DNA of 61,172 nt from NCBI GenBank assembly GCA_009923495.1, contig RFTJ01000006.1, positions 1-61,172 of the forward strand, in the 5' to 3' direction. Source of the stretch: Actinomycetota bacterium (lineage in GTDB: Bacteria; Actinomycetota; Actinomycetes; S36-B12; UBA5976). The notes beneath the pieces were generated by a model, which saw nothing but the letters and a program-made list of their open reading frames with translations, ran no database searches and was not told the DNA's origin. Position numbers and translations under genes: made by a program. Positions 1-61,172 of the stretch are shown in pieces (within the stretch, counting starts at the first letter, position 1; each line of letters starts with the position of its first letter).

Positions 1-254
1 CAAAGGTCTCTCTTCTCTCCAGGGGCTCGATCATCAATCCGGTGACGTTGGCGACGCAATGCGTAACGAGCAAGCCAGGGCGCCAATTTGTATGAATTTA
101 TCGAAGGCCATATGCCATATCTAATTACTAGATCGACTATCTCATCATCCGCGAGATGACTTATGTTTTTATCAGATTGAAAACCCAGATATTCTCTAAG
201 GGTAATGTCTGCATTCAAGGATTACACCAACACTCTAAAATCTAAACTCTCGTG
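1..254. other. Gap at window edge, no assignable gene
   Basis: No convincing gene is visible. A short frame on the plus strand is open from the window edge to about position 96 and could be the tail of a gene cut by the edge, but its 30 or so residues resemble nothing I recognise. The rest is AT-rich with stops in all frames. An inverted repeat (CTCTCGT at 247-253, ACGAGAG at 265-271) may end transcription of the minus-strand fragment beside it. Confidence 0.4.
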
Positions 255-596
255 CTATAACTTTACGAGAGTATGTTTAGAAAAAACTCCGATTGGTGCA
301 GGAATTACGGAGTAATTCTTGATTTCTTCTATGAGCCTGTCGAACGCAGGTTGATTTGGTCTCATCACTTTTTCTAAGCCAGTCTTGGGTCCATTCTTTA
401 TCTTGTTTGCGACACTGGTCTCTTTGGGGTCCATGGTTATCAAGAAGGACCTTGAATTTGGATAATCCCGTTTCATCAACTGAGCTTCAAATTCTGCTTG
501 CTTCCAACGTTCTCTCAGGCTTGTCTTACAAGAAAGAACTATTGGACCAATCTCTTCGGTGTAAATGGCAGCCCCGCTAGTATTTACCCAAAGCAA
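255..596 (-). pseudogene. Fragment resembling a restriction endonuclease
   Basis: The frame codes for about 113 residues from a TTG. It stays open for about 14 codons further upstream without an ATG or GTG, so it looks like the 3' part of a longer gene. The segment IVLSCKTSLRERWKQA resembles the (D/E)-x-K strand and following helix of PD-(D/E)XK type II restriction enzymes; this is family memory, not a search result. No methyltransferase is nearby. It starts 1 nt after the PIN-domain fragment on the same strand, so both may be remnants of lost defence genes. A small intact gene of unknown function is the alternative. Confidence 0.35.
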
Positions 597-597
597 A

Positions 598-759
598 TTA
601 GCCAGGGATAATCTGAACTGTTTTTCCGGATAGTAATTTCATCGCGCTAAAGTGCCTTTGATTTAATGTCAAAATCTTGTTTGTTTCAAATCTTGCGGCT
701 AGGGCAATAAGTGATGCGTCGGTAATTCCAATTCTTAAATCCTGATATTTTGCTATCAC
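598..759 (-). pseudogene. PIN-domain (VapC-type) toxin, C-terminal half only
   Basis: This 53-codon frame begins at a GTG that overlaps the stop of the 53-residue gene upstream. The segment ITDASLIALAARF, followed by ILTLNQRHF, is typical of the second half of VapC-like PIN ribonucleases, with the third acidic residue in TDA. A full domain is about 130 residues. The N-terminal strand with the first catalytic Asp and the central Glu is absent, and the DNA in front encodes something unrelated. It is therefore most likely a truncated, inactive toxin remnant. No VapB-like antitoxin is recognisable. Confidence 0.6.
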
Positions 760-917
760 TTCGGTTCAACATCCTCGTCGGAAACACTTTTCTGCAGCTT
801 GGCAACCAGCTTTGCGTGTAACTGGGCGGCCCATTCACTTAGCTCTTCGGGGGTCATGTCTTTAAGGTTCGGCACTTTTACCAGAGCAATTTTTTCGGGT
901 CTTGGTTGGTTTGTCAT
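756..917 (-). CDS. Small protein related to the centre of the upstream 155-aa protein
   Basis: This 53-residue frame has a good ribosome binding site (AAAAGGACTT, 5 nt before ATG). Residues 13-41 (from VKVPNLKDMTPEELSEW onward) align without gaps to residues 44-72 of the product of the gene 30 nt upstream (from VSIPKSLATMSEEEIMQW onward), so the two share a short acidic, helical module. The function is unknown. The stop overlaps the GTG of the PIN remnant (GTGA). It could be an intact small protein, or a partial duplication of the neighbour. Confidence 0.55.
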   Translation of the reverse strand: MTNQPRPEKIALVKVPNLKDMTPEELSEWAAQLHAKLVAKLQKSVSDEDVEPK

Positions 918-947
918 GTTAAGTCCTTTTAAGTTAGATGAGATCGG

Positions 948-1415
948 TTACAGATAAAGTCGTAGCTCTTCAATGACTGAATTGCTACTCGGGTTCATTC
1001 CATATTCACCAGCCATGTCGCGCAAATATTCATCGAGATCTTCGCTGGGTGCCTGAACCTTCACTTCCTGAGTTTCTGAACCTTCGACATCAGCAACGGG
1101 CATTGTTGAGGTGAGCAGATATCGACGGGCACGCGGGCTCAAAGACGCTTCTGGCTTTGGGTTTTGGGCGACCTGATCAATAACTGCAGGTGCGAGCTGC
1201 TCCACCACAGCTTTGTAAAGCCCTTTTGCCCATTGCATGATTTCTTCTTCACTCATTGTGGCTAACGATTTGGGAATGGAAACTTGGACAAAGTTTTCTT
1301 TTTGGGCCGGGCGGGCCTTGTCGGCTTTGCTTCTTGCGGGAACAACCTTGGAATCAGGCCGTGGTTTTACTACCTTTTCCTTTTTGGCAGGTTTTTTCGG
1401 TTTTTCAGCACTCAT
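948..1415 (-). CDS. Lys/Pro-rich small protein of unknown function
   Basis: The product has 155 residues. I chose the ATG at 1415 because AAAGGA lies 7 nt before it; a frame extension to 1475 lacks such a site. The first 40 residues are rich in Lys, Pro and Ala and look disordered, like a histone-H1-type tail. A short helical module follows (residues about 42-75), then an acidic C-terminus ending ELRLYL. The central module recurs in the next gene downstream. No membrane segment or signal peptide is visible. A nucleic-acid-binding role for the tail is only a guess. Confidence 0.5.
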   Translation of the reverse strand: MSAEKPKKPAKKEKVVKPRPDSKVVPARSKADKARPAQKENFVQVSIPKSLATMSEEEIMQWAKGLYKAVVEQLAPAVIDQVAQNPKPEASLSPRARRYLLTSTMPVADVEGSETQEVKVQAPSEDLDEYLRDMAGEYGMNPSSNSVIEELRLYL

Positions 1416-1565
1416 GTGGCTGTCCTTTCGCTCGTCCAACTTACTTTCAGTTGGCTGATCTTCTCTCGGGGGCACCGTGCGCGATGCGCGGTTGCCGCGT
1501 AGCTAGCCGAGAGGCTTAGCGCTACTTTCTTGATCGATTATTTAGTTTGTTGCTAACTTAACACA

Positions 1566-1598
1566 GGACACTGACAGATATTGTTTCTGCCAGTGTCC
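1566..1598 (-). terminator. Hairpin after the TPR gene
   Basis: GGACACTG (1566-1573) pairs with CAGTGTCC (1591-1598), and an inner CAGA/TCTG pair extends the stem. It lies just past the stop of the minus-strand TPR gene. The tail after the stem is not T-rich, so termination may be weak. Confidence 0.5.
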
Positions 1599-1607
1599 GT
1601 TGGCTGG

Positions 1608-3185
1608 CTAAGCTTCACCACTTTCTGGAGTTTCTGGGAACGAATAAATCTGTGCATTGTGTTCTTGTACCTGTTCGCTTATTGGATCAGATGCACCAAA
1701 CACTTGATCATAGGTATTCCTACTATCCTCATGGGCTGCCATAGCTGCGATTCGAGTATCGGGCTCAATTACAGACTCCTTACCCAATTCCTCGGCTAAA
1801 TCTGCCCTGCCAGTTTCGAGGTAATAGGCCATGGCCTTATGGAAAGCTTGGTTTGCCCGGCGCGGATCTGACTCTTTCAGGAGCCGTGCGTGCACTTCAT
1901 GCAGGATTGCTCTGCTCTCGGCTGTTGCTCCGGATGTGCTGACTAGATGCAGTCCTTGAGTGCAAGTGGCAAGAGCGCTCTCGCGTTCATTCAACATCAA
2001 AAGCGCCTTTGCTTGGTAAGCATGGCGAACAACCTCACTCACACACCAGGGCATTGTCTCGGACTCAATTTTTTCTAACAGAGCGATAATCACTTCTGGC
2101 TCTTTATTGCTAATCAATGAATCTAAATACATTGGGAGCATTCGATGCCGCTCGCTATCCAGATTTTTGCGCATACTCGCTGCTTCGTAAGCAATCGCAA
2201 AGTGACAGCTTGCTAGTTCAAAACGTCCGTTATTTAGTGCCAAAAAGCCAAGTCCAACATTTGCCCGGGTCTTTTCGCGTAAACGATTGGGATACATCTC
2301 GATCAGAGTGATGGCGTGTTCAAGATGCTCGCGAGCCTTGCGCGGGTTGCGGTCTAGTTCGGCCATACCTAGCTCAGTGATAACGATTAACTGCATTTTA
2401 GAGTCATTGCGCTCGTAATAAACTTTGCGAGCACCTTCCAAGTACGAAACCGCCTCTGGAATCGCATTATTGAGCGCAAGGACTTCACCCATGAGTGCCT
2501 TGGCATCCACTTCACAGTTTCGACATGAACAGGTTTTACCAATTGCAAGAGCTTTTTCCGCAAATTCAAAAGCTTTTTCCACATCACCAATTGCCACATA
2601 GGCATTGGTTATGTTGAAGTGCGCATTATAAATTTGGTGCGGGGCTTCGGCAGAGATGGCATTTTCGAGAGCCCGCTCGTAAGCCCTAATAGCTTTGTCA
2701 TATTGACCAAGGCGCATGTATGCATCGGCCTTATCTTGAGCAGACATTGCCACACCGCGTTGTTCGTCAATTGAATCAAAGATTTTTTCTGAGCTGTCGT
2801 AGTGTTTGGCCGCATTTTCATAATCCTGCAAGCGGTAATACGCATCGCCAATCCAGTTCTCACTCCAAGCTGTGTCGGAGTCACTTCCACACGAAACAGC
2901 AAAGTCAGCCGCCCGACCGTAGGAATCAATTGCGCCGGAATATTCTTTTAACGCCATTTGCGAGTGTCCAATTAGTTGATTGGAGATAGAAATCTCGCGG
3001 ACGGCATCAATCCGCGTGAAAATCTCAAGGGCTTGTTCGGCCATTGCCATAGCGGTGTTGTGTTCGCCTTCGTGGGAACGGCGATGATGGAGGCTTATGA
3101 GTATTTGGCCCTTCTCAAAATCCGAAGTTTCGTGGTAGCGATCCCATAATTCGTCATCGGACATTTCGCTGTAGTTGTCGCTCAT
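1608..3185 (-). CDS. Tetratricopeptide-repeat protein
   Basis: The product is a soluble protein of about 525 residues made almost wholly of helix pairs with the TPR pattern (for example AMAEQALEIFTRI, DKAIRAYERALENA and AFEFAEKALAIG). The ATG at 3185 was chosen because GGAGG lies 6 nt upstream; an in-frame ATG four codons earlier has no such site. TPR arrays bind partner proteins. An unusual CSCRNC cluster sits near residue 220, within one helix pair, and could bind metal or form disulfides. There is no DNA-binding domain or signal peptide. It precedes, on the same strand, an ECF-like sigma gene some 230 nt upstream, and may act in the same regulatory cluster. Confidence 0.75.
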   Translation of the reverse strand: MSDNYSEMSDDELWDRYHETSDFEKGQILISLHHRRSHEGEHNTAMAMAEQALEIFTRIDAVREISISNQLIGHSQMALKEYSGAIDSYGRAADFAVSCGSDSDTAWSENWIGDAYYRLQDYENAAKHYDSSEKIFDSIDEQRGVAMSAQDKADAYMRLGQYDKAIRAYERALENAISAEAPHQIYNAHFNITNAYVAIGDVEKAFEFAEKALAIGKTCSCRNCEVDAKALMGEVLALNNAIPEAVSYLEGARKVYYERNDSKMQLIVITELGMAELDRNPRKAREHLEHAITLIEMYPNRLREKTRANVGLGFLALNNGRFELASCHFAIAYEAASMRKNLDSERHRMLPMYLDSLISNKEPEVIIALLEKIESETMPWCVSEVVRHAYQAKALLMLNERESALATCTQGLHLVSTSGATAESRAILHEVHARLLKESDPRRANQAFHKAMAYYLETGRADLAEELGKESVIEPDTRIAAMAAHEDSRNTYDQVFGASDPISEQVQEHNAQIYSFPETPESGEA

Positions 3186-3414
3186 GGCGGCCTCCATCTG
3201 TCATTGTTGTCATCAGGCAACCGAGCCAGAGAATCTGGCGGGAGTGACTAACTTACTCCTGGGGTATGACAAAAGCACGCTCAGATGACGTTGCGCGTTT
3301 CGCCGTTAGTGAACCAAAACCCTAAGGTAAATCTTTACCCTCGAAACTTGCGGATTACCCCTAATTCGGCAGCCTGGATGCCAATCTGCCAGGAAATGGA
3401 AATAACATCTGGAC

Positions 3415-4098
3415 TCAATCAAACTCGCCAAATAACGCCCGGTCCGATGCGAACCGTTTGCGCAGATTGTTCTTAATACGGCTAATTGTTTGGGATACCG
3501 AGCGGGCAGATGCGTAACCATAGATTTCAGCCAAATCGTCCAAGGGAACGCCTTCTAGGTAATCAATAAAGAGCTCACGATGGCTCTGCGGAACCTCGCT
3601 CAAAATATGTGCGACCACTGAATTTGAGGCAAGTTCGATCGACAATTCCTGCGGCTTCATCACCAAGATAGGCGCGTCAAAAATGGTGCGAACTGTCTGC
3701 CAATCTTCAGCGCCAGGTTCAGGTAGGCCATGCCATGACTGATTTTCTCGTTTGCGCTTCCGGTAAAGGTCAATGACTCGATTTATCACCGCAATTCGGA
3801 CATAAGCCTTCCAGTGGCGAACTTGCAGGTTTTCTCGGTGCAATCTTTTGACTACGTATTGCACGATATCTTCGGCATCTGAGCGAAGCGCCTTTGACTG
3901 ACGGACACATTTTCTGGTGTATTCATAAACCTCTTGCCAGTCATCAATAACGCCAGTTGGTTCGGCTTTGGATTCAAAATAGATTTCCTGAGCTTCCTGC
4001 CAGAGATCATACGATTCCAGCTCTGCATCACCCAAATCTGGAAACTGCAAGTTGAGCTCATTTTGGTCAATTTGGTCGTTGTCGCGCTCAGCTGTCAT
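3415..4098 (-). CDS. ECF-type sigma-factor-like regulator (paralogue A)
   Basis: The product has 227 residues. The middle (residues about 75-120, DAEDIVQYVVKRLHRE through VINRVIDLYRKRKRE) fits sigma region 2, and residues about 170-220 (LDDLAEIYGYASARSVSQT and a basic tail) fit the region 4 helix-turn-helix. The first 60 residues are acidic and are not part of the usual family. Its recognition helix closely matches that of the protein encoded at 6703-7263. No anti-sigma gene adjoins it. It is divergent from the deacetylase gene. A TAGCAT hexamer ends 6 nt before the ATG, suggesting a leaderless mRNA. A non-sigma DNA-binding protein is the alternative. Confidence 0.65.
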   Translation of the reverse strand: MTAERDNDQIDQNELNLQFPDLGDAELESYDLWQEAQEIYFESKAEPTGVIDDWQEVYEYTRKCVRQSKALRSDAEDIVQYVVKRLHRENLQVRHWKAYVRIAVINRVIDLYRKRKRENQSWHGLPEPGAEDWQTVRTIFDAPILVMKPQELSIELASNSVVAHILSEVPQSHRELFIDYLEGVPLDDLAEIYGYASARSVSQTISRIKNNLRKRFASDRALFGEFD

Positions 4099-4104
4099 TT
4101 CACA

Positions 4105-4110
4105 ATGCTA
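4105..4110 (-). promoter_or_regulatory. Leaderless-type -10 box (TAGCAT)
   Basis: On the minus strand TAGCAT ends 6 nt before the ATG of the sigma-like gene, and no Shine-Dalgarno sequence is present. Confidence 0.4.
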
Positions 4111-4145
4111 CTTTGGGCGCTTAGATTCCCGCGAAAAACCATTAT

Positions 4146-4183
4146 TTGCAGGGCTGGAGAAAACTTTTTACGCAATGTTGACA
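4146..4183 (+). promoter_or_regulatory. Operator-like half-site and -35 box before the deacetylase gene
   Basis: TTTACGCAA (4167-4175) is identical to one arm of the perfect inverted repeat at 10765-10794. TTGC at 4146-4149 keeps the outer bases of the opposite arm at exactly the same spacing. A perfect -35 hexamer TTGACA follows at 4178-4183; the -10 is not clear. Control by the same regulator is an inference. Confidence 0.4.
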
Positions 4184-4246
4184 TGAGGGCGTTCCCATTC
4201 GTCTCTACTTGTGTGGAGGAAAAATCTGCCACAGAAAAGGAGAATC

Positions 4247-5266
4247 ATGACCGAACAAATTAGCCCGAAGGACACCCCAGATGTGGTTATTGTGCACAGC
4301 CCAGAATACGAAAACTGGGTTTTTGATGAAATACATCCAACGCAGGGTCGCCGATTTATCAATGGCTACAACGAAATTATGAACCGCCTTACGAGTAGCA
4401 AGGTGCTTACTGTCGAGCCGCGCCAAGCCACTCGAAGCGAGCTGGCATTAGTACACACACAGGATTACATTAGCGAGGTCCTTGATGATCATTCATGTCA
4501 CGAGTGGACAGGTGAGCGCCCAGATTTGTCAGAATTAGCCAGCACCTTTGTTGGCGGCACATTGACCGCGCTGAATTATTTGCTTGAGGGAAAATCTCCA
4601 TTAGCTGTTCATTTGCCGGGTGCAAAGCACCATGCCCAGAAGGATCATTCGTCGGGTTTCTGCGTTTTTGCCGACTTCGCTATTGCGGCCAAAATCGCCG
4701 TAGCACGAGGATACAAAGTCGCTATCTTCGACTACGACGCACATCACGGGGATGGTACAGAAAATTTGTGTGCATCAGACCCGAATATCTTGACCTATTC
4801 GGTTCATGAAAAGGGCCTTTTCCCACGAACTGGCAACAGTAACGACCCCGCTTGTCATGTTTACAATTGTCCATTGAGTGTTGATGAACGGAATGCAGAA
4901 TTCAGCAACGGACGATTCAATTTCCGCCACGACGAAGCACTCGTTAAGGCGGCATTGGAGTTTGCTGAGCTTGCTTCGGCATTTGGCGCAGATATAATTT
5001 TCATTGCCGCTGGCGCGGACGGACACTACGATGATCCCCTAAGTCACTTGCAGTACTACAGCGGAATCCTGATTAAAGTTTTTGATTCAATCTTCAGCCG
5101 CGATTCATTAGCTGCACTTCCGATGCTGATCGGCGGCGCTGGCGGATATCGCCCTGACGATGCAACGCCAGAAATGTGGGCCGAGTCTGTCTATTGTGCA
5201 GATTCAGTTCGACCCAGAACTATTACTGCGGCCATGGGAGCCCGCCTGGCAGGTGATAATGCCTAA
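4247..5266 (+). CDS. Histone-deacetylase-fold zinc hydrolase (AcuC/HDAC superfamily)
   Basis: The product has 339 residues, starting at the ATG preceded by AAAAGGAGAATC. It has the full active-site set of the arginase/deacetylase superfamily: tandem His at 128-129 (PGAKHHA), the DYDAHHGDGT motif with likely zinc ligands D164 and H166, the GADGHYDDP motif with the third ligand D258, and GGAGGY with the catalytic Tyr301. It should remove an acyl or amide group from a small molecule or a protein lysine; the substrate cannot be told from sequence. The next gene overlaps its stop by 8 nt, so the two are co-translated. An operator-like box upstream links it to the ARPP-1/Nudix locus. Confidence 0.85.
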   Translation: MTEQISPKDTPDVVIVHSPEYENWVFDEIHPTQGRRFINGYNEIMNRLTSSKVLTVEPRQATRSELALVHTQDYISEVLDDHSCHEWTGERPDLSELASTFVGGTLTALNYLLEGKSPLAVHLPGAKHHAQKDHSSGFCVFADFAIAAKIAVARGYKVAIFDYDAHHGDGTENLCASDPNILTYSVHEKGLFPRTGNSNDPACHVYNCPLSVDERNAEFSNGRFNFRHDEALVKAALEFAELASAFGADIIFIAAGADGHYDDPLSHLQYYSGILIKVFDSIFSRDSLAALPMLIGGAGGYRPDDATPEMWAESVYCADSVRPRTITAAMGARLAGDNA

Positions 5267-5897
5267 ATTACTGCCAGATGAAGTTCCGGATTGCACAGAT
5301 CAAACCCCACAGCAGGTTGCCGAATTGGCTCAGTACCTTGCGCCATATGAGCAGGAACTGATGTTGATGCGCAGTCTGGTTGCTCAGGACCTGACCACTC
5401 CAATTCGGATACTCGAACTGTTGGCGCATGATCCGAAACGGATTGTGCGCCACAGCGTGGCTCACAATCCCATGGCAACTGAAGCAATCGCCGACATCGC
5501 CATGCGGCAAATGAGCACTGCGGCCATACCCCAGGAAGGCCACGCTTGGAAGCAGATGCGTTACCAGTACAAGAGCCTTCCATTAGAAAGGTTGCTTGCG
5601 CTGTTCGACTACAAATCGGTAATTCCGTTTTATCCTGCCCGTTATCGACCGGCGATAATTCGAGCATTACCAAAAGGAACCGTAATTCCAGATTGGAATA
5701 TGAACGAGCTGGTTGTGTCCGGTCCGACGCGGGTGCACTTGGCGTTGCTAAAACGCGTCGACTTGATCCAAACAGAACGAGATTGGTGGACCATTTGCCA
5801 GGCGGCCGATCCGGAGGTTCGTCAAGCGATCCAAGACGCTCCCGATGTGCCCGAAAAGTGGAAACGGTTTGCCCGTCAGCTCGGTGGACTCTTTTAG
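5259..5897 (+). CDS. HEAT/LRV-like repeat protein coupled to the deacetylase
   Basis: The product has 212 residues, from an ATG inside the end of the deacetylase gene preceded by AGGTGA. The pattern IRILELLAHDPKRIVRHSVA followed by HNPMATEAI is the leucine-rich-variant/HEAT type, in which short helix pairs carry conserved VR..VA.NP positions. A second such unit lies at the C-terminus (DPEVRQAI). No enzyme motif or membrane segment is visible. The overlap suggests a protein that binds or steers the deacetylase. I do not recognise a named family for the whole protein. Confidence 0.65.
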   Translation: MPKLLPDEVPDCTDQTPQQVAELAQYLAPYEQELMLMRSLVAQDLTTPIRILELLAHDPKRIVRHSVAHNPMATEAIADIAMRQMSTAAIPQEGHAWKQMRYQYKSLPLERLLALFDYKSVIPFYPARYRPAIIRALPKGTVIPDWNMNELVVSGPTRVHLALLKRVDLIQTERDWWTICQAADPEVRQAIQDAPDVPEKWKRFARQLGGLF

Positions 5898-6248
5898 CAA
5901 CACGCTAAAGGCTGGCGGGAATAAAAATTGCAGCGGGCTTGTTGTGAGGATTCGAATAATTTAGGACCAATTTGCGATGTATCCAATTTAATTTCGCTGT
6001 GGGCTTGCATTGGAACAAAAAGAAGAGTAAAAAGGTAGTCCTAACTTAATTCGAACAGATGTTCTAATCGAATCCCAACCGCGACAAGGAGGCGCAAAGT
6101 ATGAAAAACCTTGAAAAATCAAGCAATATTTTGTGCCGCACGAGGGTGGGATACGTGTCATAGTCTGCAGTTTTCCCAGCAAACGTATGTGAACCTAAAC
6201 GAAGTAAGACCCAGAAAATTATTGATGAACCAGAAAGAAGGATGAAAA
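5898..6248 (+). other. Intergenic stretch before the whiB-like gene
   Basis: This 351-nt stretch holds the 20-codon frame at 6101-6163 and presumably the promoter of the WhiB-like gene. I see no convincing terminator or RNA element. Its length is unusual for this compact region, which favours a regulated 5' leader. Confidence 0.35.
6101..6163 (+). CDS. Possible 20-residue leader peptide upstream of whiB-like gene
   Basis: An ATG with a near-perfect ribosome binding site (AAGGAGG, 8 nt before) opens a 20-codon frame ending in TAG. The peptide is basic, with one Cys, and resembles no known leader. Its end lies 85 nt before the WhiB-like start, so it could be a translated upstream frame controlling that gene. 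Chance is possible, but the binding site is better than those of most genes nearby. Confidence 0.3.
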   Translation: MKNLEKSSNILCRTRVGYVS

Positions 6249-6719
6249 ATGCAGTCTGAACACAACGAACTATTAGCCGAACTTGCCGCCATGAAGTGGC
6301 CTACTTTTTTGTCAGAAGGGGATTGCATCGGCAAAGATCCCACACTTTTTGACGACGAAGATCACAAGAAGTCGGTCATGGCCAAAAGGATATGTGACAA
6401 GTGTCCGGTAAAGGCGCAGTGCGCTCAGTGGGGTATCGACAATGAAGATGCCGGCATTTGGGGCGGCCTTGACGACAAAGATCGGGCCAAAGCACGCCGG
6501 GGCAAGCGCAAGTTTGTCACCATGGAAAAGCGCCGAGAAAACCTCGAGTGGCTGCAGGATATTTGGAGTGACAAGCCTGCTGCTGAGCTAGCTGCTAAGT
6601 ATGGTAAAACTGAGCGCACAATTTATCGGTGGCGCGACAAAGAGCGTAAACGTGTTCGTAATCTTGGCTGGTCGCCTTTTAGACCGAGTGGCTTTAATAA
6701 ACCTAACTCAGACGATTAA
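6249..6719 (+). CDS. WhiB-family iron-sulfur regulator with C-terminal helix-turn-helix
   Basis: The product has 156 residues. C26 plus C49, C52 and C58 (CDKCPVKAQC) form the WhiB cysteine set that holds a [4Fe-4S] cluster, and GIWGG at 69-73 is the family's beta-turn. Basic residues follow, as in the usual DNA-contact tail. Beyond that, residues about 95-145 (AAELAAKYGKTERTIYRWRD) form a second, homeodomain-like helix-turn-helix that ordinary WhiB proteins of 80-120 residues lack. WhiB proteins usually bind the principal sigma factor and respond to redox or NO; the extra domain may give it its own DNA target. Its end overlaps the convergent sigma-like gene by 17 nt. Confidence 0.85.
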   Translation: MQSEHNELLAELAAMKWPTFLSEGDCIGKDPTLFDDEDHKKSVMAKRICDKCPVKAQCAQWGIDNEDAGIWGGLDDKDRAKARRGKRKFVTMEKRRENLEWLQDIWSDKPAAELAAKYGKTERTIYRWRDKERKRVRNLGWSPFRPSGFNKPNSDD

Positions 6720-7263
6720 ATTGCCAGTCGCTCACGTAGGGCCGAATTTTTTTGCGAACCCTTGACAAGGTTTGAGCAACCGAAGCAGCGCTTGCATAGC
6801 CAAGTAAGTCGGCAATTTCCTGATTACTGCATTGATCCATAGCAGCCATCAGAACCGCCCATTCTTTGACACTAACTTGATCTTCTAAATCTCGAGCAAG
6901 TTGGCGAAGGAATGCGTATTCACTGGTGCGCTGTGCTTGGACGTAGCCAGCGATAATCTCGTCTAACGCGCCGTCTGGACCACTGGGATTTTCCTTGACT
7001 GGGATTTGCGCTTGCAGTATCCGATCTCGTTCAAATTTCAGGCGGGTGCGGTCAATTATGCAGTTGAGAATGGCGGCTGAGATCCAGCCTCGCTCATTCT
7101 CAGGCCAGGTGGGTCGGGCAACGAGTTTGGCCATAACTTCGGCGGCAGCTTCCTGAGCCCAATCATGGTTACGAGTCTGGTGAAGGGCTCGGTCGTAAGC
7201 ATAGGAAAGCAACATTTTCAGGTGCTCAGGATCCTTGTGGTCGCTAATTGGTTGGTCGCTCAT
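6703..7263 (-). CDS. ECF-type sigma-factor-like regulator (paralogue B)
   Basis: The product has 186 residues. The start at 7263 was chosen because a CACAAT hexamer ends 7 nt before it; an in-frame start 35 codons upstream lacks a ribosome site. Residues about 30-80 fit sigma region 2 (HDWAQEAAAEVMAKLVARP, then ISAAILNCIIDRTRLKFERD). Residues about 130-180 fit region 4 (CSNQEIADLLGYASAASVAQ). The GYASA.SV.QT.SR recognition segment is shared with the product of 3415-4098, so both may read similar promoters. There is no anti-sigma partner. It faces away from the phosphatase operon and may drive it. Confidence 0.65.
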   Translation of the reverse strand: MSDQPISDHKDPEHLKMLLSYAYDRALHQTRNHDWAQEAAAEVMAKLVARPTWPENERGWISAAILNCIIDRTRLKFERDRILQAQIPVKENPSGPDGALDEIIAGYVQAQRTSEYAFLRQLARDLEDQVSVKEWAVLMAAMDQCSNQEIADLLGYASAASVAQTLSRVRKKIRPYVSDWQFNRLS

Positions 7264-7270
7264 AGTGGTA

Positions 7271-7276
7271 ATTGTG
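7271..7276 (-). promoter_or_regulatory. Leaderless-type -10 box (CACAAT)
   Basis: CACAAT on the minus strand ends 7 nt before the chosen ATG of paralogue B and supports that start. Confidence 0.35.
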
Positions 7277-7405
7277 CCAGTACGAACTGACAAAAGCCCA
7301 TAAAAATCAGGAATTTTGGCAATTCTTGAAAAATCTTTAACTTTTTTGTTGATAACTGCCCGAGTCAATCGTCTAAGTAATTAGAACCCTTAAAGGAGGA
7401 ACCCG

Positions 7406-7948
7406 ATGAGCGAAGATTCATCAGATAACTTAATAGCACCCCGTTGGCACGAAGAGTCTGCTTACCCAAGTGAACTGTTCAATGAAATTCTGCCTGGCCT
7501 TTTCATGGGCGGAACTGCAGACGACGACACAGTTGATTTTGCCGTCTATGCACCAAATCTTGATTACTGTGCACCGTTTGACGCAGTTGTCACTCTCTAT
7601 GCCTGGGCTAATCCATTTAGCTGGGGAGTCGAAGAGCTGCGTTACGGTTTCGGTGATGGTGACATGGATCGAGTTGATGTTGCCCGAATCGTACGCCTTG
7701 CAAATTGGGCGTTTGAGCGTTGGTGCGAAGGCGACCGAGTGCTCATCCGTTGTCAGGCTGGCCTAAATCGTTCGGGCTTGATTACTGCGCTAACGCTAAT
7801 CCTTGCTGGGCATGAGCCGGAAGAGGCAATTGCATTAATCCGGGCAAAGCGTTCACGAAACGCATTGTTTAATCAGTCCTTTGTGAACTGGCTGATCGAT
7901 GAAGCACCGAAATATCGAAAGGGATTAGGCAGCCCCTCAGCTGCCTAA
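7406..7948 (+). CDS. Dual-specificity-like phosphatase, first of tandem pair
   Basis: The product has 180 residues with a strong ribosome site (AAAGGAGG). RCQAGLNRSG carries the C-x5-R phosphate loop of cysteine phosphatases, with C116 and R122; the usual His before the Cys is Arg. An Asp in the GFGDGD segment (D84 or D86) could be the general acid. An N-terminal LFMGGTADDDT segment is shared with the next gene, marking the two as paralogues in one subfamily. The substrate may be a phosphoprotein or a phosphorylated nucleotide product. Enzymes of the rhodanese-phosphatase superfamily are known to occur beside ARPP-1 genes, and an ARPP-1-like gene lies 2.9 kb downstream. Confidence 0.75.
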   Translation: MSEDSSDNLIAPRWHEESAYPSELFNEILPGLFMGGTADDDTVDFAVYAPNLDYCAPFDAVVTLYAWANPFSWGVEELRYGFGDGDMDRVDVARIVRLANWAFERWCEGDRVLIRCQAGLNRSGLITALTLILAGHEPEEAIALIRAKRSRNALFNQSFVNWLIDEAPKYRKGLGSPSAA

Positions 7949-7994
7949 TCCGTCTATGTAGTGACCCAAACGCCATGAACAGAAAAGGAGAAAT

Positions 7995-8519
7995 ATGACA
8001 GCAAAAAGTGAAGGACTTGGCTCATATGCCGAGTTGATGCCCAAAGAGGTTTGGACTGAGGTGTATCCAAACCTCTGGATGGGTGGAACCGATGATGACG
8101 ACACAATAGGTCGCTCGGAGTTACTCGAACCGCGCATCACCAAAAGGAGCTTTGACACAGTCGTAACACTGCATGCGTGGAGCAATCCGGTCGACTGGTT
8201 TGTCCGCGAGATTCGTCAGCCATTTCAAGATGGCGAAGTAAGTGAGTTCAATGAAGAAGATTTAAAGTTTCTCGTGAGACTGATCTGCTTCGAACTAGAG
8301 CAAGGAAAGAACGTCCTTGTTCGCTGCCTGTCTGGATTGAATCGTTCGGGACTGCTAATCACGATGGTCTTAATGAATTATGGCTATTCAGCACAAGAAA
8401 CAATTGACCATCTTCGTCAAACTCGAAGCCCATTGGTGCTTTGCAATAAAGATTATGTTCAGTGGTTGTTGGCCAAAGATGTAGAAACTAGCAACAAGTC
8501 GGAGCATACAAATGTCTGA
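7995..8519 (+). CDS. Dual-specificity-like phosphatase, second of tandem pair
   Basis: The product has 174 residues, with AAAAGGAG before the ATG. The phosphate loop is RCLSGLNRSG, with C111 and R117, and D79 in the FQDGEV segment matches the likely general acid of the paralogue. It shares LWMGGTDDDDT and the VVTLHAW.NP..W core with the first phosphatase. The pair has diverged considerably outside the active site, so the substrates may differ. Its 3' end overlaps the next gene by 8 nt, which implies coupled translation of the phosphatase and the unknown protein. Confidence 0.75.
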   Translation: MTAKSEGLGSYAELMPKEVWTEVYPNLWMGGTDDDDTIGRSELLEPRITKRSFDTVVTLHAWSNPVDWFVREIRQPFQDGEVSEFNEEDLKFLVRLICFELEQGKNVLVRCLSGLNRSGLLITMVLMNYGYSAQETIDHLRQTRSPLVLCNKDYVQWLLAKDVETSNKSEHTNV

Positions 8520-9342
8520 GAACTATGGAATATCCAGCAAGGAAAACTACTCCTCGCTCCTAACTCGAAATTACGGTTGGCGCAAACAAACCGAGAATTA
8601 CACGTCAACTGATGCAATCATTGACTTTGGTTTACAGCTGCAGCAATGTGGTCTTCAAATGCCGATCGTTCCGGCTCATTTACGGCAACGAGTTTTAGCA
8701 AATACAAAATGGTTTGGAATTTCGACGGAACACTGCGCTAATCCCATGGATACCTACCTAATGCCAGGAAGAAGTTGGGTACCCCAGATAGCTGAACTGA
8801 CGCCCTACGACTTCATGGTTTTCGCACATGCTGGTCATGGCCTCAATTCCTATGCCATGGGTCTTGTTGCTCGGATCGGCTGTTTTACGATCTTTCAACA
8901 AAGTAACTGGGGCGGGGTGTATCAGAACCCTGAACTTCAGCGAGAGCGGCTGGCTGCCCAGATTGAAGTCTGGAATGAAATGAGTGAGTTCTTGGCCAAC
9001 ATAAAAACTGCGAGTGAATACGAGTACTTAATCTCGTTCTCGCCATTTAGAGGAGTTGCCAATATTTCTCGTCGCAGATGGCAATCACCGTGGACCTTGG
9101 AAACATCAGATGAGTCGACATTGGAAAAGAATCGAGACTGGGAAATCGACATCGATTTAACTCGAGATTCAGTCGATGCCCAGCGTTGCCTTGACTGGCT
9201 TGCTGGAAAGCCCGACCACAAATACACGCGCGATATGTTCATTCAAGAAATTGGCCGCGAATATCTTTACCGGCTAACCGTTGCGAACGCTAAAGTGCTC
9301 GCTTTAGTACAGGACAGAGCACAAAAATCGCGCTCGAGCTAA
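8512..9342 (+). CDS. Unknown protein coupled to phosphatase
   Basis: The product has 276 soluble residues that I do not recognise. The ATG lies within the last codons of the phosphatase gene. The N-terminus is rich in Asn and Tyr (NYG repeated at residues 4-6 and 20-22, also NYS and NYT). The middle has HAGHGLNSYAMGL, a Gly/His segment that could line an active site, followed by a Trp- and Gly-rich stretch (QQSNWGGVY). The C-terminus is helical and charged. The neighbours suggest a partner or substrate enzyme of the phosphatases; a new nucleotide- or ADP-ribose-handling enzyme is possible but unproven. Confidence 0.6.
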   Translation: MSENYGISSKENYSSLLTRNYGWRKQTENYTSTDAIIDFGLQLQQCGLQMPIVPAHLRQRVLANTKWFGISTEHCANPMDTYLMPGRSWVPQIAELTPYDFMVFAHAGHGLNSYAMGLVARIGCFTIFQQSNWGGVYQNPELQRERLAAQIEVWNEMSEFLANIKTASEYEYLISFSPFRGVANISRRRWQSPWTLETSDESTLEKNRDWEIDIDLTRDSVDAQRCLDWLAGKPDHKYTRDMFIQEIGREYLYRLTVANAKVLALVQDRAQKSRSS

Positions 9343-9354
9343 CTGATCGAGGGC

Positions 9355-9395
9355 AAAAAATGGGCGCGGCCAACGAACTACAGTTCGTCGCGCCC
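9355..9395 (-). terminator. Intrinsic terminator, minus strand
   Basis: GGGCGC (9362-9367) pairs with GCGCCC (9390-9395) and ACGAACT (9373-9379) with AGTTCGT (9382-9388). On the minus strand the stem is followed by a run of six T (9355-9360). The stop codon of the YbjN-like gene lies inside the hairpin. It also lies just after the convergent unknown gene. Confidence 0.75.
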
Positions 9396-9758
9396 TGTTA
9401 ATTTGCGCTCCATTTTGTCTGCATGTTCCATCACTAGGCGCAGTGGGGCAGTCAATTCATTTTCATCCAAATCAGCGATTGGGAATGAATGGATTAGACC
9501 ATAAAAGTTATCGTCTATCCAGACGCCGAAGGGAGTCTCACTAGCTTCAATCAACACGGTCTCGGGAACAACTTCGTCTAACTGGCAAATTCTAGAAAAA
9601 ATCGAGATCCAGGGATCATTGGGCGAATCAATGTGCTTGACTACAACGGTTTGCTTACGACTATAGTTATCGAGTTCCAAAATTAATGAGTTTGCTGTTT
9701 TGCCCGTGACTGCATAAGCAGATTGCAGCTCGGTAGAAACTGTTTCCCAGTTCGCCAT
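9378..9758 (-). CDS. YbjN/type III chaperone-like protein
   Basis: The product has 126 acidic residues with AGGAGAACAA before the ATG. The alternation of a helix, an antiparallel sheet (SLILELDNYSRKQTVVVKH; ETPFGVWIDDNFYGLIHSFP) and a C-terminal helix resembles the YbjN / type III secretion chaperone fold common in actinobacteria, which binds peptides. The match is from pattern only. It is transcribed alone between the phosphatase operon and the Nudix-type regulator and has its own terminator. Confidence 0.4.
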   Translation of the reverse strand: MANWETVSTELQSAYAVTGKTANSLILELDNYSRKQTVVVKHIDSPNDPWISIFSRICQLDEVVPETVLIEASETPFGVWIDDNFYGLIHSFPIADLDENELTAPLRLVMEHADKMERKLTGRDEL

Positions 9759-9847
9759 TTGTTCTCCTAGAAAGCGTAGTTAGTTAAGTCTAGAGCAAAC
9801 CCATTCACTAATTCAGGCAACCTTGCACACTGCGTAAGTCGGAGTAC

Positions 9848-10744
9848 TTAGAGAAAATTGTCCACATCAATCATTCGGGCAGCAAGAAATCTGCTTGTTC
9901 TAACTTTGCTTTCGAAGCGCTCCTTGCGCTGGTACATCATCGGTGGCTTACCAACAGATCCTTCGGCTCGATGACCAGTTGCCTTTAGGTTGGGAAGCAT
10001 CTCCCGGCGGAAAGTATCTGGCGCAATCTCAGTGTCTTGAATCGCCTCGTGTACCTCTCGGAGTTGGCTCAATGTGAACTCGTGATCCAGAATTCGGCCA
10101 GGATCGGGTAGCAGTGAATATCTGCGGCGTAGTTCCTTGACTGCTTCGCGCAAAATTTGTCGCTGTTCGTACGGCAAGTCATCTTGGTCATCTGGAAATT
10201 CATAATGATCTCCACTTATAAAAATTGCACCAACATTTGGGTTGTCTAAAGCACGTTGTGCCACCCGCGCAGGAACTGTAGCCATGTGTGCAACAGAAAG
10301 CACCCAACCTCGCGGATCGCGATCTGGTTCATCGAACACTTTGATTTGGTCCAATTCCAAATCGCCAATGCCGATTTTTAGGTTCACGGCATCATGAGCA
10401 GTTTTTTCCAAAGTCTCATGCTCTCTGAGCATTCGACCAGGCAGGGCCCATTTGCCTGCTTCGTGTCCTATGCCACGTAAGTGCGCAAGGGCTACTAATG
10501 CGGGGTGTCCTTGGTACTCAATTACAGACAAAACTGCGACATCGGCAGCAACACTGGGTCGAGGATATGCTGCCAAATCAGATGGCGCCCAGCCTAACTC
10601 CGGCCGGTCCTTTAGTAGTGCGAGGTAGTGCCTTAGCTGAGTCAAGTTTGGCTGCGCTTGGAAATCGGATTTTCTTAACAGGTTGGAGAATTTTTCAACA
10701 ATAACAGTAAATGAATCTTCATTTTCTTCAGTATTTTCAGACAT
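9848..10744 (-). CDS. NrtR-like transcription regulator with degenerate Nudix domain
   Basis: The product has 298 residues. Residues about 65-200 form a Nudix fold, but the box starting PGRMLREHE (102-110) has lost its catalytic acids: where REUxEE is expected the sequence reads D118-A-V-N-L-K123. The C-terminal part (about 215-275, FTLSQLREVHEAIQDTEIAP, then a basic wing) is the winged helix of NrtR regulators. NrtR proteins bind ADP-ribose or related nucleotides without cutting them and then leave DNA, controlling NAD genes. A perfect inverted repeat lies in the promoter it shares with the divergent ARPP-1-like gene. A TAATGT hexamer 6 nt before the ATG indicates a leaderless mRNA. NrtR-type function is well supported; the ligand is inferred. 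Confidence 0.8.
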   Translation of the reverse strand: MSENTEENEDSFTVIVEKFSNLLRKSDFQAQPNLTQLRHYLALLKDRPELGWAPSDLAAYPRPSVAADVAVLSVIEYQGHPALVALAHLRGIGHEAGKWALPGRMLREHETLEKTAHDAVNLKIGIGDLELDQIKVFDEPDRDPRGWVLSVAHMATVPARVAQRALDNPNVGAIFISGDHYEFPDDQDDLPYEQRQILREAVKELRRRYSLLPDPGRILDHEFTLSQLREVHEAIQDTEIAPDTFRREMLPNLKATGHRAEGSVGKPPMMYQRKERFESKVRTSRFLAARMIDVDNFL

Positions 10745-10750
10745 ATTTCA

Positions 10751-10756
10751 ACATTA
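10751..10756 (-). promoter_or_regulatory. Leaderless-type -10 box of the NrtR-like gene
   Basis: TAATGT on the minus strand ends 6 nt before the ATG. The operator arms lie between this box and the expected -35 position, so bound protein would block its own promoter. Confidence 0.45.
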
Positions 10757-10794
10757 ACGCATTTTTGCGTAAACGTATGCTACAATTTACGCAA
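10757..10794. promoter_or_regulatory. Perfect inverted-repeat operator in the divergent promoter
   Basis: TTGCGTAAA (10765-10773) and TTTACGCAA (10786-10794) form a perfect 9-bp inverted repeat with a 12-nt spacer, so the arms are two helical turns (21 bp) apart. A further half-site ACGCA (10757-10761) pairs with TGCGT (10766-10770), giving an overlapping second palindrome. An extended -10 for the ARPP-1-like gene, TGCTACAAT (10778-10786), fills the spacer. Binding by a dimeric regulator, most simply the NrtR-like neighbour, would shut both genes. Confidence 0.7.
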
Positions 10795-10825
10795 CATTGA
10801 GTTAATTACCCGAAAGGTAGGTCAC

Positions 10826-11785
10826 ATGCCCACATTAACTACGAGGTTCCATGTTGGAGCCGGAACCCATGTTGGTCCCATCTCAGTATTTCCGGTCTGG
10901 TCAGAAAACCGAACTGATGAAATCTACACCACCGCTGCGCCAAATGGCCTAGAGATTGGTGAACTCGAATCAGCCAGCGTTGAGACTTTGCTAGCAAAGA
11001 ATGCTTCAACAACTAGCGTCCTTATCCCTGAAGGTACGATCTTGCATGGGGGATTGCAGACCCGAGTTCTAACTTCTGATGTGCTCTTAGCGCCCGGTCA
11101 GAACGATCTACTTGATGTGCGCTGTGTTGAGCAAGGCAGATGGGGTAGCAAGGTACCAACTGCATTCGATGGCCGAGCGCCAATTACTGTCGTTGGCGCA
11201 CTTCGCGGCTTACGTCGTGGTGCACGCACTAACTTTGCTGATCAGCATGATGTTTGGCAGCGGGTAAATTTCTATGAAAAGAGCTATGGCACTCGTCGCA
11301 CTTCCTCACTTAACAGCATTCGAAATCTAAAATCGGATGACTTGCTAGTTATCAACGATGAATTCGAATCTTCGAAGGTCCAGAACAACTCGCTAATGGC
11401 AAACACGCTCAAGAAAGATTTACAAAAACTTTCAGCTAATCCGTTGCCAGGCCAAAATGGACTAATCATCGGACTGTCGGGACAACCAGTGTTGTTAGAA
11501 ATATTCAGCAGTGAAGCTGCTTTCCGCGAGCAATTAGCAGGAATTCTCGATGCAGTGGCAATTGATGCCCCGCATGCAAGCGGTGAAAGTACACCGGCTC
11601 GTCGAGCAGTACGATTTGCCGATTACATTATGGATCAGCCACTGGCAGAATCAGCCCATGTTCCGAATCTGCTCATTGGCAGCAGTGAACGAATCGACAT
11701 GCGCAGCCTTGTTGGAGCCAGCGAACGCAATCTGCTTCACACGGCAGTTGTAAATGCTCGCCACGAGTTAATTCTGGCTGCATAA
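10826..11785 (+). CDS. ARPP-1-like protein
   Basis: The product has 319 soluble residues, with GAAAGGTAGG before the ATG. The N-terminal part (FHVGAGTHVGPISVFPVW; then IPEGTILHGGLQTRVLTSD) matches my memory of the ARPP-1 domain, named for genes found with ADP-ribosylglycohydrolases and rhodanese-phosphatase enzymes. The biochemical role of that domain is not established. A basic segment near residue 130 (RGLRRGARTN) and a C-terminal alpha/beta part follow. It is divergent from the NrtR-like regulator and under the operator described; a terminator follows. Two phosphatases nearby fit the family's known company, but no glycohydrolase is present in the window. Confidence 0.65.
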   Translation: MPTLTTRFHVGAGTHVGPISVFPVWSENRTDEIYTTAAPNGLEIGELESASVETLLAKNASTTSVLIPEGTILHGGLQTRVLTSDVLLAPGQNDLLDVRCVEQGRWGSKVPTAFDGRAPITVVGALRGLRRGARTNFADQHDVWQRVNFYEKSYGTRRTSSLNSIRNLKSDDLLVINDEFESSKVQNNSLMANTLKKDLQKLSANPLPGQNGLIIGLSGQPVLLEIFSSEAAFREQLAGILDAVAIDAPHASGESTPARRAVRFADYIMDQPLAESAHVPNLLIGSSERIDMRSLVGASERNLLHTAVVNARHELILAA

Positions 11786-11794
11786 GAATTTGAC

Positions 11795-11821
11795 GGTGCC
11801 CTTGCATAAAGCAGGGGCACC
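11795..11821 (+). terminator. Hairpin after ARPP-1-like gene
   Basis: GGTGCCC (11795-11801) pairs with GGGCACC (11815-11821), with an inner TGC/GCA pair. The tail is A/T-rich (AACATTTATTTT) rather than a pure T run, so it may only partly end transcription. Confidence 0.55.
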
Positions 11822-11866
11822 AACATTTATTTTCAATTTAAACTTCTAGATTTAGGACGGATAAGT

Positions 11867-12205
11867 ATGTGGGTATTTACGCAAAATGGATTTCTATCAG
11901 CAGTAAGAACTGCAAATGGCTCACCAGAATTCAAGGTAAGGTCACGCGATCGGCAGGCTCTGCAGGGATTGGCTCAATATGCGGAAGTTGAGATCATTGC
12001 AACGCCGTACGCCGACTACCCGTATCGGGTAATCGTTGATGAGTTACTGCTTGGGGGCTACTTATTAAACGAATTGGCCACAGCTGATTACACAAACTAC
12101 AAAGACCGAGTTCAGGTATTGCGTGGGAAACAGTATGCCCAAGCCTGTGCCAAAGTCTGGTCTACTATGCACGATGTTGAGGATGAGAAAGCCCGAACAA
12201 TTTAA
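11867..12205 (+). CDS. Unknown small protein following ARPP-1-like gene
   Basis: The product has 112 residues, with AGGACGG before the ATG. It opens MWVFTQNGFLSAVR, a strand-turn-strand start that I recall from unnamed actinobacterial proteins. No catalytic motif or membrane segment is visible. The sequence YADYPYRVIVD in the middle suggests a small alpha/beta fold. It probably shares the ARPP-1 transcript by read-through. Its end lies 14 nt from the convergent membrane-protein gene. Confidence 0.55.
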   Translation: MWVFTQNGFLSAVRTANGSPEFKVRSRDRQALQGLAQYAEVEIIATPYADYPYRVIVDELLLGGYLLNELATADYTNYKDRVQVLRGKQYAQACAKVWSTMHDVEDEKARTI

Positions 12206-12219
12206 AGTCTTGATATCGG

Positions 12220-12954
12220 TTAGTCCGCGGCACTAGCGCTTTCATGTCGCCGATACTGTTCATCGCGATGCTCACGACGGAAAAGTTCAATTTCGTAGCG
12301 TAATTTTTCAAGTTCCAAATCTTTGCGCTCGACATCTAACTCAAATGCAGTGCGCCGGTCAGCGATAAAGTCCATGAGTGCGAACAGAACTCCTGAAATT
12401 ACGAATGTTAAGTGAATACCGATTCGCCACTTTTCAACTTCACCATCAATGTTTTCGGCATTCATAAAATCATGGAGCAATTCAATCACCGAGATAGCAA
12501 CCAAAGAGCCAATCAACTTAATTTTCAGTCCCGAATAGTCAACTTTTCCCATCCAGGCTGGCCGGTCAACCGAAGACTGAGCAACGTTTATCTTGGAGAC
12601 AAAGTTTTCATATCCGCTAAAGATGATGATTACCACTAGGTTTCCGAGCAACGTAATATCTAGAAGTTGTAGCACTTCAAGCGTCGCTCCGTGCAGATCC
12701 ATTTCTGGCAAGTCTCTGACAGTTTCGTAAAAAGTCGAGACGAATTTGTAGACAACGAAAAATAGGCTTGCCGCTAAGCCTAGATAAAGAGGGAGTAAAA
12801 GCCAGCGCGCGCCAAACAAGGCCCGTTCGCTGAGTAATTCAAAAGCATCACGGACTCCGCGCTCTGCCTTTTCGACATTCTTCTCAACTTTGAGCAGGTC
12901 AGCTTCGAGTTCTTCAGGGATGGTCTTATTTGCCGAATCTTTTTGGTTGGCCAT
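12220..12954 (-). CDS. YqhA-family (UPF0114) membrane protein with charged extensions
   Basis: The product has 244 residues. Three to four membrane helices lie between residues about 50 and 200. The motifs RWLLLPLYLGLAASL, FSGYENFVSK and HLTFVISGVLFALMD match the YqhA/UPF0114 family, whose E. coli member has about 164 residues. Here a charged N-terminal helix (about 40 residues, Glu/Lys-rich) and a charged C-terminal coiled coil (DVERKDLELEKLRYEIELF) are added. The function of the family is not firmly known. The start follows GAGGTT. Confidence 0.75.
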   Translation of the reverse strand: MANQKDSANKTIPEELEADLLKVEKNVEKAERGVRDAFELLSERALFGARWLLLPLYLGLAASLFFVVYKFVSTFYETVRDLPEMDLHGATLEVLQLLDITLLGNLVVIIIFSGYENFVSKINVAQSSVDRPAWMGKVDYSGLKIKLIGSLVAISVIELLHDFMNAENIDGEVEKWRIGIHLTFVISGVLFALMDFIADRRTAFELDVERKDLELEKLRYEIELFRREHRDEQYRRHESASAAD

Positions 12955-13192
12955 TTTTTTAACCTCATTTTCGTTACTTACTGGAATTTTTGCAGAGAAT
13001 TGCGCAAAGTTTGGGATTGATAGCTACTTCTGCCGCAGATTTTCATTCGCCAAATTCAGCCCTATCCCAATAGGAATCAAGCGAGTATTCTGAACAAAGA
13101 TAATCAAGTTGTAAATTTCAATGCGTTTATGGCTATTTGTCAGCGGGTAATTGTAAGTTAGCAACATCCATCAGCTTGAAATTTGGAGCGTC

Positions 13193-14848
13193 ATGCGAGT
13201 TCGAATTATTTGCGTAGCTTTGGTCGCCTTACTGGGTGCGACCGCCTGCGGGTCAGCCATCAAAGCCGATACGGTCACCAATTTGAGCTCATACCTTAGT
13301 CAGGAAGTAACTTGGGGGGATTGTCCCAGCGATTACTTCATGGCCACCGACCGCCTAGGCGAGAGTTTTCAAAAAGACCGGGCCGATTGCGCGGTAGTTT
13401 CGGTGCCAGCAGTGTATTCAGGATCTCAATCACTGCCTGACTTCAAAATCGCCATGATGCGCCAGCCAGCAACTGGGAGTTCAAAATTAGGAACATTGTT
13501 CATCAATCCCGGCGGTCCAGGTGAATCTGGTATCGAGGAGCTACAGTGGACTGAATTTCCAACTGAGATACGTCAAGCATATGACATAGTTGGCTTTGAT
13601 CCCCGAGGTGTCAATAAGTCTGCACCGGCTTCCGGAAATCAAATTAAATGCAGTACCCAACTTGATTACGAAAGTTACTGGGTTGGCGAAGTTACTCCAT
13701 CAAATAATAAGGAGTATCTGGCAGGCGTTGACCGAAGTGATAATTATTACCGGCAGTGCAGTCAAAGTAATCCATCTTGGTGGACCTTAACTACTGCCAA
13801 TGTGGTCAGCGACCTCGAATTGATGCGCAAAGTTGTAACCAACGATGAGCCGCTGCACTTTCTTGGCTCTTCATATGGCACGACAATCGCATCACAATAC
13901 ATAACAAGGTATCCAGAACATATCGGCCACATTGCTTTAGATAGTCCGACTACGAATGACCCAGCAAAGGCATCCGTGCAAATTGCAGAAGCAAAATCCC
14001 TAGAGGCTAATGTCATGCGATTAGTCAAAGGTTACGCCAAAGCCAGGAAGATGAAAGTTTCTGCCGTACAGAAGTTGATGCTCAAAGTTCGGCAGTGGGG
14101 TGATGACAACAAGTTAAAAGGTTTTGCTGGCATGAAAGTTATTGATCCGGCAAATGAAATTCACCAAAGCAATGAATATATGTTTACTCACGGAATATTC
14201 GTCATGACTTATTACGACAATGCAGAAGTTCAAAAATACTTCAATCAAGGACTCGATCAGGTCAGTGGTAAGAATCGGTGGAATGGCATTTTTGAATGGT
14301 TTGCCATGATGATGGACGGCTACGATCCAGATTCCCTAGGTGGCTCTAGTTATCAGCCGGATAAAATTAAGCGAAACAATAGCTACGAAGTTTTGGATAT
14401 CGTCAATTCAATGGATCTTGATCCAGTTGACAAAACCACTTCCGCTCAGCGAAAGCGACTAGCAAAGCAAATACGCGATGCCTCTCCATTCTGGACTCAG
14501 CTAACCTCGGATCCGAGTAACTACGTGTATAAGGGAAAGCGAGAACCTCTTAGTTGGACCGGGTTGGCTAAATCTGATGACGCCATTCCAGACCCACCCC
14601 ATACTAAGCCAATTCGTACCAATACCTCGGGTAAAGCGGTGTTAGTAGTGGGCTCTCGCTACGAGTCAACGACTCCGTATCCATTTGCCGTGCAAACAGC
14701 CAGAGATTTGCAATCTCCATTGGTCACTTTCAATGGCACAGGGCACGCACCAGTTGCCCGCTTTGATAACGCCTGCCTCAACCGCTTATTTATTGATTAT
14801 TTCATTGACGATAAGTTGCCCACTAAGGCAGTTACCTGCAATAAATAG
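13193..14848 (+). CDS. Secreted alpha/beta hydrolase, tripeptidyl aminopeptidase type
   Basis: The product has 551 residues. A basic and hydrophobic N-terminus ends in ATAC (C19), a possible lipobox, so the protein is probably an exported lipoprotein. NPGGPGESG near residue 104 is the oxyanion loop of TAP-like hydrolases, GSSYGT carries the Ser nucleophile (about residue 225), and GTGHAP near the end carries the His. The family releases short peptides from the N-termini of proteins, and related members act on esters. It stands alone behind a 238-nt gap shared with the divergent YqhA-like gene. Confidence 0.8.
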   Translation: MRVRIICVALVALLGATACGSAIKADTVTNLSSYLSQEVTWGDCPSDYFMATDRLGESFQKDRADCAVVSVPAVYSGSQSLPDFKIAMMRQPATGSSKLGTLFINPGGPGESGIEELQWTEFPTEIRQAYDIVGFDPRGVNKSAPASGNQIKCSTQLDYESYWVGEVTPSNNKEYLAGVDRSDNYYRQCSQSNPSWWTLTTANVVSDLELMRKVVTNDEPLHFLGSSYGTTIASQYITRYPEHIGHIALDSPTTNDPAKASVQIAEAKSLEANVMRLVKGYAKARKMKVSAVQKLMLKVRQWGDDNKLKGFAGMKVIDPANEIHQSNEYMFTHGIFVMTYYDNAEVQKYFNQGLDQVSGKNRWNGIFEWFAMMMDGYDPDSLGGSSYQPDKIKRNNSYEVLDIVNSMDLDPVDKTTSAQRKRLAKQIRDASPFWTQLTSDPSNYVYKGKREPLSWTGLAKSDDAIPDPPHTKPIRTNTSGKAVLVVGSRYESTTPYPFAVQTARDLQSPLVTFNGTGHAPVARFDNACLNRLFIDYFIDDKLPTKAVTCNK

Positions 14849-14952
14849 CCCCATTTGCTGAAAAACCCCTAAAGGTGGCACACTTATCTAGCACCTCGGT
14901 TCACGCCAGTTAAGAATTTTGGGCGACCCGAGGGCACGAAAAGGAGATAGTA

Positions 14953-15162
14953 ATGAAGGCCGACATCCATCCAGAATATGTTTTGACCAAAGTCACATGT
15001 TCATGTGGTAACTCATTTGAAACTCGCAGCACTGCAAAAACTGGGCAAATCCATGCAGACGTGTGCAGTGAATGCCATCCGTTCTACACCGGCAAGCAGA
15101 AGATTCTTGATACCGGTGGTCGTGTTGCTAAATTCGAAAAGCGTTTCGGCAAGCAGGCTTAG
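14953..15162 (+). CDS. rpmE: Ribosomal protein L31, zinc-binding form
   Basis: The product has 69 residues, with AAAAGGAG before the ATG. The CSCG and CSEC cysteine pairs show the zinc-containing L31 (C+ form) of the large ribosomal subunit. [21 protein letters not shown] is the family signature. It precedes prfA as in other actinobacteria, but a terminator separates the two. Confidence 0.95.
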
Positions 15163-15171
15163 CTTTATATC

Positions 15172-15215
15172 AAGGTGTCTGCGTTGTCCTTTGGGCGACG
15201 CTGGCACCTTTTTAT
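15172..15215 (+). terminator. Intrinsic terminator after rpmE
   Basis: AAGGTGTCTGCGT pairs with ACGCTGGCACCTT with one mismatch and one wobble, followed by TTTTTATTTG. It lies 10 nt past the rpmE stop. Confidence 0.75.
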
Positions 15216-15260
15216 TTGTCGCTAAATTTCCAGTCAAAATTCATAGGTTAGAAGGTCAAC

Positions 15261-16343
15261 ATGAGTCAAGATTTTGCTAAAGCACAGACTCTATCTATTG
15301 AGTATGCCGAGTTAGAGGCAAAGCTCAGTGACCCTGCCACTCATTCAGATCAGAACGAAGCTCGACGAATTGGCAAGCGCCATGCGGAACTGCGTCCGGT
15401 AGTAGCAAAGTACCGGGAATGGAAGCAGCTCTGTGAAGACGAGATCGTCGCTCGAGAAATGGGCACCGAAGACCCGGCCATGTTGGTTGAAGCCGATGAT
15501 CTTGCCAGAACTCGCGATGAGGCGGCCGAAAAATTGCAGGCATTACTAATTCCGCGCGATCCCCTTGATGGCAGTGACGTAATTCTAGAAATCAAAGCTG
15601 GCGCCGGTGGCGAAGAGTCCGCACTATTCGCTGGGGACTTGATGCGCATGTATTTGAAATACGCAGAAAAGCGTGGTTGGGCGACTCAAGTTCTTGAAGC
15701 TGAAGAATCTGACATGGGTGGCTACAAAGACATTGCCATAAGTGTAAAAGCTCGAGGCGTTGTGACACCTGAAGAAGCCCCATATGCAAACCTGAAATAT
15801 GAAGGTGGAGTACATCGGGTGCAGCGCGTTCCTGTTACTGAATCCCAGGGCCGAATTCATACCTCAGCGGCAGGCGTATTGGTGTTACCAGAAGCCGAAG
15901 AAATTGATGTTCAGATTCTTCCCAGCGATTTGCGCATTGATGTGTATCGCTCAAGTGGCCCAGGTGGCCAAAGCGTTAACACAACTGATTCAGCGGTGCG
16001 CATTACTCACGTACCGACTGGAGTAGTTGTCTCATGTCAAAACGAGAAGAGCCAATTGCAGAACAAAGAATCTGCGATGCGCATCCTTCGCGCTCGACTT
16101 TTGGCATTGGCAGAAGAAGAGGCTGCCGCTGCCGCTAGTGATGCTCGCAAGAGTCAAGTGCGAACTGTTGATAGATCGGAGCGAATTCGAACTTACAATT
16201 TCCCAGAGAACCGCCTGGCCGATCACCGAGTTGGCTTTAAAGCTAACAACCTAGACGCAGTGCTAGCCGGTGAATTAGATCCTGTTATTCAGGCGTGTAT
16301 TGAAGCTGACATGCAAGCCAAACTCAAAGACGTCGGCGCTTAA
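15261..16343 (+). CDS. prfA: Peptide chain release factor 1
   Basis: The product has 360 residues, the usual length. It reads UAA and UAG in the ribosomal A site and triggers peptide release. GPGGQSVN (about residue 235) is the catalytic GGQ motif, and PVT in the [14 protein letters not shown] segment fits the PxT anticodon tripeptide of RF1, separating it from RF2 (SPF). The downstream gene encodes the methyltransferase that modifies the GGQ glutamine, and the two form the conserved prfA-prmC pair. Confidence 0.96.
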
Positions 16344-16357
16344 ATCCGCCTAACCTC

Positions 16358-17260
16358 ATGGAAGTAGATCGCACCCTTCTGGCTCAGGCAGAGCAGCAAT
16401 TACGCGCTGCCGGCGTTGACAGTGCCCAAAATGATGCACTGCGATTAATGGAGTATGCAAAAACCACTAACCAATTCACAGAATTGTTAGTTCAGCGGGT
16501 CCGGCGGGTCCCGCTTCAGCACCTGATAGGTCAGGCTCACTTCAGATATTTAACTCTGCAGGTGGGTCCAGGAGTTTTTGTGCCTCGTCCAGAAACTGAA
16601 TTGCTTACCCAAGTAGCGATAGATTTTACACAGGATTTCATCTCGAACCGGCTGGCAAAAGCAGAAATCAAATCGGATGTGCGCAAACCAGTAGTGTTTG
16701 ATTTGTGTGCTGGTAGTGGCGCAGTTGCGCTGAGTATTGCAACTGAGGTGGCAAATGTTTCAGTTCATGCCGTGGAGCTATCCCATGATGCGCTCGGCTG
16801 GTTACTCACAAATGTTGATCGCTGGAGCGAGTCTTGCGAACAAAAGAATTCTCGAGTGGCAGTGCACGCTTTAGATGCTGGAGAAGTAGAAAAATTCGCG
16901 GATTGGTTCAATAAAGTCGATGTCGTAGTCTCTAATCCACCGTACATTCCCAACAACATGATTCCTCGCGATCCGGAAGTTCGAGATCATGACCCGCATC
17001 TTGCACTTTTCGGTGGCACCGACGGACTCGAAATTCCTACAGCAGTTGCAGGAACGGCCGCCCAGTTATTAGTTTCTGGCGGGTGCTTTGCCATGGAACA
17101 TGCCGATACTCAGGGCGAGGGTGACAATGGACTCCCAGAGGTGCTGCGAAATATGGTTGATAAAAATGGAGATCCACTTTGGCTTGAAGTAACCGATCAC
17201 CTGGATTACAACAACCTGCCCCGCTTTACCACGGCAATTCGGGCCGAACGAAAAAGCTAA
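16358..17260 (+). CDS. prmC: Release factor glutamine methyltransferase
   Basis: The product has 300 residues. It methylates the Gln of the GGQ motif in release factors using S-adenosylmethionine. The N-terminal helical domain includes PLQHLIGQAHF, the class I methyltransferase motif VFDLCAGSGAVALS lies near residue 110, and SNPPYIPN is the NPPY catalytic motif. It is 14 nt behind prfA. The ATG has no strong ribosome site, which suggests coupling to prfA. Confidence 0.94.
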   Translation: MEVDRTLLAQAEQQLRAAGVDSAQNDALRLMEYAKTTNQFTELLVQRVRRVPLQHLIGQAHFRYLTLQVGPGVFVPRPETELLTQVAIDFTQDFISNRLAKAEIKSDVRKPVVFDLCAGSGAVALSIATEVANVSVHAVELSHDALGWLLTNVDRWSESCEQKNSRVAVHALDAGEVEKFADWFNKVDVVVSNPPYIPNNMIPRDPEVRDHDPHLALFGGTDGLEIPTAVAGTAAQLLVSGGCFAMEHADTQGEGDNGLPEVLRNMVDKNGDPLWLEVTDHLDYNNLPRFTTAIRAERKS

Positions 17261-17276
17261 GTGCAAGGATAAGACT

Positions 17277-17942
17277 GTGTCACAAATTTTTGATCTTTCA
17301 ACGGACTACACAGTCGAGGCACTTGCTGAAGCGACCTCCGCAGTAGCCACAGCAGTTGCTAATGGCGAATTAGCTGTCATTCCGACTGATACTAGTTATG
17401 CAATCATTTGTGATGCATTCAATTCGGCTGCGGTTTTACGATTGCGCGCTGCAAAAAATCAACCTGAGGACGCTCCGATTCCAGTCGGTGCTGGAAATCT
17501 GGCAACCGTCGATGGCATAGCAACATTCACTGAATTGGCGCGGGACTTGGTTTTAGCTTTTTGGCCTGGCGCGCTAACCCTGCTAACTCGAAATCAACCA
17601 AGTGTTGAATTGGCGGTTAAGCCTAGTGATAGCGCATTGGCAATCAGAATTCCAAAAAATGACATCGCAATTTCAGTGCTCAATGCCATCGGTCCAACTG
17701 CTATGACAGGTGCGCAAAAATCGGGACAAGCGCCATTGACCAACCTGTCTCAAGCGCGCGAACTTCATGGCGATTCTGTGACTATTTATGTAGACGCCGG
17801 GCCGTTATCTGGGGCGGTTTCCAGTGTGGTCAGCGCAATAGGCGACAGCTTGCGACTGGTTCGGCTTGGCAATGTTTCGTTGATAGATTTGCGAGCAGTA
17901 GTGCCTGCAGTTGTTGATGCTACAAACAACGGAAATTTCTAG
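17277..17942 (+). CDS. L-threonylcarbamoyladenylate synthase (Sua5/YrdC family)
   Basis: The product has 221 residues from a GTG preceded by AAGGA. It makes threonylcarbamoyl-AMP from threonine, bicarbonate and ATP for the t6A37 modification of tRNAs that read ANN codons. The family pattern is clear: AVIPTDTSYAIICDA with the KxR-like RAAKNQPEDAPIPV, then WPGALTLL and AIRIPKND. The usual KxR appears as R-x-A-K, and DTSY replaces the common DTVY. It follows prmC in the order usual for actinobacteria. Confidence 0.9.
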   Translation: MSQIFDLSTDYTVEALAEATSAVATAVANGELAVIPTDTSYAIICDAFNSAAVLRLRAAKNQPEDAPIPVGAGNLATVDGIATFTELARDLVLAFWPGALTLLTRNQPSVELAVKPSDSALAIRIPKNDIAISVLNAIGPTAMTGAQKSGQAPLTNLSQARELHGDSVTIYVDAGPLSGAVSSVVSAIGDSLRLVRLGNVSLIDLRAVVPAVVDATNNGNF

Positions 17943-18038
17943 TGCAGCCGTGACCTATTTCATGGTCAATGCTCGTAGGGGAGAACATTTGCCTGCCCAT
18001 AGACTAAGTAAGCGTAACCCCCAAATCTGAGGTGAAAA

Positions 18039-19304
18039 ATGAGTGAAGTTTTTTATGGTTCTGATTTCAATGAACTGCAGACTACAGACCCTGAGATTGC
18101 CAAAGTCTTACTTGACGAATTGGCTCGGTTGCGTGGCGGTCTGCAACTAATCGCTAGCGAAAACTTTACTTCACCAGCTGTACTAACTGCTCTTGGCTCA
18201 ACTCTTAGTAATAAATATGCAGAAGGTTACCCCGGTAGGCGGTACTACGGCGGCTGTGAAGTTGTCGACATCGCTGAAAATATCGGAATCGAGCGCGCCA
18301 AGCAACTATTCGATGCCGATCACGCAAACCTTCAGCCACATTCAGGCGCTAGTGCGAACATCGCAGTTTATGGCGCCTTCTGCCAACCAGGTGACACTGT
18401 TTTGGCGATGAGCCTGCCACATGGGGGCCACTTGACTCACGGTGCCAATGTCTCATTTAGTGGCAAGTGGTTCAATGTCGTGCACTATGGCGTTGCTGAA
18501 GGAACTGAAGATATTGATTACGAGCAAGTTCGCACATTAGCGCGTGAACACAAGCCGCGCATGATCATTTGCGGTGGTTCAGCAATCCCACGCTTGATCA
18601 ATTTCGCTGCTTTTCGTGACATTGCTGATGAAGTTGGCGCAATCCTCATGGTTGATGCGGCCCACTTCATTGGTCTTGTAGCTGGAAAGGCGATTCCATC
18701 ACCAGTTCCACATGCTGATGTTGTCACTTTCACAACTCACAAAGTTCTGCGTGGACCACGTGGCGGCATGATTTTGTGTAAGGCAGAACACGCCGCTGCC
18801 ATCGACAAAGCAGTATTTCCGATGATGCAGGGTGGGCCAATGATGCATCTAGTCGCGGCCAAGGCGGTTGCCTTGAAAGAATGTGCTACCGCCGAGTATC
18901 AGAAATATGCCAAAGATGTAATTGCCAATGCGCAAGCGCTCACTGAAGGTTTGGTCGCAGAAGGTATGCGCCCAGTAACCGGCGGAACCGACACTCATCT
19001 TGCTTTACTCGATTTGCAAGGGATTAATGTAACGGGCAAAGATGCAGAAGCCCGATGCGGCGCAGCAGGAATTACTCTAAATAAGAATGCGATTCCATAC
19101 GATCCGGCACCGCCTAGTGTGGCAAGTGGAATTCGCGTTGGCACGCCAGCAGTAACCACTCAAGGTATGGGCTTGGAGCAAATGAGCACGATTGCCTCAC
19201 TAATTGGTCGGGCGGTTAAGAGTGATTCGGCCCAGGTTCACGAACAAGTTAAAGCAGAAGTTCACGATTTAGTTTCGGCGTTTCCGGCGTACCCACGGCC
19301 ATAA
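18039..19304 (+). CDS. glyA: Serine hydroxymethyltransferase
   Basis: The product has 421 residues. It is a PLP enzyme that interconverts serine and glycine while loading one-carbon units on tetrahydrofolate. LIASENFTS lies at the N-terminus, NKYAEGYPGRRYYGGCE follows, and the PLP Lys lies in TTHKVLRGPRGG (about residue 231). GAGGTGAAAA precedes the ATG. The 96-nt gap upstream carries a possible promoter but is too short for the known large folate or glycine riboswitches. Only 3 nt separate it from the next gene. Confidence 0.96.
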   Translation: MSEVFYGSDFNELQTTDPEIAKVLLDELARLRGGLQLIASENFTSPAVLTALGSTLSNKYAEGYPGRRYYGGCEVVDIAENIGIERAKQLFDADHANLQPHSGASANIAVYGAFCQPGDTVLAMSLPHGGHLTHGANVSFSGKWFNVVHYGVAEGTEDIDYEQVRTLAREHKPRMIICGGSAIPRLINFAAFRDIADEVGAILMVDAAHFIGLVAGKAIPSPVPHADVVTFTTHKVLRGPRGGMILCKAEHAAAIDKAVFPMMQGGPMMHLVAAKAVALKECATAEYQKYAKDVIANAQALTEGLVAEGMRPVTGGTDTHLALLDLQGINVTGKDAEARCGAAGITLNKNAIPYDPAPPSVASGIRVGTPAVTTQGMGLEQMSTIASLIGRAVKSDSAQVHEQVKAEVHDLVSAFPAYPRP

Positions 19305-19307
19305 CCA

Positions 19308-20399
19308 ATGCGCGAATACCTACTTTGCCTGTTTGCAGCAGCAGCGGTGACATATTTACTCACTCCGCTCGTGCGTGCTAGTGCAATTAGATTTGGCGCA
19401 ATGGCGGAAGTTCGTGACCGAGACGTACACCTGCTACCGACTGCGCGTTGGGGTGGCTTGGCGATGGCTGGCGGATTTTTAGTTGCCGTATTACTCGCTA
19501 GCAATCTGCCGCTAATGGGCACAATTTTTCAAGATCGAAAACAGATAACAGCTCTTCTATTAAGTGCCGGAATCATTGTGATCCTGGGGATTCTTGATGA
19601 TCGCTTTGGCTTGGATGCACCAACAAAGTTAGTTGGTCAGGTTTTGGCGGCTGCGGTACTTTCGCTCAAAGGCGTAACACTTGTCTGGCTTCCAATTGGC
19701 GGGATTTTTATTCTCGATCCATCCACTTCGGTGTTGGCAACCGTCCTAGTGGTCTTGGTAAGCATCAATGCAGTAAATATGACTGACGGTCTTGACGGCC
19801 TCGCGGCAAGTTTTGGTGCCATTGGTGCTGCAGCCTTTTTTGCCTATTCGTACTTTCTTAGCGTGCAGAACGGCTATCAACGTGCCACGTTAGCAACTTT
19901 AATTTCTGCAGCTGTGGTTGGCATGTGTATAGGGTTCTTGCCACACAATTGGTTCCGCGCTCGAATCTTTATGGGTGACACCGGCTCGATGCTGATTGGA
20001 CTCTGTTTTGCAGCTTCCAGCATCATGCTCACCGGACAAGTCGACCCAGGCGGCTTAACTGGTGGCGTCTTGTTGCCAGCTTTTTTGCCAGTGGTATTGC
20101 CCTTAATTATTCTGTCGGTACCTCTCGTCGATTTATTCTTGGCGATTGTCCGAAGAACGCGCAAAGGGCGTTCACCTTTTGCCCCAGATAAGGAGCATTT
20201 ACACCACCGACTTCTAGATCTTGGACACGGACAAGAGCGCGCAGTGTTGATCATGTCTACTTTTACGGCAGTGGTTGCCTTTGGCGCCGTTAGCTTGGCA
20301 TTTGTTCCCGTTTGGCTGACCGCGGTTGGCGTTGCTTTTGGCATCTTTGCGCTTATCGTCTGGGTACTAAATCCACCAGAGAATAGTGTCGTAAATTAA
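19308..20399 (+). CDS. WecA/TagO-type undecaprenyl-phosphate sugar-1-phosphate transferase
   Basis: The product has 363 residues with about eleven membrane helices. It should pass GlcNAc-1-phosphate (or a related sugar) from UDP-sugar to undecaprenyl phosphate, starting cell-wall polymer synthesis. Cytoplasmic loop motifs are all present: DDRFGLDAPTKL, NMTDGLDGLA, GDTGSMLIG and the C-terminal DKEHLHHRLLDLGHG, which separates WecA-type from MraY-type enzymes. It is cotranscribed with glyA, an arrangement usual upstream of actinobacterial atp operons. Confidence 0.9.
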   Translation: MREYLLCLFAAAAVTYLLTPLVRASAIRFGAMAEVRDRDVHLLPTARWGGLAMAGGFLVAVLLASNLPLMGTIFQDRKQITALLLSAGIIVILGILDDRFGLDAPTKLVGQVLAAAVLSLKGVTLVWLPIGGIFILDPSTSVLATVLVVLVSINAVNMTDGLDGLAASFGAIGAAAFFAYSYFLSVQNGYQRATLATLISAAVVGMCIGFLPHNWFRARIFMGDTGSMLIGLCFAASSIMLTGQVDPGGLTGGVLLPAFLPVVLPLIILSVPLVDLFLAIVRRTRKGRSPFAPDKEHLHHRLLDLGHGQERAVLIMSTFTAVVAFGAVSLAFVPVWLTAVGVAFGIFALIVWVLNPPENSVVN

Positions 20400-20453
20400 A
20401 TCTCAGTTCACTCGTAATTCACTTACTGCACATTTGGACGGCGGATTGGTGGG

Positions 20454-20459
20454 TAGGCT
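20454..20459 (+). promoter_or_regulatory. Leaderless-type -10 box (TAGGCT)
   Basis: TAGGCT ends 6 nt before the ATG at 20466 and no ribosome site lies between. Confidence 0.4.
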
Positions 20460-20465
20460 AAAAAA

Positions 20466-21470
20466 ATGCGGGTCAATCCAAGCCAAAATCTGCAACCGAA
20501 AACGACCGTGAGGTTGAGTGTCCAAAACTCGATAAATTCAAGGGTGATTCGCAGAATTTTATGCTGGCTTACTTCCGCACTGGTTGTGGCTTCAGTACTT
20601 TGCTCGACTGCACCTGTGACTGCGCGTGCCAACGGTAACGGATCTGATCTCGAGACAATCTATTTCACAGCGAACTCGAGCGCATTGACGACCAGCGCAA
20701 AGTCTACGTTGCGTAATTTGAAGCGCAAGGCGTTACCAGCATCAGTTTTAACAATTACTGGCTATGCGCCTAAAACTCCCTCCTCTGCAAGGCAAACTCA
20801 ACTAGCACGAGCTCGAGCCTCTGCGACGAAGGCTTATCTCAAGAGGGTAGGCATCCGGAATTCAGCAACAACCAAGTTTGTGTTGTTGAAAGTAGGCGTG
20901 GGTAATCAAAAACTAGCTAACCGAGTAACAATCAAGATTCTGCAGAGGAATTTAGTCCCTTCGCCGAGCCCATCGCCGACTACAACCGCGACAGCAACTC
21001 CATCGCCATCGCCAACCAATACGCCTAGCCTTGAAGTTAGTGGGCGTGTGACTCTTAACTTTGTGGATTGTAACCCTTGGCATAGACAAGTGCTTGGCAC
21101 GAGTCTGACTTTCCAACCATCTGACTCTAATGAAAGTCCCATCAGCGTTTCACTAGGCGATGTGAACACTTCGTCAACAAACAACAACTTAATGAACTGC
21201 ACGATTAGTTGGAGTGGTGTTTCACTTCCTGTTGGAGAATACAACCTGACAATTGCCGCTAAATGTTTTGAAATTCTTGATTCTGAAACTTCTGCTAATT
21301 CGGCGTGTACGCCAAATAAATACAGTTACTATGACCTCAACCTTGGACAATCGAAATTTCTAACTGGCACAGGTCCCACCAGCATCGAAGGTGGGGTGGC
21401 AATGACGATTAACTTCCCTACAAAGATTTTGCAGTCTGGAGAATCATCACTCTCAGCTTATTTAGACTAA
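20466..21470 (+). CDS. Secreted OmpA-like domain protein
   Basis: The product has 334 residues. A long basic N-terminus and one hydrophobic helix (about 30-50) end in a probable signal cleavage after TARA. Residues about 60-150 (IYFTANSSALTTSAKSTL, ITGYAP and ARARASATKAYL) match the OmpA C-terminal fold that binds peptidoglycan, though its Asp and Arg contacts are poorly conserved. A Pro/Ser/Thr linker of about 30 residues and an unrecognised domain with several Cys follow. There is no LPxTG or lipobox. It sits between wecA and the ATP synthase genes, where such a protein is not standard. Confidence 0.65.
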   Translation: MRVNPSQNLQPKTTVRLSVQNSINSRVIRRILCWLTSALVVASVLCSTAPVTARANGNGSDLETIYFTANSSALTTSAKSTLRNLKRKALPASVLTITGYAPKTPSSARQTQLARARASATKAYLKRVGIRNSATTKFVLLKVGVGNQKLANRVTIKILQRNLVPSPSPSPTTTATATPSPSPTNTPSLEVSGRVTLNFVDCNPWHRQVLGTSLTFQPSDSNESPISVSLGDVNTSSTNNNLMNCTISWSGVSLPVGEYNLTIAAKCFEILDSETSANSACTPNKYSYYDLNLGQSKFLTGTGPTSIEGGVAMTINFPTKILQSGESSLSAYLD

Positions 21471-21539
21471 CTCGTGCAATAACGTTGCACCGAAGCCGTT
21501 AGTACGATCGGAAAGTATCGAGAATTGCACCACTTGTGG

Positions 21540-21545
21540 CAGACT
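21540..21545 (+). promoter_or_regulatory. Leaderless-type -10 box (CAGACT)
   Basis: CAGACT ends 6 nt before the ATG at 21552 and is the most likely first promoter of the ATP synthase cluster. It supports 21552 over the in-frame start at 21525. Confidence 0.4.
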
Positions 21546-21551
21546 GAACGC

Positions 21552-22010
21552 ATGACCAAACAGTCAAGTGACCTGAATAGTTCAAGTTTGAACCTAATTC
21601 GCAAGGCAGCAATTCCAACCGCTATTGCTGGATTAATAATAACGGGAATTTCTTTCGCCTTGCGAGGAAGCAATGGCTTAGTAGGCGCTCTCGTTGGCTC
21701 GGCAATCGTCCTGACTTTCTTCACTGTCGGCCAGGTAGTACTGAATCAGGTCATTGGCAAGAATCCGAGTATGGCCATGAGTGTTGCCATGTTGCTGTAT
21801 TTAGTAAAGGTTGCTGTCCTTTTTGGCCTCTTGCTGGCGTTCAAAAACACCACTGCTTTTGACACCAAAGTTTTCGCATTGAGTATTTTGGTCTGCACTT
21901 TGGTCTGGACAGGTGCTGAAATGTGGGCCTTTAGCACTGGCAAAGTGCTCTATGTTGAGCCCGGCTCGAAGCCAGAAATCGTGCCGCCAAAGCCTGATTC
22001 CCTGCAGTGA
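21552..22010 (+). CDS. atpI: AtpI-like membrane protein
   Basis: The product has 152 residues with four membrane helices (IAGLIITGISFAL; ALVGSAIVLTFFTVGQ; AMLLYLVKVAVLFGLLL; ALSILVCTLVWTGAEMW). This is the layout of ATP synthase protein I, which helps assemble the c-ring and may bind Mg2+. The identity rests on fold, length and its place before atpB. Short polar tails flank the helices. Confidence 0.7.
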   Translation: MTKQSSDLNSSSLNLIRKAAIPTAIAGLIITGISFALRGSNGLVGALVGSAIVLTFFTVGQVVLNQVIGKNPSMAMSVAMLLYLVKVAVLFGLLLAFKNTTAFDTKVFALSILVCTLVWTGAEMWAFSTGKVLYVEPGSKPEIVPPKPDSLQ

Positions 22011-22090
22011 ATATCTAACAGATTCCCGGGTTCAGCAGGGACAGGGGTCAATTCGCACGCTCTTATGTTTGCTGATAATGTGAGAACGCA

Positions 22091-22360
22091 ATGAATGATC
22101 GTGGCAATGATTCCCCCGTCAATGCCACGGACCTGTCCACTTCAGACATGGCATGGCGATCAGTTAGTTATCTAACCGCCGGAATCTTGTTTTACGGCGG
22201 TATCGGGTGGTTGCTCGGAAATTATTTCGGTCACAAATCAGCATTCATGGCCGCAGGTGTGATTACCGGAATCGTACTCGCGCTTTATCTCACATACGCA
22301 CGCGTTTCGCAATCTGATCGAAATGCCACTACGAGTGACCTAAGGAAGCCGCAGCAATGA
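22091..22360 (+). CDS. AtpZ-like small membrane protein
   Basis: The product has 89 residues with two membrane helices (YLTAGILFYGGIGWLLGNYF and FMAAGVITGIVLALYL), like the AtpZ proteins encoded beside atpI. GWLLG followed by a Gly-rich second helix is the family pattern. The start of atpB overlaps its stop (ATGA), so translation is coupled. AtpI and AtpZ act as a pair in c-ring assembly; here the AtpZ-like gene is second. Confidence 0.65.
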   Translation: MNDRGNDSPVNATDLSTSDMAWRSVSYLTAGILFYGGIGWLLGNYFGHKSAFMAAGVITGIVLALYLTYARVSQSDRNATTSDLRKPQQ

Positions 22361-23178
22361 ACTTTGCGACTATCGCGTACGAGGCAGGATGCCATCTCAA
22401 TTCAGGATGTGGTTTTCCAGCTCCGAATGCACACATCTTCTTCCTTAAGCCGTATGTAACTTTGAGCCTTTTCGGTTTTGAAGTAACGGTTACCAAATCC
22501 ATCATCTTGGCGCTGATTGTGGCACTGATTGTGATTGCCTTTTTCATGACCGCATTTAGGTCACCAAAACTAGTTCCTGGCAAGTTGCAGTCGCTAGGCG
22601 AACAGGGCTACACCTTCGTTCGCGATCAGATTGCCCGTGAAGTTATTGGCAAGGATGGCGATAAGTTCGTTCCATTCTTGGCGTCACTTTTCTTCTTCAT
22701 CTGGATTTGCAACCTGATGGGCGTTATTCCCGGTGCACAGTTTCCAGTGATGAGCAGTCTGGCTTTTCCGGTCGCATTGACTCTGATGGTTTACATAACT
22801 TACGTTTACTTGGGCATGAAGCATCAAGGTCCAATCAAATTCTTCACTGACGCAGCCTTCCCACCTGGTGTGCCCAAGGTAATGTACGTTTTACTGACTC
22901 CACTTGAACTGCTGGGTCTTTTAATCACTCGTCCGGTAACTCAGGCAATCCGTCTGTTCGCCAACATGTTCGCTGGCCACTTGTTAATCACTACTTTTAC
23001 AGTCGGTGCGTACTACTTACTATCACCCTCATTGATTGGTGCCTTGGGCTCAGCAACTTCATTCGGCGTAACTATTGTCTTGACTGGATTTGAAATGTTC
23101 ATTCAAGGACTGCAGGCTTTCATTTTTACGCTACTAACGGCCGTCTACATCGGCGGATCGTTACACGCGGAACACTAA
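22357..23178 (+). CDS. atpB: ATP synthase subunit a
   Basis: The product has 273 residues, with five to six membrane helices. It forms the two proton half-channels beside the c-ring. The conserved helix ITRPVTQAIRLFANMFAGH carries the essential Arg (RLFANM) that faces the c-ring carboxylate. A second conserved helix (MFIQGLQAFIFTLLTAVYI) is near the end. The N-terminus has no cleavable signal. It starts the Fo part of the operon. Confidence 0.95.
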   Translation: MNFATIAYEAGCHLNSGCGFPAPNAHIFFLKPYVTLSLFGFEVTVTKSIILALIVALIVIAFFMTAFRSPKLVPGKLQSLGEQGYTFVRDQIAREVIGKDGDKFVPFLASLFFFIWICNLMGVIPGAQFPVMSSLAFPVALTLMVYITYVYLGMKHQGPIKFFTDAAFPPGVPKVMYVLLTPLELLGLLITRPVTQAIRLFANMFAGHLLITTFTVGAYYLLSPSLIGALGSATSFGVTIVLTGFEMFIQGLQAFIFTLLTAVYIGGSLHAEH

Positions 23179-23217
23179 AACTTAATACCGACAACTGAAT
23201 AGATAACAAAAACCTGA

Positions 23218-23487
<270 letters not shown>

Positions 23488-23506
23488 TTAAAACTAAGGA
23501 CATACA

Positions 23507-24046
23507 GTGACAACCTTTATTCTTGCCAGTGCTGAGGAACAGGTGAACATTCTCCGCGTTCCACTCGATGAATTAGTCATCGGCACCGTGGCATTCCTAT
23601 TGGTCTTCTTTGCGTTGGCTAAATTCGCCTTCCCGCGCATCAACAAGACGCTCGAAGAGCGTGCTGATGCGATTGAGGGTGGCATCAAGCGCGCTCAGGA
23701 GTCACAAGAGGAAGCCGCCGCACTGCTCGAGTCGTACAAATCGCAACTTGCCGAAGCTCGTACCGAGGCAGCTGCAATTCGTAATCAGGCTCAGGCAGAG
23801 AAGGCAGCAATCATCGAACAAGCAAAGTCTGAAGCTGCTGCGGCTGCCGCAGCAGTTACCGAACGCGCTTCGGCATCAATCGAAGCAGAGCGGGCACAGG
23901 CAATTGCCTCACTGCGTCGCGATGTCAGCGACCTTGCATTGAATTTGGCCGGCAAAGTTGTCGGCGAAACTTTGCAGGACGATGCGAAGGCCCGCGCAAC
24001 TGTAGATCGCTTCATTGCCGATCTAGAAGCACAGGCGGCTAAGTAA
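23507..24046 (+). CDS. atpF: ATP synthase subunit b
   Basis: The product has 179 residues from a GTG. One N-terminal membrane helix (ELVIGTVAFLLVFFALAKF) is followed by a long Ala/Glu/Gln coiled coil that forms the peripheral stalk. The stop is followed at once by the atpH start (TAAATG). Confidence 0.94.
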   Translation: MTTFILASAEEQVNILRVPLDELVIGTVAFLLVFFALAKFAFPRINKTLEERADAIEGGIKRAQESQEEAAALLESYKSQLAEARTEAAAIRNQAQAEKAAIIEQAKSEAAAAAAAVTERASASIEAERAQAIASLRRDVSDLALNLAGKVVGETLQDDAKARATVDRFIADLEAQAAK

Positions 24047-24856
24047 ATGATTGGTGCATCACGCGAAAGTTTGACTATCGTGCAGGAGACTTTGCGCTCC
24101 CGTGCAGGGCAGGGCGATCTGTCCGCCTTGTCTAGTCAACTTCTTGCCGTCGCTAATGTAATTGCGAGCGAAAAGTCGTTGCGTCTGATGTTGGCCGATA
24201 GTGGCCAGCCAAGTGCAACGCGCGTCGCTCTGATTTCAGACCTGTTGGGTAGCCAAGTAGCACAAACTACAAAAGAAGTAGTTGCCGCTGTGGTTAGCCA
24301 GCGCTGGTCTTCCGATAGCGACTTAGTTGATGCCCTTGAAATTCTTGGTGCGCAGTCAGCCTTCATGGCAGCGTCGGGTGCCGGAACTCTTGACCGTGTG
24401 GAGAGTGACATCTTCCATTTTGGTCGAGCAGTAGACGCCTCAGCCCAACTTCAGATGACCTTGACCGATCCAGCACAGAGTGCTGCAGTTAAGGCTGCGG
24501 TCGTCAAAGACCTACTTGCAGGCAAAGTAGATGCCCAGGCAAGTCAGGTGATTGCTTACTTCGCAAGCAACTTGCGTGGTCGTCGCGTAGCAGCTGTTAT
24601 TGACTTACTCAGTGAGCTCGCCGCAGGTGAACGCAATCAGGTTGTTGCTCAGGTGCGCAGTGTTATCGCACTCGATGAAACACAAAAAACTCGCTTGGCC
24701 ACCGCACTTAGCAAACTAACTGGCAAGCAAGTAAGCGTAAATGTCGCAATCGATCCATCAGTTATTGGTGGCATCTCAGTAAAGATTGGCCAAGACGTCA
24801 TTGACGGCTCGGTCGCAACCCGCTTAGAAAGTGCTCGCAGGTCACTGCAGGCATAA
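24047..24856 (+). CDS. atpH: ATP synthase subunit delta
   Basis: The product has 269 residues, the long form usual in actinobacteria. It joins the stalk to the top of F1. The C-terminal segment ERNQVVAQVRSVIALDE through IDPSVIGGISVKIGQDVIDGS is the family signature. It starts directly at the atpF stop. Confidence 0.93.
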   Translation: MIGASRESLTIVQETLRSRAGQGDLSALSSQLLAVANVIASEKSLRLMLADSGQPSATRVALISDLLGSQVAQTTKEVVAAVVSQRWSSDSDLVDALEILGAQSAFMAASGAGTLDRVESDIFHFGRAVDASAQLQMTLTDPAQSAAVKAAVVKDLLAGKVDAQASQVIAYFASNLRGRRVAAVIDLLSELAAGERNQVVAQVRSVIALDETQKTRLATALSKLTGKQVSVNVAIDPSVIGGISVKIGQDVIDGSVATRLESARRSLQA

Positions 24857-24883
24857 CTATAGAAAAAGAGAAAGCAGGACCCC

Positions 24884-26515
24884 ATGACGGAACTGTCCAT
24901 TCGGCCAGAGGAAATCCGCGAAGCGATTGCTCGCAACGTTGAATCCTTCGCACCTGGAACATCCCGTGAAGAAGTCGGTCACGTAGTCGAGACCGGTGAC
25001 GGCATTGCACGTGTTGAAGGTCTTCATTCGGCGATGACCAACGAACTACTTGAGTTCGAAGGTGGCCTGCTCGGTCTGGCACTGAACCTTGATGTGCGTG
25101 AGATCGGTGCGGTGCTTCTTGGCGATGGTTCAAAGATCGCTGAAGGTCAGAGCGTTAAGCGCACTGGTGAGATTCTTTCGGTTCCAGTGGGTGATGGCTA
25201 CCTAGGTCGCGTTGTTGATCCACTTGGCAACCCAATTGACGGCAAAGGTCCGATCGCCGCTGAAGGTCGTCGTGCTCTGGAACTTCAGGCACCAACCGTT
25301 GTTCAGCGTCAGCCAGTTAAAGAGCCAATGTTGACCGGCCTTAAGGCAATTGACGCTATGACCGCTATCGGTCGTGGTCAGCGCCAGCTCATCATTGGTG
25401 ACCGTCAGACCGGAAAGACTGCTGTTGCAATCGACACCATCTTGAACCAGAAAGAAAACTGGGACAGTGGCGATCCGAAGAAGCAGGTTAAGTGCATTTA
25501 TGTTGCCGTTGGCCAGAAGGGTTCAACGATTGCAGCTGTTAAGGGTGCTCTGGAAGAGTTTGGCGCGATGGAATACACAACCATCGTTGCGGCTCCAGCT
25601 TCTGACCCAGCAGGTTTCAAGTACCTTGCGCCTTACACCGGCTCGGCAATTGGTCAGCACTGGATGTACAAGGGCGAGCATGTCCTAATCATTTTTGATG
25701 ACCTATCAAAGCAGGCTGAGGCCTACCGTGCCGTATCACTATTGCTTCGTCGTCCGCCAGGTCGTGAAGCTTATCCAGGTGACGTTTTCTACTTACACTC
25801 ACGTTTGCTCGAGCGTTGCGCAAAGCTTTCTGACGAACTCGGTGGCGGTTCAATGACTGGTCTACCAATCATTGAGACCAAGGCGAATGACGTTTCGGCT
25901 TACATCCCAACTAACGTGATTTCGATTACCGATGGTCAGTGCTTCTTGGAATCCGACCTCTTCAACTCCGGTGTTCGCCCAGCAATCAACGTGGGTATCT
26001 CAGTTTCCCGCGTTGGTGGTTCAGCGCAGCCAAAGGCTATGAAGAAGGTTGCAGGTCGTTTGCGTCTTGACCTCGCGCAGTACCGTGAACTCGAGGCTTT
26101 CGCAGCATTCGGTTCAGACTTGGATGCCGCGTCGAAGGCACAGCTTGAGCGCGGTGCTCGTTTGGTTGAACTGCTAAAGCAGGGCCAGTACCAGCCACAG
26201 GCTATGGAACGCGAAGCCGTATCTGTTTGGGCCGGAACTTCAGGCCAGCTAGACGAAGTTCCAGTTGAAGACATCCGTCGCTTCGACTCAGAGTTCCTAG
26301 ATCACGTTGCTCGCAATCATGCAGATGTGTTCAACGCGATTCGTCAGACAACAGACCTTTCGGATGAGACCATCGCAACCTTGACCACTGTCATCGCAGA
26401 CTTCAAGAAGCAGTTCACTACTTCAGCAGGTCATTCGCTAGTTAACGATGCCCCAGTTGAGGCACTTGAGGCGGAAGAAATCGATCCGACTCAGATTGTG
26501 AAAGTTAAGGCGTAA
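24884..26515 (+). CDS. atpA: ATP synthase subunit alpha
   Basis: The product has 543 residues. It is the non-catalytic nucleotide-binding subunit of F1. The Walker A motif is GDRQTGKT (about residue 170), and the arginine-finger region lies in the [10 protein letters not shown] segment. The C-terminal tail after residue 510 is acidic, as in related actinobacteria. AGAAAGCAGG precedes the ATG. Confidence 0.97.
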
Positions 26516-26518
26516 CAC

Positions 26519-28872
<2,354 letters not shown>

Positions 28873-28874
28873 TC

Positions 28875-29276
28875 GTGTCAGAACTACAGGTCGCCATTGT
28901 AGCTGTAGATCACAAAGTGTGGTCAGGTGCTGCAAAGTCGATTGTTGCAAAGACTCCCGAGGGTGAGATTGGTATCTTGCCGGGTCACGAGCCAGTGTTA
29001 TCACTGCTCGTGGACGGCGTAGTGCGCATCGAGACTGTTGAAGGTCAGAAGATTGCAGTGGCTGTTCATGGTGGCTTCTTTGCCGTTGATTCAAATGAAG
29101 TTAAAGTTCTCGCCGAAATTGCTGAACTTGATACCGAAATTGATGTCGCTCGCGCTCAAGCCGCATTAGATCGTGCAAATGGTTCGGATTCCCCGGAGCA
29201 GTTGGCTGCTTACCGGCGAGCTGAAACTCGATTGAAAGCGGCTGCTGAATCAACAGCGAGCGGTTTGCATAATTAA
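28875..29276 (+). CDS. atpC: ATP synthase subunit epsilon
   Basis: The product has 133 residues from a GTG 2 nt after atpD. The N-terminal beta-sandwich includes TPEGEIGILPGHEPVLSLL, and a two-helix tail follows (ARAQAALDRAN onward) that can inhibit ATP hydrolysis. It is the last gene of the operon, with a strong terminator behind it. Confidence 0.95.
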   Translation: MSELQVAIVAVDHKVWSGAAKSIVAKTPEGEIGILPGHEPVLSLLVDGVVRIETVEGQKIAVAVHGGFFAVDSNEVKVLAEIAELDTEIDVARAQAALDRANGSDSPEQLAAYRRAETRLKAAAESTASGLHN

Positions 29277-29281
29277 GTCTT

Positions 29282-29324
29282 GAATAGAGCCGCCATTTCA
29301 ATGAAATAGCGGCTCTATTCTTTT
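29282..29324 (+). terminator. Strong terminator of the ATP synthase operon
   Basis: GAATAGAGCCGC (29282-29293) pairs perfectly with GCGGCTCTATTC (29309-29320), with an inner ATTTC/GAAAT stem and a TTTT tail. Confidence 0.9.
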
Positions 29325-29439
29325 GACTTTCTTTACAAAATCTAAATGTTGCGCTTGTAGTTTCTTAATAATGCGCGAGTACCGTTAAGAACAGTAGCCA
29401 GAGTTGCTTAAGGTAAGTAACTCTAAAAAGGAAATGACA

Positions 29440-29877
29440 ATGTCAGTAGAAAACAACGAAGAACAGAGCAATTCCCATGCTGAAGCTGAACCGCTCACTA
29501 CTCCTAGCGATTCAACTGCGGCAGATAAAGCGACATTGCGCTCTCGCATTTCGTCATGGTTGGGCGAGCGACCATTGTCGTCAGTGGTAGTTGCATCAGT
29601 ATTTGCCCTGTTACTAGGAATCGGCATTGGTCACACACTAGATCGCGGACATGGAAGGGAGCCGTTCGGTCGTCATCAAATGGGATCAGGATTTGATTTC
29701 GACCGCGATGGTAGAGGCCCGAAATTTGGTCCAGATCAAGGTCAGTTTGGTCCAGGTCTTGGTCCGGACAGGAACGGCCCCGGTCAGGGTCCCTTCAGTC
29801 CAGATCAAGGTAACCCTAATATCTTCCCGCCTCGCGATGATATGCCACTACCATTGCCAAGCACTTCGCCAAACTAA
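29440..29877 (+). CDS. Single-pass membrane protein with Gly/Pro/Asp-rich tail
   Basis: The product has 145 residues; AAAAAGGA lies 7 nt before this ATG, better than for the in-frame starts upstream. An acidic N-terminus of about 45 residues leads to one membrane helix (SSVVVASVFALLLGIGIGH) and then about 75 residues of low-complexity sequence rich in Gly, Pro, Asp and Phe (for example GPDQGQFGPGLGPDRNGPGQ). I recognise no family. Many actinobacteria have a DUF2550 membrane protein at this place between atpC and the adenosyltransferase/murA genes; this could be its replacement. Confidence 0.6.
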   Translation: MSVENNEEQSNSHAEAEPLTTPSDSTAADKATLRSRISSWLGERPLSSVVVASVFALLLGIGIGHTLDRGHGREPFGRHQMGSGFDFDRDGRGPKFGPDQGQFGPGLGPDRNGPGQGPFSPDQGNPNIFPPRDDMPLPLPSTSPN

Positions 29878-29889
29878 AATCCTCCGAAA

Positions 29890-29925
29890 AAAAACTGGGC
29901 AATCCGTTTGGATTGCCCAGTTTTT
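29890..29925. terminator. Bidirectional terminator
   Basis: AAAAACTGGGCAATCC-type arms pair perfectly over 16 bp around a 4-nt loop, with A and T runs on both sides. It lies between convergent genes ending at 29877 and 29933 and can serve both. Confidence 0.9.
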
Positions 29926-29932
29926 ATTTACC

Positions 29933-30508
29933 TTATTTTTGGTTGCGCCCTGGCTCCCAAAGCACATCGCCAAGTTCCTTATTTGCCACCCTGGCCAGGA
30001 TAAAGAGTAAATCACTTAGCCGATTCAAATAGGTTGCGGCCAACTGATTTACGCCACCGTGATACATATCAATTGCTGCCCACGTACTGCGTTCTGCCCG
30101 TCTAGTGATCGTTCGCGCAACATGTAAGCGAGCTGCCACCTCTGTGCCACCAGGCAGAATGAATGAACGCAGTGGCTCTAACTCTTCATTGTAGGAATCG
30201 CAGGCTTTTTCAAGACGATTAATGTAATCAGTGGTTACCCGAAGCGGTTCGTGCGGGGGATTGTCGATTACTGGTGTACATAAGTCTGCACCAACGTCGA
30301 ACAAATCATTTTGAATGTCGACCAATAGTTTTGCTAGATCATCTCGTATTCCTGGAGCAGTAACCACCAGTCCAATAGAGCTATTTGCCTCGTCAACATC
30401 GGCATAAGCCTTTAATCGTGGATCGTTCTTGCCAGTTCGACTCATGTCACCAAGATTTGTAGTGCCATCATCACCGGTTCGGGTGTAAATACGAGTTAAA
30501 TTAACCAT
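29933..30508 (-). CDS. Cob(I)alamin adenosyltransferase, PduO type
   Basis: The product has 191 residues. It transfers the adenosyl group of ATP to cob(I)alamin to make coenzyme B12. [16 protein letters not shown] at the N-terminus binds ATP, and [12 protein letters not shown] with the following [14 protein letters not shown] is the family C-terminal signature. The ATG at 30508 is preferred over a GTG nine bases upstream, because TAGAGT ends 7 nt before it. It is divergent from murA, the usual actinobacterial order. Confidence 0.93.
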
Positions 30509-30515
30509 AAATCCC

Positions 30516-30521
30516 ACTCTA
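30516..30521 (-). promoter_or_regulatory. Leaderless-type -10 box (TAGAGT)
   Basis: On the minus strand TAGAGT ends 7 nt before the adenosyltransferase ATG, with no ribosome site. Confidence 0.4.
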
Positions 30522-30571
30522 GAGTGCCTTGTGGCGCACTGCTCACTGAGCAGGCGTTATTCTCGGTTATC

Positions 30572-31849
30572 GTGGATGTTTTTCGCATAGCTGGGGCGGC
30601 TCGACTTTCGGGCACGGTCACAGTTTCAGGAGCTAAAAATAGTTCTCTGAAGTTGATGGCGGTAGCACTATTAGCGCCAGGTACAACAACTATTGAGCAA
30701 GTGCCCAACATCCTTGATGTAACGATTATGGCTGAACTTCTTCGCCGACTCGGATGCACAGTTTCTTATGATGCGAAAGCGCAGACCATTGTTATAGATG
30801 TGCCAGAAACCATTGAACATCGCGCCGATTATGACCTTGTACGTCGAATGCGGGCCTCAATCGCAGTGCTTGGCCCATTGGTTGCTCGAACGGGTGCTGC
30901 CGATGTTGCACTTCCAGGTGGCGACAACATTGGTTCACGCGGATTAGATATGCACATTGCAGGACTTGAGCGAATGGGCGCATCTGTGACAAGTGAACAT
31001 GGCTACCTCGTTGTGCAAGCACCCGCATCAGGCCTTAATGGCACTCATGTATATCTTGATTTTCCAAGTGTTGGCGCAACTGAAACGCTATTAATGGCAT
31101 CGGTCACTGCAAATGGCGAGACTGTTATTGATAATGCAGCGCGGGAACCTGAAATTGTTGACATCTGCGAAATGTTAATAAAAATGGGGGCTGAAATAGC
31201 CGGTGTCGGCACCTCCCTGTTGACCGTGACTGGCGTCAAATCACTTCGTCCGGTTACCCACGCCACGGTGTCTGACCGAATTGTTGCGGCAACCTGGGCA
31301 GTAGCAGCGACCATGACTCAGGGTGATATCACCATCAAAAATGTGCGCCCAGAACATCTAGGTCTACCTCTGGAGAAATTAAGTGCAACTGGGGCAGAAC
31401 TTGAAGTTGGGTCAGACTGGATCAGGGTTCAAATGCATCGACGACCGACGGCTGTCGACATAGTAACTCTGCCGTACCCAGGCTTTCCAACTGATTTGCA
31501 ACCACAGTTCATAGCAATGAATGCCATAGCGGATGGATCTGCTATGGTTACCGAAAATCTTTTCGAAGCACGCTTCCGTTTTGTCCAAGAGCTCAGTCGC
31601 TTGGGCGCAGAGGTACGAACTGATGGTCATCATGCTCTAGTTCGTGGAAAGACGATGCTGTCTGGTGCGCCAGTTGAGGCCACGGATATTCGAGCCGGCG
31701 CTGGCCTTGTTTTAGCCGGATTGGTTGCTGAAGGAGTGACAACAATTCACGGCGTCGAACATATAGACCGCGGCTATGTTGGATTTGAGCAGCAGTTAAT
31801 CTCGCTTGGGGCGCCGATTACCCGAGAAGTACTTAGTGACCTCGACTGA
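30572..31849 (+). CDS. murA: UDP-N-acetylglucosamine 1-carboxyvinyltransferase, Asp-type
   Basis: The product has 425 residues from the GTG that gives the standard MDVFRI start; an extension to 30524 adds residues foreign to the family. It transfers enolpyruvate to UDP-GlcNAc, the first committed step of peptidoglycan synthesis. The active-site loop reads [10 protein letters not shown], with Asp118 (codon 30923-30925) where most bacteria have Cys. The same change is known in Mycobacterium and Chlamydia and makes the enzyme insensitive to fosfomycin. Other family motifs are intact ([24 protein letters not shown]). Confidence 0.94.
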
Positions 31850-32159
31850 GTATCGCCTCTGCCTGATCTGCATCCCCGGGCCAAATTAATATCCGTGGTC
31901 CATCGTTGGTTGTGGCCAGCGTAGCTTGGATGCCTGAATCAACAAGTCGCCGGCGCAGCATCTCACCCTGAATGTAATCGCTAGGTGTAGCAATGGGCAT
32001 CAACAGACCATAGTCTGTGGGTCGGCCTGATTTGGCAGGGCGTTCAACTACTGAATGACCGCGACTGAAAGCCCAAATGAGAACTAGGACCATAGCCCCA
32101 ATTCCCAAGAAGCCGACAATTGGCCCAAAGGCAAACGAAAAAGCTTCCCAGGCAGGCAT
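31833..32159 (-). CDS. Small membrane protein with DUF2007-like tail
   Basis: The product has 108 residues. One membrane helix ([19 protein letters not shown]) is followed by a short domain whose pattern ([21 protein letters not shown] ... DADQAEAIL) resembles DUF2007 putative signal-transducing proteins; this is a tentative match. CAGACT ends 6 nt before the ATG. Its 3' end overlaps murA by 17 nt in convergent fashion. Confidence 0.6.
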
Positions 32160-32165
32160 ATTTCT

Positions 32166-32171
32166 AGTCTG
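32166..32171 (-). promoter_or_regulatory. Leaderless-type -10 box (CAGACT)
   Basis: CAGACT on the minus strand ends 6 nt before the ATG of the small membrane protein; no Shine-Dalgarno sequence is present. Confidence 0.4.
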
Positions 32172-32254
32172 CCTGACTGAAGAAGCTTTCGCATTCCAAG
32201 GGATACCTAATGAAATCGTGAATTTTCGCCAATTCTGCTAAATCGTAAGCAAAA

Positions 32255-32280
32255 TCTAAGTTCTCCTTTCTAAACTTAGA
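32255..32280 (+). repeat. Inverted repeat before the large secreted-protein gene
   Basis: TCTAAGTT (32255-32262) and AACTTAGA (32273-32280) form a perfect 8-bp repeat 25 nt before the start codon. It could be an operator or a leader hairpin. Confidence 0.4.
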
Positions 32281-32305
32281 CCGTATGCCTAGGTTTGGGG
32301 TTTTC

Positions 32306-35300
32306 ATGATCAAGCAACCTGTTTTCAAAAAATTTGCACTGTGGCTGAGCATTGTCGCCCTAACTGTGTCTGGACTAGCACTTCCGGCGCAGGCAGCAAG
32401 ACTCACTAAGCCGGGAAAGGTTGTCAAGACCAAGGTCGTAGCGGCCGACAAAGCCTTGACGGTTAGTTGGAGTAAGGGTAGCGGTGGCACTCCAACTAGT
32501 TACCTGTTGACGCTAATGCCAGGAAACAAGAAGTCTACTTCCAAGAAAACATCGGCAACTTTTTCAAAGTTGATTAACGGCAAAAAATATTCCGTAAGCA
32601 TTGTGGCTAAGAATGCCGCAGGGCAGAGCACCAAAGTAACCGTTTATGGAACTCCCAAAAAGGGCAAGTCGAGTCCAACGCCAACACCTTCAGCAAGCGA
32701 TTCAATGCGGGTACTCAACTTCACGGGATCAATTTCCGGAGGCCTCAGCGAACAAGATTCATCTGATGATTGTTCAGAGTACTCGGTACAAGAATCACTA
32801 GATGCAGAAGTGACTGACCCTAGCTGCACCTTGCGCGTAGCCGCAATTTTGAGTAACGGTCAAATGTTCACAAGCACCGCATCTGCTGGAAGCAAGAATT
32901 TTGCAATTCAGGTTCGGTCGTCTAAGAGTGCTCAAAGCAATCTGACGTTACACCTAGTGCGGGCAAATGGCGCGTATGTGGGCCCAGTTTTGGTGAAGAC
33001 CGGCGGCTATACCGGTATATCGGTCTCAACTGCAGGCACGACAGTTTCGTTTAGTCTAGGGGCAATTAATTTAAATTCAGTAGATATCGACCCTAGTTCA
33101 ACCGTTGATAATCGCACCGCCTTCGGAAAGTTGGCAAGCGATTCCTCGATGGCGGGAACTTTAAAAGTTCGATTAAACGGAAGTGCTCCCGCTGGCGCTG
33201 GTAAGGCTGGTTTTGTTTCTGACCCAACAATTACAAAATTCAAGTTGCGGGCATTGTTAACGGGTAAAGGTCGGGTCACTCAAGGTTCAACCGGCACAAA
33301 TCCAAACCCGAGTTCATCGCCCGGCGGCGATACCGACCCTTGTCCAAATCTTGGCAAGGGTGGAAGTGGTACGTTGACCACTTCCTGCTACCAAGCAATT
33401 CTTTTCTTGCTTTCGCAGGATGTTAAATTTGAACAGATAAAGAATGACTTCCAAGTCAATTGCCAATCAATCGCGGGCAATAGCAAAGCCACTTACGAAT
33501 GGATTCTAAGTTCGGCACCAAAATGTGCTGATGTAATGGGTCAAATCATGAGTGCTTCCAACGGAGGCGGTAATGGTTCAGGTGATAACGGCTCAGGTGG
33601 ATCGGGTGGAGATCAAGGTCCCTGCCCAGGTTTTGATCAATTGGGTTCCGGAACTCTAAACACCGATTGCGTTAACAACTTCGTTGGCATGCTTAGTAAG
33701 GATCCAGCATTCGCCCCTATCAAATCCAGCTTTGAAGGAAAATGCTCTAAGTATGCAACCGATTCGCGAGCTACTTTTGGATGGATCAAAGACAACGATG
33801 CTGACTGCTTCAATGTATTGATGCAAGTCTTCGCGGCCTTTGGTGGAAATAGCGGTGGCAGTGGTGGCGATAACGGCGGCGGCAGTGGTGGCGGAGAAGA
33901 TCCTTGCGCAAAGGTAAGCCCTGGCTCCGACCCTGACTCGGACGGTATTCCAAATGCGCTAGATGTCGATGATGATGGTGATTTAGTAATTGACTCGGCT
34001 GACCCTTCAGCGAACAATGGCTGTTCAATCGAGCCGATGAAGGGTATTCGGACTTCTATTGAGCGACCGCTGAACTACGGACTTATAAACATGTCTGCTG
34101 GAAGTTACACCGAAAGCGATTTCTCCAGTGACATCAACGACTACCTATCGGGTCCTGAATTTGGAATCGGCTATTACGTCTATAGCAATCGTTTCTTCCC
34201 AGAGGCGTACATAACTGACACTGGCGAAATGCCGGCAGTTTGGGTTGGTTGTGCTGGCGTACTTTGGTGCGATCCAAAAACCGCTCGTGCAACACTTGGT
34301 ACCTTTGTTGAACAAACGAATGCCGATGGTGCCAGCGGTTGTAATCCATCAGGATTCTTTGATTACTCTTGTAACGCCCCATTCAATCAGCCAGATTATT
34401 TCGGCGGCGCTAATGGATTTGCAGATTCCAAGTGTGGCTATGTTTCAGACCCTGCAGATCGCTCCCACAATCAGCCCTGCTGGTCAGAAATCAAGGCACC
34501 AATGACTTTTGGAAACTCCGCAAATTCCAACTGCCAAGTTAACAAGTTCAATGCCGACTTTAGTTTGCCTGCTGGACTGACATTCCCGGCAGATGCGACT
34601 AACTTCTTCTGGCGTCAAACCTGCCAGATGGATGGTAAGCCTGGTATGCCGATGTCGCGTAGCGTTATGGGAGCTGGCATCAATCCTGAAGTTGCTCGAA
34701 TTGAAGGTGCACCACCGGCACAGGATGTACTCTCACCCCTTAATGTTTTGACGTTGAACTACTTCAATAAGGATGGCAATGTTTCGTCCGTGGCAACGAC
34801 TCTCGGTGCCTACCCAATCACTGGCCCACTGGTCAAGAGTGTTGACTACAACGGAAGCGAAGAGTTAATTAACTATTCGCAGATAAGTGGCGGTGGCGCT
34901 AAGGCATTGGGATCTGGCGGAAATGGTGCCCAAGATAATGCACCAAATGCAATTGTGATCCAACCTGGTAAGAAGTTGACCGTTACCTTCTATCGACCAC
35001 AACGCCAAGCATTCCCTGGTGAGGATGCAAGCAGCGGCTATCACGATGTGCATGGCCTGAGCTATGGTTTGGAATTTGAAATTAAGAATGTGCAACTTGG
35101 CTGTGGCGCCTCGAGTGGAAACCCCGATTTCGGAGGTGCATCATTTGATTCGGCATACGATCCGACTTCGGCTGACTTCACTACGAACGGGTCACTTGAC
35201 ACAGGTGCTAACGCCTTGGCACCACTTCGAGATGCCGTAGTTGACTCACCGACTGAAAAGCCAGCGAGTTCAACTCTCACGTTCACATTGGACATTGCCA

Positions 35301-35671
35301 AGTGTTTCCAAGATCGAGCCGCCTTCTTGATGCAGATGTATAACAAGACTGGTTATTCATTCGCAAGCGGTCAAGACGTTCTGAAGGCCATGGAGTTGCC
35401 GGAGGGCGCGCCAATTGATGGTTCGGCTACCGATTGGGCAACCACCACCGGATTACCAACAAATGGCGATACCACTTGCATCAACATGAATCTCAACGGT
35501 CGAAGTGAAGCCAAGACGGGTGGAACTGACTCGTCATTGCAGCGGCTATGTGTGCAGTTTGCTCCAGGCTCGCTGGTTCCTGTTGCGCCACCAAAGAACA
35601 ATCAACAGAATTTCCTACATCGAACGCTTGGATATTTCAGACAACATGTTCTAGGTGCAATATTCCGATAG
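32306..35671 (+). CDS. Large secreted protein: FnIII, duplicated 4-Cys module, Ca-binding repeat
   Basis: The product has 1121 residues. The ATG at 32306 follows GGGG at good spacing and gives a clear signal peptide (about residues 1-30, cleaved after PAQA). Residues about 32-120 form a fibronectin type III-like domain, followed by a Pro/Ser/Thr linker. Two copies of a four-Cys module of about 75 residues lie at about 345-418 and 439-511, separated by Gly/Ser linkers. Next comes a thrombospondin-3/EF-like Asp repeat (DPDSDGIPNALDVDDDGD). The last 550 residues contain many Cys and Asn/Gly and match nothing I know. There is no LPxTG or membrane anchor, so it is probably released or held non-covalently at the surface. 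Adhesion or matrix roles are only suggested by the domains. Confidence 0.75.
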   Translation: MIKQPVFKKFALWLSIVALTVSGLALPAQAARLTKPGKVVKTKVVAADKALTVSWSKGSGGTPTSYLLTLMPGNKKSTSKKTSATFSKLINGKKYSVSIVAKNAAGQSTKVTVYGTPKKGKSSPTPTPSASDSMRVLNFTGSISGGLSEQDSSDDCSEYSVQESLDAEVTDPSCTLRVAAILSNGQMFTSTASAGSKNFAIQVRSSKSAQSNLTLHLVRANGAYVGPVLVKTGGYTGISVSTAGTTVSFSLGAINLNSVDIDPSSTVDNRTAFGKLASDSSMAGTLKVRLNGSAPAGAGKAGFVSDPTITKFKLRALLTGKGRVTQGSTGTNPNPSSSPGGDTDPCPNLGKGGSGTLTTSCYQAILFLLSQDVKFEQIKNDFQVNCQSIAGNSKATYEWILSSAPKCADVMGQIMSASNGGGNGSGDNGSGGSGGDQGPCPGFDQLGSGTLNTDCVNNFVGMLSKDPAFAPIKSSFEGKCSKYATDSRATFGWIKDNDADCFNVLMQVFAAFGGNSGGSGGDNGGGSGGGEDPCAKVSPGSDPDSDGIPNALDVDDDGDLVIDSADPSANNGCSIEPMKGIRTSIERPLNYGLINMSAGSYTESDFSSDINDYLSGPEFGIGYYVYSNRFFPEAYITDTGEMPAVWVGCAGVLWCDPKTARATLGTFVEQTNADGASGCNPSGFFDYSCNAPFNQPDYFGGANGFADSKCGYVSDPADRSHNQPCWSEIKAPMTFGNSANSNCQVNKFNADFSLPAGLTFPADATNFFWRQTCQMDGKPGMPMSRSVMGAGINPEVARIEGAPPAQDVLSPLNVLTLNYFNKDGNVSSVATTLGAYPITGPLVKSVDYNGSEELINYSQISGGGAKALGSGGNGAQDNAPNAIVIQPGKKLTVTFYRPQRQAFPGEDASSGYHDVHGLSYGLEFEIKNVQLGCGASSGNPDFGGASFDSAYDPTSADFTTNGSLDTGANALAPLRDAVVDSPTEKPASSTLTFTLDIAKCFQDRAAFLMQMYNKTGYSFASGQDVLKAMELPEGAPIDGSATDWATTTGLPTNGDTTCINMNLNGRSEAKTGGTDSSLQRLCVQFAPGSLVPVAPPKNNQQNFLHRTLGYFRQHVLGAIFR
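33338..33836 (+). repeat. Tandem four-cysteine module, two copies within the CDS
   Basis: Copy 1 starts at PCPNLGKGGSGTL (33338) and copy 2 at PCPGFDQLGSGTL (33620). Shared positions include GSGTL.T..C, LS.D..F..IK..F...C, S.AT..WI and a fourth C..V..Q, so four Cys per copy align. Gly/Ser-rich linkers follow each copy. Confidence 0.8.
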
Positions 35672-35674
35672 GAG

Positions 35675-35716
35675 TCTTCCGTGCGACCGATTCACCGAGA
35701 GTGGCCGCACGGAAGA
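35675..35716 (+). terminator. Hairpin after the large secreted-protein gene
   Basis: TCTTCCGTGCG (35675-35685) pairs perfectly with CGCACGGAAGA (35706-35716) across a 20-nt loop; the tail is AATCTCTTTT. Confidence 0.7.
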
Positions 35717-35739
35717 AATCTCTTTTCAGCAGCACAGTT

Positions 35740-35745
35740 TAGAAT
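35740..35745 (+). promoter_or_regulatory. Leaderless-type -10 box (TAGAAT)
   Basis: TAGAAT ends 6 nt before the ATG at 35752 and no ribosome site lies between. Confidence 0.45.
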
Positions 35746-35751
35746 TAAGTT

Positions 35752-36036
35752 ATGGGTCGTCACAACCGCCGGCAGCCCGAGCCAGAGCCTCGGGAGTTCA
35801 ATCCAAACGGTACTCGCAAAGTAGAAACTGGCCGTGATGGTAGTTGGGTTATTCAGGCCATCTCTGGTGCAGGCTTTGATAAAACTTATAGGTGTCCAGG
35901 TTGTGATCAAGAGATTAACCCAGGAACTGCACATTTGGTGACTTGGGAGTACTCCGGACTAAGTATGGATGACAATGTCACGCAACGTCGACATTGGCAC
36001 AAGCCTTGCTGGGCCAATCGAATGAATCGTCGATAG
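35752..36036 (+). CDS. Small zinc-ribbon-like protein conserved in actinobacteria
   Basis: The product has 94 basic residues. A CPGCDQEI pair and a later HWHKPCW could bind one zinc ion. The opening GRHNRRQPEPEPREFNPNGT, with the rest, matches my memory of short actinobacterial proteins often labelled ATP/GTP-binding; no P-loop is visible here, so that label is doubtful. It lies 2 nt before an alpha/beta hydrolase gene, a pairing I also recall from other actinobacteria. Confidence 0.7.
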   Translation: MGRHNRRQPEPEPREFNPNGTRKVETGRDGSWVIQAISGAGFDKTYRCPGCDQEINPGTAHLVTWEYSGLSMDDNVTQRRHWHKPCWANRMNRR

Positions 36037-36038
36037 CA

Positions 36039-36794
36039 ATGGCAGACCTTTCAGCCAATAGTGTGCTACCTGCAATTCGCGAGCCAATAACTTTGTCTAC
36101 TTCAGATGGCTTGACTCTGGTAGGCGAACTTGCACTTCCAGAATCCGGTGCACCATTAGTGACCATTATTTGCTTGCACCCGAATCCAACTGGTGGCGGA
36201 ATGATGGACAGTCACTTGTTCCGTAAAGCAGCATGGCGACTGCCTGCGCTAGCCCAAGTAGCTATTTTGCGATTCAATTTCCGCGGAACGACAAGTGCGG
36301 CGGGAACCAGCCAAGGTGCTTACGATGAAGGCAACTTGGAAGGTAATGATTTACGAGCTGCTCTAGATTTTGCTACCGCACGAAATTTGCCGAATATTTG
36401 GTTAGTTGGCTGGTCCTTTGGCACAGACGTCTTACTCAGGCATGGGAACATTGAGCCAGTCCAAGGGGCTGTCCTTTTTAGCCCGCCGCTCAAGTGGAGT
36501 TCTGAATCTGCGCTTACCACTTGGGCTGAAACTGGCCGACCACTGTTAGCACTAGTGCCTCAATTGGATGACTATCTAGTTCCTGCAGCCGCAATCGAAA
36601 AGTTCAAGACTGTTCCGCAAGCCGAAGTTATCGGAGTGCCAGAATGTAAACACCTGTGGGTGGGAGAGAAGTTTGTGCGCATTGCTTGGGATAAAGCGCT
36701 TAACTTCATTGCACCCGACTTGCCACCAATTTTATGGCAGTGGGATGGACCAATGGCGAAGTGGGATGACCTACAAGGGCGGTTAATTAAGTGA
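36039..36794 (+). CDS. Alpha/beta hydrolase
   Basis: The product has 251 residues. The ATG at 36039 is chosen because it follows the previous stop by 2 nt; an earlier in-frame ATG at 35994 would overlap that gene. It shows HPNPTGGGMMDSH after the first strand, FNFRGT, and the nucleophile elbow GWSFGT (Ser about residue 126). A C-terminal His lies in CKHLWVG. The lack of a signal peptide places it in the cytoplasm. The pattern is close to small dienelactone-type or KANL3-like hydrolases; the substrate is unknown. Confidence 0.75.
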   Translation: MADLSANSVLPAIREPITLSTSDGLTLVGELALPESGAPLVTIICLHPNPTGGGMMDSHLFRKAAWRLPALAQVAILRFNFRGTTSAAGTSQGAYDEGNLEGNDLRAALDFATARNLPNIWLVGWSFGTDVLLRHGNIEPVQGAVLFSPPLKWSSESALTTWAETGRPLLALVPQLDDYLVPAAAIEKFKTVPQAEVIGVPECKHLWVGEKFVRIAWDKALNFIAPDLPPILWQWDGPMAKWDDLQGRLIK

Positions 36795-37576
36795 CGGTTT
36801 CGCTTACCTTCGATAAGTATGGAAATGCACGCAATCGGGCAGTCGTCTTGGTCCACCCATTTCCGTTTCGAGCCCAATTCTGGTCTGAAATTGCGCCTAA
36901 AATTTCCGACTCAGGATTTTTGGTCATTGCACCAAATTTGCGCGGATGCGCAGACAGTCCCATGGATGATGCGCAGCCGGATATTAATTTGTTAGCAACC
37001 GATGTTTGGAAGATGCTGGCCGAACAGGGAATTGGTCAAGCATATGTGCTTGGGGTATCGCTTGGTGGATATGTAAGTTTGGCGATGCTTCGATCTCGTC
37101 CAGCTCAAATTTTGGGGTTAGGGCTAATCGATACAAAAGTAACCGCAGATTCACCTGCTGCAATTCGAAATCGCCAACGCATTGCCACTGAAGTTAAATC
37201 GGATCTGTCTGTTACAGACTACGCAAAGCAGTTGCTACCCACCCTGCTTTCCAATTACACGCATGAAAATCGACCAGAAGTTGTCAAGCAAGTTGAAGCT
37301 TGGATTGGCGCCAGCAAGGCTGACACAATCGCTTGGTTACAACATGCAATGGCTGGTCGGCCAGACAGTAGCGAAGTGCTAGCTGAGTTTTCTGGCCCTA
37401 CGTTATTAATCCGAGGTGCTGATGACGTGGTGAGTAAGCCTGATGATTTTATGACCATGCAGAAATTAGCAAAAGAAGCAACCTTCATCGAGCTACCTAA
37501 CTGTGGTCACCTACCACCAATTGAAGATCCGGAAAAAACTGCCACAACCATTATTAGTTGGTTAATTAGCAGCTAG
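36791..37576 (+). CDS. Alpha/beta hydrolase
   Basis: The product has 261 residues from a GTG overlapping the upstream stop (GTGA). It shows HPFPFRAQFW, the oxyanion loop region, PNLRGCADS, the nucleophile GVSLGG (Ser about residue 91), an acidic residue in LIRGADDVVSKP and the His in NCGHLPPIEDPE. This is the ordinary alpha/beta hydrolase (BioH/haloperoxidase-like) layout. Its stop codon shares CTAG with the stop of the convergent DUF2127 gene. Confidence 0.8.
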   Translation: MTVSLTFDKYGNARNRAVVLVHPFPFRAQFWSEIAPKISDSGFLVIAPNLRGCADSPMDDAQPDINLLATDVWKMLAEQGIGQAYVLGVSLGGYVSLAMLRSRPAQILGLGLIDTKVTADSPAAIRNRQRIATEVKSDLSVTDYAKQLLPTLLSNYTHENRPEVVKQVEAWIGASKADTIAWLQHAMAGRPDSSEVLAEFSGPTLLIRGADDVVSKPDDFMTMQKLAKEATFIELPNCGHLPPIEDPEKTATTIISWLISS

Positions 37577-38367
37577 TTTCCAACGGCCGAATCTAAATTG
37601 TGAATTTCAAGACGGTCATGCATGGCAATTGCGTAATCAATCGCGGCTCGACCTTTAACGCTCTCGTCATGAGCGGCCGCACTGCCACCATTTAGACCAA
37701 AGAGGTGTTTAGTCCAGAGCAACCAAATAACAGCTGCAATGTTGACGATTAAAGCGCCTGCGCGTAAAAATGTGATTTTGTGACTCAGTTCAAAAAGTTC
37801 CAATGGAATGAAAGCGCTAGTTGCAACAACGGCCAAGTATTCGGCCCATCGCTTTTGAAACCAAAGCCCGACTCCTTCAACAATTTGCAGCAGGCCATAT
37901 GAAACTAGGGCCAAAGTAATCAAACTCAGAGTATGCGGTGACGTAGACAGCAAACTCGAGAGGAAATTTATGATGCCCGAGTCATTCATATTCCAGCCAA
38001 TCTGATCAGCAAATGGCTTTAACAATGGAAGTGCGGCGTTAAGATGATCGACAAGTGATTCTTGAGATATTTGTAACTGCCAAACGGCAATGCCCACTAT
38101 TAGCACAATCAGACCGCGGACACCCCGCTCGAAACCTAGCAATCGGATGATGAAGCGATCTCGGATTTGCCCGGCATGTGCTACTTCAGGTGCTTCATCG
38201 GCGGGTCCGTGGGCAAATGGTTCTTCGGGAATAAATGCCCCGCAACGCAAACATTTCCAGGCAGTGCCAACATTTGTGGCAACTCTCAATTTGGCGGCCA
38301 AATCTGATTCTGTTGGGCGATAAGTCAAATGTCCAACTCGAGCACAGGCTCGCAATGACCAATCCAT
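37573..38367 (-). CDS. DUF2127 membrane protein with N-terminal Cys motif
   Basis: The product has 264 residues. The N-terminus contains WKCLRCGAFIPEEPF, a zinc-ribbon-like half-site, followed by the four-helix DUF2127 membrane core (GVRGLIVLIVGIAVW; YGLLQIVEGVGLWFQKRWAEYLAV; ELFELSHKITFLR; NIAAVIWLLW). The function of the family is unknown. TAGACT ends 7 nt before the ATG. It is divergent from the thioredoxin-like gene. Confidence 0.75.
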   Translation of the reverse strand: MDWSLRACARVGHLTYRPTESDLAAKLRVATNVGTAWKCLRCGAFIPEEPFAHGPADEAPEVAHAGQIRDRFIIRLLGFERGVRGLIVLIVGIAVWQLQISQESLVDHLNAALPLLKPFADQIGWNMNDSGIINFLSSLLSTSPHTLSLITLALVSYGLLQIVEGVGLWFQKRWAEYLAVVATSAFIPLELFELSHKITFLRAGALIVNIAAVIWLLWTKHLFGLNGGSAAAHDESVKGRAAIDYAIAMHDRLEIHNLDSAVGN

Positions 38368-38374
38368 AGTCGTC

Positions 38375-38380
38375 AGTCTA
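38375..38380 (-). promoter_or_regulatory. Leaderless-type -10 box (TAGACT)
   Basis: On the minus strand TAGACT ends 7 nt before the DUF2127 ATG. Confidence 0.4.
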
Positions 38381-38404
38381 TGTCAGCTCGGCGATTCAGT
38401 AGGG

Positions 38405-38410
38405 CACAAT
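38405..38410 (+). promoter_or_regulatory. Leaderless-type -10 box (CACAAT)
   Basis: CACAAT ends 6 nt before the GTG of the thioredoxin-TPR gene and supports that start. Confidence 0.4.
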
Positions 38411-38416
38411 AGGACA

Positions 38417-39322
38417 GTGACGCAAAACCTAAATCTTCATGGCGCAGTTGATCTTGGCGCACTAGCAGCAAAGCGCAAGGCAGATCAGGCAATAGCCGAC
38501 GCACCTGCAACTCAATCGGATAGCACTTTTATTTTTGAAGTGACTACTGAGAACTTTGAACAAAATGTGATTTTGCAATCACAAACTGTGCCCGTGATTT
38601 TGGATTTCTGGGCTGAATGGTGCGAACCGTGCAAGCAGTTATCGCCTATTTTGGAAAAGTTGGCGCGCGAAGATTCTGGTCGATGGATTCTGGCAAAAGT
38701 AAACGTTGACGTTGAGCAGCAGATTGCAGCAGCTTTCCAAATCCAGTCCATACCTAGTCTTTTTGCTGTGTTAGGTGGACAGCCCGTACCACTACCGCCC
38801 GGTGCCCATCCTGAACATCAGATGCGATCCATCATCGATGCTGTGTTAGCAAAGGCAGCCGAGATTGGTCTGCCCGGCCTCAGTGTTACAGACGAAGAAG
38901 ATGTAGTGGATGAGCCACTAGATCCAGAGTTACAAGCAGCGCAGACCGCTCTCGATGAGGGCAATTGGGATGAAGCAATAGATGCCTATAAATCGATACT
39001 TGCAACGAAACCTAATGATTCGTTAGCTCGGATTGGGCTGCTCAATGTTGAGTTGTTTAAGCGACTTGATGGTATCGATTACAACCACGCACTAGGAAGT
39101 GCTGATATGTCATTAGAAGCCGCACTCTTGGCTGCCGATGTTGAATTTATGCTTGGTGATTGGTCTGTCGCTTTTACTAGACTCATCAACCTCGTTAGCG
39201 AAAATGTTGAAGATTCCCGCGAGGTAGCAAAATCTCGCTTACTGGAACTTTTTGAGATTGCTGGACCAAATGATGCTTCAGTGGTTAAGGCCCGTCTTGA
39301 CTTAACGAGTGCACTCTTCTAA
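38417..39322 (+). CDS. Thioredoxin-domain protein with C-terminal TPR (YbbN/CnoX type)
   Basis: The product has 301 residues from a GTG. Residues about 35-145 are a thioredoxin fold with WAEWCEPCKQL as active site and the cis-Pro in IQSIPSL. Residues about 170-300 are TPR-like helices (AAQTALDEGNWDEAIDAYKS). The layout matches the CnoX/YbbN chaperedoxins, which protect and hand on unfolded proteins. Actinobacterial members often lie beside glgB and glgE, as here; the stop is directly next to the convergent glgB stop. Confidence 0.88.
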   Translation: MTQNLNLHGAVDLGALAAKRKADQAIADAPATQSDSTFIFEVTTENFEQNVILQSQTVPVILDFWAEWCEPCKQLSPILEKLAREDSGRWILAKVNVDVEQQIAAAFQIQSIPSLFAVLGGQPVPLPPGAHPEHQMRSIIDAVLAKAAEIGLPGLSVTDEEDVVDEPLDPELQAAQTALDEGNWDEAIDAYKSILATKPNDSLARIGLLNVELFKRLDGIDYNHALGSADMSLEAALLAADVEFMLGDWSVAFTRLINLVSENVEDSREVAKSRLLELFEIAGPNDASVVKARLDLTSALF

Positions 39323-41512
39323 TCAACTAAGCGCAAACCAAACGGTCGCAAGCGGTGGCAAAGTAATTTCAGCGCTGGCTGGCTGGCCAAAATAGGCTGG
39401 GCCGTCACCTATTACTCCATGGTGGTTGCCAACCCCACTTCCGCCGAATGCAAGATCATCACTATTAAAAATTTCAACCCAATTTCCAGCGATGGGAAGC
39501 GGCAATCTATAAGCATGCCTCGGAACGGGAGCAAAATTCGTGACGGAAATGATTGGATTACCCGCTTCATCCCAGCGTGTCCATGCGAAGATGTTGCCTG
39601 CAGAATCATCGCTAATCAGCCATTGGAAGCCGGCTGGATCAGCATCCTTTTGCCAGAGCGCCGGCCAGGTTTGGTACACGTGATTCATCGCGTCGATGGC
39701 TTTGCGCACTCCTAAGTGCCGGTCATGATCTAAGAGGTGCCATTCCAGTCCATGTGCTTGCGACCATTCGCCAACTTGGCCGAATTCACACCCCATGAAT
39801 AAAAGTTGTTTGCCCGGATGTGCCCACATGAAACCGTAGTAGGCGCGCACATTAGCTAACCGCTGCCAGTCATCGCCAGGCATCCGCTGGTAAATCGAGC
39901 CTTTTCCGTGCACCACTTCATCGTGACTTAACGGCAACACATAATTTTCACTCCAGGCATATACCAAGGAAAAAGACATCTCATTGTGATGGAATTGCCG
40001 ATGTATTGGTTCATGTTTTACATACTCAAGTGAGTCGTGCATCCAACCCATATTCCACTTCAAGCCAAAACCTAAGCCGCCTGCATCGGTTGGCGTGGTG
40101 ACACCTGGCCAAGCAGTTGACTCTTCGGCAATGGTGACAATGCCAGGCATTGCCCGGTAGGCGGTAGCGTTCATCTCTTTTAAGAACTCAACTGCTTCCA
40201 GATTTTCCCGTCCGCCAAACCGGTTCGGGGTCCATTGACCATCTTCACGTGAGTAATCCAAATAGAGCATTGAAGCAACTGCATCAACCCTGAGCCCATC
40301 TATATGGAACTCCTTGAGCAAGAAAACTGCATTGGCAACCAGAAAGTTTCGAACTTCATTGCGACCAAAATCAAAGATGTAAGTGCCCCAGTCCGGATGC
40401 TCACCTAACTGCGGATTGGCGTGTTCGTAAAGGGCTGTTCCATCGAATCGACCAAGAGCCCATTCGTCCTTGGGGAAGTGAGCCGGAACCCAATCCACAA
40501 TTACCCCAATGCCTGCCTGATGAAATGCATCCACTAGGTAGCGAAAGTCATCAGGTGTGCCAAATCTAGAACTTGTTGCGTAATAGCCAGTTACTTGATA
40601 TCCCCAGGAAGGAGCGAATGGGTGCTCGGCAACTGGCATAAATTCAACATGGGTGAACCCACGCTCTTTTACGTAATTAACAAGATCAACAGCAAGTTGG
40701 CGATAACTTTTTCCTGGCTGCCAGGAACCGAGATGCACTTCGTAAACCGACATCGGAGCTTTGTGGGGCTCAAAGCTTGTTCGCTGGTCAAGCCAGTTTT
40801 GGTCATTCCACTGGTACTCAGATTGAAAAACTATAGAGGCGTTGGCTGGAGCAACTTCGGCATAAAAGGCCATCGGGTCTGACTTGGTTAACCACGCACC
40901 ATTTTGTGCCAGAATACTGAATTTATATTTTGTACCAGGTTCAAGACCTGGAATGAATAACTCCCAAACTCCAGAACTACCCATAGAACGCATTGGATGG
41001 GCCACGCCATTCCACATGTTGAAGTCGCCAATTACGCGAACGCCTTGAGCACTTGGTGCCCATACGGTGAATGCCACACCAGTTACATCTTGAATGGTTT
41101 TATAGTGAGCGCCCATAACTTTCCAGAGGTCCTCATGCCGACCGGCTGAAATCAGGTGTAAATCTAACTCGCCGATGGTTGGCAAGAATCGATAGGGATC
41201 TTGGATGTCAAGAACGCCTTGACCATAATCTATTTGCAAAGAATACTCAGACAGTCCTGGTTGCTCTATTGTGATTGCCCAAGCGCCTCTGTCTTGGTGC
41301 ACCAGTGGAATAACTGTTTCACCAACCACTGCGGCAACTGAGTTTGCCCAAGGACGCAGAACTGTGATTGTGGTTGAGGTTTCAGTTGAATGTGACCCTA
41401 ACACAGAGTGTGGGTCGTGATGCCAGCCGTCAATGACCCGATCTAATTGGTTAGGCGGGTTTGGGATTCTAGTTTTTGGCCTGAACTTGAAGGGAAAAGT
41501 TAGCTTAGGCAT
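39323..41512 (-). CDS. glgB: 1,4-alpha-glucan branching enzyme
   Basis: The product has 729 residues. It cuts alpha-1,4 chains and rejoins them by alpha-1,6 bonds. An N-terminal carbohydrate-binding domain is followed by CBM48 (about 110-210) and the GH13 barrel with VDWVPAHFP, GLRVDAVASMLYLDY (nucleophile Asp), AEESTAWP (acid Glu) and LSHDEVVHGKGS. It overlaps the end of glgE by 8 nt, so maltose-1-phosphate polymerisation and branching are coupled. Confidence 0.95.
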   Translation of the reverse strand: MPKLTFPFKFRPKTRIPNPPNQLDRVIDGWHHDPHSVLGSHSTETSTTITVLRPWANSVAAVVGETVIPLVHQDRGAWAITIEQPGLSEYSLQIDYGQGVLDIQDPYRFLPTIGELDLHLISAGRHEDLWKVMGAHYKTIQDVTGVAFTVWAPSAQGVRVIGDFNMWNGVAHPMRSMGSSGVWELFIPGLEPGTKYKFSILAQNGAWLTKSDPMAFYAEVAPANASIVFQSEYQWNDQNWLDQRTSFEPHKAPMSVYEVHLGSWQPGKSYRQLAVDLVNYVKERGFTHVEFMPVAEHPFAPSWGYQVTGYYATSSRFGTPDDFRYLVDAFHQAGIGVIVDWVPAHFPKDEWALGRFDGTALYEHANPQLGEHPDWGTYIFDFGRNEVRNFLVANAVFLLKEFHIDGLRVDAVASMLYLDYSREDGQWTPNRFGGRENLEAVEFLKEMNATAYRAMPGIVTIAEESTAWPGVTTPTDAGGLGFGLKWNMGWMHDSLEYVKHEPIHRQFHHNEMSFSLVYAWSENYVLPLSHDEVVHGKGSIYQRMPGDDWQRLANVRAYYGFMWAHPGKQLLFMGCEFGQVGEWSQAHGLEWHLLDHDRHLGVRKAIDAMNHVYQTWPALWQKDADPAGFQWLISDDSAGNIFAWTRWDEAGNPIISVTNFAPVPRHAYRLPLPIAGNWVEIFNSDDLAFGGSGVGNHHGVIGDGPAYFGQPASAEITLPPLATVWFALS

Positions 41513-43517
41513 TTGCTGAAACCGTCAAAATCAAGGCACAACCTATTGAGGGATCAAGACGAACAAAATTGTGTTCACTCCACTTCATTGTCTGACCGGT
41601 CAATTCATCTTTGACTGTGAAGGTGTCATTCCAGTCTTTGCCGAGTTCGGGCATGTTCAAATGCACTGTAGATTCTTGCGCGCTGTGTGGATCGAGATTC
41701 ACAATAACTAAAACAATGTTGTCGCCTTCGCGCTTGGAGTACGCCAACATGGCATCCGAATCAATATTGTGAAAGCGCAAATTGCGCAGGTAGTGAAGTG
41801 CAGGACTCTTGGCTCGGATTTGATTTAACTGGGTGAGATATGGGGCTAGCGTTGGTAGACCCGGGTCATCCCAATTGCGTGGTCGGTATTCATATTTTTC
41901 TGAATCCAGATATTCTTCCGCACCAGGTTTCGTTGGTTCGGCCTCGTACAGTTCAAAGCCTGCATAAACACCCCAAGTTGGCGACAGGGTTGCCGCTAGT
42001 GTGGCGCGAATATCGAAGCTGCGATAACTTCCGGTTTGGATATTTTGGGGAAGAATGTCTGGAGTATTAACGAAGAAGTTTGGGCGGAAATAAGCACTAG
42101 CCGAACCAGATAACTCAGTTAAGTAGTCAATGATTTCACCTTTAAAACTGCGCCAGGTGAAGTAGGTGTAGCTCTGCTGAAAGCCAGCCTCACCTAATGC
42201 GCGCATCATTGACGGATTTGTGAACGCTTCTGCTAGAAAAATTACATCAGGGTCAGTTGCATTTACCTTGGCAATCAGACGCTCCCAAAAAGCCACTGGT
42301 TTAGTGTGCGGGTTATCGACTCGGAATATTCGAACTCCCAAACTCATCCAGTGCCGCACAACTCGCTCGACTTCAGCAAAAATACCTTCGGGGTCACGAT
42401 CAAAATTTATTGGATAAATATCCTGATATTTCTTTGGTGGGTTTTCTGCGTATGCAATGGAGCCATCTGCTCGCTCGGTAAACCACTTCCGATTGCTTTT
42501 CACCCATGGGTGATCCGGACTTGCTTGCAGCGCCAAATCAAGCGCAATTTCAATTCCAAGTTCACTCGCCTCTTTGACGAACTTTTTAAAATCGCGTTCC
42601 GTGCCTAGGTCAGGATGAATCGCATCATGGCCTCCATCTTTGCTACCAATTGCCCAAGGGGAGCCAGGATCATTAGGCCCAGGATTTAATGTGTTGTTTG
42701 GACCTTTGCGATTTGTGTAACCAATTGGATGAATTGGCGGCAGGTAAAGGACATTAAAGCCCATTGCGGCAACAGCGGCTAGACGCTTTCCTGCTGTCTT
42801 GAAAGTTCCGCTCTGCCAAGAGCCATCTTTCTTTTTAACAGCTCCTTCAGAGCGTGGGAAAAATTCGTACCAGTTACCGAATAATGCGCGGGGTCGCTCG
42901 ACATAAACCGGAAATGGTCCGTAACTGGAGACAAACTGGCGGATTACATTGCGGTCTAGTAGTGCGAGCACATTCTGGTCATGTAGGGGAGCGAGCCGCT
43001 CAGTCAGAGACTTTTTACCATCCTGTAATACTGCGATTAGGTCTTCGATATCTGGCTTATCTGTGTTAGGACACTGGCTTAAAACTTCATTGAGCAAAAT
43101 TATGCCCTCTTGGAATTCCACTTCTACATCCACACCTGCAGGAATCTTAACTGTGGCCCGATGAATCCAAGTAGCAATTGGGTCGCTAAATGCTTCGACG
43201 CGGTAGTGCCAAAGTCCGAGCTCACCGAGCGAAACTTCCGCACCTTTTTGTTCTGCCTCAAAACCATGCTGCGCCATGCTGATTCGAGCGGTTTCTTGAT
43301 CAGCAGGATTGATTAATACTGCCTCAGCGCCAACCGCATCGTGACCTTCACGAAACACCCGAGCGCTAATTAGAAATCGTTCGTTCAGGACCGCTTTGAC
43401 TGGGCGGGCACCGCCACCTACTACAGGGGAGACATCCAATACTGGAATTCGACCAAATTCGAGGTTGGGTAACTGGCTTAGTTGGTGCTTGGCACCGTCC
43501 AAATGCTTACTAGCCAT
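41505..43517 (-). CDS. glgE: Alpha-1,4-glucan:maltose-1-phosphate maltosyltransferase
   Basis: The product has 670 residues. It lengthens alpha-1,4-glucan with maltose-1-phosphate, the route typical of actinobacteria. The GH13_3 features are present: YPINFDRDPEG, the nucleophile Asp in FRVDNPHTKP, the acid Glu in FLAEAFTNP and NTPDILPQ near the binding site. TACGGT ends 6 nt before the ATG, and a short gap separates it from glgX. The first 200 residues form the family's N-terminal domains. Confidence 0.95.
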   Translation of the reverse strand: MASKHLDGAKHQLSQLPNLEFGRIPVLDVSPVVGGGARPVKAVLNERFLISARVFREGHDAVGAEAVLINPADQETARISMAQHGFEAEQKGAEVSLGELGLWHYRVEAFSDPIATWIHRATVKIPAGVDVEVEFQEGIILLNEVLSQCPNTDKPDIEDLIAVLQDGKKSLTERLAPLHDQNVLALLDRNVIRQFVSSYGPFPVYVERPRALFGNWYEFFPRSEGAVKKKDGSWQSGTFKTAGKRLAAVAAMGFNVLYLPPIHPIGYTNRKGPNNTLNPGPNDPGSPWAIGSKDGGHDAIHPDLGTERDFKKFVKEASELGIEIALDLALQASPDHPWVKSNRKWFTERADGSIAYAENPPKKYQDIYPINFDRDPEGIFAEVERVVRHWMSLGVRIFRVDNPHTKPVAFWERLIAKVNATDPDVIFLAEAFTNPSMMRALGEAGFQQSYTYFTWRSFKGEIIDYLTELSGSASAYFRPNFFVNTPDILPQNIQTGSYRSFDIRATLAATLSPTWGVYAGFELYEAEPTKPGAEEYLDSEKYEYRPRNWDDPGLPTLAPYLTQLNQIRAKSPALHYLRNLRFHNIDSDAMLAYSKREGDNIVLVIVNLDPHSAQESTVHLNMPELGKDWNDTFTVKDELTGQTMKWSEHNFVRLDPSIGCALILTVSANA

Positions 43518-43523
43518 AACTTA

Positions 43524-43529
43524 ACCGTA
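43524..43529 (-). promoter_or_regulatory. Leaderless-type -10 box (TACGGT)
   Basis: TACGGT on the minus strand ends 6 nt before the glgE ATG, in the 82-nt glgX-glgE gap. Confidence 0.35.
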
Positions 43530-43599
43530 GCGACAACTGCCCTAATTGTGCACATCAGGCTTGGATATTTCCTGTTTATTTCGCGAGAAACAAGAGGCT

Positions 43600-45711
43600 T
43601 TAGTCGCGCCGAGTTACCATCCAGAGTGCACAAGCCCAAGGCTTTAAGGTAACCACTGAATTTGCCGAGATTGGCTCACTTGCCTGCCAGTGCAATTCAT
43701 CAGCTGTGTTGAACCGCAGGAGATACTCTGATGCAAATTCACCATTTGGCAAGGTCACATCAACCTCTTCGGCAGATGAATTAAGGAACCAATAGAAGCC
43801 GTTGTCCACGATGTCATGGCGGTTATGAGATTTAACTGCGCCAGCCAAATACATACCGAGCTGTCTAGTGTTAACGCAGGCCCATTCTTCGTGAGTAAAG
43901 AGTTGACCATCCGCACGGAACCACGCAAGATCAGGCACATTCATGAAATTTACATTTTCACCATTGAGGTAACCATTGCGCTGAAAAACCGTATGCTCTT
44001 GCCGAATGTGAATCACATGACGAACAAAATCATAAATGTTTTGCTGCTCTTGCGTGAACTTCCAGTGATTCCAGGCGATGTCATTGTTCTGACAATATGC
44101 ATTGTTGTTACCTTGTTGGCTTCGGCCAACTTCATCACCACCAAGCAGCATCGGAGTTCCAGCGCTCAAGAAAGTCGTGGCAATAAAGTTGCGCATTTGC
44201 CTACGTCGTAATTCCAAGATTGCCGGATCGTCAGTAGCGCCTTCTACTCCGCAGTTCCACGATCGGTTTGTGTCGGCACCATCTCGATTTTCTTCACCAT
44301 TGGCCAAGTTGTGTTTGTCGTTGTACGCGACAAGGTCGTGCAGTGTGAATCCGTCGTGCGCAGTAACAAAGTTAATGGAGGCGCGCGGTCCATTCATTTG
44401 ATCCCAATAAAGGTCGGCCGAGCCCGTTAGGCGCCAACCAAGTTCAGCAACTCCGCCACTCATGCCGCGCCAAAAGTCGCGAACGGTATCGCGGAATTGG
44501 TCGTTCCATTCACTCCAAGGTTCCGGGAACGAGCCGACCTGATAGCCGTTATGGCCAACATCCCATGGCTCGGCAATTAACTTAATGTTTCGAAGCGTCG
44601 AACTCTGAGCGGTGGCTGAAATAAATCCACCCTCAAGGTCAACATCTTTTTGTGAGTTGCGGGTGAGTTCGGTGGTCAAGTCAAAACGAAACCCATCAAC
44701 GTGCATCTCAGTTACCCAATATCGCAATGAATCCATGATGAGTCGCAGCGTTGATTGATGCGATGCGCGAATGGAATTTCCGCACCCCGTGAAGTCTAGA
44801 TACCGTCGGCAATCTGCGGTCAAGTGGTAGTAACCCTTATTGTCAAAACCCCGAAGTGACAAAGTCGGACCTAATTCGTTTTGTTCGGGAGTGTGGTTGT
44901 AAACCACATCCAAAATAACCTCTAGGCCCGCTCGATGGTAGGCCTTGATCATGTCTTTGAATTCGCGTACCTGTTGACCGATAGTTCCAGAAGCGGAATA
45001 TTTCGCGTGCGGAGCGAAGAAAGCCAGAGTGTTGTAACCCCAATAGTTTTCTTTACCTTGGGCCAGCAGAAATGGTTCACTAACAAAATGTTGTACTGGT
45101 AAGAGTTCTACGGTGGTCACACCCAAATCTTTAAGGTAGGCAATCACGTCTGGATGTGCCATGCCAGCGTAGGTGCCACGTTGCTCCTCTGGAATTGATG
45201 GGTGTTTTCCAGTTAATCCTGCTACGTGTGTTTCATAGATAATCGTTTTTTCTGGTGCGATGTTTGGCCGTTTATCGTCTTCCCAGTCGTAGCTGCCATC
45301 TACAACTACGCTTCGGGGTACATAAGGTCGACTGTCCTGGTCATTGAAAATTAGATCATCATTGGCAACATGTCCATAAATAGCTTCATGCAAAACTAGC
45401 TCGCCCGTCACCGCTTTTGCGTACGGGTCAATCAACAACTTCGCTGGATTAAATCGCATCCCACGTTCGGGAGCCCACTCGCCATGAACTCGGTATCCGT
45501 ACTGTTGCCCGTGGCCAACTTCTGGTAAGAAGCCGAAGTAGATGCCTTTGGAGAAACTGGGCAAGTCAAAAGACCAGTAGCTACCATCCTCATTGATTAG
45601 ACAAAGCTCAACTCGAATTGCATCCGGTGCCCAAACGGCGAAGTTGGTTCCACCATCGCGAACTGTTGCGCCGAGTGGATCTGGTAGACCAGCTTGCATG
45701 CCAGAACTCAC
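43600..45711 (-). CDS. glgX: Glycogen debranching enzyme
   Basis: The product has 703 residues from a GTG with AAGGAGG six nt upstream. It removes alpha-1,6 branches from glycogen (isoamylase-type GH13_11). An N-terminal CBM48 domain (PLGATVRDGGTNFAVWAPDA) leads into the barrel: DVVYNHTPEQ, GFRFDLTTEL with the nucleophile Asp, LIAEPWDVG with the acid Glu, and FVTAHDGFTL. A C-terminal beta domain closes it. It heads the glgX-glgE-glgB run. Confidence 0.95.
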   Translation of the reverse strand: MSSGMQAGLPDPLGATVRDGGTNFAVWAPDAIRVELCLINEDGSYWSFDLPSFSKGIYFGFLPEVGHGQQYGYRVHGEWAPERGMRFNPAKLLIDPYAKAVTGELVLHEAIYGHVANDDLIFNDQDSRPYVPRSVVVDGSYDWEDDKRPNIAPEKTIIYETHVAGLTGKHPSIPEEQRGTYAGMAHPDVIAYLKDLGVTTVELLPVQHFVSEPFLLAQGKENYWGYNTLAFFAPHAKYSASGTIGQQVREFKDMIKAYHRAGLEVILDVVYNHTPEQNELGPTLSLRGFDNKGYYHLTADCRRYLDFTGCGNSIRASHQSTLRLIMDSLRYWVTEMHVDGFRFDLTTELTRNSQKDVDLEGGFISATAQSSTLRNIKLIAEPWDVGHNGYQVGSFPEPWSEWNDQFRDTVRDFWRGMSGGVAELGWRLTGSADLYWDQMNGPRASINFVTAHDGFTLHDLVAYNDKHNLANGEENRDGADTNRSWNCGVEGATDDPAILELRRRQMRNFIATTFLSAGTPMLLGGDEVGRSQQGNNNAYCQNNDIAWNHWKFTQEQQNIYDFVRHVIHIRQEHTVFQRNGYLNGENVNFMNVPDLAWFRADGQLFTHEEWACVNTRQLGMYLAGAVKSHNRHDIVDNGFYWFLNSSAEEVDVTLPNGEFASEYLLRFNTADELHWQASEPISANSVVTLKPWACALWMVTRRD

Positions 45712-45896
45712 TTCTGGCCTCCTTGGTCTAATTTGGTAGCAACTAGATCTACCCGCATTCCATCAATTGTGTAGGACAGTGGGGCTAAACGCACTTTATT
45801 CGGGCCTCCGTGTCGCTTAATTTAACCTGTTGTAGCCGGTAGCTAAATCTCTCTTCGCGCCAAAGTCATCCCATCACTTCGGTCTGATAACTGCTT

Positions 45897-45902
45897 TAGA
45901 CT
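45897..45902 (+). promoter_or_regulatory. Leaderless-type -10 box (TAGACT)
   Basis: TAGACT ends 6 nt before the GTG of the cysteine desulfurase gene, implying an mRNA that begins at the start codon. Confidence 0.45.
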
Positions 45903-45908
45903 AGGCAT

Positions 45909-47092
45909 GTGGCGTATTTAGATCACGCTGCTACGACTCCCATGTTTTCTGAAGCCGTAGCCGCTATGAGTGAGTTATTAGCCGACCCTGGCAACCCGTC
46001 ATCTTTGCATGCCGCTGGCCGCAGAGCCAGACGCCATGTTGAAGAGTCTCGGGAACAAGTTGCCAAAGCTGTTGGAGCACGACCAACCGAAGTTATTTTT
46101 ACCGCAGGTGGAACCGAGGCAAACAATATCGCACTTAAGGGCCTGGCTTGGGCCGCCCGTAAACATAACCCGAAGAAAAATCGCTTAGTTGTGAGCAGCA
46201 TTGAACATCACGCAGTTCTCGATCCAATCCAATGGTTAGTTGCTGATGAGGGGTTTGAGGTCACCTGGATACCGGCCACTGCTGACGGTGAAATTACCGC
46301 TGCTGCCTTAACTCAAGCTTTAGGGGCCGATCCAAGTGATGTTGCGCTAGTAAGTGTGATGTTGGCTAATAATGAAGTTGGCACCATTAACGACTTGACT
46401 GCGTTAACAGAAGTAACTCGTGGCTTGGGGATTGGTTTTCATACCGACGCAGTGCAAGCCCCGATGTGGTTAGAGGTTGATTTTGCTCGGCTTGGCGTAT
46501 GTGCCATGTCTATTTCAGCACATAAATTTGGCGGACCGACAGGAGCTGGCGCTTTAATAATGAGTCGGGACTGCAAGGCCATTCCACTTATTCATGGTGG
46601 GGGCCAAGAACGGGATCTTCGTTCCGGAACTTTGGATACGCCAAGCATTGTCGGGCTGGCTAGCGCACTCACTCAGGCAACGAACCAGCGCACAGAGATT
46701 GTCGCGCGGGTTAAAGAACTACGTGATTCCTTAGTCAAGCAAGTTTTAGAAATCGCCCCAGATGCAAACTTCAACGGTGCAACCTCGAATCGACTGGCTA
46801 ACAACGCACACTTCTCATTTCCGGGCGCTTTAGGTGATTCACTACTTATGCTGCTTGACGCTCAGGATGTTGAATGCTCAGTAGGCTCCGCTTGTAGTGC
46901 TGGCGTTCCACAGCCATCGCATGTCTTACTTGCAATGGGGGCCGACCCAGATTTGGCCAGATGCACATTGCGCTTCTCGCTAGGCCATACTTCAACTGAG
47001 GCCGATGTAGCTGCACTGATAGCAGCGCTTCCTTCGGCCTTGGAACGAGCAAGACGTGCCGGGGTTCCTCGAGCAACCGCTGGAGCGAGCGC

Positions 47093-47096
<4 letters not shown>
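45909..47096 (+). CDS. Cysteine desulfurase (NifS/IscS family)
   Basis: The product has 395 residues from a GTG. It is a PLP enzyme that takes sulfur from cysteine as a persulfide. MAYLDHAATTPM opens the protein, the PLP Lys is in SAHKFGGPTGAG (about residue 205), and the catalytic Cys is in GSACSAGVPQPSH. Its end overlaps mnmA by 4 nt (ATGA), so it most likely supplies sulfur for tRNA 2-thiouridine. Confidence 0.93.
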
Positions 47097-50340
<3,244 letters not shown>

Positions 50341-50394
50341 TTCTGCAGACTTTTACCGATCGCTACTGCGGTTTAGCCGATGACCAGATGTCAA

Positions 50395-50400
50395 TAGAAT
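50395..50400 (+). promoter_or_regulatory. Leaderless-type -10 box (TAGAAT)
   Basis: TAGAAT ends 6 nt before the gatC ATG, with no ribosome site. Confidence 0.45.
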
Positions 50401-50406
50401 TGGCTC

Positions 50407-50703
50407 ATGTCCGAAATTTCCAGTGATGATGTCTCACATTTGGCAAAGCTAGCTCGGATAGAGATACCCGAAGAGCAATTAGCCCATTACGCCCAGCAAT
50501 TAGATGCCATTTTGGATGCGGTTGCTCAAGTAGCTTCGGCGCCAACGCAAGATGTGCCCGCCATGAGCCATCCGGTGCCAATGACCAATGTTTTTCGAGC
50601 GGATGTCCCAGCTCAATCACTAACTGCCGAACAAGCCTTGGCCGGTGCCCCCTGCGTTGAGGACGACCGATTCCGAGTGCCACGCATTCTGGACGAGGAG
50701 TAA
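50407..50703 (+). CDS. gatC: Asp/Glu-tRNA amidotransferase subunit C
   Basis: The product has 98 residues. It wraps around GatA and holds the GatCAB complex together. The signature VSHLAKLARIEIPEEQLAHYAQQLDAIL lies at the N-terminus (in two parts here), and the C-terminal FRVPRILDEE is typical. Three nt separate it from gatA. Confidence 0.94.
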   Translation: MSEISSDDVSHLAKLARIEIPEEQLAHYAQQLDAILDAVAQVASAPTQDVPAMSHPVPMTNVFRADVPAQSLTAEQALAGAPCVEDDRFRVPRILDEE

Positions 50704-50706
50704 GCG

Positions 50707-52209
50707 GTGTCTGAATTAATAAAACTTGCAGCCTCAGAGCTAGCCAACAGATTAGCGGCAAAAGAGGTATCCGCGGTTGAGGTAGTTTCTGCACATTTAG
50801 AGCGCATCGCTCAGGTAGATGCTGATGTCCACGCCTTCTTGCATGTGGATTCCGAAGGCGCTTTGCAGCATGCAAAAGAGATTGATCAAAGTCGTACGGC
50901 AGGCGAGCGCCTCCCAGTGCTTGCCGGTGTGCCACTTGGCCTGAAGGACATTCTCACAACAAAAAATATGCCAACAACTTGTGGCTCCAGAGTATTAGCT
51001 GGTTGGCAGCCACCATACGACGCCACGGTTGTTAAAAAACTGCGCGCAGCGGGCATTGTCGTACTTGGCAAAACCAACATGGACGAATTCGCGATGGGTT
51101 CATCAACTGAACACTCAGCGTTCGGACCATCACACAACCCATGGGATTTGACCCGCATCCCAGGAGGCTCGGGTGGCGGTTCCTCTGCTTGCATTTCGGC
51201 ATTTGAAGCTCCGTTGGCCATTGGCTCCGACACTGGTGGCTCAATTCGGCAACCAGCAGCAGTAACTGGAACAGTTGGGGTAAAGCCAACTTACGGCGGG
51301 GTCAGCCGCTATGGTGTGGTTGCCTTGGCATCTTCTCTTGATCAGGTTGGCCCTTGTGGTCGAAATGTGCTCGACACTGCTTTATTGCATAGCGTTATTG
51401 CCGGCCATGACCCGATGGACTCAACTTCAATTAACGCTCCGGTGCCAGATGTAGTGGCAGCTGCAAAGCTTGGCGAAATTAAGGGCATGACCATTGGTGT
51501 TGTTAAAGAAATAAGTGGCGAGGGCTTTCAGGCAGGCGTTAAACAGCGCTTTGAAGAAGCGGTCGCTGTCCTTGAGAGTCTTGGCGCAAATGTGGTTGAA
51601 GTTTCTTGCCCTAACTTCCCATACGCACTTGCTGCCTACTACCTAATTTTGCCAAGTGAATGTTCAAGTAATCTCGCGAAATTTGATGGAATCCGATTCG
51701 GTCTTCGGGTAGGTGATGATGGCAACCATTCAGTCGAGCAGGTTATGAGCCTGACTCGTGCTGCTGGATTCGGCAGTGAAGTTATTCGTCGAGTGATTCT
51801 GGGCACTTATGCACTGTCGGCGGGATATTACGACGCCTACTATGGTCAAGCACAAAAAGTTCGCACTCTGATCGCTGGTGATTTTGCTAATGCATTCGCG
51901 AAAGTTGATGTTCTGATTTCGCCTACTGCGCCAACAACTGCGTTCAAGATTGGCGAAAAGTTGGATGACCCATTGGCTATGTACCTCAATGACGTAGCCA
52001 CAATTCCATTGAACTTAGCTGGCTTGCCAGGTATGAGTTTGCCAATTGGACTTGCGCCAGAAGATAACCTGCCAGTTGGATTGCAAATTATGGCTCCGGC
52101 AATGGCTGATGATCGACTCTACAATGTTGGCGCGGCCCTTGAGCGGGCCTTGTTAGCTAACTGGGGCGCACCAATTCTTAGCCAAGCCCCAGATTTGGTA
52201 GGTGCGTGA
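50707..52209 (+). CDS. gatA: Asp/Glu-tRNA amidotransferase subunit A
   Basis: The product has 500 residues from a GTG. It frees ammonia from glutamine for GatB. The amidase triad is complete: Lys in [10 protein letters not shown], cis-Ser and nucleophile Ser in [12 protein letters not shown] and [12 protein letters not shown]. Its stop shares bases with the gatB start (TGATG). Confidence 0.96.
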
Positions 52210-53723
52210 TGGCTGAAAAAGTTATGAATTTTGAGCAGGCAATTGAAAAGTTCGACCCAGTAATTGGGCTCGAGGTGCATGTTGAGCTGGGCACCAAAAC
52301 CAAAATGTTTTGTGGTTGTAGTACTGAGTTTGGTGCCGCCCCAAATACCCATGTTTGCCCGGTATGTCTCGGTTTGCCAGGTGCGCTACCCGCACTTAAT
52401 GAGATTGGCGTTGAATCTGCAATCCGCATCGGTCTGGCATTAAATTGCGAAATTGCTAATTGGTGTCGCTTTGCACGGAAAAACTATTTCTATCCAGACA
52501 TGCCTAAGAATTTCCAGACTTCGCAGTACGACGAACCTATTTGCTTCGAGGGTTACCTTGATGTGGATGTTGAAACAGATGAAGGTCGCAAAACCTTCCG
52601 AATCGAAATCGAACGCGCTCACATGGAAGAGGACACCGGAAAGAACTCACATGTTGGTGGTGCCACTGGACGAATTCACGGTGCCGATTATTCATTGGTT
52701 GATTACAACCGCGCTGGCATTCCGTTGATTGAAATTGTTACCAAACCAATAACGGGTACTGGGAAGTACGCTCCCGAAGTTGCCAAAGCCTATGTTGCAG
52801 CGCTTCGTGACATTTTACGAAACCTTGGAGTGAGCGATGTCAAGATGGAACAAGGCTCATTGCGTTGCGATGTTAACTTGTCGCTTCGGGATACCCCAGA
52901 ATCTGAGCTCGGTACCCGTTCAGAGACCAAGAATGTTAATTCCCTTCGTTCAGTAGAACGCGCAGTGCGTTATGAAATTTCTCGACAAGCTGCGCGTCTA
53001 ACTGACGGACAGCGCGTCATACAAGAAACTCGCCATTGGCATGAAGATACTGGTGTAACAACATCAGGACGTTCGAAAGAGCAAGCTGAAGATTATCGGT
53101 ACTTCCCAGAGCCAGATCTGCTTCCAATTGCTCCTTCGCGGGAGTGGGTAGAAAAACTTCGTAGCGAGTTGCCTGAAAATCCAGCACTTCGACGCGCTCG
53201 ATTGGCCAGCGAATGGGGAATCAGCGATTTTGATATGCAAACCTTAGTCAACTCTGGTGCCCTTGATTTGGTCCAGGACAGCATCGCTGCCGGTGTGGAT
53301 TCTGCTGCCGCCCGAAAGTGGTGGACTGGCGAACTTGCTCGCTTAGCTAACGAGCAGGAGATTGAGCTTTCAGGATTGCCGATTACTCATCAACATCTAG
53401 TTGATCTAGAAAAGTTAATTGCGGAAGGTGCGCTAAACGACAAACTTGCTCGCCAGGCAATCGAAGGTGTGCTGGCAGGCGAAGGAAGTATTGCCGAAGT
53501 AGTTGCTGGTCGTGGTCTTGCTGTGGTTTCTGACGATGGCCCATTGCTTGCCGCTATCGATGAAGCACTCGCCGCTGACCCAACCATTGCGGAAAAGATT
53601 CAAGGCGGTAAATTGCAGGCGGCTGGCGCGGTTGTTGGTGCCGTGATGAAAGCAACTCGGGGTCAAGCCGACGCAGCTCGTGTGCGAGAACTGTTGTTTG
53701 AGCGACTAGGCGTTAGCGAATAA
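52209..53723 (+). CDS. gatB: Asp/Glu-tRNA amidotransferase subunit B
   Basis: The product has 504 residues. It phosphorylates and amidates Glu-tRNA(Gln) or Asp-tRNA(Asn). It shows [18 protein letters not shown], the zinc Cys (CGCS, CPVCLG), [13 protein letters not shown] and [10 protein letters not shown], plus the C-terminal tail domain that binds tRNA. The ATG at 52209 is preferred to a GTG one codon earlier. Its 3' end overlaps the convergent amidase gene by 11 nt. Confidence 0.96.
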
Positions 53724-55155
53724 ACGACGGTCGCAGGTCAGAGAAACCGAGAACTCGCTCCAATTGACCCATTGCTCGAACCAGTCCCGCCTCATTACGC
53801 GGACGGGCGACGACACCGAGACCTACTGGCAGTCCATCCACAAAACCCATAGGCAAGCAGCCAATTGGCCAACCGGCCAAAGCTGGAGCACAGGTAATTG
53901 GACTGGCACCATCATAGTCATCGCCCGCACCTAGTGTGCTTTTCCAAGCTGGCCCATAGGAAGCGCCGATTAATACATCACAATCACTGATTGCAGGAGC
54001 AAGCACTTGTTCAACTGCCCAATTCAGAGCGACTTCTTTAGCTGAACGATACTTCTCATCCCTACCGCCAGTAGCCAATGCCAACTCAAATAACGACTGA
54101 TCAAAATGTGCCAACTCGGTATCGGCGTTATCCAGATTGAATTGCACAACATCAGCAAGTGACTGTACCCCAGCACCGGAACGACCAATTAGGTAGTTGG
54201 TTAAGTCTTCCTTTAGTTCGCTGAGCAAAATTGTGAGTTCTGCTTCGCCAACTTGTTCGGTATGTGGCGCTACCTTGACGTGCACCAACTCGATGCCGGC
54301 CGCCGAGATTGCGTTAAGGGCCTGCTCTAAAACCGCATTGGTTTCTTCTTCGCCCGTGCGCCATTGGTCTACAACGCCAATACGAAGTGGAGATTCGTCA
54401 TCACAAAGCTGAACAAGGTTGCGCACGCCAGCCATTACTTCAAGCATGAGTGCGATGTCTGGCACATTCCTACCCATTGGACCCGGCGAATCCATGGAGC
54501 CAGCAACTGGGATTACTCCTTCTCGAGATACCAAGCCAACCGTTGGCTTGATGCCAACTACCCCGTTGAGCGAAGATGGACAAACTATCGAGCCATCAGT
54601 TTCGGTACCCACGGCAAGTGGTGCAAGCCCCGCCGCAATTGCAGCGCCAGAACCGGATGATGATCCACCCGCATTGTGTTGGTATTTCCATGGATTGGCA
54701 GTAACGCCATTGACGGCGGACCAACCACTAGTTGATTTGAACGAGCGGATGTTGGCCCATTCAGAAAGATTTGTAGACCCAAGGATGATGGCGCCGGCAT
54801 CACGAAGGTTTTTAACTAATGGGGCATCAGCAACAACTGTTCGACCAGCCAGTGCCAGCGAGCCCGCTGTTGCTGGCAAGCCAACCGCTTCAATGTTGTC
54901 TTTTACTAAAACCGGCAGACCATGTAGTGGCTTTGTGCTGGGATTTGCATCCGCATACTGCGCCTGCGCAAGAGCATCAGGATTAATTGCGAGCACTGAT
55001 TTGAGGCCATCAGCAGTGTCGTCTAACTCTTGGATTCGAACAATGAGTGCCTCAGTTAGTTCAACACTGGATAGGGCACCCGCCTGCAAATCAGCAAGGA
55101 GTTCGGTAGCGGTAGCAAATCCATAATCTGCAGTATCAACACTTGGGTCACTCAT
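53713..55155 (-). CDS. Amidase-signature family amidase
   Basis: The product has 480 residues. The amidase triad is present: Lys in [11 protein letters not shown], Ser-rich [15 protein letters not shown] and [13 protein letters not shown]. It is a relative of GatA but without GatB/C partners, and it runs against gatB, so it is probably a hydrolase of small amides. The closest pattern is the peptide-amidase/6-aminohexanoate branch; the substrate is unknown. No signal peptide is visible. Confidence 0.88.
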
Positions 55156-55254
55156 TTGATTAGCGTGGCAGATAAGTGCGTCTGTGTCACTTCAGAAAAG
55201 TAACGAATCGCCCATAAAGTCACAGGCGTAACATCAGCACCAACTTCGGAGAGG

Positions 55255-55260
55255 TAAATT
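55255..55260 (+). promoter_or_regulatory. Leaderless-type -10 box (TAAATT)
   Basis: TAAATT ends 6 nt before the ilvD ATG at 55267; GGAGAGG upstream lies too far away to act as a ribosome site. Confidence 0.4.
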
Positions 55261-55266
55261 AGTCAC

Positions 55267-56955
55267 ATGAGCAATATGAAGCCAAGAAGTTGGGAAGTTA
55301 CTGATGGCCTAGAGCGCACTGCGGCGCGCGGAATGCTACGCGCCGTCGGCATGGGCGATGAGGATTGGGTGAAGCCACAAATCGGTATTGCCTCATCTTG
55401 GAACGAGATTACGCCTTGCAACTTGTCACTTGATCGTCTGGCAAAAGCAGCTCGTGACGGTGTCTTTGAAGCAGGCGGCTTTCCAATGCAGTTCGGGACA
55501 ATTTCAGTTTCAGATGGCATTTCTATGGGCCATGAAGGCATGCACTTTTCGTTAGTGAGTCGTGAAATCATTGCCGACTCAGTTGAAGCTGTGATGCAGG
55601 CAGAGCGCCTTGATGGCATGGTGACTTTCGCCGGTTGCGATAAGTCGCTCCCAGGAATGTTGATGTCAGCGGCGCGACTAGATGTAGCCAGTGTGTTTGT
55701 TTACGCAGGTTCGATCTTGCCGGGTAACGTAACTTTGAGTGATGGTAGCAATCGAGATGTAACTATCATTGATGCGTTTGAAGCTGTGGGTGCTTGTGCT
55801 CGAGGTTTGATGAGCGAAGATGATGTTGATCGTATTGAGCGGGCGATTTGCCCAGGTGAAGGTGCGTGTGGCGGTATGTACACCGCAAACACCATGGCAT
55901 CAGCTGCGGAAGCGATGGGAATGTCACTTCCAGGTTCTGCCTCACCTCCGTCAGTTGATCGCCGGCGGGATGGCTTCGCAGTTGCTTCGGGTCACGCTGT
56001 TATTGAATTAATTCGCCAGGGAATTACTACCCGAGACATCATTACTCGTGAATCCTTACTGAATGCAATTTCAATCGTGATGGCTTTCGGCGGCTCAACA
56101 AATGCCGTGCTGCACCTTTTGGCGATTGCCCACGAAGCAGACGTTGATTTAGACCTCGACGACTTCAAACGAGTAAGTGCCAAGGTGCCATTACTTGCTG
56201 ATGTGAAACCATTTGGTCGCTATGTGATGAGCGATGTCGACACAGTCGGCGGCGTGCCGGTTGTAATGAAGGCGCTTCTTGACGCCGGACTGATCAATGG
56301 CGACTGCATGACGGTTACTGGAAAGACCGTTGCCGAGAATTTAGAAAAACTTGATTCACCAGATCCCGACGGCGCAATCTTGCATGCAATCAAAGAACCG
56401 CTCGGTGGCGTCGGTGGCATTCGAATTTTGAAAGGCTCGCTGGCCCCAGACGGCGCTGTCTGTAAAGCAGCTGGTATCCCAGTAGATGTTTTTGAAGGTC
56501 CGGCAAAAGTTTTTGAACGCGAGCGGGCGGCCATGGACGCACTTGAAACCGGAGACATCCAAGCCGGAGATGTTGTCATCATTCGTTACGAGGGGCCGCA
56601 AGGTGGTCCAGGCATGCGCGAGATGTTGATGATTACTGCAGCAATCAAAGGCGCTGGACTTGGTAAAGATGTCCTATTGATTACTGACGGCCGCTTCAGT
56701 GGTGGCACAACCGGACTGTGCGTCGGTCACGTAGCTCCAGAAGCCTTGGCTGGCGGCCCGATTGGCCTGGTGCAAAATGGCGATCGAGTGCGCATTGACA
56801 TTCCAAATCAGACTTTGGATCTGCTTGTTTCTGAAACCGAACTTGAGAGCCGTCGAGCACAGTGGCAGCCACTTCCACATAAGTTCAACCGTGGTGTGCT
56901 AGCAAAGTACTCAAAACTTGTTGGCTCAGCCGCTCAAGGCGCTGTCTGCGATTAA
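55267..56955 (+). CDS. ilvD: Dihydroxy-acid dehydratase
   Basis: The product has 562 residues. It dehydrates dihydroxy acids in isoleucine and valine synthesis. The iron-sulfur Cys are in [11 protein letters not shown] and [14 protein letters not shown], with a further one expected in the N-terminal region (ITPCNLS). The catalytic Ser region [14 protein letters not shown] is near residue 475. ilvBNC follow after 245 nt, so the branched-chain genes are clustered but probably on separate transcripts. Confidence 0.96.
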
Positions 56956-56962
56956 TTGAAAC

Positions 56963-56991
56963 TTACGCGATTTCGCAAGATTGTTACGCGA
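56963..56991 (+). promoter_or_regulatory. Direct repeat TTACGCGA upstream of ilvBNC
   Basis: TTACGCGA occurs at 56963-56970 and again at 56984-56991, 21 bp (two helical turns) apart. TTTCGCAAG lies between as a near-inverted copy. It is a candidate operator for the ilvBNC promoter, whose -35/-10 I cannot place. The remaining leader to 57200 shows no T-box motif and no run of Val/Ile/Leu codons. Confidence 0.4.
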
Positions 56992-57200
56992 AAATTGTCA
57001 TCTAGCCATATTTTGCATTTTCACATACACTTTTAAGACGATCAACACCGCAGTGGTGGGGATAGTACGCAGGTAGCAAGCCAAGAGCGAACTACAGGCA
57101 GGTTTCTGTTACAAGTCGATTCGGCGCAGAGATTTACTATCCAGCCAGCCAGCATTGCGCGAGACGTCGAAGCGATCCTTCGAAGAAATGGAGAAGACTT

Positions 57201-58946
57201 ATGTCTGAACAAATCACTGGCGCACAGAGCCTAGTTCGCTCACTCGAACATGCCGATGTTGATGTTGTTTTCGGCATTCCAGGCGGGGCAATTTTGCCAG
57301 CCTATGACCCTTTAATGGATTCTAAAAAAGTCCGCCACATTTTGGTGCGCCACGAACAAGGCGCTGGCCATGCTGCTGAAGGTTACGCATCAGTAACCGG
57401 TCGCGTTGGCGTATGTATGGCAACCAGTGGGCCGGGAGCAACTAATCTAGTTACCCCAATCGCCGATGCCCACATGGACTCAGTTCCACTCGTTGCCATA
57501 ACTGGACAGGTGCCTGGGCCAGCAATTGGTACCGACGCTTTTCAAGAAGCTGATATTCGGGGCATTACGATGCCAATCACAAAACATAATTATTTAGTGC
57601 GTGACGCTGATGAAATTCCACGCGCAATTGCAGAAGCATTCCACATTGCCTCAACTGGGCGCCCCGGACCAGTGCTAGTTGACATCACTAAGGATGCCTT
57701 GCAAGCAATGACAACTTTTGACTGGCCAGAAGTATTGGATTTGCCTGGCTACAAACCAACTACCAAGCCACATGGTCGCCAAATCAAAGAGGCTGCCCGC
57801 ATGATTGTCGAGGCAAAGCGACCCGTGCTTTATGTCGGTGGTGGCGTAATTCGTGCTGGCGCATCGCGCGAATTGCGAGAACTTGCCGAGCTGACTGGAA
57901 TTCCAGTGGTCACGACCTTGATGGCACGCGGAGCTTTCCCGGACAGTCATGTGCAACACATGGGTATGCCAGGTATGCACGGAACTGTTGGCGCAGTTGG
58001 CGCACTGCAGCAAAGTGACTTACTGATTACCCTAGGAGCTCGTTTTGATGACCGAGTTACTGGAAAACTTTCGTCTTTTGCACCAAAAGCCAAGGTAATT
58101 CACATTGACATTGACCCTGCTGAAATTGGCAAGAACCGTTATGCCGATATTCCAATCGTTTCGGATGTGCGCGCGGCCATTATCCAACTGGTTCCGGCAA
58201 TCACTGCGGAATTCGATGCAGGAAATCGTGAAGATTTAACGGGGTGGTGGAAGACGCTAAATCACCTGCGCGAGAATTATCCGCTTGGTTATGACCTGCC
58301 AAATGATGGCACTCTCTCTCCACAACTAGTCATTGAGCGCCTAGGCAAAATTGCGGGACCTGAAGCAATCTATGCAGCGGGTGTGGGGCAGCACCAGATG
58401 TGGGCAGCGCAGTTTGTTGGCTATGAAAATCCAAACACTTGGATAAATAGTGGTGGCTTAGGCACGATGGGTTACGCCGTACCAGCTGCTATGGGGGCCA
58501 AAGTTGGTGCGCCAGATAAAACGGTTTGGGCAATAGATGGTGACGGTTGTTTCCAGATGACCAATCAGGAACTGGCCACCTGCACAATAAACGAGATTCC
58601 TATCAAGGTCGCCTTGATAAATAACTCATCACTAGGCATGGTGCGTCAATGGCAAACCTTGTTCTACAACGAGCGTTACAGCAACACTGACCTTCATTCA
58701 CATTCGTTCCCAGACTTTGTGAAGTTGGCAGATGCTTACGGCTGCCTTGGACTTCGTTGTGACAAGCCTGAAGATGTTGATAAGACCATCGAAAAAGCCA
58801 TGAGCACCAATGATGTACCTGTCGTGATCGACTTTCAGGTTCATCGCGATGCGATGGTTTGGCCAATGGTGGCTGCTGGCAAGAGCAATGATGAAATTCA
58901 ATTTGCCCGCGATCTAGCGCCAGCTTGGGAACGAGAGGAGGCATAG
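57201..58946 (+). CDS. ilvB: Acetolactate synthase large subunit
   Basis: The product has 581 residues. It condenses pyruvate units with TPP in valine and isoleucine synthesis. [14 protein letters not shown] is the N-terminal substrate loop, the TPP glutamate is in [14 protein letters not shown] (about residue 52), and the TPP/Mg motif runs from [12 protein letters not shown] to [19 protein letters not shown] precedes the ATG. It heads ilvBNC. Confidence 0.96.
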
Positions 58947-58948
58947 TC

Positions 58949-59473
58949 ATGGGTCGTCACACGTTATCCGTCTTAGTCCAAGATCAGCCTGGAGTTTTGG
59001 CTCGAATCTCTGCGCTATTTTCTCGACGCGGTTACAACATTGAGTCGCTTGCCGTTGGCCCAACCGAAGTTGCCGGCATATCGCGCATGACCATAGTCAC
59101 CGATGTCGACGATAACTCACTTGAGCAAATCACCAAGCAGCTCAACAAATTAATTAACGTGCTCAAAATTGTTGAACTAGACGGTTTGGCTGCTGTTGAG
59201 CGCGAACTGATGCTGATAAAAGTCAAGGCCGACGATCACAACCGCACTGGCGTACTGCAACTCGTTGAGTTATTTCGCGCCAAGGTCGTAGATGTAAGCC
59301 CTGATGCGGTCACCATTGAAGCAACCGGTTCTCGGGAGAAACTGGAAGCGCTTTGCGATGGCTTGCAACCATACGGAATCAAGGAAATCGTGCAGTCTGG
59401 CGTAGTAGCCCTAGCGCGCGGCTCTCGTTCGATTGGCGATCGAGCACTTCGCAGTGCAGATCGCCTTGCCTAA
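58949..59473 (+). CDS. ilvN: Acetolactate synthase regulatory subunit
   Basis: The product has 174 residues; the ATG at 58949 follows AGAGGAGG and the ilvB stop by 2 nt, and an earlier in-frame start would lie within ilvB. The N-terminal ACT domain (LSVLVQDQPGVLARISALFS) binds valine for feedback inhibition, and a second ACT-like domain follows (ELMLIKVKADDHNRTGVLQL). Confidence 0.95.
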   Translation: MGRHTLSVLVQDQPGVLARISALFSRRGYNIESLAVGPTEVAGISRMTIVTDVDDNSLEQITKQLNKLINVLKIVELDGLAAVERELMLIKVKADDHNRTGVLQLVELFRAKVVDVSPDAVTIEATGSREKLEALCDGLQPYGIKEIVQSGVVALARGSRSIGDRALRSADRLA

Positions 59474-60568
<1,095 letters not shown>

Positions 60569-60570
60569 TC

Positions 60571-61172
60571 ATGCCTGCTGCACTGGTAACGGGTACTTTC
60601 AATCCGCCACACATGGGCCATGTTCGGCTCATCAAGGCGGCGATCGAAAAACGCGACCAAGTCGTAGTTGTCGTTTTAGCTCAGCCACACGATCGCTTCA
60701 GTGCCGAACTGCGAGCAAAGGCCTTAATTCAAGATTGCCTCGCCGAAGGCGTGGACGAAGCCGATATGACCGTTGTTTTCGGATACGAATCAACGCCGTA
60801 TCAGCCCGAAAACCCAGCTGTATTGAAGTCGAATGCTCGAGTGATTGAAGCTCACTTGCGGCATACTCCACCCGTTGACTTACTTGTGACATCCGAGAAG
60901 AACGGCGCCGACTTCGCCGCATTGCTTGGCCTTCATCACCACAGTCATGATCCAAATCGCGAAATCGTCTCAGTGTCGTCAACTCAGATTCGCAAAGACC
61001 TAATTAGCAATTGGCATCTTCTAGGTCCAGGTTCGAGGGAACTTTTGGCTATCCGCGCGGTATTCATTGGTGCTGAGTCAACGGGAACCACAACAACCGC
61101 GCTGGCAGTGCAAGAAGCCCTCAAAGCTCGTGGTGGAAATTTCAAGCACACGAACTACATTCGCGAATATGG
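60571..61172 (+). CDS. NadR-like protein: NMN adenylyltransferase plus kinase domain (cut by window end)
   Basis: About 200 residues are present and the frame runs off the window. TGTFNPPHMGHVRL is the nucleotidyltransferase T/HxGH motif, and SVSSTQIRKDL is the ISSTxIR motif that binds ATP. This half should make NAD from NMN. A P-loop follows (FIGAESTGTTTTALAV), expected to begin a ribosylnicotinamide kinase as in NadR. The conserved Lys of the P-loop is Thr here (61087-61089). It starts 2 nt behind ilvC without a clear ribosome site, so it may be coupled to that operon. There is no N-terminal helix-turn-helix, unlike enterobacterial NadR. Confidence 0.8.
   Translation, partial: MPAALVTGTFNPPHMGHVRLIKAAIEKRDQVVVVVLAQPHDRFSAELRAKALIQDCLAEGVDEADMTVVFGYESTPYQPENPAVLKSNARVIEAHLRHTPPVDLLVTSEKNGADFAALLGLHHHSHDPNREIVSVSSTQIRKDLISNWHLLGPGSRELLAIRAVFIGAESTGTTTTALAVQEALKARGGNFKHTNYIREY

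Follow-up and report, generated by a model that had tools for sequence, protein, structure and literature searches.

The window, by which we mean the whole stretch of 61,172 nt that was analyzed, contains an ARPP-1 gene, a divergent NrtR-type regulator and, around them, genes for two phosphatases, an HDAC-fold hydrolase, a WhiB fusion and several unclassified proteins (Table 1). On balance, we regard this as probably an accessory locus that goes back to the predicted anti-ADP-ribosylation systems combining ADP-ribosylglycohydrolase (ARG), ARPP and NrtR, and that has lost ARG. The seven open reading frames from which a sequence-only reading had proposed an ADP-ribose- and NAD-linked signaling locus were all confirmed in position and are real, but its gene list had left out U126, located between U276 and the regulator. 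Among orthologues within the same genus, the reading frames are kept and the gene order is mostly retained; dN/dS between the window and one of these relatives (G428) serves as an indication only, because dS is saturated.

Table 1. Genes and predicted operator sites of the locus, with positions in the window
Feature	Position	Strand	Evidence and remarks
Sigma-70-like factor 1	3415..4098	-	Divergent from HDAC; Pfam Sigma70_r2 E 0.002; same place in G428, G424
HDAC-fold (class II-like) Zn hydrolase	4247..5266	+	Pfam Hist_deacetyl E 9e-49
LRV-like protein	5259..5897	+	Pfam LRV E 1e-3; start overlaps HDAC stop
WhiB + HTH fusion	6249..6719	+	Pfam Whib E 2e-15, HTH_28 E 5e-5
Sigma-70-like factor 2	6703..7329	-	Divergent from DSP1; NCBIfam sigma70-ECF E 3e-8, below cut-off
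DSP1, standalone Cys phosphatase of the rhodanese-phosphatase superfamily	7406..7948	+	Pfam DSPc E 2e-6, below cut-off
DSP2, second Cys phosphatase	7995..8519	+	Pfam DSPc E 7e-11, above cut-off
U276, 276-aa orphan	8512..9342	+	8-nt overlap with the DSP2 stop; part of a lineage-specific cassette
U126, unknown	9378..9758	-	Second cassette gene between DSP2 and nrtR; no Pfam match
NrtR-type regulator	9848..10744	-	Degenerate Nudix sensor + winged helix; NrtR_WHD E 2e-10, above cut-off
Predicted operator box 1, TTAACGCATTTTTGCGTAAA	10754..10773	.	Conserved palindrome, 0 mismatches
Predicted operator box 2, TTTACGCAACATTGAGTTAA	10786..10805	.	Spaced 32 bp, roughly 3 helical turns, from box 1
ARPP-1 (= DUF6569)	10826..11785	+	PF20208 E 5e-43
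U112, small conserved alpha/beta protein, 112 aa	11867..12205	+	No Pfam family

The ADP-ribose reading is well founded, but a system of this kind is not new. Iyer et al. (2022; PMC9503650, section 3.8) predicted systems in which a Nudix transcription factor and ARPP go together with a rhodanese-phosphatase and ARG. The window shares with them a Nudix-HTH repressor, ARPP, a phosphatase of the rhodanese superfamily, a patchy occurrence and variable cassettes, and the vWA, HD-domain, Macro and nuclease-helicase genes that are added to those systems are also added at the loci of the window's relatives. It differs from them in lacking ARG, in having two standalone RCx5R phosphatases where those systems have an HCx5R phosphatase fused to ARG, and in its extra HDAC-fold, U112, WhiB-HTH and sigma-like genes. 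PMC9503650 does not mention HDAC, WhiB, a sigma factor or FGase as partners. The gene combination had been thought undescribed, which as far as that text goes holds for HDAC and WhiB, but the set of Nudix transcription factor, ARPP and rhodanese-phosphatase is already present in that work. Peptide-binding chaperones (vWA, SseB, TY-Chap) were not recognized among the window genes scanned, with U126 and U276 matching nothing; vWA is found in relatives.

The ARPP-1-like protein matches its family profile and keeps the conserved residues Cys100, Gln78, Gln210 and Glu225. Profile searches returned both ARPP-1 and NrtR, and the neighborhood is conserved in related genomes: the two genes directly adjoin ARG in many actinobacteria, and in the order relatives G380–G385 NrtR and ARPP-ARG form one block. 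Across 80 named ARPP loci, NrtR lies within 3 kb in 34 and ARG within 6 kb in 31, while 30 have none of the tested partners, some owing to short contigs. The ARG beside relatives' ARPP usually carries a C-terminal HCx5R phosphatase; by motif count, a Cys-x5-Arg phosphatase tail is present on 22 of the 33 ARG ORFs of ARPP loci. Motif counts were used instead of an iterated DSP profile, which drifted into ARG ORFs and whose ARG/DSP fusion labels and count of 27/80 are unreliable. The ARPP clade of the window (support 97/84) is nested in a tree that is mostly ARG-linked. No ARPP relatives were found in viral contigs, and within the genus ARPP occurs in four of 23 genomes. Such patchy presence, together with the changing cassettes, fits a role in conflict or stress. 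None of the papers searched names DUF6569, and no bench test of ARPP-1 or of ARG-centered systems was found.

The regulator had been described as carrying a dead Nudix domain, and our analysis agrees: the NrtR_WHD domain is recognized, and the Nudix box, GRMLREHETLEKTAHDAVNLKIG, is degenerate, the catalytic REUxEE residues being gone. Residues 62–271 align with the NrtR structure PDB 3gz5. The protein shares the Nudix domain and winged helix with SoNrtR (3gz5) and MsNrtR, and its catalytic box is degenerate as in MsNrtR, the mycobacterial regulator that ADP-ribose releases from DNA despite this degeneracy. Against the NCBIfam equivalog for ADPR-responsive NtrR it scores 55.7 bits (cut-off 400), which makes it a distant member and not the named equivalog. 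Two palindromes of the form TTWRCGCA-N4-TGCGYWAA lie in the divergent NrtR/ARPP promoter and are conserved across actinobacterial families; the counterpart of box 2 in G428 is an intact TTTACGCAACATTGCGCTAA. No other near-perfect operator pair occurs in the genome (2-mismatch sites left out), and no operator with fewer than four mismatches was found upstream of HDAC, DSP, WhiB or U112. The predicted operator is present only at ARPP and NrtR, and the divergent sigma-like genes adjoin HDAC and DSP1. The proposed ADP-ribose link is supported by ARPP-1, NrtR and their association with ARG; a single co-regulated locus is not supported by this distribution of operators.

DSP1 and DSP2 had been taken for related cysteine phosphatases, in line with their DSPc matches and intact Cx5R loops (RCQAGLNRSGL and RCLSGLNRSGL, respectively). 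Both have Arg in place of the usual His before Cx5R, and the two types share about 40% identity. The earlier suggestion of ADP-ribose-1''-phosphate as substrate needs qualifying: this compound would be without its usual source because KptA, like Macro and ARG, is missing from the genome. A more general role on ADP-ribose- or sugar-phosphates is possible.

The HDAC-fold enzyme and the WhiB-HTH fusion, also noted before, were both recovered by Pfam. The HDAC-fold enzyme keeps its metal-site and Tyr motifs (GAKHHA, DYDAHHGDG, GADGH and GGAGGY, read from alignment columns). Class II HDACs and acetylpolyamine-type deacylases share its fold, its metal ligands and the catalytic Tyr motif, and it falls into a KHHA-type clade that is distinct from the AcuC-like HDACs found elsewhere in relatives. 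Of the 80 ARPP genes, 13, in three clades, have an HDAC-fold gene within 7 kb. The LRV-like protein, whose likely start at 5259 lies inside an ORF starting at 5160, has a relative adjoining HDAC in G431 and G424. The WhiB-HTH fusion is conserved in G428, G431, G424 and G421. Sigma-like factor 2 occupies the same place in G428 and G424, and in G297 it lies beside DSP-ARPP.

The host is a small freshwater actinobacterium, and its draft genome is 97% complete in 59 contigs, so that about 3% may be missing. Across this whole draft, PF03747 (ARG), Macro and KptA were not found; the lack of a glycohydrolase or macrodomain noted for the window thus extends genome-wide at this completeness. No ADP-ribosyltransferase or sirtuin was recognized among the genes scanned in 1608–12954, the genome-wide search having covered only KptA. 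ARG was also not found in the same-genus locus-bearing genomes G428, G431 and G424, nor in G411, nor in G032 (100% complete) and G004 (93%), which belong to a separate ARG-less ARPP clade. Because the genome and its three locus-bearing relatives in the genus are without ARG, we consider the locus an ARG-less variant. We find it highly improbable that ARG instead sits in the unassembled part of the genome, as one of the dispersed genes of a canonical ARG system. The draft state would allow this, as would G405, where ARPP and ARG lie on different contigs, but the other ARG-less genomes argue against it, and in G428 and G424 the slots around ARPP are filled by assembled neighbors.

It is very unlikely that the regulator controls NAD metabolism in the classical NrtR manner and that ARPP and the phosphatases serve NAD turnover. 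The winged helix and degenerate Nudix box, as in the ADP-ribose-released MsNrtR, would suit this. NrtR regulators of NAD metabolism likewise have a palindromic operator at their own promoter, but they target NAD genes, whereas the predicted target here is ARPP. The genes scanned around the locus included no recognizable NAD-synthesis gene, the sole near-perfect operator pair falls at nrtR/ARPP, and the operator is unlike the mycobacterial GTTTTCGA-N7-TCGAAAAC. Two neighboring modules are a possibility of some weight, though a doubtful one, because G421 has HDAC-DSP-DSP-WhiB-U112 without NrtR, and no ARPP was found in its genome. The NrtR-ARPP pair would then have been inserted beside an independent cluster serving, for example, protein acetylation and phosphorylation signaling. 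The restriction of NrtR operators to ARPP, away from HDAC and the phosphatases, and the separate divergent sigma-like genes of HDAC and DSP1 point the same way. Against this division, several other lineages also have HDAC, DSP and U112 beside ARPP, in a different gene order, and ARPP-ARG-HDAC-DSP forms one contiguous run in locus L121. It seems unlikely that the HDAC-fold enzyme (or ARPP) has replaced ARG outright and, partnered by U112, erases ADP-ribose or acyl-ADP-ribose adducts; if this were true, the hydrolases of ADP-ribose adducts would gain a new kind, one with an arginase/HDAC fold.

For the preferred reading of an accessory locus that has lost ARG, we hypothesize that the dead-Nudix regulator would repress nrtR and ARPP until ADP-ribose or a related ligand is bound, much like mycobacterial NrtR. 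With its conserved Cys/Gln/Glu site, ARPP could act on ADP-ribose, whether released or bound to protein, and the phosphatases may trim ribose or ADP-ribose products that carry phosphate. The HDAC-fold metal hydrolase may replace or supplement the missing ARG, removing an acyl or ADP-ribose adduct. The substrate chemistry at the locus is guesswork, because the defining enzyme, ARG, is missing. As sensor, ARPP and phosphatases are present without a glycohydrolase, the roles of ARPP and of the rhodanese-phosphatases can be studied here separately from ARG. Two candidate components are added, the U112 family and an HDAC-fold enzyme that recurs, and the concrete predicted operator sequence makes the regulator's ligand directly measurable.

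What occupies the slot from DSP to nrtR varies among the window, G428, G431 and G424. U276, which together with U126 fills it in the window, is missing in G428, whose DSP2 and nrtR genes abut. Apart from its own genome, 162 genomes of the order and 396 of the phylum yielded no relative of U276, nor did phages or viral contigs; it has one weak partial plasmid match (24% identity, E 4e-3), and its AF2 model (pLDDT 36) is unusable. We rejected N-formylglutamate amidohydrolase as an assignment, since U276 has no Pfam FGase match, unlike the 276-aa G431 protein in the same slot. U126 has no Pfam, PHROG or plasmid match, matches no TY-chaperone profile and is absent from the relatives' loci.

U112 belongs to a family (not in Pfam) that adjoins ARPP in several lineages, with 15 relatives among the loci fetched. 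Its AF2 model has a pLDDT of 91 and matched no PDB fold at E<=0.001. In G457, U112 lies next to ARPP in a locus with ARG. Two proteobacterial plasmid clusters also contain the family; unlike the window, both have WYL for NrtR and no ARPP. On the Sphaerotilus plasmid (WYL-Sir2-MavL-DSP-U112-vWA), U112 lies beside Sir2, a MavL-type hydrolase and a DSP, and so shares with the window the company of a transcription factor and a phosphatase, here together with ADP-ribose hydrolases. The Aeromonas plasmid (WYL-ARG-U112:NUDIX) likewise places U112, fused to NUDIX, beside an ADP-ribose hydrolase, ARG, and a transcription factor.

The locus is real, conserved and accessory, and it is an ADP-ribosylglycohydrolase (ARG)-less version of a system already predicted in the literature. 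Host systems that counter viral ADP-ribosylation were predicted by Iyer et al. 2022 (PMC9503650). Their parts are an ARG, a transcription factor of the Nudix or WYL type and, in many cases, a rhodanese-superfamily phosphatase, together with chaperones (vWA, SseB, TY) and a changing set of ARPP, Macro, NADAR and nuclease genes. The window locus shares the regulator, ARPP and phosphatase with this system, but lacks the ARG that marks membership. All enzyme functions at the locus are putative.

A neighbourhood survey starting from ARPP recovers the published system. Among 80 named ARPP loci, nrtR lies within 3 kb of ARPP in 34 and ARG within 6 kb in 31, and a Cys-x5-Arg phosphatase domain ends 22 of the 33 ARG ORFs in these loci. 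In genomes of the window's own order (G380-G385), the layout is nrtR | ARPP–ARG wherever contigs reach far enough. In four loci from other families (L047, L048, L050, L055), a DUF4236-like sequence, seen by eye, adjoins or is fused to ARPP. Five loci (L067, L085, L128, L129, L135) come from MAG records titled Bifidobacterium breve; these organism names look wrong, because the ARPP of two of them (L067, L085) clusters among uncultured relatives from the window's order.

The host draft genome (1.45 Mb, 59 contigs, 97% complete; the window is contig 6) has uncultured actinobacterial MAGs as its nearest named relatives, which record names suggest are mostly freshwater. Every gene named by the sequence-only reading, which proposed an ADP-ribose/NAD-linked signalling locus, is present in the window and intact. 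ARPP-1 is unambiguous by profile search (E 5e-43) and keeps the conserved Cys100, Gln78, Gln210 and Glu225. Both cysteine phosphatases, DSP1 and DSP2, have the unusual loop R-C-x-x-G-x-N-R-S-G. The orphan gene U276 is a lineage-specific cassette, despite a start that overlaps DSP2 by 8 nt. Its slot is empty in the closest relative, G428, where DSP2 directly abuts nrtR; in the same-genus G431 it holds an N-formylglutamate amidohydrolase (Pfam match), which the copy in G424, also of this genus, resembles by eye.

The regulator is a distant NrtR, with a winged helix scoring over the Pfam cut-off and a match to the NrtR structure 3gz5. Its Nudix catalytic residues are gone. Such loss is common in the group, as an intact Nudix box was found in only 4 of 47 regulator relatives by a strict motif scanned across whole ORFs (the motif display showed wrong segments in some rows). 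Two palindromes, 32 bp apart centre to centre, separate nrtR from ARPP and define the motif TTWRCGCA-N4-TGCGYWAA, which differs from the site of mycobacterial NrtR. The motif is perfect in G428, G424 and G431, and occurs with 0–2 mismatches in divergent nrtR/ARPP promoters including those of Arthrobacter, Pseudonocardia, Salinibacterium, Klenkia and a Nocardioidaceae-group genome (L052); some other ARPP promoters compared do not carry it. The palindromes are the only zero-mismatch sites genome-wide, with a query pattern allowing A or C at one position. Upstream of HDAC (the HDAC-fold gene), DSP1, DSP2, WhiB (a WhiB-HTH fusion) and U112 (a 112-residue protein), no site came closer than four mismatches in the window or the same-genus relatives checked. 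Divergent sigma-like genes adjoin HDAC and DSP1 in the window, G428 and G424. The locus thus likely comprises two or more regulatory units. The two sigma-70-like genes of the window are related to each other, and in genome G297 a sigma gene lies beside DSP-ARPP. The operator-like site pair in genome G000 may be a direct repeat.

Coordinates of sites, genes and clusters (window positions unless a locus or genome is given)
Feature	Position	Context
Sigma-70-like gene	3415-4098	Back to back with HDAC
Sigma-70-like gene	6703-7329	Back to back with DSP1
Palindrome 1	10754-10773	Between nrtR and ARPP
Palindrome 2	10786-10805	Between nrtR and ARPP
UPF0114 membrane protein gene	12220-12954	
Weak operator-like site	12989-13008	2 mismatches; upstream of the UPF0114 gene
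Operator-like site pair	G000:C1:92406-92511	Identical sites, 1 mismatch, 86 bp apart
ARPP-less cluster	L153 (G421:C3:1016000-1032000)	Same genus
U112-NUDIX fusion	L158 6001-7185	Aeromonas media pE31A
Macro domain gene	L080 14873-15481	A few genes downstream of ARPP-vWA-U112-HDAC

Of the 80 ARPP genes, 13 have an HDAC-fold gene no more than 7 kb away; with about 1.2 HDAC copies per genome (31 matches in 25 genomes), chance would roughly account for about 1% of loci, which are not independent of one another. In the HDAC tree, the ARPP-near enzymes form three groups apart from AcuC-like enzymes, two of them holding ARPP-near HDACs exclusively. One locus (L121) reads ARPP–ARG:phosphatase–HDAC–DSP, and the window HDAC retains its metal-site motifs. 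The text of Iyer et al. (PMC9503650) nowhere mentions HDAC as a partner. The HDAC/DSP part can also stand alone, because the same-genus G421 carries HDAC–DSP–DSP–WhiB–U112 with an HD-domain gene, plus vWA-like and NERD-like genes recognised by eye; ARPP was not found in that genome, nor nrtR or ARG in the cluster stretch.

For the window locus as an ARG-less variant, ARG, Macro and KptA were not found in the whole draft genome, and ARG was not found in the three same-genus locus-bearing genomes, in genome G411 or in two well-completed genomes of a separate ARG-less branch. ARG was more likely lost than primitively absent, judging from the ARPP tree, since the window ARPP falls in a supported clade (97/84) nested in a mostly ARG-linked tree; the number of losses is uncertain given draft genomes. 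G405, of the same clade, has ARG on a separate contig.

U112 matched no Pfam family; its predicted model is confident (pLDDT 91), with no fold match in the PDB at E≤0.001. The gene adjoins ARPP in several lineages, and in genome G457 ARG, nrtR, ARPP and U112 all occur together. An Aeromonas plasmid encodes a fusion of U112 with a NUDIX domain, next to ARG and a WYL regulator, and on a Sphaerotilus plasmid U112 lies beside Sir2, a MavL-type ADP-ribosylhydrolase, DSP and vWA. The link is frequent rather than exclusive, because U112 also occurs in unrelated contexts.
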